DNA of 32,794 bases from Bacteroidota bacterium (GTDB taxonomy: Bacteria > Bacteroidota > Bacteroidia > Flavobacteriales > Flavobacteriaceae): assembly GCA_024280145.1 (NCBI GenBank), contig JAJRQR010000025.1:1-32794 (forward strand). The letters are read 5' to 3'. Every line of letters begins with the position of its first letter. Within the stretch, counting starts at the first letter, position 1. Of this stretch, positions 1-32,794 are shown in pieces. The translations under genes and the position numbers were made by a program. The notes beneath the pieces are model-generated. The model did not search any database and had not been told where the DNA came from. It was given only the letters and a program-made list of their open reading frames with translations.

Positions 1-1
1 A

Positions 2-112
2 GAACAGCAAGAAGATTTATCTGCGTTGATGCTACAAGATGAATGGGATGATTCCATATTTTATTTTTTTAATTCAATCCAAAAAGATCTAAAAATTTTA
101 ATCCAAAAATGA
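2..112 (+). CDS. Possible 3' end of an unidentified gene cut by the window edge
   Basis: One plus-strand frame stays open from the left edge to a TGA at 110-112. Its first part reads EQQEDLSALMLQDEWDDSIF, an acidic composition more protein-like than the other frames, which stop by base 42. It would overlap the convergent DUF5686-type gene by 44 bases, which argues against it. I cannot name a family. The reverse strand is also open here, so this may be nothing more than the flank of the neighbouring gene. Confidence 0.25.
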   Translation, partial: EQQEDLSALMLQDEWDDSIFYFFNSIQKDLKILIQK

Positions 113-2555
113 TGGCTCCTTGATCGCTTCCATTATAAAACGAATGTACATAATCCAATCGTAGCACTCTAAATTTTCCAAAACCTAAATTGTCTATTCC
201 TATGGAAAGCTCGGAATAGGGTTTATTGGTTTCGATGGAAAGAAAATGTGCTCCCGCAATCAAGTTAAAATTAAGTTGATTTATCCCAGGAATTTTTCCT
301 AAAATCCAACCTTTAAAATCGTGTTCTAAATGCCCTTCAAAATAACTTTTGTTAGTGCTTAACTCGTAATAAGGTAATAGATTAAAGGTGTTGTTATAAA
401 TTTCATCGGTGCCAACTCTTGTTTGATTTCCGTTAAAATGTTGAAAATCTACAAAGGAAATATCCTCCCCATTGATAAAAGTTCCTCCTTTTAAATTATA
501 GGTAAGTGTTCCTTTATTACCCAACATTATACTCTGAAAAACTTTCCCTGATAACTGACTGTAACTGTATTTATTATCTGAAATTCCGATGCCGTTTTCA
601 AACTGAAAAGAAAGTTGTGGGTATTTAGAATCGGTTAAATTAAATTTTCCATTCGGTGATGAAATATATTTTTGACCAAAGACAAAATCGGTTTTTATAA
701 ATGTTTTAAAAACATCGTGATTTTCAATTGCTGCATTTTCAAAATCGGAAGGGTTCAAAGGATTATTTGAAGTATAAGACACTCCACTATTTGGAATCAT
801 TACCCAAGAAGCCGTATTATACAAAGGTTTTCTTTTTTCGTAAGCAGTTGCTGCTGTTAGTTTAAAACCGTTTACAATTTCTTGACTATAGGCGAATCGA
901 CCGTAATTTAATTCGTATAATTTCATGTAATTCCTTTCAAAAAACAAAGTGGAAATTGCATTAATCATCGGACTAATAGGTTCCTCGTTATTAAATTGTT
1001 TCAGTTTACTACCTCCATCAATTTGGAACGTAAGTTTGTTTTTATAATTGAATCGTTTAGCAATAATACCGCTAAATCGCAAGCGATCTTCTGTAATTCC
1101 ATAGGTAGCATTTACTTTTGCAGTTAGCCAAACTGTACGGTTTTCATCGTACCATTTATCGTAAGATAAACCGACTTTACTATTCCAACCTTGTACGGTA
1201 TTGTAATTGATATTTCGGAGAGGACCTTCGTAGCTAATCCTGTATTTTTTATATGAATTCTGAAAAGTATATCCTAATAATGGATCCATAAATCCAAATT
1301 TATTAGATTTTTTATCGATGGAATCTAAATAGGTTTTAGATTTCCGAAGTGTTTGAATGCTGTCTTTTTTTACGTAATCTTTCAACTCTTCAATAGAAAG
1401 AGGAACAGGACGATATTCTTTCCAATAAAGACTATCTTTTTTATTGGCTTTTGGCATAAATGAAAGCACTTCATTTGAAAAATCCTTCTTTTCAAAAATT
1501 GGCTTAAAGTCGTAGTTACTATAATTTGCAATAAATCGTCCATCACCTTTAACGCCAAAAAAGGCAAAACCAAAATCGATGGTTTGCGAAATTTTTATCC
1601 AAGCATTATTTTCTTCATCAAACTTAAAATTCTGTTTAAAATCGAGTTTGGTAATCATCGGAACTTGAATGGCTTGACCAGTTGTAGCCAAATTAACACC
1701 GTATAATTGCCAATCGTCTTCCACGATATAAATCACACCTTCCCAGATTCGATCTTTGGGTCGTTTAGGAGTTACAATAATTTTATTGATGAGTTTACTT
1801 CCTTCGTAAAAAACACCATCTAGCTTGTATTTATAATAGTTGAGGGCATTTACTGAAATGGGAGAAACAATAGGGGCATTGAGGTCTATGGTATTTTCAT
1901 AAAATGAAAAATTGGATTGCCGAGCACTATTAAAACTAAAACCATTATCGTTTCCGCTCACTAAACTTGCTTTTACAACTTCTCTGAAATCGTTGGGACG
2001 TTGATAAGCTATTTTCGAAATAGTTTCTGAAAGGTATATAACGCCTGTTCTGGTAGAATCTAGAGCGCCTTCCATATCACCAACTTCTTGACCCATAATT
2101 TTTTCAGGCATATCTTTTACGCGCCATAATCCACGGGAATAAAAATCGGCAGTAAAGGCAGAAATTCGATTGAGATTTTCTTTTCGTTGAGCGATGGTTT
2201 TTCTTATAATCCTATATGCAGGGTCTTCTGATGAAGAAATTACAACAGTTTCTAAACTTATGGATTCTTCCTCTAAAACAACATTTAACGTTAAGGGAAG
2301 TTCCTTTTTGTCAATATTTTTAGTGAGTGTTTTGTATCCTAAAAACTGAAAAACGAGTTGGTAACTCTCTTTTTTTTGAAGATTAATTTCATAAGTTCCA
2401 TAATCGTTGGAAGTGGTGCCTACATAACTTCCTTGAAGATAAATATTTACGTAGGGCAGGGGTTCGCCATTTTTATCGGTGATTCTTCCTGAAACTTGGG
2501 CAAAGGAAATTACTGAAGTAATAAAAAGAAAAAAGAAGGTTATTTTAGTTAGCAT
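69..2555 (-). CDS. DUF5686-type outer-membrane protein with N-terminal carboxypeptidase-regulatory-like domain
   Basis: This is an 828-residue exported protein. Residues 1-19 form a signal peptide ending near SFAQ. Residues about 20-105 are a carboxypeptidase-regulatory-like beta-sandwich (VSGRITDKNGEPLPYVNIYL, then GTTSNDYGTYEI), as found at the N-termini of many Bacteroidota outer-membrane proteins. The rest, rich in aromatic and alternating-polar strands and ending in FGLKFLDLFGLN, fits the DUF5686 family, thought to form an outer-membrane barrel; no substrate is known. ATG at 2553-2555 is preferred over the TTG immediately before it. A TATCTTTA element at 2576-2583 lies 20 bases upstream of that ATG and may be its -7 box. 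It is monocistronic, divergent from the next gene. The family call is from recalled sequence features and is fairly secure; the function is inferred only. Confidence 0.85.
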   Translation of the reverse strand: MLTKITFFFLFITSVISFAQVSGRITDKNGEPLPYVNIYLQGSYVGTTSNDYGTYEINLQKKESYQLVFQFLGYKTLTKNIDKKELPLTLNVVLEEESISLETVVISSSEDPAYRIIRKTIAQRKENLNRISAFTADFYSRGLWRVKDMPEKIMGQEVGDMEGALDSTRTGVIYLSETISKIAYQRPNDFREVVKASLVSGNDNGFSFNSARQSNFSFYENTIDLNAPIVSPISVNALNYYKYKLDGVFYEGSKLINKIIVTPKRPKDRIWEGVIYIVEDDWQLYGVNLATTGQAIQVPMITKLDFKQNFKFDEENNAWIKISQTIDFGFAFFGVKGDGRFIANYSNYDFKPIFEKKDFSNEVLSFMPKANKKDSLYWKEYRPVPLSIEELKDYVKKDSIQTLRKSKTYLDSIDKKSNKFGFMDPLLGYTFQNSYKKYRISYEGPLRNINYNTVQGWNSKVGLSYDKWYDENRTVWLTAKVNATYGITEDRLRFSGIIAKRFNYKNKLTFQIDGGSKLKQFNNEEPISPMINAISTLFFERNYMKLYELNYGRFAYSQEIVNGFKLTAATAYEKRKPLYNTASWVMIPNSGVSYTSNNPLNPSDFENAAIENHDVFKTFIKTDFVFGQKYISSPNGKFNLTDSKYPQLSFQFENGIGISDNKYSYSQLSGKVFQSIMLGNKGTLTYNLKGGTFINGEDISFVDFQHFNGNQTRVGTDEIYNNTFNLLPYYELSTNKSYFEGHLEHDFKGWILGKIPGINQLNFNLIAGAHFLSIETNKPYSELSIGIDNLGFGKFRVLRLDYVHSFYNGSDQGAIIFGLKFLDLFGLN

Positions 2556-2575
2556 CAATACTTTTTAACGCAAGA

Positions 2576-2583
2576 TAAAGATA
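2576..2583 (-). promoter_or_regulatory. Variant -7 element before the DUF5686-type gene
   Basis: The minus strand reads TATCTTTA, one base off TAnnTTTG, ending 20 bases before the ATG. The spacing matches the full-consensus promoters in this window. Confidence 0.35.
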
Positions 2584-2708
2584 GGATATTAGTATTTTCT
2601 TAAAAAAATGTTACTAATTAAAATTATTAGAATATGGAAAGGGTAAAAGCTTTTGGTGCTTTTAGAGTATTCAACTTATTAGTTATTAGGTGATTAATAT
2701 TTTTTTAG

Positions 2709-2716
2709 TAATTTTG
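2709..2716 (+). promoter_or_regulatory. -7 promoter element for the exported protein at 2740
   Basis: TAATTTTG matches the Bacteroidota -7 consensus TAnnTTTG, with 23 bases between it and the ATG. I see no clear -33 TTG at the expected distance. Confidence 0.5.
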
Positions 2717-2739
2717 AGAAAGAATAAGTTATATAAATT

Positions 2740-3639
2740 ATGAAAATTACAAGTAAATTAATTGGCTTAATTGCTTTTATGCTCTTAAGCCAATTGGTAT
2801 TCTCTCAAAAGACAATCGAAGAATACCTATCAAACACAAAGATTGAGAAAATAAAGAAGAGTTTCGTTATTGATGCTTTTTCAAAACCAGCAACACATAA
2901 ATCATATATTGATGGGCACGGAAAGAACCCTTATTTTACTTCAAAAGAACAACTACCTGATACAATCGCATTAATAACTTTTCATATTAATGAACAAGGA
3001 AATGTATTTGTGCATAGTGCAGCTAATGCAACACAAGTTCAGGTGATTATGACTTTAAAGGAAGAATTTAAAAAAAAAGGAGTTGTTTTATTAACACCAT
3101 TAGAATTTTTAAATGCATCAGAGAAGAAAAGATATTATTACGATGAATATATCCCAAAAGTTTCTAAACTCGGTACTTTTTTAAATGAAATTGAAAATAG
3201 AGATGTTAATAAAACAGGAGCTGCTAAAACGTATCGTTTCTTTAATATGGCTGCTGCATTTGATTATAAACGGTCGGTTTCATTAGGATATGATTTAGCA
3301 AACAAACTAGGCGTTGACGCAGTGTTAAGCATAGGTATTAATATAGTAAGTTCATCAAAAGGAATGTCTTTAAAAGGAATAATAATGACCATGCATGGGC
3401 CAAATCCCAATCCGAAAATGAATAAAAAATATGTTGCCCAAAAATCGGGAAATGGTTATAATAACGGTCAATTATATATTGGAGGAAGATTTAATTTTAA
3501 AAAACCTATAAAAGTTTTTGAACACAAAGACCATAAGGTAATAGACAGAAATTTAAAAGGCCTTGAAATTGTTTTTAAATGCTTTATAGAAAAATTTTAT
3601 GAAGAGTTTTATTCTTCAATTGAAAAAAGTTCTAAATAA
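2740..3639 (+). CDS. Exported protein of unknown function
   Basis: This is a 299-residue protein. Residues 1-22 are a Sec signal peptide (KLIGLIAFMLLSQLVFS, cleaved before Q), with no lipobox cysteine, so the product should be periplasmic or outer-membrane associated. The mature part looks like a mixed alpha/beta globular domain. A stretch DTIALITFHINEQGNVFV about residues 69-86 and another, KLGVDAVLSIGINIVSS about 189-205, look like buried beta-strands. Residues about 209-245 are glycine- and asparagine-rich (MHGPNPNPK, GNGYNNGQLYIGG). The C-terminus is a basic amphipathic helix. I do not recognise a family. It converges on smpB with a 4-base gap, and no terminator is visible between them. 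The ATG is the first in frame and sits 23 bases after a TAATTTTG promoter element. Confidence 0.8.
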   Translation: MKITSKLIGLIAFMLLSQLVFSQKTIEEYLSNTKIEKIKKSFVIDAFSKPATHKSYIDGHGKNPYFTSKEQLPDTIALITFHINEQGNVFVHSAANATQVQVIMTLKEEFKKKGVVLLTPLEFLNASEKKRYYYDEYIPKVSKLGTFLNEIENRDVNKTGAAKTYRFFNMAAAFDYKRSVSLGYDLANKLGVDAVLSIGINIVSSSKGMSLKGIIMTMHGPNPNPKMNKKYVAQKSGNGYNNGQLYIGGRFNFKKPIKVFEHKDHKVIDRNLKGLEIVFKCFIEKFYEEFYSSIEKSSK

Positions 3640-3643
3640 ATTG

Positions 3644-4108
3644 TTATCTATTAAACTCCTTTTTAATCCTACTTAGATCACGCTTATTGTCTTTATCCTT
3701 AAGAGATTCGCGCTTGTCGTATAATTTTTTTCCTTTACAAAGTGCAATTTGAAGTTTTGCCAAGCCCTTTTCGTTGGTGAAAAGAAGTAAAGGAATAATA
3801 GTAAGTCCCGAGTTTGTAACTTGTTTTTCTAACTTTTTTAATTCGTTTCGGTTAAGGAGTAATTTTCGTTCACTTTTTGGACTGTGATTGTAATGGGTAG
3901 CGTGTGAATATTCCTGAATTGTCATATTTATCACGAATAATTCAGAATTGTTAAACTCACAGAATGCCTCAGCTATTGATGCTTGCCCTTCCCGAATGGC
4001 TTTTATTTCGGTTCCGCGTAAAACAATTCCTGCGATAAATGTATCGAGGATTTCGTACTCAAAGCGAGCCTTACGGTTTTTAATTTTTACGGTTTTTTGA
4101 AGTGCCAT
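3644..4108 (-). CDS. smpB: SsrA-binding protein SmpB (tmRNA partner)
   Basis: This is a 154-residue SmpB, which binds tmRNA and delivers it to stalled ribosomes for trans-translation in the cytoplasm. Diagnostic segments are KNRKARFEYEILDTFIAGIV near the N-terminus, GTEIKAIREGQASIAEAFC, the central SKSERKLLLNRNELKKLE, and the basic tail KGKKLYDKRESLKDKDNKRD. The length is normal for the family. I choose the ATG at 4106-4108 (MALQKTVKIK). A TTG three codons upstream is also in frame but lies within the apparent -7 element at 4115-4122 and adds residues the family lacks. That promoter is so close that the transcript may be leaderless. smpB is divergent from the lipoprotein at 4214. No tmRNA gene is visible nearby. 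Confidence 0.96.
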   Translation of the reverse strand: MALQKTVKIKNRKARFEYEILDTFIAGIVLRGTEIKAIREGQASIAEAFCEFNNSELFVINMTIQEYSHATHYNHSPKSERKLLLNRNELKKLEKQVTNSGLTIIPLLLFTNEKGLAKLQIALCKGKKLYDKRESLKDKDNKRDLSRIKKEFNR

Positions 4109-4114
4109 AGTTTG

Positions 4115-4122
4115 CAAAAATA
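4115..4122 (-). promoter_or_regulatory. -7 promoter element for smpB, unusually close to the start codon
   Basis: On the minus strand this reads TATTTTTG, a full match to TAnnTTTG. Only 6 bases separate it from the smpB ATG, against 16-33 bases for most other promoters in the window. Transcription would begin at or within a few bases of the start codon. Confidence 0.45.
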
Positions 4123-4189
4123 GTGAAACTGGTTAAGATAAGCAGACAGGAATTACACAGATTTACACGAAAGAGTTTAATTATTGTTT

Positions 4190-4197
4190 TAGATTTG
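4190..4197 (+). promoter_or_regulatory. -7 promoter element for the lipoprotein at 4214
   Basis: TAGATTTG matches TAnnTTTG and ends 16 bases before the ATG. No convincing -33 element is seen. Confidence 0.5.
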
Positions 4198-4213
4198 TGA
4201 TAAAATCATACAA

Positions 4214-4978
4214 ATGAAGTATCTAATAATCTTATTGATTTCAATATCTTTATTTTCTTGCAAAGAAGAAGTAAAAGATAAAACATCCTCAAAAAAATTA
4301 ACTGCTCAAGAAATCATCGATAAAGCAATTGAAATATCTTGTCAAGGAAAATGTGATAATGCTGTTATCGAATTTACTTTTAGAGATATCAAATATATAA
4401 GTAGTCGCAACGGAGGATTCTATAAATTAGAACGAATTAAAATGGATTCTTTAGATGAAATTCACGATATAGTTTCAAATAAAGGGTTGATGCGTTTTGT
4501 AAATAAAATGCAAGTTACAGTTCCAGATAGTTTGGCTGATGGAATTAGTGATGGCGTGAATTCGGTACATTATTTTGCACAATTACCTTATGGATTAAAC
4601 GATGCTGCAGTTAATAAAAAATTGATTGGTGAAGATGAAATAAAAGGAAATGATTATTACGAAATTGAAGTGACTTTTACAGAAGAAGGTGGGGGAACAG
4701 ATTTTGACGATTCCTTTTTATATTGGATTAATAAAGAAACATTTACTTTAGATTATTTAGCCTATAAATATGCGACAAATGGAGGAGGAGTACGATTTAG
4801 AGAGGCTTATAATCCTAGAGTTGTTGAAGAAATTCGATTTGTAGATTATAATAATTTTAAACCTGAAAATAAAGAGGTTGAGTTATCTGAATTGGATCAA
4901 TTATTTACCGATGGAAAATTGAAATTATTATCAAAAATTGAAACCGAAAATGTAAAGATTATCCTTCCGAAAGACTAA
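4214..4978 (+). CDS. Lipoprotein resembling the DUF6503 family
   Basis: This is a 254-residue lipoprotein. The signal peptide is MKYLIILLISISLFSC, with the lipid-attachment Cys at 16 followed by a charged KEEVKDK tether. The mature start, LTAQEIIDKAIEISCQGKCD, followed by AVIEFTFRDIKYISSRNGGFYKLERI, matches my memory of Bacteroidota DUF6503 lipoproteins, a family thought to adopt a LolA/LppX-like half-barrel; that structural link is inference. A CxxxC pair (SCQGKC) near residue 35-39 could form a disulfide. Its last 4 bases overlap the end of the convergent phosphatase gene, so there is no room for a terminator between them. The function is unknown; hydrophobic ligand or lipoprotein handling is only a guess. 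Confidence 0.8.
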   Translation: MKYLIILLISISLFSCKEEVKDKTSSKKLTAQEIIDKAIEISCQGKCDNAVIEFTFRDIKYISSRNGGFYKLERIKMDSLDEIHDIVSNKGLMRFVNKMQVTVPDSLADGISDGVNSVHYFAQLPYGLNDAAVNKKLIGEDEIKGNDYYEIEVTFTEEGGGTDFDDSFLYWINKETFTLDYLAYKYATNGGGVRFREAYNPRVVEEIRFVDYNNFKPENKEVELSELDQLFTDGKLKLLSKIETENVKIILPKD

Positions 4979-5493
4979 TTATAATCTTCAATTTTCACCA
5001 AAATACTATCATTAACAATAGAAACTATAAATAATTTCCCATTGTCTGAATCATTGATTTGATCATATTTTTGTTTTCCTAAAATTGTATTTACAAAAGA
5101 AGGAGTTGTGTTGCTATGTCTAACAATAACTGCTGATTTGCCTTTGGTTTGGGTTTTGAAATTATCATTATAAAGATCTCTTGGGTCATAACTTAGAACT
5201 TCTAATTTATTAGCTTTTGCTATAGGAGAAGCAGTTTGTTGCGTTCTTTTATAATTTGTTGAAAATACCAAATCAATTTCTTTTTCTTTCAAAATAGTTG
5301 CCCAATTATCTGCTCTTTTCAACCCTTCTTCGGTTAATCCTGGATCTTTATCTGGAGTACTTCTATCTTTTTCTGCGTGACGAATTAAATAATAAACAGT
5401 AGTTTCAATTGCTGGTTTGACTTCTTCTTCTTTATCAGATTTACAAGAAACAAAGAGAGCAACAAATGCTAAAAGGAAAATTAATTTTTTCAT
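4975..5493 (-). CDS. Histidine phosphatase superfamily lipoprotein (SixA/phosphoglycerate-mutase-like)
   Basis: This is a 172-residue lipoprotein with signal MKKLIFLLAFVALFVSC (Cys17) and an acidic-basic linker. Residues about 32-170 carry the histidine-phosphatase core: the RHAEK motif with nucleophile His39, Arg83 in TNYKRTQQTA, and the second catalytic His126 in IVRHSNTTP, so the active site looks complete. The domain is short and lacks the insertions of true phosphoglycerate mutases, placing it closer to SixA-like phosphatases, but here it is membrane-anchored and presumably periplasmic. The substrate cannot be predicted. A TATGTTTG promoter element lies 16 bases before the ATG. It overlaps the convergent lipoprotein gene by 4 bases. 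Confidence 0.88.
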   Translation of the reverse strand: MKKLIFLLAFVALFVSCKSDKEEEVKPAIETTVYYLIRHAEKDRSTPDKDPGLTEEGLKRADNWATILKEKEIDLVFSTNYKRTQQTASPIAKANKLEVLSYDPRDLYNDNFKTQTKGKSAVIVRHSNTTPSFVNTILGKQKYDQINDSDNGKLFIVSIVNDSILVKIEDYN

Positions 5494-5509
5494 GGATATT
5501 GAGTTTAAA

Positions 5510-5517
5510 CAAACATA
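5510..5517 (-). promoter_or_regulatory. -7 promoter element for the histidine-phosphatase lipoprotein
   Basis: The minus strand reads TATGTTTG, a full TAnnTTTG match, ending 16 bases before the ATG at 5493. Confidence 0.5.
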
Positions 5518-5523
5518 CTAAAT

Positions 5524-6033
5524 TTATGAAACTGATTGTTTTTTTGAAGCCTTAAAGTTTTGTTTGAAATAGTTAATTCTATCTACAAAAATAGTTTCTT
5601 CAATAGGTAAATGAACAGCTGTAAAGGTTTCCATTAATTCTTCGGAATGAGAATCTCTTTTTTGCTTAATTAAATTATAATGTACAAAAGTACTCCACAT
5701 AACTGCTTTAATTTTTGTTTTATCTTTATTCCACATTCGCAATTCTACATGTATATTAGAATCGTCAAAATAAAGTAATTGAGAATCTATTATAACTTCT
5801 TCCATTAAAAATGCAGGATTGATGTAAGCTATCTGGTTACTACCAACTACCCAACTTTTTCCTGTTGTTCTTGCCATTTTGTAAATGTCAATCCCGTAAT
5901 GCTCTAAAATTTGATCTTCACGAGCATTGATCAAATAATTAAGATATGCTGCATTATTTAAATGATTAAAAGGGTCGCAATCCTGAAATCTTATTTTTAC
6001 TTTGCTTTCTAATTTATTAGGTAGTTTTTTCAT
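5524..6033 (-). CDS. Acyl-CoA thioesterase, hotdog fold (4HBT-like)
   Basis: This is a 169-residue cytoplasmic protein with no signal peptide. The N-terminal segment VKIRFQDCDPFNHLNNAAYLNYL is the hallmark of 4-hydroxybenzoyl-CoA/YbgC-type thioesterases: Asp18 and Asp20 precede the conserved HxNN (His24, Asn26), and Asp20 is the usual catalytic position. Strands such as VIIDSQLLYFDDSNIHVELRMW and AVMWSTFVHYNL complete the hotdog. The expected reaction is hydrolysis of an acyl-CoA, but the chain length cannot be read from sequence. It starts 27 bases after the tetR stop on the same strand, so the two are likely co-transcribed and the thioesterase is probably the regulated target. A 7-bp hairpin sits in that gap. 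Confidence is high for family, low for substrate. Confidence 0.88.
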   Translation of the reverse strand: MKKLPNKLESKVKIRFQDCDPFNHLNNAAYLNYLINAREDQILEHYGIDIYKMARTTGKSWVVGSNQIAYINPAFLMEEVIIDSQLLYFDDSNIHVELRMWNKDKTKIKAVMWSTFVHYNLIKQKRDSHSEELMETFTAVHLPIEETIFVDRINYFKQNFKASKKQSVS

Positions 6034-6043
6034 ATTTGTATTG

Positions 6044-6060
6044 TTCCGATTTTATCGGAA
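6044..6060. repeat. Intercistronic hairpin between tetR and the thioesterase gene
   Basis: TTCCGAT and ATCGGAA form a perfect 7-bp stem around a TTT loop. It occupies the 27-base gap, directly after the tetR stop codon and 10 bases before the thioesterase ATG. No T-run follows it in the direction of transcription, so it is not a standard terminator. It could mask translation initiation or stabilise an mRNA end. Confidence 0.55.
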
Positions 6061-6657
6061 TTATTTTTCTAATTGGTTTTTAATGATTTTGTCCATTTCA
6101 TCCATAGCAACTGCTAAATAATTATCATTGTCCATCGTGTAAGTCATAAAGATGGCTCCTTGAATATGACTATATAATTGTTTTGCAAAAAGGGAAGCAT
6201 TTACATCTTGTTTTATTTCTCCGATGTCTTTTCCCCCGTCCACCATTTTTGTAATGTTATTTTGAGTTTTATTGATTACAAAACGAACTTCTTCAAGCAA
6301 TGAATTATCTTGATTATTTGCATCAACACCTATGTTTAGTATTGGACAACCGCCTAGTTCTTGACTATAATGATAATAATTTCTATAAAAATCAGTGATT
6401 AAATATAGTTTTTGAAGTGGAGATTTACTTTGTTCTTGATGAGCTGCAATTTTTTTTAATAAATCGTTTACATTTTTATTAAATGCTGCAATTGCAATTT
6501 CTTCTTTATTTTTAAAATTTCCGTAAATAGCACCTTTTGTTAACCCTGTGGCATTGGTAATGTCTGTCATTGAAGTAGCTGCATACCCTTTTTTATTAAA
6601 AATAGGAGCAATGGTTTCAATAATAAATTTTGTGGTTTTTTCGGATTTTGTGAGCAT
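6061..6657 (-). CDS. TetR/AcrR-family transcriptional regulator
   Basis: This is a 198-residue regulator when started at the ATG at 6655-6657 (MLTKSEKTTKF). Residues about 8-55 are the TetR DNA-binding domain, with the helix-turn-helix at about 28-47 (TSMTDITNATGLTKGAIYGNF) including the typical GAIYGNFKNKEEI ending. The remainder is an alpha-helical ligand domain whose ligand I cannot predict. The frame continues upstream for 42 more residues, but that part would lie across the promoter and inverted repeat and does not look like TetR sequence, so I reject it. A TATATTTG -7 box ends 20 bases before the ATG, and a 14-base inverted repeat lies 8 bases farther upstream, suggesting autorepression. 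It heads a probable two-gene operon with the thioesterase. Confidence 0.93.
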   Translation of the reverse strand: MLTKSEKTTKFIIETIAPIFNKKGYAATSMTDITNATGLTKGAIYGNFKNKEEIAIAAFNKNVNDLLKKIAAHQEQSKSPLQKLYLITDFYRNYYHYSQELGGCPILNIGVDANNQDNSLLEEVRFVINKTQNNITKMVDGGKDIGEIKQDVNASLFAKQLYSHIQGAIFMTYTMDNDNYLAVAMDEMDKIIKNQLEK

Positions 6658-6677
6658 AATATTTAGTAATTCACATG

Positions 6678-6685
6678 CAAATATA
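6678..6685 (-). promoter_or_regulatory. -7 promoter element of the tetR-thioesterase operon
   Basis: The minus strand reads TATATTTG, matching TAnnTTTG, with 20 bases to the tetR ATG. The candidate operator lies 8 bases upstream of it, between the -7 and -33 positions. Confidence 0.55.
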
Positions 6686-6693
6686 CTTAAATA

Positions 6694-6707
6694 ATACCGA
6701 ATGGTAT
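6694..6707. promoter_or_regulatory. Candidate TetR operator (ATACC-N4-GGTAT)
   Basis: ATACCGAATGGTAT is a perfect inverted repeat with 5-base arms and a 4-base spacer. The ACC-N4-GGT core resembles operators of several characterised TetR regulators such as NemR. Its position between the promoter elements of tetR itself fits steric repression of the operon by its own product. It could in principle serve a gene on either strand, but the exported thioredoxin-like gene begins 133 bases away. Confidence 0.55.
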
Positions 6708-6839
6708 ATTGTGTGTAATTCTGGAATTGTGTTAATAGTTTAACGAATGTTAATAAGTAGGGTTTGATATTGATATTTATCATAAATAAATAGCTTTATA
6801 AAGTGTTAATTTGCTTTTTAAACTTTAAGCCCAATTATT

Positions 6840-7640
6840 ATGAAAAAAATTACCTCATTATTTTTATTGATTGCATTTACATTTGTTGCAAATGCTCAAG
6901 TGACTGGATACAGTGTAGGAGACGTTGTAGATGACTTTACGGTTACAGATATTCACGGTGTCGAGCATAACCTTTATGACATTACAGCTTCAGGAAAACA
7001 TGTATATCTAGATTTCTTTTTTGATACTTGTGGACCATGTCAAACTACGACACCTGTTTTTAATGAATTTCATGATAAATACGGATGTAATGAAGGAGAA
7101 ATATATTGTATTTCAATGAATAATGGTTCCGATTCTGATGCAGAAGTTGAAGCATTTGAGAACACTTATGGAGGCCCATTTAATCACGCACCTGCAGTAA
7201 GTGCAGATGGAGGTGCCGGTGCAGTTGATACTGCATTTGGAATTGCTGCTTATCCTACTTATTGTTTAATAGGGCCTGATAATAAACTACTTGTTGGTGA
7301 TATTTGGCCTTTATCTGGAGTTGAAACCTTTGAAGGATCTTTCCCAGCTGGATTTGATCCTGCGCCTATGGAATGTTTCTTAGGAACATTAGATGCAATA
7401 AATACATCTGATTTTATTATTTATCCAACAGTTTCAAATGGAAATAACATAAACTTAAGATTGAGTAACCAAATTACTTCTGTTACTGTTGCAGTTTATG
7501 ATGTTTTAGGTAAAGTAGTCCTAACAAACGAATATAATTCTTCTTCGATTGTTTTAAATTTAAATGTAAACCCTGGAAACTATTTTGTTAAAACGATAAC
7601 TGAATCTGGTTCTACAGTTAAAAAATTGATTATTCAATAA
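6840..7640 (+). CDS. T9SS-exported thioredoxin-fold protein (TlpA/peroxiredoxin-like)
   Basis: This is a 266-residue secreted protein. A Sec signal peptide spans residues 1-19. Residues about 25-175 form a thioredoxin fold: GDVVDDFTVTDIHG opens it in the AhpC/TlpA manner, the redox motif is Cys64-Gly-Pro-Cys67, and AYPTYCLIGPDNKLL contains the usual cis-proline. Additional cysteines (CNEGEIYC, PTYC, MEC) could form structural disulfides. Residues about 187-266 are a T9SS type A sorting domain (FIIYPTVSNG, VAVYDVLGKVV, PGNYFVKTITESG, VKKLIIQ), so the mature enzyme should be on the cell surface or released. The likely role is thiol-disulfide exchange outside the outer membrane; the partner is unknown. 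It stands alone and is followed by a strong hairpin terminator shared with clpB. Confidence 0.9.
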   Translation: MKKITSLFLLIAFTFVANAQVTGYSVGDVVDDFTVTDIHGVEHNLYDITASGKHVYLDFFFDTCGPCQTTTPVFNEFHDKYGCNEGEIYCISMNNGSDSDAEVEAFENTYGGPFNHAPAVSADGGAGAVDTAFGIAAYPTYCLIGPDNKLLVGDIWPLSGVETFEGSFPAGFDPAPMECFLGTLDAINTSDFIIYPTVSNGNNINLRLSNQITSVTVAVYDVLGKVVLTNEYNSSSIVLNLNVNPGNYFVKTITESGSTVKKLIIQ

Positions 7641-7658
7641 AACTTATTTTATTGAATT

Positions 7659-7695
7659 AAAATAGGCTGTCTATAATTTATAGACAGCCTATTTT
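7659..7695. terminator. Bidirectional intrinsic terminator between the exported thioredoxin-like gene and clpB
   Basis: A perfect 18-bp stem built on AGGCTGTCTATAA and its complement closes around a single T. The plus side runs into seven Ts (7692-7698); the minus side reads out into TTTTAATT. It lies between two convergent genes and reaches to within 2 bases of the clpB stop, so it probably serves both. Confidence 0.9.
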
Positions 7696-7696
7696 T

Positions 7697-10300
7697 TTAG
7701 TTATTCACCAAATCATTTTCATTTCTAAATACTAATTTTCCGTTGAAACTATCAATTAATATAATGCTATCTGTGGTTACTTTACCCGAAAGTATTTCTT
7801 TAGATAAAACATTTAGCACTTCTTTTTGTAGTACTCTTTTCACTGGTCTTGCCCCATATTGAGGGTCGTAGCCTAGTTTTGCCAAGTATTTTACAGCTTC
7901 TTCAGTTGCATCTAAAGTGATGTTTTGTTTTGCTAACATTTTTGTTAACCCTTTTATCTGAAGCGATACAATTTGCTGTATATCATTTTCAGAAAGCGGA
8001 GTGAACATAATAATGTCATCTATTCTGTTTAAAAACTCTGGTCGAACCGTTTGTTTCAGTAGGTTTAATACTTCATCTTTTGAAGCTTCCATAGCTGAAT
8101 CAATATCCTTTATAGTATCAAACTTTTCTTGTATAATATGACTTCCCATATTACTGGTCATAATGATTACCGTATTCTTAAAATCAGCTACACGACCTTT
8201 ATTATCGGTTAATCTTCCTTCGTCTAACACTTGTAATAAAATGTTGAAAGTATCTGGATGTGCTTTTTCAATTTCATCCAATAACACCACAGAATAAGGC
8301 TTGCGTCTAACGGCTTCGGTTAATTGTCCACCTTCGTCATAACCAACATATCCTGGAGGTGCACCCACCAATCTACTTACACTGTGACGTTCTTGATATT
8401 CACTCATATCAATACGGGTCATTGCGTTTTCATCGTCGAACATATATTCTGCTAATGCCTTTGCCAATTCGGTTTTACCGACTCCTGTGGTTCCTAAAAA
8501 TAAGAAGGTTCCAATTGGTTTTTTTGGATCTTGCAATCCTGCACGACTTCTACGAATAGCATCACTCACTGCAACAATAGCTTCCTCTTGCCCCACCACT
8601 CGATGATGCAATTCATCTTCTAATTTCAATAATTTTTCACGATCACTTTGCAACATTTTGGTAACAGGAACTCCTGTCCATTTAGCCACCACTTCCGCAA
8701 TATCTTCGGTAGTAACTTCCTCTTTTATTAAAGAATCACCTTCTTCATTTTCGGCTAATTGCGTTTCTAATTCGAAAAGATTTTCTTTTGCTTCTTTGAT
8801 TTTTCCATAGCGTAATTCGGCTACCTTTCCGAAGTCACCATCACGTTCTGCGATATCTGCTTCTTGTTTGTAGTTTTCTATATCTGTTTTTAAATTCTGA
8901 ATCGCATCAACCACTTCTTTTTCACTTTTCCATTTTGCGTGAATGGAGTTGCGTTCTTCTTTTATATTTTCTAAATCGTATCGAAGTCCTTTTAGTTTTT
9001 TTTCGTCTTTTTCTCGTTTAATGGCTTCAATTTCAATTTCCAACTGCATAATCTTTCTGTCCAAAACATCTAATTCTTCTGGTTTCGAATTGATTTCCAT
9101 TCTAATTTTTGCAGCCGCTTCATCCATTAAATCAATGGCTTTGTCTGGTAAAAATCGGTCAGAAATATAACGTTGTGAAAGCTCTACCGAAGCAATAATC
9201 GCTTCATCTTTAATACGAACTTTATGATGTGTTTCGTATTTTTCTTTAATTCCACGAAGGATAGAAATTGCACTTTCGGTATCGGGTTCATCCACGAATA
9301 CCTTTTGGAAACGTCTTTCTAAAGCCTTGTCTTTTTCAAAATATTTTTGGTATTCATCTAAAGTGGTTGCACCTATTGCACGGAGTTCGCCACGAGCCAA
9401 AGCAGGTTTTAAAATATTTGCAGCGTCCATGGCACCTTGTCCGCCACCAGCACCAACTAAGGTGTGGATTTCATCAATAAACAACACAATGTTTCCGTCA
9501 CTATTAGTTACTTCTTTTATTACTGCTTTAAGTCGTTCTTCAAACTCACCTTTGTATTTTGCTCCGGCAATTAAAGCGCCCATATCTAAAGAAAAAATAA
9601 TTTTATCTTTTAGGTTTTCAGGAATATCACCCGCAATAATTCGATGTGCTAATCCTTCGACAATGGCGGTTTTTCCTGTTCCAGGTTCTCCAACTAGCAT
9701 TGGGTTGTTTTTGGTTCTACGAGAAAGAATTTGAAGTATTCTTCTAATTTCTTCATCGCGACCAATTACTGGGTCTAATTTCCCTGAAGCTGCTAATTCG
9801 TTAAGGTTTCTAGCGTATTTGCTTAATGTATTATAGGTTTCTTCAACAGATTGTGATGTTACCCGATCTCCATTTCTTAACTCTTCAATAGCAGCAAGCA
9901 TTCCTTTTTCAGTAACACCTTGGTCTTTTAGACTTTGGGAAATGTTGCTTTTAGACTTAAAAATTGCTAATAATAAATGCTCGATAGAAACATATTCATC
10001 GTTCATTTTTTTAGCGATGATACTTGCTTCGTTTAATGCTTTTCCTGCTTCTTTTGAAAGCATAATATCGCCACCAGAAACTTTAGAAAAACTTTCTAAT
10101 TGCTTGTCTAGTATTTGGTTGAATAGCTCCAAGTTCACATTTAATTTCTTTAATATAAACGGAGTTACATTTTCATCAACTTCAAAAATAGCTTTTAAAA
10201 TGTGTTCATTTTCAATTTGTTGATGACCTAAGCTTTGAGCAAGTTGTTGTGCTTGCTGAATTGCTTCTTGCGATTTAATAGTATAATTATTTAAATTCAT
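7697..10300 (-). CDS. clpB: ATP-dependent disaggregase ClpB
   Basis: This 867-residue AAA+ disaggregase works with DnaK to extract polypeptides from aggregates in the cytoplasm. In order: the Clp N-domain pair (about 1-145), nucleotide-binding domain 1 with Walker A GEPGTGKT at 204-211 and Walker B IVLFIDE, a coiled-coil middle domain (about 405-520, with ERDGDFGKVAELRYGKI), and nucleotide-binding domain 2 with Walker A GTTGVGKT near 605-612, then the pore motif GYVGYDEGG and the C-terminal small domain. The length is normal for full ClpB and the middle domain separates it from ClpA/ClpC. The ATG at 10298-10300 gives the expected N-terminus. A TATCTTTG promoter element lies 70 bases upstream, leaving a leader of about 65 bases. 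No HrcA- or CtsR-type operator is evident. Confidence 0.98.
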   Translation of the reverse strand: MNLNNYTIKSQEAIQQAQQLAQSLGHQQIENEHILKAIFEVDENVTPFILKKLNVNLELFNQILDKQLESFSKVSGGDIMLSKEAGKALNEASIIAKKMNDEYVSIEHLLLAIFKSKSNISQSLKDQGVTEKGMLAAIEELRNGDRVTSQSVEETYNTLSKYARNLNELAASGKLDPVIGRDEEIRRILQILSRRTKNNPMLVGEPGTGKTAIVEGLAHRIIAGDIPENLKDKIIFSLDMGALIAGAKYKGEFEERLKAVIKEVTNSDGNIVLFIDEIHTLVGAGGGQGAMDAANILKPALARGELRAIGATTLDEYQKYFEKDKALERRFQKVFVDEPDTESAISILRGIKEKYETHHKVRIKDEAIIASVELSQRYISDRFLPDKAIDLMDEAAAKIRMEINSKPEELDVLDRKIMQLEIEIEAIKREKDEKKLKGLRYDLENIKEERNSIHAKWKSEKEVVDAIQNLKTDIENYKQEADIAERDGDFGKVAELRYGKIKEAKENLFELETQLAENEEGDSLIKEEVTTEDIAEVVAKWTGVPVTKMLQSDREKLLKLEDELHHRVVGQEEAIVAVSDAIRRSRAGLQDPKKPIGTFLFLGTTGVGKTELAKALAEYMFDDENAMTRIDMSEYQERHSVSRLVGAPPGYVGYDEGGQLTEAVRRKPYSVVLLDEIEKAHPDTFNILLQVLDEGRLTDNKGRVADFKNTVIIMTSNMGSHIIQEKFDTIKDIDSAMEASKDEVLNLLKQTVRPEFLNRIDDIIMFTPLSENDIQQIVSLQIKGLTKMLAKQNITLDATEEAVKYLAKLGYDPQYGARPVKRVLQKEVLNVLSKEILSGKVTTDSIILIDSFNGKLVFRNENDLVNN

Positions 10301-10370
10301 GTCTTTATGTTTTATTCCTATTTAAAGGTGGTTTATCTTGATTTCAGGATTTAATAATCAAAATGTAAAC

Positions 10371-10378
10371 CAAAGATA
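10371..10378 (-). promoter_or_regulatory. -7 promoter element for clpB
   Basis: The minus strand reads TATCTTTG, a full TAnnTTTG match. It lies 70 bases before the clpB ATG, the longest leader among the promoters recognised here. Confidence 0.45.
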
Positions 10379-10464
10379 AAATACGTCATAATGGCTTGTT
10401 TTAAGTAATTAAGTAAGACAAAATGGCTAATTTTAGATTTTTATAGTTTGTTGTGTAAGAATCT

Positions 10465-10472
10465 TATATTTT
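10465..10472 (+). promoter_or_regulatory. Variant -7 element before ytxJ
   Basis: TATATTTT is one base off TAnnTTTG and ends 26 bases before the chosen ATG, supporting that start. Confidence 0.3.
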
Positions 10473-10498
10473 TACAACCAATAAGAAAAATAGAATTG

Positions 10499-10891
10499 AT
10501 GGGATTGTTAAATAAAATATTTGGAAATAAACCTGCTATAGAAAAGGAAGAAAAATTTATTCCGTGGTATCGGCTTACTACTATTCAGCAATTAGATGAA
10601 ATTGAAAAAGAATCGTTTAATAGACCCATTGCTATTTTCAAGCATTCTACTAGATGTGGAACAAGTAGAATGGCATTGCGACAGTTTGAAAGTCATTTTG
10701 AAATTGAAGATGAAAAAGTAAAGCTGTATTGTTTAGATTTAATAGCCTTTAGAGAGGTTTCAAATGAAGTTGCCATTCGTTTTCAAGTAATGCACCAAAG
10801 CCCACAATTAATCGTAGTTAAAAATAGCAATACAATTCACCATAGTTCGCATTATAATATTGACGCTGGATTATTAGAGCAGTTTGCTTAG
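10499..10891 (+). CDS. ytxJ: Bacillithiol-system redox protein YtxJ (monothiol bacilliredoxin-like)
   Basis: This is a 130-residue cytoplasmic thioredoxin-fold protein. The segment AIFKHSTRCGTSRMALRQFE carries a single redox cysteine at about residue 53 in the TRCGTS context typical of YtxJ, and HQSPQLIVVKN supplies the cis-Pro region. The family is linked to de-bacillithiolation of proteins, and bacillithiol is made by many Bacteroidota. I choose the ATG at 10499 (MGLLNKIFGNK). The frame is open from a TTG 51 bases upstream, but that extension covers the probable promoter (TATATTTT at 10465-10472) and is not family-like. It is divergent from clpB, with 198 bases between, and converges on the following lipoprotein gene with a 2-base gap. 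Confidence 0.9.
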   Translation: MGLLNKIFGNKPAIEKEEKFIPWYRLTTIQQLDEIEKESFNRPIAIFKHSTRCGTSRMALRQFESHFEIEDEKVKLYCLDLIAFREVSNEVAIRFQVMHQSPQLIVVKNSNTIHHSSHYNIDAGLLEQFA

Positions 10892-10893
10892 TA

Positions 10894-12081
10894 TTATTTT
10901 CTTAATTTATTATCCGAAATAATTTCAAATAACTGAATTTTTATTCCTTCCTGTCCATCAATAAATAATTGGTCATTACTCGGAAAATAAATAAAATGAT
11001 TTTTGATATTTATTTGATCCTCTGGATATAATGCTCTTTGGTCTCCTTGAAAAGTGCTAAAAACATTTTCAAAAATAAATTCACTTGTAAGCGGATATTC
11101 GTACAACTCATTATTTTTCTGAAAATCAGTTGCGACAACAATACCTTCAACAATAACCGATTTAGTTTGAATGGTTTCGGTTACGGTAGCAGCAACTGAA
11201 ATATAAATATCTTTTTTTATTTTGTTTCCATCTTCATCTAAAACATAATTTCCATTTCTATCTTTTTGGTATTCCCAGCCTTCTTTAATTCTATTAGTTC
11301 GATTATAATCCTTTTCAGAAATTCGTTCTGGGGAAAATTCAATATTGGTAAAATCTAAATTAATTCCGTAGTTATAATTTATGTTTTCTTTGGGCAAACG
11401 ATGATAAACCGTCCAAAAATCATCCAATTCAGAAGTATTAAAATTAAGTAGTATATTTTCTAAATCTTGAGGAATAATAGTATAAGTGTGATTTTGTAAG
11501 GAAACTAAAACAAAGTCAGTACCTTGAAAATAAGCTTCGTCTAGCAAACTTTTTGTGTCATTAAAATCAGGATGAATTTCATCTAACTCTTTAAATGAAT
11601 TATAAGCATTTCTGGCATCTAAAGTGTTATTTAATTCTAAATATGAATTTCCTATTTCATATAAATAACCCACATAATCCTTTTGAGCAAGAGCAATTTT
11701 ACCAGAATAATTAACCATTTTAAATTTGGCTTTTTTACCTGAAGTTTTGCTATAAAGAGGAAGTAAAGGCTTTATTTGTTTTTGGCGATTTTCTAATTTT
11801 AATAACAAACGATAAATAATCTGAGCAGCAGCAGGATTACTGCCTTTTCTTGCTATTTCAATATCACGTTGATCTTGTTCAACAGCTTTTGAAAACGCTT
11901 CTTCTAATAATAATATATGCTCTTCGCTTTTTGAAGAAGATTTATCTTTTTGAAGTTTTTTTACAGCCAATTCAATAGCTTTATTATAATCACCTTGAGC
12001 AATATATTGCTGATTTTTCTTTACACTATTACAACTAAAAAAGGTAATTCCTATTAAAAGAATTAGTATAGATTTTTTCAT
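10894..12081 (-). CDS. TPR-like lipoprotein of unknown function
   Basis: This is a 395-residue lipoprotein with signal MKKSILILLIGITFFSC (Cys17). Residues about 22-185 are alpha-helical with tetratricopeptide-like pairs (QQYIAQGDYNKAIELAVKKL; KDYVGYLYEIGNSYLELNNT with LDARNAYNSF). Residues about 190-395 are beta-rich (KDIYISVAATVTETIQTKSV, IVEGIVVATDF) and match no family I know. The stop is 2 bases from the convergent ytxJ stop. It begins 9 bases after the fumarylacetoacetase stop on the same strand, so the two are almost certainly one transcript, although nothing in the lipoprotein suggests tyrosine catabolism. An envelope scaffold role is possible but is a guess. Confidence 0.8.
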   Translation of the reverse strand: MKKSILILLIGITFFSCNSVKKNQQYIAQGDYNKAIELAVKKLQKDKSSSKSEEHILLLEEAFSKAVEQDQRDIEIARKGSNPAAAQIIYRLLLKLENRQKQIKPLLPLYSKTSGKKAKFKMVNYSGKIALAQKDYVGYLYEIGNSYLELNNTLDARNAYNSFKELDEIHPDFNDTKSLLDEAYFQGTDFVLVSLQNHTYTIIPQDLENILLNFNTSELDDFWTVYHRLPKENINYNYGINLDFTNIEFSPERISEKDYNRTNRIKEGWEYQKDRNGNYVLDEDGNKIKKDIYISVAATVTETIQTKSVIVEGIVVATDFQKNNELYEYPLTSEFIFENVFSTFQGDQRALYPEDQINIKNHFIYFPSNDQLFIDGQEGIKIQLFEIISDNKLRK

Positions 12082-12090
12082 TAGAATAAA

Positions 12091-13368
12091 TTAATCTAAG
12101 GCAGGAAGTATTTTTCCATTACATTCTCCAAAACCAATTCTAAGTCCGTCTTTTTCACAATAAGCGCGCATAATTACAGTATCGTTATCTTGAATAAATT
12201 TACGTTCTTTTCCGTTTTTAAGAAGAACAGGGTTTTGACCTCTCCAACTTAGTTCTAACATCGAACCGTAACTGTCTTTTGTAGGACCAGAAATAGTTCC
12301 GCTACCCATCATGTCACCAGATCGTACGTTACATCCATTTACGGTATGATGTGTTAATTGTTGTGCCATAGACCAATACATATACTTAAAATTGGAGTTT
12401 GCTACAACTGTTTCTTCATCACCTTCTGGTTTAATTGCAACCTGTAAATTAATATCGAAATTTTTATTATCTCCTTGTTGAAGGTAAGGAAGAGGGGCTG
12501 GATCTTGTTTAGGGCCATTGGTTCTAAAAGGCTCAAGGGCGTCTAAAGTTACAATCCAAGGTGAAATGGTAGATGCGAAATTCTTTCCTAGGAAAGGTCC
12601 AAGAGGAACATATTCCCAAGCTTGAATATCACGAGCACTCCAATCATTAAATTGAACCAATCCAAAAATATAATCTTCTGCCTCTTTAATAGGAACGCGA
12701 TGGCCAATATGGTTGGCATCGGTAGTAATAAAAGCCATTTCTAATTCAAAATCTACTAATTTTGAAGGACCAAATCCTGGGATTCCATCGTCACCAGGCT
12801 TTGTTTGCCCATAAGGTCTATGAATTGGAGTTCCTGATGGAATAATAGAAGAGCTTCTTCCGTGGTAACCAATAGGAATTCGAAGCCAATTTGGTAATAA
12901 TGCATTTTCAGGATCGCGGAAAAGTGAACCTACGTTTGTTGCGTGTTCCTTACTCGCGTAAAAATCGGTATAATCGCCAACGTCTACCGGTAACTGCATT
13001 TCAATTTCATCCATTGTAAAAAGTACAATACTTCTATGATCTTGATTGTCGCGTAATTTTGAGTTTCCTTCTAAAAAAATATCTGAAACTCTATTACGAA
13101 CCAATCGCCACGTTTTTCTACCATCTGCAATAAAGTCGTTCAGACTATCTTGCATAAAGATATCATCCGTTAATTCGATCCCTTCAAAATAACCTAATTG
13201 ATGTAAAGCGCCTAAATCGATTGCAAAATCACCTATTCTTGTTCCAATAGTGATAATGTCATCACGGGTTAAAAACACTCCAAAAGGAATATTCTGAATA
13301 GGAAAGTCTGTATTTGCTGAGGTTTCAAGCCAAGTTTTTTTTGTTGGGTTATTTGCAGAAAGCGGCAT
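12091..13368 (-). CDS. fahA: Fumarylacetoacetase (EC 3.7.1.2)
   Basis: This 425-residue enzyme hydrolyses 4-fumarylacetoacetate to fumarate and acetoacetate, the last step of tyrosine/homogentisate catabolism in the cytoplasm. The N-terminal FAA domain is followed by the catalytic domain: DYTDFYASKEHATN holds the metal-ligand Asp135 and catalytic His142 (aligned to mouse Asp126 and His133), WLRIPIGYHGRSSSIIPSGT is the substrate-binding segment, VDFELEMAF contains the two metal-binding glutamates, and NDWSARDIQAWEYVPLGPFL with GKNFA completes the site. The length is typical of full FAH. The ATG at 13366-13368 gives a normal N-terminus. Its TATCTTTG promoter faces away from that of glyA. Other tyrosine-pathway genes are not in the window. 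Confidence 0.97.
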   Translation of the reverse strand: MPLSANNPTKKTWLETSANTDFPIQNIPFGVFLTRDDIITIGTRIGDFAIDLGALHQLGYFEGIELTDDIFMQDSLNDFIADGRKTWRLVRNRVSDIFLEGNSKLRDNQDHRSIVLFTMDEIEMQLPVDVGDYTDFYASKEHATNVGSLFRDPENALLPNWLRIPIGYHGRSSSIIPSGTPIHRPYGQTKPGDDGIPGFGPSKLVDFELEMAFITTDANHIGHRVPIKEAEDYIFGLVQFNDWSARDIQAWEYVPLGPFLGKNFASTISPWIVTLDALEPFRTNGPKQDPAPLPYLQQGDNKNFDINLQVAIKPEGDEETVVANSNFKYMYWSMAQQLTHHTVNGCNVRSGDMMGSGTISGPTKDSYGSMLELSWRGQNPVLLKNGKERKFIQDNDTVIMRAYCEKDGLRIGFGECNGKILPALD

Positions 13369-13401
13369 AACGTTAAATTTTTATGTTAGTAAAATCTTCC
13401 T

Positions 13402-13409
13402 CAAAGATA
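13402..13409 (-). promoter_or_regulatory. -7 promoter element for fumarylacetoacetase
   Basis: The minus strand reads TATCTTTG (TAnnTTTG), ending 33 bases before the ATG. It is 33 bases from the opposing glyA element, so the upstream regions of the two promoters overlap. Confidence 0.5.
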
Positions 13410-13442
13410 TAATATTCATTAAATTAACACATAAGGATTTCG

Positions 13443-13450
13443 TATTTTTG
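13443..13450 (+). promoter_or_regulatory. -7 promoter element for glyA
   Basis: TATTTTTG matches TAnnTTTG, with 26 bases to the glyA ATG. It may also drive the two beta-propeller genes that follow glyA. Confidence 0.5.
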
Positions 13451-13476
13451 ATTTTTTAATTTTTATAAATAATAAT

Positions 13477-14748
13477 ATGAACAGAGACGAACAAATATTT
13501 GAATTAATAAAAGCTGAAGAGCAGCGACAATTAAATGGTTTAGAGCTAATTGCTTCCGAAAATTTTGTAAGCGACCAAGTACTCGAAGCCGCAGGATCTG
13601 TTCTTACCAATAAATACGCAGAAGGATATCCAGGAAAAAGGTATTATGGAGGTTGTGAGATTGTAGATGAAGTTGAGCAATTAGCTATTGATAGAGCAAA
13701 AACATTATTTGGAGCAGCATATGTAAATGTGCAACCTCACAGTGGTTCACAAGCAAATACGGCTGTTTTTGCTGCTTGTTTAAAGCCAGGAGATACCTTT
13801 TTAGGTTTTGATTTATCGCACGGTGGTCATTTAACACACGGTTCTCCTGTGAATTTTTCGGGTAAATTATACAATCCAGTTTTTTATGGAGTAGATAAAG
13901 AAACGGGATTAATTAATATGGATAAAGTAGAAGAAATTGCCCTTCGAGAGAATCCAAAAATGATTATAGCTGGTGCATCTGCCTATTCAAGAGAATTCGA
14001 TTACAAACGATTTAGAGAAATTGCCGACAAAGTAGGAGCTATCTTGCTAGCAGATATTTCACATCCTGCTGGATTAATTGCCAAAGGAATCATAGATGAT
14101 CCATTACCGCATTGTCATGTTGTTACTACTACCACTCATAAAACATTGCGTGGACCAAGGGGAGGAATGATAATGATGGGGAAGGATTTTGACAATCCTT
14201 TTGGTCAAAAACTTAAAAATGGAAACCTTAAAAAAATGTCCGCTTTGTTGAATAGTGGAATTTTCCCAGGAAATCAAGGAGGTCCATTAGAACATGTAAT
14301 TGCTGCAAAAGCAATTGCTTTTGGTGAAGCGCTTAGTGATGATTTTCTTCATTATATGGTTCAAGTAAAGAAAAATACAGAAGTTATGGCAAAAGCATTT
14401 GTTGATAAAGGCTATCATATAATTTCTGGAGGAACAGATAATCATATGATGTTAATTGATCTTCGTAATAAAAATATTACCGGAAAACAAGCAGAAGAAG
14501 CTTTAGTAAAAGCTGATATTACTGTAAATAAAAACATGGTCCCATTTGATGATAAATCTCCTTTTATAACTAGTGGGATTCGTATCGGAACTCCTGCAAT
14601 TACTACGCGTGGATTAAAAGAAAAGGATATGCAAACTGTGGTGGATTTAGTTGACAAAGTAATTTGTAACTTTGAGAACGAAGAAATTCTAAAATCAATT
14701 GCTAAGAAAGTAAATGCTTTGATGGACGGAAGACAATTGTTCAATTAA
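13477..14748 (+). CDS. glyA: Serine hydroxymethyltransferase
   Basis: This 423-residue PLP enzyme interconverts serine and glycine while charging tetrahydrofolate with a one-carbon unit. [38 protein letters not shown] and [15 protein letters not shown] are the classic N-terminal blocks. [16 protein letters not shown] carries the Schiff-base lysine at 222. [14 protein letters not shown] near the C-terminus is the substrate-carboxylate site. The length and start ([18 protein letters not shown]) are normal. Only 12 bases separate its stop from the following propeller lipoprotein ATG with no terminator visible, so read-through transcription into that gene is likely. It is divergent from fumarylacetoacetase. 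Confidence 0.98.
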
Positions 14749-14760
14749 TATACACTACTA

Positions 14761-17700
14761 ATGAAACATTATTTAATATTATTTATTACTATATTTTTTA
14801 TTTTCTCTTGTGATGAAAAAGTTAAAAAAGAAACTAAAGGTTTAGCTAAAAAAGAATCAAGTATTTCAAAAGAAATTGATATTGAATTACCTTCAGAGTT
14901 TGTGAAAAGCCTAAATAAAGAGTTGGTAACAAAAATGGATACTGATAATAATGATGATCTTTTCTTTAAATTAATTCCTAGTGAACAAACAGGTGTAAAT
15001 TTCAAAAATTCTATTGTTGAAGATGATTTTAAAAATCATAAATCATATCCTCAAATATATAATGGAGGTGGAGTTGCTGTTGGTGATTTAAATAATGATG
15101 GTTTACCAGATTTGTTTTTTGCAGGAAATACTACAAAAGATAAAATATATTTTAATAAGGGTAACTTTAAATTTGAGGATGTTACGGAACAGTCTGGAAT
15201 TTCGAAAGATAATAATGGCTGGTCTTTTGGTGTAAGTATTATTGATGTCAATGCAGATGGTCTTTTAGATATATATGTATGTAAAGCAGGACCATTTAAT
15301 GAAAAGAAGCGTTTAAAAAATCGATTATTTATTAATAATGGTGACGGGACATTTAAAGAAGATGCTGCAAATTACGGTCTTAATATTGCGAATTATAGTG
15401 TGCAATCCACATTTTTTGATTACGATAATGATGGAGATTTAGATATGTACTTGCTTAATCATCCTGTTCCAGGTTCAGAAAAAAAAATGCCAAAGGAAAT
15501 AAAAAAACGGGCTGAGTTTATTAATAGTGGAGCATTGATTATAGATAATTTTTTTGAAAATGTTAACGGAAAATTTATAGTTAAAACGAAAGAAGCTGGA
15601 CTTATTAATTTTGGTTTTAAAAATAGTGTTAGTGTTGGAGATTTTAATAAAGATGGTTATCCCGACCTTTATGTTTCTACCGACTATGGTGAACCTGATT
15701 TATATTACGTAAATAATGGAAATAAAACTTTTACAAATAAGATAAATGAAAATATAAAGCATATTTCCTACTATAGTATGGGTAGTGATGTTTCAGATAT
15801 AAACAATGATGGTTTTCTTGATCTATATGTTACAGATATGACACCTAGTGACCACATTAAATCAAAAGTGTTTATGGCTTCTATGAACCCAAAAAAATTT
15901 AATGCTTTTGTTAAATATGGCTTTCACCACCAATATATGTTAAACTCACTTCAATTAAATACGGGTAATAATAGTTTTAGTGAAATTGCACAATTAGCTG
16001 GAATAGCAAAGACCGATTGGAGTTGGGCACCCTTATTTTTTGACGTGGATTTGGATGGAAATAAAGATTTATTTGTTACTAACGGAATTAAAGAAAATCT
16101 AAATGATAATGATATTAAAGAAAAAGTATTTGCAATTGAAAAAAAACTAAACCATAAACTTTCACTTCAAGAATATTTAGAAGTTGTGCCTTCAGAAGTT
16201 TCGCCAAATCAACTTTATAAAAACGAAGGTATTCTTCAGTTTTCAAATACTTCAAATAAATGGATAGATTATAAAATGTTTAATTCTAATGGAGCTGCTT
16301 ATGGCGATTTTGACGGTGATGGAGATTTGGATTTGGTGGTGAATAATATGGATGATAAAGCTTCAGTTTATGAAAATGTTGGAGTAAAAGGAAAAGTGGG
16401 TAATTCGATTTCAATTACATTATTGGGACCTTCAAATAATCCTTTTTCTATTGGCACAAAGATTTCTATACCTGTAGACAATCAAATAATTTATTACGAA
16501 CATTATACTTCTAAAGGTTATTTATCTACAGTAGATAATAAAATTATTTTAGGTCTTGGCAATCTTCAAAAAATTCCTAAAATGATTGTGGAATGGCCTG
16601 ACGGTAAAGTAACCAATCTTATTAATATAAAAGTAAATAATGAAATAACTTTATCATATGAAGCACTAACTAAAACAGAAAAATTTATTGAAAATAAAGT
16701 ATATCCATTAAAAAAAATAGCCCCCAAAAGTATTGGGATTACGTATAAGCATAATGAAGATGAATTTGATGATTTTAAAATGCAAGTATTATTACCTTAT
16801 TCACAATCACAACATGGACCATTTATTGCAAAAGCTGATATAAATAATGATGGCTTAACTGATTTTTACATAGGAGGTGCCTCTGGACAAGCAGGTGAAT
16901 TATACATTCAAGATAATACAGGTAAATTTAATAAAGATAAAAGCGGTATTTGGGAAAAAGATAAAAAGTTTGAAGACCTTGGAGTTTTGTTTTTTGATTA
17001 TGATCAAGATGGAGACAAAGATTTATATGTGACTAGTGGAGGAGCATCATTTAAAGAAGATAGCCCTAATTATCAAGACAGAATTTATACTAATAATGGA
17101 AAAGGTGTTTTTAAAAAGTCAACTATTTTACCTATAAATAATACAAGTTCACTACGCGTAATATCTAATGATATTGATAATGATGGGGACCTTGATTTAT
17201 TTGTTGGAGGAAGAGTAATTCCAGACAAATACCCATACCCTCCTGTTTCTCAATTATTGATAAACGAAAATGGTGTGTTTGTTGATAAAACTTCTGAATT
17301 AGCACCAAGTATAAAAAATATAGGATTAGTGACAGATGCAATTTTTTCAGATTATGATAATGATGGAGATAAAGATTTAATTATTACAGCAGAATGGAGT
17401 CCAATAAAGATTTTTACTAATAATAACGGTGTTTTTTCAGACTCTAATATTGCATCATTAAATGATACAGAAGGAATTTGGTTTAGTGTAAAAGAAATTG
17501 ATATAGATGAAGATGGCGATATGGATTATTTATTTGGAAACTTAGGTTTAAATTCAAAATTTACAGCAAAACCAGGAAAACCATTTCATGTTTTTTGTGA
17601 TGATTTTGACGGAAACACTACTTATGATGTTGTATTTTCTAAAGATTACAATGGAAGCCTTGTACCAATGAGAGGACGTCAATGTTCATCTGAACAAATG

Positions 17701-18186
17701 CCATTTATTTCAAGTAAATTTCCAAACTTTATATCTTTTGCAGAAGCTAGTTTAAATGAAATTATTGGGGAAGAAAACCTCTCTAACGCCTTGCATTATG
17801 TCGCAAAGGATTTCCATAGTATTTGTTTGATAAACGAAGGCAATGGAGTTTTTAAGAAAATAAATCTTCCAATTGAAGCTCAATTTTCTCCAATAATGAA
17901 ATTTACAGTTACCGATATAAATTACGATAACGTTAATGAAATAATTGCAGTAGGAAATCTATACCCTACAGAAGTTGAAACAACTCGATATGACGCATCA
18001 AAAGGTGTGGTAATGCAATTTAATAAAGGCAAATTTACAGTCTTGCCATTTCAAAAAACTGGATTAGATATTGATGGAGATACTAAAGATTTAGTTATTA
18101 TTAAAAACAAAAACAATAAAAAATATTTATTAATTACTAATAATGATAGCGAAATAGAAATTTACGAAAATAATAAACTGGATTAA
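14761..18186 (+). CDS. Large surface lipoprotein with two FG-GAP/VCBS beta-propellers and an ASPIC/UnbV domain
   Basis: This is a 1141-residue lipoprotein with signal MKHYLILFITIFFIFSC (Cys17) and a charged tether. I count 14 FG-GAP-type calcium loops (DxNxDGxxDxxx). Seven, from DLNNDGLPDLFF (109-120) to DFDGDGDLDLVV (about 515), are followed by an ASPIC/UnbV domain (about 549-634, ending WPDGKVTNL). Seven more run from DINNDGLTDFYI (about 694) to DINYDNVNEIIA (about 1054); the last two are degenerate. This fits two seven-bladed propellers. The family is usually annotated as VCBS repeat-containing or CRTAC1-like; known relatives bind calcium and ligands or partners at the cell surface, but no function is established here. 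It follows glyA by 12 bases and precedes a smaller relative by 18 bases. Confidence 0.9.
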   Translation: MKHYLILFITIFFIFSCDEKVKKETKGLAKKESSISKEIDIELPSEFVKSLNKELVTKMDTDNNDDLFFKLIPSEQTGVNFKNSIVEDDFKNHKSYPQIYNGGGVAVGDLNNDGLPDLFFAGNTTKDKIYFNKGNFKFEDVTEQSGISKDNNGWSFGVSIIDVNADGLLDIYVCKAGPFNEKKRLKNRLFINNGDGTFKEDAANYGLNIANYSVQSTFFDYDNDGDLDMYLLNHPVPGSEKKMPKEIKKRAEFINSGALIIDNFFENVNGKFIVKTKEAGLINFGFKNSVSVGDFNKDGYPDLYVSTDYGEPDLYYVNNGNKTFTNKINENIKHISYYSMGSDVSDINNDGFLDLYVTDMTPSDHIKSKVFMASMNPKKFNAFVKYGFHHQYMLNSLQLNTGNNSFSEIAQLAGIAKTDWSWAPLFFDVDLDGNKDLFVTNGIKENLNDNDIKEKVFAIEKKLNHKLSLQEYLEVVPSEVSPNQLYKNEGILQFSNTSNKWIDYKMFNSNGAAYGDFDGDGDLDLVVNNMDDKASVYENVGVKGKVGNSISITLLGPSNNPFSIGTKISIPVDNQIIYYEHYTSKGYLSTVDNKIILGLGNLQKIPKMIVEWPDGKVTNLINIKVNNEITLSYEALTKTEKFIENKVYPLKKIAPKSIGITYKHNEDEFDDFKMQVLLPYSQSQHGPFIAKADINNDGLTDFYIGGASGQAGELYIQDNTGKFNKDKSGIWEKDKKFEDLGVLFFDYDQDGDKDLYVTSGGASFKEDSPNYQDRIYTNNGKGVFKKSTILPINNTSSLRVISNDIDNDGDLDLFVGGRVIPDKYPYPPVSQLLINENGVFVDKTSELAPSIKNIGLVTDAIFSDYDNDGDKDLIITAEWSPIKIFTNNNGVFSDSNIASLNDTEGIWFSVKEIDIDEDGDMDYLFGNLGLNSKFTAKPGKPFHVFCDDFDGNTTYDVVFSKDYNGSLVPMRGRQCSSEQMPFISSKFPNFISFAEASLNEIIGEENLSNALHYVAKDFHSICLINEGNGVFKKINLPIEAQFSPIMKFTVTDINYDNVNEIIAVGNLYPTEVETTRYDASKGVVMQFNKGKFTVLPFQKTGLDIDGDTKDLVIIKNKNNKKYLLITNNDSEIEIYENNKLD

Positions 18187-18204
18187 TTATAAAACAAACT
18201 CATT

Positions 18205-19932
18205 ATGAAAAAAAGAATTTATTTTTTTTGCATCTTTATTTTTTTTAATTTCTCATTATTTAGCCAAATTCAGTATAGCGAAGAAGCGCAGAATTTAGGT
18301 TTAGAAAACACTTCTTACGGCACAGGCTTATTAGGTGGAGGAATTTCATTTTACGATTTTGATAATGATGGATGGGATGACATAACAGTATCTTCTGAAG
18401 AAGGAAGCCCTGTAAAGTTTTTAAAAAACAATAATGGCACCTTTTCTGAAATTTCATTAAACATTTCCGATGAACTTTTTGAAACTAAAACGGTACAATG
18501 GGTAGATTTTGACAATGACGGTGATAATGATTTATTTGTAACCCGCAATACAGATTCTAATAGACTTTATGATAATGATGGCAATATGTCTTTTACAGAC
18601 ATAACAGATATAGCTGGGTTACAAATTGTTGACCATTTTACTTTTGGAGCATCTTGGGGTGATTATAATAATGACGGTTGGTTAGATCTGTTTATAAATT
18701 CAAGAGATGAAGGAAACCTGGCACATAATGTCTTATATAAAAATAATAGCAATGGAACCTTTACAGATGTCACTGCTGATACTGGAATAATACTTGAAGC
18801 TTATATGTCTTTTTGTGCTGCTTTTTTAGATTATAATAATGATGGTTGGCAAGATATTTATATTGCTAATGACAAATATGATTTTCAAAATTTATTGTAT
18901 AAAAATAATGGTGATGGAACTTTTGTTGAAGTTAGCTTAGAAGCAGGAATAAATGTTTCTATAGATGCTATGTCAACTACTATCGATGATTATAATACTG
19001 ATGGTTGGTTAGATATTTATACAACCAATAGCTTTGATGGAAATGTTTTTTTTATAAATAATGGAGACGGAACCTTTACTGATATTGCCTCATCTAATGG
19101 AACTCTATTTGAATCGGTTGCTTGGGGAGCGGTATTTTTAGATGCAGAAAACGATTCTGATTTAGATTTATATGTAAGCGGAATGTTAGACGGAAGCGGA
19201 GGAACTTTGCCTTCTGCATTTTATGAAAATGATGGGCTAGGTAATTATTCCATTCCGTTAAATGCTGGTTTTATTCAGGATACTGCAATAAGTTTTTCGA
19301 ATGCAATTGGAGATATAGATAATAATGGATATCCAGACATAACAGTTCTTAATTATGCCCCAAATGATATTTTTCTTTGGAAAAACATTACAGCTACAAC
19401 AAATAACTGGTTAAAAGTAAAACTTCAAGGAACAGAAAGTAATCGACAAGGTATAGGTTCTAAGATTGAAATATCAGTAAATGGAGAAAAGCAATATAAT
19501 TATACGCTACTGGGAGAAGGTTATTTAGGCCAAAATTCTGCCTATGAGTTTTTTGGAATTGGAAATGCTTTGTCTATAGATTTTATAAAAGTAACTTGGT
19601 TAAGTGGAATTGTGGATTATATAGAGAATCCCGCAATTAATGAGCATTTGACGATAATCGAAGGTAGTTTTTTATCAGTAAATGACAATAGTTTATTAAT
19701 AAATGATGTTTTAATATACCCAAATCCTGGAAAAGTATTTACAATTAGTATTGATGATAGTTTATTGAATTCAAATTTACTAGTGACAGATATAACAGGT
19801 AAACTACTATTAAATAATGCATTAAATACAGAAAATACTGTTTTGGATATGATCGAATTCAATCCTGGGGTTTATTTATTTACAATTAAAAATGGAGAGT
19901 TTTTTGTTTCAAAAAGAGTAATAATAAAATAA
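18205..19932 (+). CDS. T9SS-exported FG-GAP/ASPIC-UnbV beta-propeller protein (CRTAC1-like)
   Basis: This is a 575-residue secreted protein. A signal peptide spans residues 1-20 (IFFNFSLFSQ), without a lipobox. Seven calcium loops, from DFDNDGWDDITV (about 51) to DIDNNGYPDITV, are consistent with one seven-bladed propeller. An ASPIC/UnbV domain follows (about 392-490, NWLKVKLQGTESNRQGIGSK through VTWLSGIVDYI). Residues about 500-575 are a T9SS type A sorting domain (VLIYPNPGKVF, LLVTDITGKLLL, NPGVYLFTIKNGE, SKRVIIK). It lies 18 bases after the larger lipoprotein that shares the same domain pair, so both are probably made together, one anchored and one exported by T9SS. The function is unknown; adhesion or glycan binding would be typical guesses. 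Confidence 0.92.
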   Translation: MKKRIYFFCIFIFFNFSLFSQIQYSEEAQNLGLENTSYGTGLLGGGISFYDFDNDGWDDITVSSEEGSPVKFLKNNNGTFSEISLNISDELFETKTVQWVDFDNDGDNDLFVTRNTDSNRLYDNDGNMSFTDITDIAGLQIVDHFTFGASWGDYNNDGWLDLFINSRDEGNLAHNVLYKNNSNGTFTDVTADTGIILEAYMSFCAAFLDYNNDGWQDIYIANDKYDFQNLLYKNNGDGTFVEVSLEAGINVSIDAMSTTIDDYNTDGWLDIYTTNSFDGNVFFINNGDGTFTDIASSNGTLFESVAWGAVFLDAENDSDLDLYVSGMLDGSGGTLPSAFYENDGLGNYSIPLNAGFIQDTAISFSNAIGDIDNNGYPDITVLNYAPNDIFLWKNITATTNNWLKVKLQGTESNRQGIGSKIEISVNGEKQYNYTLLGEGYLGQNSAYEFFGIGNALSIDFIKVTWLSGIVDYIENPAINEHLTIIEGSFLSVNDNSLLINDVLIYPNPGKVFTISIDDSLLNSNLLVTDITGKLLLNNALNTENTVLDMIEFNPGVYLFTIKNGEFFVSKRVIIK

Positions 19933-19964
19933 ATTTAAATTACAGTAATGTCATTTTAATAGAT

Positions 19965-19972
19965 TACTTTTG
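19965..19972 (+). promoter_or_regulatory. -7 promoter element for the cold-shock gene
   Basis: TACTTTTG matches TAnnTTTG and ends 25 bases before the ATG, giving a short leader of about 20 bases, much shorter than the long regulatory leader of E. coli cspA. Confidence 0.55.
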
Positions 19973-19997
19973 CAGCTTAATTAAATAAATTTTTATA

Positions 19998-20192
19998 ATG
20001 GCTACAGGCACAGTAAAATTCTTCAACAGCTCAAAAGGATATGGGTTTATTACAGAAGATGACACAAACACAGAACACTTTGTACACATTTCAGGATTAA
20101 TCGATGACGATATCCGTGAAGAAGACAAAGTTGAATTTGAATTAAAAGAAGGTAAAAAAGGAATGAACGCAGTAAATGTGAGAGTTCTTTAA
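19998..20192 (+). CDS. Cold-shock domain protein (CspA family)
   Basis: This is a 64-residue single cold-shock domain that binds single-stranded RNA or DNA in the cytoplasm and likely acts as an RNA chaperone. The start MATGTVKFFNSSKGYGFI carries RNP1 (KGYGFI, residues 13-18), and HFVHIS (27-32) is RNP2. The last strands are KVEFELKEGKKGMNAVNVRVL. It is slightly shorter than E. coli CspA (70), as is common in Bacteroidota. The gene has its own promoter and a strong terminator, so it is a single-gene unit. Which cold-shock paralogue it is, and whether it is cold-induced, cannot be told from sequence. Confidence 0.97.
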   Translation: MATGTVKFFNSSKGYGFITEDDTNTEHFVHISGLIDDDIREEDKVEFELKEGKKGMNAVNVRVL

Positions 20193-20218
20193 TATAAATA
20201 TCATTTTTTAAAAGTACT

Positions 20219-20249
20219 AAGCCTTTTCATTTTTGAAAAGGCTTTTTTT
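20219..20249 (+). terminator. Intrinsic terminator of the cold-shock gene
   Basis: AAGCCTTTTCA pairs perfectly with TGAAAAGGCTT (20219-20244) around a TTTT loop, and the stem runs into a T-tract through 20249. It ends just before the likely promoter of the rhodanese gene. Confidence 0.92.
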
Positions 20250-20250
20250 G

Positions 20251-20258
20251 TACCTTTA
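20251..20258 (+). promoter_or_regulatory. Variant -7 element before the rhodanese lipoprotein
   Basis: TACCTTTA is one base off TAnnTTTG, lies just after the cold-shock terminator and ends 20 bases before the chosen ATG. Confidence 0.4.
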
Positions 20259-20278
20259 TGTTGGATAAATTGAATTCT

Positions 20279-20701
20279 ATGAAAAAAACAATTATACCTT
20301 TATTTATACTCTCATTAATTATAAGTAGTTGTTCTTCCATACATAAACTAAAAAAGAATGGAGTATATAAAGAAGTAGCTTCAGAAGAATATTTACTTTA
20401 TGTTAATGATTCTTTAGTTAATATTATAGATGTTCGTTCTCCAAATGAATTTAATAAGTCACATATTAAAGGAGCGATTAATGTGAGTTATTTTGGTGGA
20501 AATTTTAAAGAGAATTTTAATAAACTTAATTTAGATACTTCAAAAACAATTTTAATATATTGTCAGACACAGCATAGAAGTTTGCTGGTTGCTAATAAAA
20601 TATACAAATCTGGTTTTCGTTCCATTGTAGATTTAGACAAAGGAATGCGTGTTTGGTTAAAAGAGGGAATGCCTTATGTAGTTAGCGACTCATTACAATA
20701 A
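20279..20701 (+). CDS. Rhodanese-domain lipoprotein
   Basis: This is a 140-residue lipoprotein when started at the ATG at 20279: MKKTIIPLFILSLIISSC, with lipid-attachment Cys18. An earlier in-frame ATG at 20258 would put residues before the signal peptide and coincides with the end of a TACCTTTA promoter-like element (20251-20258), so I reject it. Residues about 33-135 form one rhodanese domain: NIIDVRSPNEFNKSHIKGAINV is the conserved CH2A-like block, and the active loop CQTQHR holds Cys95 and Arg100, so sulfurtransferase chemistry is possible. It should act in the periplasm, carrying sulfane sulfur or acting on a thiol. It converges on the beta-helix lipoprotein gene with an 8-base gap. Confidence 0.9.
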   Translation: MKKTIIPLFILSLIISSCSSIHKLKKNGVYKEVASEEYLLYVNDSLVNIIDVRSPNEFNKSHIKGAINVSYFGGNFKENFNKLNLDTSKTILIYCQTQHRSLLVANKIYKSGFRSIVDLDKGMRVWLKEGMPYVVSDSLQ

Positions 20702-20709
20702 TTAATAAA

Positions 20710-22257
20710 TTATCCTTCGTCAGGAAAGACAATACTTTCATAAGCACCTGCATCTGGCGAACCACCAATTCTATTAATTCCATTAGCATCTACTGGAACT
20801 TGGGAAGCTGCACCGGGATTTGCAATACCATCCGCTCCAGAAACTCCAGTTTCAATATTAAAATCGTTGTTTGCCGAATCTAAGAAAGCAGGATCTTGAT
20901 TTCTTGCAATATCTAGGTACAAATTAGTATTAAAAAAATCGTAGTTAGTATCATCTGAAAAATCTCCATTAGGATCATCAAAACGAATTAAGCTATTTGT
21001 GAATTTAAAGTTGAAAGCAGCGCTAGTATTCTCCACAAAAATTAATTCACGAGATTCATTTCCGTAGATAATACAATTGGTGAAATTGGCTTCAAGTAAA
21101 TCTGAAACAAATACATTGTCTTCAGTTTCTAAGACATTATCAATAATTACAGATGGAAATAACCTAAAACCATTGTTCCAATAATTAGCAAAAGTAGAAT
21201 GAACAAAGTTGTATCTTCCTCCTAAAGAACATGATAATGATGTTTGGCCACTATTATTTATTATCACATTTTCACCATAAATATCGCCAGTTCTAGCCAA
21301 GAGTCCAATATTTGAAGAATTGTATATCTGTACATCTTTTAATGTTAAAGTACGATCGCCATCATTGCTATCCATTAAAATCCCAACTATTGAGTTTTTA
21401 ATAGTCATAAAACTGAATTCATTATTGGTACTACCTGCAGTTAACCAAATGGTAGCCCATTGCCCAGGAACATCGGAAAAACTTGGTTCTAAACGATCGC
21501 CTTCAAAAATTACTTGGTTTTCCAATAACTCGGGATCTAGACTTGCTGTACCGTTTACTTTCATTGAACCAGTATTGGCAACTAAAATTCCACTGTCTCT
21601 GTGAAAATGAACTCTAGCTCCGGCATCAACGGTTAAGGTTTTATTAGGAGGAACAGCTGCAAACCCATAAATAACATAGGGTTTTTCGTTGGTAAAATGA
21701 AGTTGGTCATCATCCATAAAAAAACCTTCAATTAATAGTGGTTCTTCTTCTGTACCCAGGTTGATGGTTTCAATAGTTCCATCTGCATATTGTTCAGGAA
21801 ATAAAAATACTGCATCTTGTACTAGTGTGACTAAATCAACGTTTTGTTGATTTCCACCAGTATCAAATAAAATTTTATCGGTATATAAAAATGCATTGTC
21901 AGGATTGGAGAAATTGTTAATGTCTATGGTTGTCTCAATAAAAACAAAAATGCTATCTTTTGCGAGAATGTTAATGTTTTCAAATACTCTGCCAGGAATA
22001 CCATCTACATTTAAACGATAATTTGAAGCTTCTCCTTGTTCTAATTGTAAAGTAGGGATGGTTATGTCATCATTACTTCGGTTGTACACTTTTAAAGTTC
22101 GGGTGCTAGAACCAATATTGGTAAAAACAGTATCTAAATAAATAGTGTCTTGTGAAAATTCTAAATTTCCAGTACTAGGAGTTGTTTCAAAATCGTTTCG
22201 GCAAGAACTCCAAAGTACAATGCTGAATACTAATGCTAATCCGTATAAATATCTCAA
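20710..22257 (-). CDS. Lipoprotein with right-handed beta-helix repeats, TTG start
   Basis: This is a 515-residue lipoprotein. The signal MRYLYGLALVFSIVLWSSC (Cys19) fixes the N-terminus. The only plausible start there is TTG at 22255-22257, because no ATG is in frame upstream before a stop and the next methionine falls after residue 180. Residues about 30-145 form a beta-sandwich (LEFSQDTIYLDTVFTNIGSS). From about 200 the sequence changes to repeating short strands (NEFSFMTIKNSIVGILMDS, LTLKDVQIYNSSNIGLLA, NFTNCIIYGNESRELIFVEN), typical of parallel beta-helix and polymorphic-outer-membrane-type surface proteins. It ends in GGSPDAGAYE, a tail often seen on such proteins. No catalytic residues for a polysaccharide lyase are recognisable. 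The role is unknown; surface binding or structure is likely. Confidence 0.85.
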   Translation of the reverse strand: MRYLYGLALVFSIVLWSSCRNDFETTPSTGNLEFSQDTIYLDTVFTNIGSSTRTLKVYNRSNDDITIPTLQLEQGEASNYRLNVDGIPGRVFENINILAKDSIFVFIETTIDINNFSNPDNAFLYTDKILFDTGGNQQNVDLVTLVQDAVFLFPEQYADGTIETINLGTEEEPLLIEGFFMDDDQLHFTNEKPYVIYGFAAVPPNKTLTVDAGARVHFHRDSGILVANTGSMKVNGTASLDPELLENQVIFEGDRLEPSFSDVPGQWATIWLTAGSTNNEFSFMTIKNSIVGILMDSNDGDRTLTLKDVQIYNSSNIGLLARTGDIYGENVIINNSGQTSLSCSLGGRYNFVHSTFANYWNNGFRLFPSVIIDNVLETEDNVFVSDLLEANFTNCIIYGNESRELIFVENTSAAFNFKFTNSLIRFDDPNGDFSDDTNYDFFNTNLYLDIARNQDPAFLDSANNDFNIETGVSGADGIANPGAASQVPVDANGINRIGGSPDAGAYESIVFPDEG

Positions 22258-22281
22258 GGGTGCAATTTTTTAATTTCAGTA

Positions 22282-22289
22282 AAAATATA
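22282..22289 (-). promoter_or_regulatory. Variant -7 element before the beta-helix lipoprotein
   Basis: The minus strand reads TATATTTT, one base off consensus, 24 bases before the TTG start. Confidence 0.3.
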
Positions 22290-22334
22290 ACTTTTTACTA
22301 AGCAAATTATTGTTTGTTTAAAAATGTTTTTCAC

Positions 22335-24776
22335 TTAATAATTAATATAAATATCGCCAATAAAAGGATCTGGGTACTCTGGGGAATTTAATACTAATAC
22401 ATAATAGTAAACTCCTGTAGGGCTTAAGCTACCATTAAAGAGTAATCCTTCGTTTGAAATACCATCCCAGAAACCTTGTTCATTTCCTCCTTCATAAATA
22501 ATATTTCCATATCGGGAATAAATGGTAAGTTTAAAATCTGGATAAATATTTAGAAGATTCGAAATTTCGAATTCATCATTAATACCATCACCATTTGGAG
22601 AAAACCCATCTGGAATATAAGGTTTGCAGTTTTCAGTTTCAATTAAAAAAGTAGCTGTGGTGAAACAAATTTCATTTTCTAAACGCACATAGATGGTTTG
22701 AGGATCTATACCATTTTGATAACTTCCAGGATCTGAAATTTCATTTTCATTTGCAATGGCATTTTCTAAGGTAGTGAAATAGGTTATGATGTCTTCAAAT
22801 TCTATGGAAATCAACTCATTCTGAATAGTTAAATCAAAATTTGCCGTATCAAAACCCTCATCACAAAGTAATATATTGGGAAGTTCATCTATTGGCGGTA
22901 TGGTGCCAAATTCAACATTTATTTCAAAGCTATTATTAATTTCGCTGAGTTCTTCTATAAACCCAATTCCATTTCCGTTGTCATCAACTACAACAGTTAG
23001 TGTGAAATTATCAGGAATACTTTCTGGTAATGTTAGTTCAACATTATTATTTTCACTGCCTCCAATTGGTATTGAATTTTGTGTTTCGGTTTGTAATAAT
23101 AACATTCCGTCGTAATAAAATGAAATAAAAGTTAGGGTAGGAAGTACTGCTGTTGCTTCTGTATTATAAACGGTATAATCAATTATAAAATTACGATCTC
23201 GACACGCGTAAAGTTCGTTGTTTATAGAAATAGTTGCATCAGGAAGTGGGCATTCAATTACTTCAATTTGAAATGAATCAACCAAGAAACAATCTTCATT
23301 TGCTACACGAATAAAAATAGTTTGAGGGTTATCTGTATTCTGAAAAGTTTCAATATCAATAATTGGATTGCTATTGCTTTCTGCATCTTCGTTTGAAATA
23401 TGATATGTTAAAAAATAATCGGCACTTATATCTGAAATTGATTCGGTTAAATCAAAGACTTCAATCCCTAAAACATTGCAGAGTTCAAGGTTTATTAGTG
23501 AATCAAATTCAGGAAAAACAAGAAGGTGAAAATCCATCATAAAATCATTGTTACTTTCATTTAATTCGTCTACAATTCCATTACCATTTCCAGTATCGTC
23601 AACTACTGCTTTTAAAACAAAATCTGCTGGAATATTATTAGGTATTGTTACGATTATTGATCCTGTTTCGGAACCGTCAATTGGGATCTCATTAGTAGTA
23701 AAAGTTTGATCTATAAAAATTGCATCCGCGTAAAAAGCAATGGGTGTATTAATTGGTAATGTATCTGAACTGTTTAAATTATAAACAGTATAATCGATTT
23801 CAATATCACGATTTCCACATTCAGTACCTCCAATAAATGTATCAATTTCTATGGTGGCATCGGGTAATTCGGTATTTAAAACGGTGATAATATTATTGAT
23901 TATTACCAAATCTTGATCGGAATTAAGTTGAATGGTTGCACTAATATCTCCGGGATTGATATTGTTCTCAATATTATAAAAATCGATATCCATGTTGAAC
24001 ATTTGATCAGATCCAGTAAAACTGTTTGTTCCATTAAAAGCATTATCTACAGGATTTAAAGGTGGATTGCTAATTGAGTTTCCGTTAATACTAAGAGTTT
24101 CATTATTTGCGATACTTTCGTCTCCTTCCCAAGCTAAAAAACCGATTTTTGCCCCAGCATTATCCAACACATTTAAATTATTTAAATTTATAGTTAACGA
24201 ATTACTTATTAGAGAAACTGCTTGTAAACCATCAAATATTGCTACTTGATTTAGAGGTAGAGATGCATCTTCATAAATTACCATCACTGCCCATCCTCCA
24301 AAATTGGTTGCGTTACCTCCATTTATTAAACAAAAAGTTTGAATTGCTTCTTGTAAATCTAAATCGCTTAAAGTATAATTGCCATTGCCTAAAGTTGAAA
24401 TTAGTGAAGTAATATCAGCAAAAGCAGCAAAGTAGTAATAGGTTTCTGCATTTGATTCAAATGAATAGCTAAATTCTCTTTCTGAAATTATTTGGTTTCC
24501 ATTTAAAGAAACTTCAAAATCTCCAGTGCCAGATCCTGCCCAATATAAATAGGCAGCTATAACTTGTTGTCCAGCTTGTAACTGAAAATCGGCACTACTT
24601 TCTGAAAGAATAGTACAGTCAGTAGAAACTCCATTTTCTTCTAAATTAAGGGTGTTTCCGAAGGCTAAATAATCGTAATGACCATTAAATTGTTGAAATA
24701 AGGTAACTTCTTGTGCTTTTATATTCGAAAGACTTAATAATAATAATAAAGAAAGTGTAACTTTTATCTTACTCAT
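22335..24776 (-). CDS. T9SS type B cargo with duplicated CARDB-like modules (gliding-motility-associated C-terminal domain)
   Basis: This is an 813-residue exported protein. The signal peptide ends near residue 21 (NIKAQ). Residues about 25-300 form an N-terminal beta domain (VIAAYLYWAGSGTGDFEVSL, GGWAVMVIYED) resembling DUF3344-type surface domains. A unit of about 200 residues then occurs twice (about 305-508 and 509-716). Each begins with a CARDB-like adhesion domain (DATIEID.. or DATISIN..; VVDDTGNGNGIVDELNESNN or VVDDNGNGIGFIEELSEINN) and ends in a cysteine-containing module (LCN or LCD, QTIFIRVANEDCF or QTIYVRLENEICF). The C-terminus, PYIPDGFSPNGDGINDEFEI to GDIYINY, is the type B sorting domain also called CHU_C. 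It is likely a surface adhesin or matrix protein. A TATCTTTA element lies 15 bases before the ATG. Confidence 0.92.
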   Translation of the reverse strand: MSKIKVTLSLLLLLSLSNIKAQEVTLFQQFNGHYDYLAFGNTLNLEENGVSTDCTILSESSADFQLQAGQQVIAAYLYWAGSGTGDFEVSLNGNQIISEREFSYSFESNAETYYYFAAFADITSLISTLGNGNYTLSDLDLQEAIQTFCLINGGNATNFGGWAVMVIYEDASLPLNQVAIFDGLQAVSLISNSLTINLNNLNVLDNAGAKIGFLAWEGDESIANNETLSINGNSISNPPLNPVDNAFNGTNSFTGSDQMFNMDIDFYNIENNINPGDISATIQLNSDQDLVIINNIITVLNTELPDATIEIDTFIGGTECGNRDIEIDYTVYNLNSSDTLPINTPIAFYADAIFIDQTFTTNEIPIDGSETGSIIVTIPNNIPADFVLKAVVDDTGNGNGIVDELNESNNDFMMDFHLLVFPEFDSLINLELCNVLGIEVFDLTESISDISADYFLTYHISNEDAESNSNPIIDIETFQNTDNPQTIFIRVANEDCFLVDSFQIEVIECPLPDATISINNELYACRDRNFIIDYTVYNTEATAVLPTLTFISFYYDGMLLLQTETQNSIPIGGSENNNVELTLPESIPDNFTLTVVVDDNGNGIGFIEELSEINNSFEINVEFGTIPPIDELPNILLCDEGFDTANFDLTIQNELISIEFEDIITYFTTLENAIANENEISDPGSYQNGIDPQTIYVRLENEICFTTATFLIETENCKPYIPDGFSPNGDGINDEFEISNLLNIYPDFKLTIYSRYGNIIYEGGNEQGFWDGISNEGLLFNGSLSPTGVYYYVLVLNSPEYPDPFIGDIYINY

Positions 24777-24791
24777 TTATAATTTTTCCTT

Positions 24792-24799
24792 TAAAGATA
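24792..24799 (-). promoter_or_regulatory. Variant -7 element before the T9SS type B CARDB gene
   Basis: The minus strand reads TATCTTTA, one base off consensus, 15 bases before the ATG. Confidence 0.35.
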
Positions 24800-24836
24800 C
24801 ATAATTTTTAAAAGAAAAGTCTTAAAACTTTATTTG

Positions 24837-25673
24837 TTACAAATCTCTCCTTTTTAAAAGTAAATAAGACCAATAAATAAAGAGGGTAGTCCAAACTAAA
24901 ACTATAATTACGTTTAAAGGTTGTACACTATAATCTTTATCGAAAGCTTCTCCTAATTGACTTGCGGCAGATTGAACTGCGCCTAGCCTAGAGAAAGGTT
25001 CTTTTATTAAATTTGACATAGAGGATAAAGGAAAAAACTGACTAATAGACTCGGCAATATCAGTATCTTTAAATAGTTTCCACTTTAATAAAGCATAAAT
25101 AATTCCTTCAGCAATACTCCAAATTGCTAAAAACCCCAAAGCAAAAGCTGATCGTTTTACCAATACTCCTAAAAATAAACAGAAGGAAAAGAAGCCTAAT
25201 AGTTTTACGAAATAGGCAAAGAGGTATTCTGTGTCACTAAAAATGATTCCAATTTCGTTATAATCTTAAAATCGTAATCCTAATAATAAAGACACCGCAA
25301 AAACAAATAGGGTTGAAACTGTAGCAAATAAAACTACTGTTAAAAATTTTGATAACACAAATTCCTTTTTGCTTAAACCATCAATAAGGTTTTGTTTTAG
25401 AGTTCGGTTACTGTATTCGTTAGCCATCATAGAAACTATGACAATTGCTAAAAATATTTTAAGTAATGCTGCTATATAGGTGTTAAAATGCCAGATAAAT
25501 GGAAAGTTAAAAATTCCTTGATCAGCTATTCTAAAATGAATTTCGCCAAAATCAAACTCAATGGAGGCAATTAAAGCTATAAAAGTGATTAATATAAAGT
25601 AGACAATCGAAATTACTTTCGCCGATTTGTTGTACTTTAATTTATGGAGTTCTATGGTAAGTAATCGTAACAT
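24837..25673 (-). pseudogene. ABC-2 type transporter permease interrupted by an in-frame TAA
   Basis: From the ATG at 25671-25673 (MLRLLTIELHKLKYNKSAKV) one frame runs for 279 codons to the stop at 24837, broken only by TAA at 25266-25268 (codon 136). Before it lie three membrane segments (about 21-39, 57-83, 113-133) and LLLGLRF. Immediately after it the same frame continues DYNEIGIIFSDTEYLFAYFV and supplies three more segments and a basic end (LLLKRRDL), giving a normal six-helix ABC-2 permease of about 278 residues. There is no frameshift. The gene follows its intact ATPase partner by 17 bases. The options are recent inactivation, a sequencing error, suppression of the stop, or two half-permeases; re-initiation is weak because the next in-frame start (TTG at 25163) would lose TM4. 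Confidence 0.9.
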
Positions 25674-25690
25674 TTTGGTAGTTTTTCGGT

Positions 25691-26587
25691 TTAAGCAGTT
25701 TTGGTTAGTTCTAAAAATTGTTCTTCTAGGCTTTCTTTTCGGTGAACTAAATAGGAAAGGTTAATTCCTTTCTCGAACAATAGCTTGTTTAATCCAGCAC
25801 TATCTAATGGGTCTTTTAAATAAGCGATAAGTTTCCCATCTTCTTGTTTAATGTTTCCAAAACTATCGTGTGTTTCCAAAACATTTTTTAATTTTTCTAA
25901 ATCATCGGATTGTAAAGTGAAAAAACCATGACTTGCAATCATATCTTCTACTCTACCAGAATACAAACTTTTTCCTTTTCGAAGTATCACCACATGGGTA
26001 CATACTTTTTCAACTTCATCTAATAAATGGGAAGCTAATAATATGGTAGTACCTTCTGAAGCAATTTGTTCAATAATTTCTCTAATTTGGTGAATTCCTT
26101 GAGGATCTAATCCATTAGTTGGTTCATCTAAAATTAATATTTCAGGATCGTTAAGAAGGGCAGATGCAATGGCAAGACGTTGTTTCATTCCTAAAGAAAA
26201 GGTTTTGAACTTGTCATCTTTTCGATCTAATAATCCAACAACATCAAGTTTTTCTGAAACTTTATCTTTGGAAACTCCTTTAATCTTACAAACTAAATTC
26301 AGGTTTTGAGCAGCCGTCATATATGGGTAAAAGTTTGGTCGTTCTATAATAGCACCAACTTTTTTTAATGCTTGGTGAGTACTTCCAGTGCCATCAAACC
26401 AATGAAAATTTCCATTGGTTTTGTTTACTACGTTTAATACGATTCCTAAAGTAGTTGATTTTCCGCTTCCGTTAGGCCCTAATATACCGTAAACATTTCC
26501 TTTTTCTATGGTTACTGAAAGATTATTAACCGCAGTTAGTGAGCCGTATTTTTTAGTGAGATTGTTGAGTGTGAGAATTTCTTGCAC
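25691..26587 (-). CDS. ABC transporter ATP-binding protein of an ABC-2 exporter, GTG start
   Basis: This is a 298-residue ATPase of the CcmA/NatA type. Residues about 5-210 are the nucleotide-binding domain: Walker A GPNGSGKST near 38-46, signature FSLGMKQRLAIA, Walker B EILILDEPTNGLDPQG and switch His in LLASHLLDEVE. Residues about 215-298 are the C-terminal extension common in ABC-2 exporter ATPases. All catalytic motifs look intact, unlike its partner permease, which carries an in-frame stop 17 bases downstream. The start is GTG at 26585-26587: no in-frame ATG exists upstream before a stop, and the frame begins right at the ATPase fold (MQEILTLNNLTKKYG). A TACTTTTA element lies at 26611-26618. 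The substrate is unknown. Confidence 0.93.
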   Translation of the reverse strand: MQEILTLNNLTKKYGSLTAVNNLSVTIEKGNVYGILGPNGSGKSTTLGIVLNVVNKTNGNFHWFDGTGSTHQALKKVGAIIERPNFYPYMTAAQNLNLVCKIKGVSKDKVSEKLDVVGLLDRKDDKFKTFSLGMKQRLAIASALLNDPEILILDEPTNGLDPQGIHQIREIIEQIASEGTTILLASHLLDEVEKVCTHVVILRKGKSLYSGRVEDMIASHGFFTLQSDDLEKLKNVLETHDSFGNIKQEDGKLIAYLKDPLDSAGLNKLLFEKGINLSYLVHRKESLEEQFLELTKTA

Positions 26588-26610
26588 AGAATATGTTTTT
26601 GTTGATTAGA

Positions 26611-26618
26611 TAAAAGTA
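26611..26618 (-). promoter_or_regulatory. Variant -7 element before the ABC exporter operon
   Basis: The minus strand reads TACTTTTA, one base off consensus, 23 bases before the GTG start and downstream of the 26-base palindrome. Confidence 0.35.
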
Positions 26619-26652
26619 AGACGAGGGACTGGAATTTTTGTTACAATTAAAA

Positions 26653-26678
26653 TAAATACTTATAGTTATAAGTATTTA
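26653..26678. repeat. 26-base palindrome between lptB and the ABC exporter operon
   Basis: TAAATACTTATA is followed after GT by its exact complement, giving 12-base arms. It lies 34 bases downstream of the lptB stop and 66 bases upstream of the ABC ATPase GTG. On the minus strand it is followed by TTTTAATTG, so it could be a weak AT-only terminator for lptB, or an operator upstream of the exporter promoter. Confidence 0.6.
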
Positions 26679-26712
26679 AACTAACTGAAGAACTTGATAA
26701 ATAAACAATAGT

Positions 26713-27456
26713 TTACTCAAAAGTTAATTTCTTCTTTCTAAGTTCAAAATTCTGACCTAAATACACTTTTCGTACCATTTCATCATTCGCTAAATCTTCC
26801 GGAATTCCGTGTTTTAAAATACTGCCTTCAAACATTAAATAAGTACGGTCTGTAATTGCCAAAGTCTCTTGTACATTATGGTCGGTGATTAGAATGCCAA
26901 TATTTTTGGTAACTAATTTTGCTACGATTCGTTGAATATCTTCTACCGCAACTGGATCTACACCTGCAAAAGGTTCGTCTAATAAAATAAAATGAGGATC
27001 GGTTGCTAAGGCACGAGCAATTTCAGTTCTTCTGCGTTCTCCACCACTTAATAAATCGCCTCTGTTTTTTCGGATGTGCCCCAAGCCAAATTCTTCAATT
27101 AACGATTCCATTTTATCGTGTTGTTCTTTTTTTGAAAGCTTCGTTAATTGTAAAACACTTAATATGTTATCTTCTACACTGAGTTTTCTGAAAACTGAGG
27201 CTTCTTGTGCTAAGTACCCAATTCCGTGTTGTGCACGTTTGTACATCGGGAATTTGGTGATTTCTTGATTGTCCAGATAAATATTTCCTCCGTTAGGTTT
27301 TATCAAACCAACAATCATATAAAATGAAGTAGTGTTTCCAGCCCCATTAGGTCCCAAAAGCCCAACAATTTCCCCTTGATTTACTTCCACAGTAATTCCT
27401 TTAACTACTTTTCTTCCTTTATAGGATTTTACAAGATTTTCGGCTTTTAATTTCAT
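26713..27456 (-). CDS. lptB: LPS export ABC ATPase LptB, with the Walker A lysine replaced by Asn
   Basis: This 247-residue cytoplasmic ATPase powers the Lpt bridge that moves lipopolysaccharide to the outer membrane. The family signs are GQEIV-type N-terminus, [18 protein letters not shown] (Q-loop and coupling region), [16 protein letters not shown] (signature, 136-150), Walker [14 protein letters not shown] with Glu161, switch His193 in TDHNVQETL, and the C-terminal [18 protein letters not shown]. Length and start are normal. The Walker A motif reads [11 protein letters not shown]: residue 41, invariably Lys in functional ABC ATPases, is Asn (AAC at 27334-27336). Everything else is intact. 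It lies 45 bases after tatC on the same strand, probably in one envelope operon with kdsD and tatC. LptFG/LptC are not in the window. Confidence 0.95.
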
Positions 27457-27501
27457 AATTATATCTGAATAAGATGCTGACTAAATTAAGATTCTATTAG
27501 A

Positions 27502-28341
27502 TTATTTAGCTTGTTTTTTTAATAATCTTTCTTGTTTTCGGATAACTGCTTTCGATATAAAGATGCTAATTTCATATAAAAGCAAAATAGGAACGGATAC
27601 AATTATTTGACTTGCAATATCCGGAGGGGTTATTATTGCTGAAAGCACTAGAACAATTACCAACGAAAATTTGCGATATTTTTTTAAAATTACCGGTGTC
27701 ACAACACCTACTTTAGTTAAAATATAAATTAATATTGGGAGCTCAAAAATTAACCCACTTGCAACCACTGAAGCTCTAACCAACGAAATATAACTACTTA
27801 AATCGAAGTCGTTATGCACCTCACCACTTACTTGGTAGGTTCCTAAGAAGTTGATGGATAAAGGAGTTACCACATAATATCCAAATAATACACCAATAAA
27901 AAATAAAACCGAAGCGATAAAAATAAAACCTCTAGCAGATTTACGTTCCTTCATTTTTAATCCAGGACTTATAAATTTCCACATTTCATATAAAACATAA
28001 GGAAAAGCAACAATAAATCCTGCAGTAATAGAAGTCCAAATATGAGCAGAAAATTGTCCGCCCATCGTTCTACTTTGAATTCTGAAAGGTAATTCAGTAA
28101 AGCAAAAACTTTCTTTTACACCAACCGCTTGAGCCATTTGACAAAGTATTTGGTATGTAGGAAAGTCCGCATGTTTGGGTCCAAAAATAAGAACATCAAA
28201 AATAAAATCCTTAGCTAAAAAAGCAACCGTTGCTAAAATAACAACCGCTAAAGTTGAGCGGATTAAATGCCAACGCAATTCTTCCAAATGGTCTAAGAAA
28301 GACATTTCTTTTTCAGTACCTAAACTTTTACGCTTTGCCAT
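27502..28341 (-). CDS. tatC: Sec-independent (twin-arginine) translocase subunit TatC
   Basis: This is a 279-residue inner-membrane protein with six transmembrane segments that forms the signal-peptide receptor of the Tat pathway for folded proteins. The start EMSFLDHLEELRWHLIRS is the conserved cytoplasmic N-terminus of TatC, FPYVLYEMWKFISPGLKMKERK is the conserved second-loop region, and LPILIYILTKVGVVTP with ITPPDIASQIIVSVPILLLYE are the usual late helices. An insertion with two cysteines (about residues 55-90) lies in the first periplasmic loop, as in other Bacteroidota TatC as far as I recall. Its ATG shares one base with the kdsD stop (TAATG), implying translational coupling. No tatA is visible here. 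Confidence 0.97.
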   Translation of the reverse strand: MAKRKSLGTEKEMSFLDHLEELRWHLIRSTLAVVILATVAFLAKDFIFDVLIFGPKHADFPTYQILCQMAQAVGVKESFCFTELPFRIQSRTMGGQFSAHIWTSITAGFIVAFPYVLYEMWKFISPGLKMKERKSARGFIFIASVLFFIGVLFGYYVVTPLSINFLGTYQVSGEVHNDFDLSSYISLVRASVVASGLIFELPILIYILTKVGVVTPVILKKYRKFSLVIVLVLSAIITPPDIASQIIVSVPILLLYEISIFISKAVIRKQERLLKKQAK

Positions 28342-29306
28342 TAGATAATACCTTCGTTAGTTAGATTATGGATATGAACAATTCCTTTATAAATACCATC
28401 ATCTTCAGCAATCAATTGAGTGATACTATGTTTGTCCATAATCTCAAATGCTTCCACTGCCATCGCATTATTCGAAATAGTTTTTGGGTTTATAGACATA
28501 ATATCTTTTGCAGTAAGTCCGTGAAAACTATCAGCTTTCACTAGCATTCTTCTTAAATCTCCATCGGTAATAATCCCTACTACTTTATTATTTTCAACCA
28601 CTGCAGTAACGCCTAACATGTTTTCTGAAATTTCAATAATCACACTTTTAATATCCGTATCAGCATTAACTTGTGGCTTTTTATTCAGTTTTGATAAATC
28701 ACTTACTCTAAGGTAAAGTTTTTTTCCAAGAGAACCACCTGGGTGAAATTTTGCAAAATCTTTACTTGAAAACCCCTTTAAATCTAATAGACAAACTGCT
28801 AGCGCATCACCAATAACAAGCTGTGCAGTGGTGCTAGTTGTAGGTGCCAAATTATTTGGGCAAGCTTCTTTCTCTACATAAGCGTTTAATACAAAATCGG
28901 ATTGTTCGCCTAAAAATGATTCTTTATTCGAAGTAATTGCAATTAGTTTATTTCCTCGAGTTTTAATTAATGGCACCAACACTTTAATTTCTGGAGTATT
29001 TCCACTTTTTGAAATACAAATTACTATATCGTCATCTAAAATGGTTCCTAAATCACCATGAATTGCATCTGCTGCGTGCATAAAAATAGAAGGAGAACCT
29101 GTAGAATTTAACGTAGCAACAATTTTATTTGCGATGATGGCACTTTTTCCAATACCGGTTATGATAATTCTTCCGTTGGAATTATAGATACATTCTATTG
29201 CCTCTGCAAACTCTTGATCTATCAAATTCAGTAAGTTATCAATGGCTTTGCTCTCGGTTTCAATAGTTTTTTTTGCTACTAAAATAATCTGATTTCGTTT
29301 GTTCAA
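28341..29306 (-). CDS. kdsD: Arabinose-5-phosphate isomerase, KpsF/GutQ family (Kdo pathway)
   Basis: This 321-residue cytoplasmic isomerase converts ribulose-5-phosphate to arabinose-5-phosphate, the first step toward the LPS sugar Kdo. The SIS domain (about 35-180) contains IITGIGKSAIIANKIVATLN, AADAIHGDLGTI with the likely catalytic His83, ISKSGNTPEI, and NLAPTTSTTAQLVIGDALAV. FHPGGSLGKKL links to two CBS domains (about 200-321). The start is TTG at 29304-29306: no ATG is in frame upstream and the resulting N-terminus fits the family. It is the first gene of the kdsD-tatC-lptB operon and is divergent from recQ across 193 bases. Having kdsD with lptB is consistent with shared LPS biogenesis. 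Confidence 0.93.
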   Translation of the reverse strand: MNKRNQIILVAKKTIETESKAIDNLLNLIDQEFAEAIECIYNSNGRIIITGIGKSAIIANKIVATLNSTGSPSIFMHAADAIHGDLGTILDDDIVICISKSGNTPEIKVLVPLIKTRGNKLIAITSNKESFLGEQSDFVLNAYVEKEACPNNLAPTTSTTAQLVIGDALAVCLLDLKGFSSKDFAKFHPGGSLGKKLYLRVSDLSKLNKKPQVNADTDIKSVIIEISENMLGVTAVVENNKVVGIITDGDLRRMLVKADSFHGLTAKDIMSINPKTISNNAMAVEAFEIMDKHSITQLIAEDDGIYKGIVHIHNLTNEGII

Positions 29307-29499
29307 AATTTTTGGCTTTTTTTTAGTTGTATCTACTTCAGAAAGTATTATATTTAGATTGCAAAAAAATAATAAAATTTACACCTTTATATATAGGATA
29401 CTTTTTTCCTTATTTCGGTTGCTAAATTACGATTGTTAGTTTGTTAAAACAATTTTTATTTTTTTTTCAGAATACAACAAATTTAATTTTAAAAATAGA

Positions 29500-31698
29500 T
29501 TGGCAGAAATAGATGTTTACGCAGCGCTGAAAAAGCACTTTGGTTTTACAAAATTTAAAGGGCTTCAAGAAGTAGTAATTGAAAGCGTATTAGATAGAAA
29601 AGATGCATTCGTCGTAATGCCTACAGGTGGTGGAAAATCACTTTGCTACCAACTCCCCGCATTTATAGAAGAAGGAACAGCTATTGTGGTATCTCCATTA
29701 ATTGCATTAATGAAGAATCAAGTAGATGCTTTAAGAGCAAATTCTACGGAAGTAGGAGTTGCACACGTATTAAATTCTTCCCTCAATAAAACGGAAATAA
29801 AGCAAGTTAAAAGTGATATCGTTAGTGGAATTACAAAATTGCTTTACGTTGCGCCTGAATCATTAACAAAAGATGAGAATGTTGAGTTTTTACAATCGGT
29901 TAAAATCTCGTTTGTAGCTATTGATGAAGCGCATTGTATTAGTGAGTGGGGACACGATTTTAGACCAGAATACCGAAATTTAAAAAAGATAATTGAACGA
30001 ATTGGAGATAATATTCCAATTATCGGACTTACAGCTACGGCAACTCCAAAGGTTCAAGAAGATATTTTAAAGAACTTAGGAATTCAAGATGCTAATACTT
30101 TTAAAGCTTCATTTAACCGCCCGAATTTATATTACGAAGTACGTCCAAAAACGAAAGATGTAGATAAAGATATTATTCGTTTTGTAAAAAAGCACGAAGG
30201 AAAAAGTGGTATAATATACTGTTTAAGTAGAAAACGTGTTGAAGAATTAGCACAAGCACTTCAAGTAAATGGAATAAAAGCCGTTCCGTATCATGCGGGG
30301 TTAGATTCAAAAACAAGAGTACGACATCAAGATATGTTCCTGATGGAAGATATAGATGTAGTTGTCGCTACTATTGCCTTTGGAATGGGAATCGATAAAC
30401 CCGATGTTCGCTTTGTAATACATAATGATATACCAAAAAGCATCGAAAGTTATTACCAAGAAACAGGTCGAGCAGGAAGAGATGGCGGTGAAGGGATTTG
30501 TTTAGCATTCTACTCGTATAAAGATATTGAAAAGCTTGAAAAGTTTATGAGTGGTAAACCTGTGGCTGAACAAGAAATTGGTCATGCCTTGCTTCAAGAA
30601 GTAGTTGCTTATGCAGAAACCTCTATGTCTCGCAGAAAATTTATTCTGCATTATTTTGGTGAAGAATTTGATAACGAAACAGGAGAAGGTGGCGATTTGG
30701 ATGATAATATGCGTTTCCCTAAAAAGAAACACGAAGCTCAAAACAAAGCAGTTAAAATATTAAATGTAGTCGATAAAACAAACGGACGATACAAGTCTAA
30801 AGAAGTTGTTAATGTGTTAATTGGTCATGCAAATGCACTAATTAAATCGCACAGAACAGAAGATCATGACTTTTTTGGTTCTGGAAAAGAGCAAGAACCA
30901 GCATATTGGATGGCTTTAATTCGACAGTTATTAGTTGCAGGATATATTCGAAAAGACATTGAAACTTATGGTCTTATAAAATTAACGGAAGCAGGAAGCG
31001 AGTATTTAACTTCTCCTGTGTCTTTTATGATGACGGAAGATCATTCGTTTAAAGAAGCAAACGATGATACTATTATTGTAAATGAAAAAGGTGGAGGCTT
31101 TGTTGCCGATGATAAATTATTTGCCATTTTAAAATTGGAACGTAAAAAAGTTGCCGATAAAATGAAACTTCCTCCCTTTGTGATTTTTCAAGATCCTTCT
31201 TTAGAGGATATGGCATTAAAATACCCTATTACATTGGCAGAAATGGCAAATGTACACGGAATAGGCGAAGGGAAAGCTGAAAAATACGGAGCATCATTTG
31301 TTAAAATAATTTCCGATTATGTTAAAGAAAACGATATCATGCGTCCAGACGATTTTATCGTAAAATCTACCGGAACCAACAGTGCGTTAGAGTTATATAT
31401 TATAATGAATGTAGATAAAAAATTACCTTTAACAGATATTGCAGATGCCAAGAAAATGGAAATGAACGAATTAATAAAAGAAATGGAAGCTATCATAAAT
31501 AGTGGTACCAAATTGAATATTAATTATTGGATTGATGAAATTTTAGATGAAGACCAACAAGAAGAAATCCACGATTATTTTCTGGAGGAAGCGGAAACAG
31601 ACGATATAGAAACTGCCATGGAAGAATTTGATGGTGACTATGAAGAAGAAGAATTAAGACTCTACCGAATAAAATTCTTTAATGATGTGGCACATTAA
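29500..31698 (+). CDS. recQ: ATP-dependent DNA helicase RecQ, lacking the zinc-binding cysteines
   Basis: This is a 732-residue superfamily 2 helicase for DNA repair and recombination. Helicase lobe 1 has Walker A TGGGKS (about 42-47) and DEAH at 142-145 within AIDEAHCISEWGHDFRPEYR. Lobe 2 has QETGRAGRDG (motif VI). The RQC region follows (about 365-520), and an HRDC-like domain (about 545-610, LPPFVIFQDPSLEDMALKYP) precedes an acidic C-terminal tail. At the point where E. coli RecQ has four zinc-binding cysteines, this protein reads AETSMSRRKFILHYFGEEFD and then an acidic, cysteine-free loop. The start is TTG at 29500, because no ATG is in frame before an upstream stop and MAEIDVYAALKKHFGF matches the family N-terminus. 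It is divergent from kdsD. Confidence 0.96.
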   Translation: MAEIDVYAALKKHFGFTKFKGLQEVVIESVLDRKDAFVVMPTGGGKSLCYQLPAFIEEGTAIVVSPLIALMKNQVDALRANSTEVGVAHVLNSSLNKTEIKQVKSDIVSGITKLLYVAPESLTKDENVEFLQSVKISFVAIDEAHCISEWGHDFRPEYRNLKKIIERIGDNIPIIGLTATATPKVQEDILKNLGIQDANTFKASFNRPNLYYEVRPKTKDVDKDIIRFVKKHEGKSGIIYCLSRKRVEELAQALQVNGIKAVPYHAGLDSKTRVRHQDMFLMEDIDVVVATIAFGMGIDKPDVRFVIHNDIPKSIESYYQETGRAGRDGGEGICLAFYSYKDIEKLEKFMSGKPVAEQEIGHALLQEVVAYAETSMSRRKFILHYFGEEFDNETGEGGDLDDNMRFPKKKHEAQNKAVKILNVVDKTNGRYKSKEVVNVLIGHANALIKSHRTEDHDFFGSGKEQEPAYWMALIRQLLVAGYIRKDIETYGLIKLTEAGSEYLTSPVSFMMTEDHSFKEANDDTIIVNEKGGGFVADDKLFAILKLERKKVADKMKLPPFVIFQDPSLEDMALKYPITLAEMANVHGIGEGKAEKYGASFVKIISDYVKENDIMRPDDFIVKSTGTNSALELYIIMNVDKKLPLTDIADAKKMEMNELIKEMEAIINSGTKLNINYWIDEILDEDQQEEIHDYFLEEAETDDIETAMEEFDGDYEEEELRLYRIKFFNDVAH

Positions 31699-31822
31699 AT
31701 CTAAACTAATTTTTTTCTTAATGCCTTAATGGTAAAAAAAGAAACACTAATTCTACGAATTTTTACAAAAATCATTCTGTTAATACTACTCTAATTCTTT
31801 ATGAAATAGTAATCTGAATACG

Positions 31823-31830
31823 TACCTTTG
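31823..31830 (+). promoter_or_regulatory. -7 promoter element for the dual prolyl isomerase gene
   Basis: TACCTTTG is a full TAnnTTTG match, 23 bases before the ATG, and marks this gene as transcribed independently of recQ. Confidence 0.55.
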
Positions 31831-31853
31831 CACCTCATTTTAAAAAACAAGTC

Positions 31854-32783
31854 ATGCAAGACGGTATTTACGCAAAAATAACAACCGAAAAAGGAGAAAT
31901 CCTCATCAATCTAACTTATAAACTAACACCAGGAACCGTTGGTAACTTTGTAGCTTTAGCCGAGGGAAACTTAGAAAATGAAGCTGTACCACAAGGAACG
32001 CCTTATTATAATGGGTTAAAATTTCATCGTGTGATTCCAGATTTTATGGTACAAGGTGGAGACCCTAAAGGAACAGGAACTGGAGGTCCAGGATACAATT
32101 TTGATGATGAATTTCATCCAGATTTACGTCACGATTCTCCGGGAGTTTTGTCTATGGCAAACTCAGGTCCTAGTTCTAACGGAAGTCAATTTTTTATCAC
32201 ACATATAGAAACACCTTGGTTGGACAACAAACATTCTATCTTCGGAAATGTTATTGAAGGAATGGACGTTGTAAATGTAATTGAACAAGAAGATACCATG
32301 AATGTTGAAATTATTCGTGTTGGTGAAGAAGCAAAAAACTTTAATGCAGTTGAAACATTTAGATCATTTACAGGAGCTAAAGCAGAACGTGAAGATGCAG
32401 CTAAGAAAGCACAAGATGAAATGATGGGAAAACTATCTGAAGGTTTTGAAGAAACTGAAAGCGGACTTCGATATAAAATTATTCAAAAGGGAGATGGTGT
32501 AACACCAGAAAAAGGACAAACCGTTGCTGTACATTACAAAGGTATGTTTGCAGATGGTGGTGTTTTTGATGATTCATACAAAAGAGGAAACCCAATTGAA
32601 TTTCCAGTAGGAAAGGGCAATGTAATTCCAGGTTGGGACGAAGGTATTTTATTGTTAAAAGTTGGAGACAAAGCTCGTTTTGTAATTCCTTCACACTTAG
32701 CTTATGGAGAAGCTGGTGCAGGTGGAGTAATTCCTCCAAACGCTACTTTGGTGTTTGATGTGGAGTTGATGGAAGTAAAATAA
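31854..32783 (+). CDS. Cyclophilin-FKBP fusion peptidyl-prolyl cis-trans isomerase
   Basis: This is a 309-residue cytoplasmic protein with no signal peptide that joins two unrelated prolyl isomerase folds. Residues about 5-155 are a cyclophilin: FHRVIPDFMVQGGDP contains the catalytic Arg, SNGSQFFITHIETPWLDNKH carries the QFFI block and the Trp linked to cyclosporin sensitivity, and SIFGNVIEGMDVV follows. A charged helical linker (about 165-205) leads to an FKBP domain (about 205-309: VAVHYKGMFADGGVFDDSY, VIPGWDEGILLLKVGD, SHLAYGEAGAGGVIPPNATL), with the usual drug-pocket Tyr, Asp, Trp and Tyr present. Both domains look active. Such cyclophilin-first dual immunophilins (CFBP type) have been described in Flavobacterium. 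Likely roles are protein folding and chaperoning. It has its own promoter. Confidence 0.96.
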   Translation: MQDGIYAKITTEKGEILINLTYKLTPGTVGNFVALAEGNLENEAVPQGTPYYNGLKFHRVIPDFMVQGGDPKGTGTGGPGYNFDDEFHPDLRHDSPGVLSMANSGPSSNGSQFFITHIETPWLDNKHSIFGNVIEGMDVVNVIEQEDTMNVEIIRVGEEAKNFNAVETFRSFTGAKAEREDAAKKAQDEMMGKLSEGFEETESGLRYKIIQKGDGVTPEKGQTVAVHYKGMFADGGVFDDSYKRGNPIEFPVGKGNVIPGWDEGILLLKVGDKARFVIPSHLAYGEAGAGGVIPPNATLVFDVELMEVK

Positions 32784-32794
32784 TACTATTATAA

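Follow-up and report, generated by a model that had tools for sequence, protein, structure and literature searches.

A lone in-frame stop codon in an ABC-2 permease gene of a draft Flavobacteriaceae genome is probably a consensus error

Results

The window analysed here is a stretch of 32,794 nucleotides, contig C20 of the draft assembly G000 (2.78 Mb in 210 contigs, 87% complete, 2.4% contamination). The assembly appears to be of metagenomic origin, the closest records by permease protein being Flavobacteriaceae assemblies, many of them marked as MAGs. The window contains neighbouring genes for an ABC-2 type permease, an ABC transporter ATPase and the LPS export ATPase LptB (Table 1).

Table 1. 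Features of the permease locus, and other broken genes found in the sampled part of the source assembly
Feature	Position	Strand	Remarks
ABC-2 type permease frame	24837..25673	-	278 codons, one internal TAA at codon 136
Permease, first part	25269..25673	-	135 codons, TM1-TM3
Lone in-frame TAA	25266..25268	-	TCN serine in 108/108 homologous loci readable at this column
Permease, second part	24840..25265	-	142 codons, TM4-TM6, dN/dS well below 1
ABC transporter ATPase	25691..26587	-	open, PF00005; presumed permease partner
LptB, LPS export ATPase	26713..27456	-	TIGR04406, 363 bits (cut-off 240)
LptB codon 41	27334..27336	-	Asn; Walker A Lys in 10/10 genus-mates
Frameshifted genes, source assembly			Der/EngA, PBP2/MrdA, SulP permease, oligopeptide-type ABC ATPase, OxyR-like regulator, 2 proteins without NCBIfam match
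Stop-bearing genes, source assembly			HDIG-domain protein, OlsH-like, BamH, MeaB, rRNA-methyltransferase-like, MnmC2-like, 1 weakly named, and the permease

We read the whole 278-codon permease frame from position 25673 to its terminal stop at 24839-24837. The initial annotation had described a single TAA (25268-25266 in the direction of reading) between open stretches of 135 and 142 codons without a frameshift, and the reading agreed, with no second lesion or change of frame in the 278 codons. The sequence is also that of a membrane protein on both sides of the stop, as had been suggested. The first half matches the ABC-2 permease family PF12730 of Pfam with 38.4 bits against a gathering cut-off of 27, and the second half matches PF12679 with 21.5 bits, which, taken alone, is below the curated cut-off of 27.2. 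In the hydropathy profile of the window's own frame, residue 136 is preceded by three hydrophobic segments and followed by three more that do not overlap. The frame is not a product of chance, because a genus-mate protein aligned over its entire length with 88% identity and because, where the stop stands, 108 of 109 homologous loci encode serine by a TCN codon. We found no second copy of the permease in the assembly at E values up to 1. The adjoining gene, for an ABC ATPase as expected beside an ABC-2 permease, is open, as initially stated. Residue 173 of this ATPase is Glu, with Lys in 13 of 13 genus-mates.

We modelled the intact homologue of locus L082 with AlphaFold2 (mean pLDDT 67.5). The model has long helices at residues 16-37, 66-86, 102-135, 148-172, 175-200 and 252-275 and, together with the hydropathy of the window's frame, predicts six transmembrane helices for the full permease. 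The third helix of the model ends at residue 135, and the TAA therefore sits directly after TM3, in agreement with the earlier placement of the stop between TM3 and TM4. At E of 0.001 or below, Foldseek with this moderate-confidence model returned five matches (best E 3e-4; query TM score 0.56-0.64). The nearest solved folds, NosY (7o0y, 7o0z) and PmtCD (9q1y), share the six-helix permease fold, here encoded beside an ABC ATPase gene, but identity across the five matches is only 13-18%, and no PDB relative was detected at the sequence level at E up to 1.

Comparison with relatives, a check proposed initially, showed the stop in no relative readable at its column. The stop column is TCA in 58, TCC in 21, TCT in 20 and TCG in 9 of 108 homologous loci, all encoding serine; the 109 loci in total come from two sets, of 29 and 80, in which some genomes occur twice and are counted twice, and the remaining locus, L083, begins at a contig edge just past the column and is unreadable there. 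Within the genus, a permease match was obtained in 17 of 19 genomes. Besides the source assembly, 15 of 16 matches are without an internal stop (two of these 15 are cut by contig ends); the other, in G018, is plainly decayed, with many stops (contig C7:65775-66611). In G015 and G017, each 81% complete, no permease match was found. Across the family, 345 of 397 genomes match the permease, and among the 150 matches listed, counted by hand, the row of the source assembly was the only one with an internal stop.

The part of the gene after the stop does not look like that of an ageing pseudogene. In six comparisons with genus-mates, dN/dS (NG86) was 0.04-0.09 after the stop and 0.04-0.09 before it, these estimates being rough since dS is large. 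Against G011, the values were 0.063/1.183 before and 0.028/0.784 after the stop; against G007 alone, the ratio was higher after it (0.110/1.257, about 0.09) than before it (0.074/1.727, about 0.04). The second half thus shows no clear relaxation, and neither the further decay nor the relaxed constraint that would mark a true pseudogene was found, in line with the lack of decay noted initially.

A second anomaly, absent from the initial annotation, lies in LptB, whose gene is immediately upstream of that for the ATPase, 1.4 kb from the TAA. Of 202 columns that are invariant in at least eight genus-mates, the window's LptB departs at one, and this one is the Walker A lysine (within 2.1 kb of the TAA). 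The assembly has no close LptB paralogue, the next best match being 31% identical. The Asn at codon 41 is probably a second consensus error.

We then asked how often genes are broken elsewhere in the assembly. The sample comprised 60 stretches of the source assembly (771 kb with the window) and, from the genus-mate G001, 62 stretches (1.24 Mb), and is thus part of each genome rather than the whole. We aligned the open reading frames of each genome to the DNA of its counterpart and kept alignments of at least 60% identity. Stops were counted only if they lay at least 30 residues past the start of the alignment and at least 15 before its end; neighbouring colinear alignments in different frames were scored as a frameshift. 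This stricter survey took the place of an earlier, looser one, in which leader and antisense frames had been included. In the source assembly we found 8 lone internal stops and 7 frameshifts at 190 places in 66,789 codons, as compared with 1 stop and 3 shifts at 192 places in 65,570 codons in the reverse comparison, with G001, itself a draft, carrying these four lesions. In 11 other genus-mates (of 18), searched with the same G001 queries in the smaller region of stretches around the permease locus, there were no lesions at 163 places in 51,363 codons. The excess was significant by Fisher's test with codons treated as independent (p = 0.019 against G001 and 0.0003 against the 11 genus-mates), and at 75% identity or more it was 9 lesions in 41,802 codons versus 1 in 41,488. 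Stops dropped near alignment ends numbered 2 in the source assembly and 8 in G001, and counting them would give 17 versus 12; most of the 8 occur in the first 16 residues, a region of uncertain gene starts. The window contributed 15 places and 5,133 codons, with the permease TAA as its sole lesion. Within the 771 kb sample, the assembly therefore has the excess of lesions over relatives expected of spurious pseudogenes. For six of its 15 lesions the gene is less conserved (60-72% identity) and could be a true pseudogene.

The broken genes (Table 1) were named from their intact G001 copies, several of the names being based on matches that fall short of the curated cut-off. Two of the genes, those for Der and PBP2, are essential in most bacteria studied. 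The Der/EngA GTPase gene (contig C33:1944-3241; L251:1944-3241) has a -1 frameshift, and no intact second Der was found in the assembly, the only match over the family cut-off being the broken copy. PBP2/MrdA is likewise frameshifted, and no copy in the assembly reaches the family cut-off; another large PBP2 match, in an open frame and below the cut-off, is probably FtsI. The frameshifts in Der and PBP2 and the loss of the Walker A lysine in LptB thus place lesions in normally essential single-copy genes, another property of spurious pseudogenes.

All seven frameshifts in the sample are -1. By eye, five of them fall at A or T runs that are five to eight bases long and a sixth at a three-base run; the seventh is at no clear run. 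Among the eight stops, six belong to the G:C to T:A class, for which codon usage predicts a share of 29% (P about 0.009, with small n), an excess that could reflect either damaged sample DNA or a real mutational bias. A corresponding excess among private changes in the window was looked for and rejected: the source assembly has 18 such changes (rate 0.0058), within the range of nine genus-mates (0-0.0083). Nor are radical private substitutions generally in excess there: the source assembly has them at 6 in 2,910 columns of the window, including the stop, compared with 6 in 2,899 for G005 and 7 in 2,925 for G007, several genus-mates having fewer.

Discussion

The TAA is present in the assembled sequence and absent from every relative readable at its column, in an assembly with an excess of gene-breaking single-base lesions. 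Most likely it is a consensus error of the draft genome, introduced in assembly or base calling; the stop is real in the sequence but most likely not in the organism. We judge it an error because single-base defects break other genes of the same assembly, some of them normally essential. A cell is unlikely to live with Der, PBP2 and LptB all broken, so that the simplest account is one of scattered consensus errors, and we infer from the comparisons that the TAA belongs to this class. Low read coverage may lie behind the error at the TAA. The organism would then probably encode an ordinary full-length six-helix permease, which probably works with the adjoining ATPase. The initial annotation had left three options open: a base-call error is favoured by the lesion excess, a very recent change is possible, and suppression or a function for the half-protein found no support.

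The main alternative is that the TAA is real: a nonsense mutation of very recent date, or an allele carried by a minority of the sampled population, would have inactivated the permease and left a non-working three-helix remnant, in a gene whose decay is just starting. A lone stop without other decay fits a young event, and loss of the permease in this genus is not unthinkable, since the G018 homologue is decayed and two other genus-mates are without a match; the G:C to T:A share of the stops is possibly a real mutational bias. However, the lesions in Der, PBP2 and LptB in the same assembly are not expected in a living cell, and among the 150 family matches listed the internal stop is confined to this assembly. 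A mutator lineage was considered and rejected: the search covered MutS1 and MutY, and both are present, open and over their cut-offs, so that there is no obvious mutator in the assembly. We regard a recent real mutation as unlikely, yet leave it an appreciable minority share of the probability, because radical substitutions are not in excess, six of the lesions may be real, G001 has four lesions of its own, and the stops are skewed towards G:C to T:A.

That the TAA is real and tolerated, being either read through or separating three-helix halves that come together as a split ABC exporter permease, is very improbable; neither readthrough nor a functioning half-permease has any support. Bypass of the stop by a suppressor tRNA, readthrough or codon reassignment, giving a full-length permease, would agree with dN/dS well below 1 past the stop, but such constraint is equally to be expected of an error or of a very young stop. 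Homologues have serine at the column rather than a conserved stop, and a stop-reading anticodon is absent from the 28 tRNA genes found, a set with gaps (for example, no tRNA-Trp was seen) from a genome about 87% complete; we consider bypass highly improbable. A permease split into two separate subunits, with the second half restarted internally, is the least credible of these readings. The predicted inter-helix loop is a place where a split could be tolerated, and a TTG-started frame spans the last 108 codons of the permease. This TTG, however, is residue 171, and starting there would lose nearly all of TM4; moreover, no homologue is split at this position in the 108 readable loci or in the 149 other family matches listed. 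A literature search for flavobacterial ABC-2 permeases of half size and with premature stops gave no match.

A consensus error has precedents. Cooley and Wright 2024 (PMC11017572) implicate assembler, platform and coverage in putative pseudogenes across 126,564 public genomes. The spurious pseudogenes described there resemble those of the source assembly in their internal stops and frameshifts in conserved genes and in their elevated count, but that study reassembled genomes from reads, whereas the error class of our assembly is assigned by comparison alone. In long reads, according to the Kastor report (PMC12007338), deletion errors concentrate at homopolymers and fragment genes. The -1 shifts here, seven of seven and five of them at A/T runs, are alike in being single-base deletions at homopolymers. 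Unlike those deletions, however, the lesions here include nonsense substitutions (8) about equal in number to the shifts (7).

The lesion rate in the sample is high enough to account for the permease TAA, which carries little biological weight. It does call for caution: before a clean lone stop in a conserved gene of a draft genome is interpreted, the assembly-wide rate of frame-breaking lesions should be considered, and apparent losses of other genes in this assembly merit equal doubt.

Two further observations concern MutY and MutS. MutY gave a near-whole match at C178:4636-5406 and a partial match at a contig end, C130:17-469, and the two perhaps reflect a mixture of strains in the assembly. 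In addition, a MutS-family match at C108:15791-16729 (L288), covering positions 506-816 of the mutS1 model and below its cut-off, contains one in-frame TAA.
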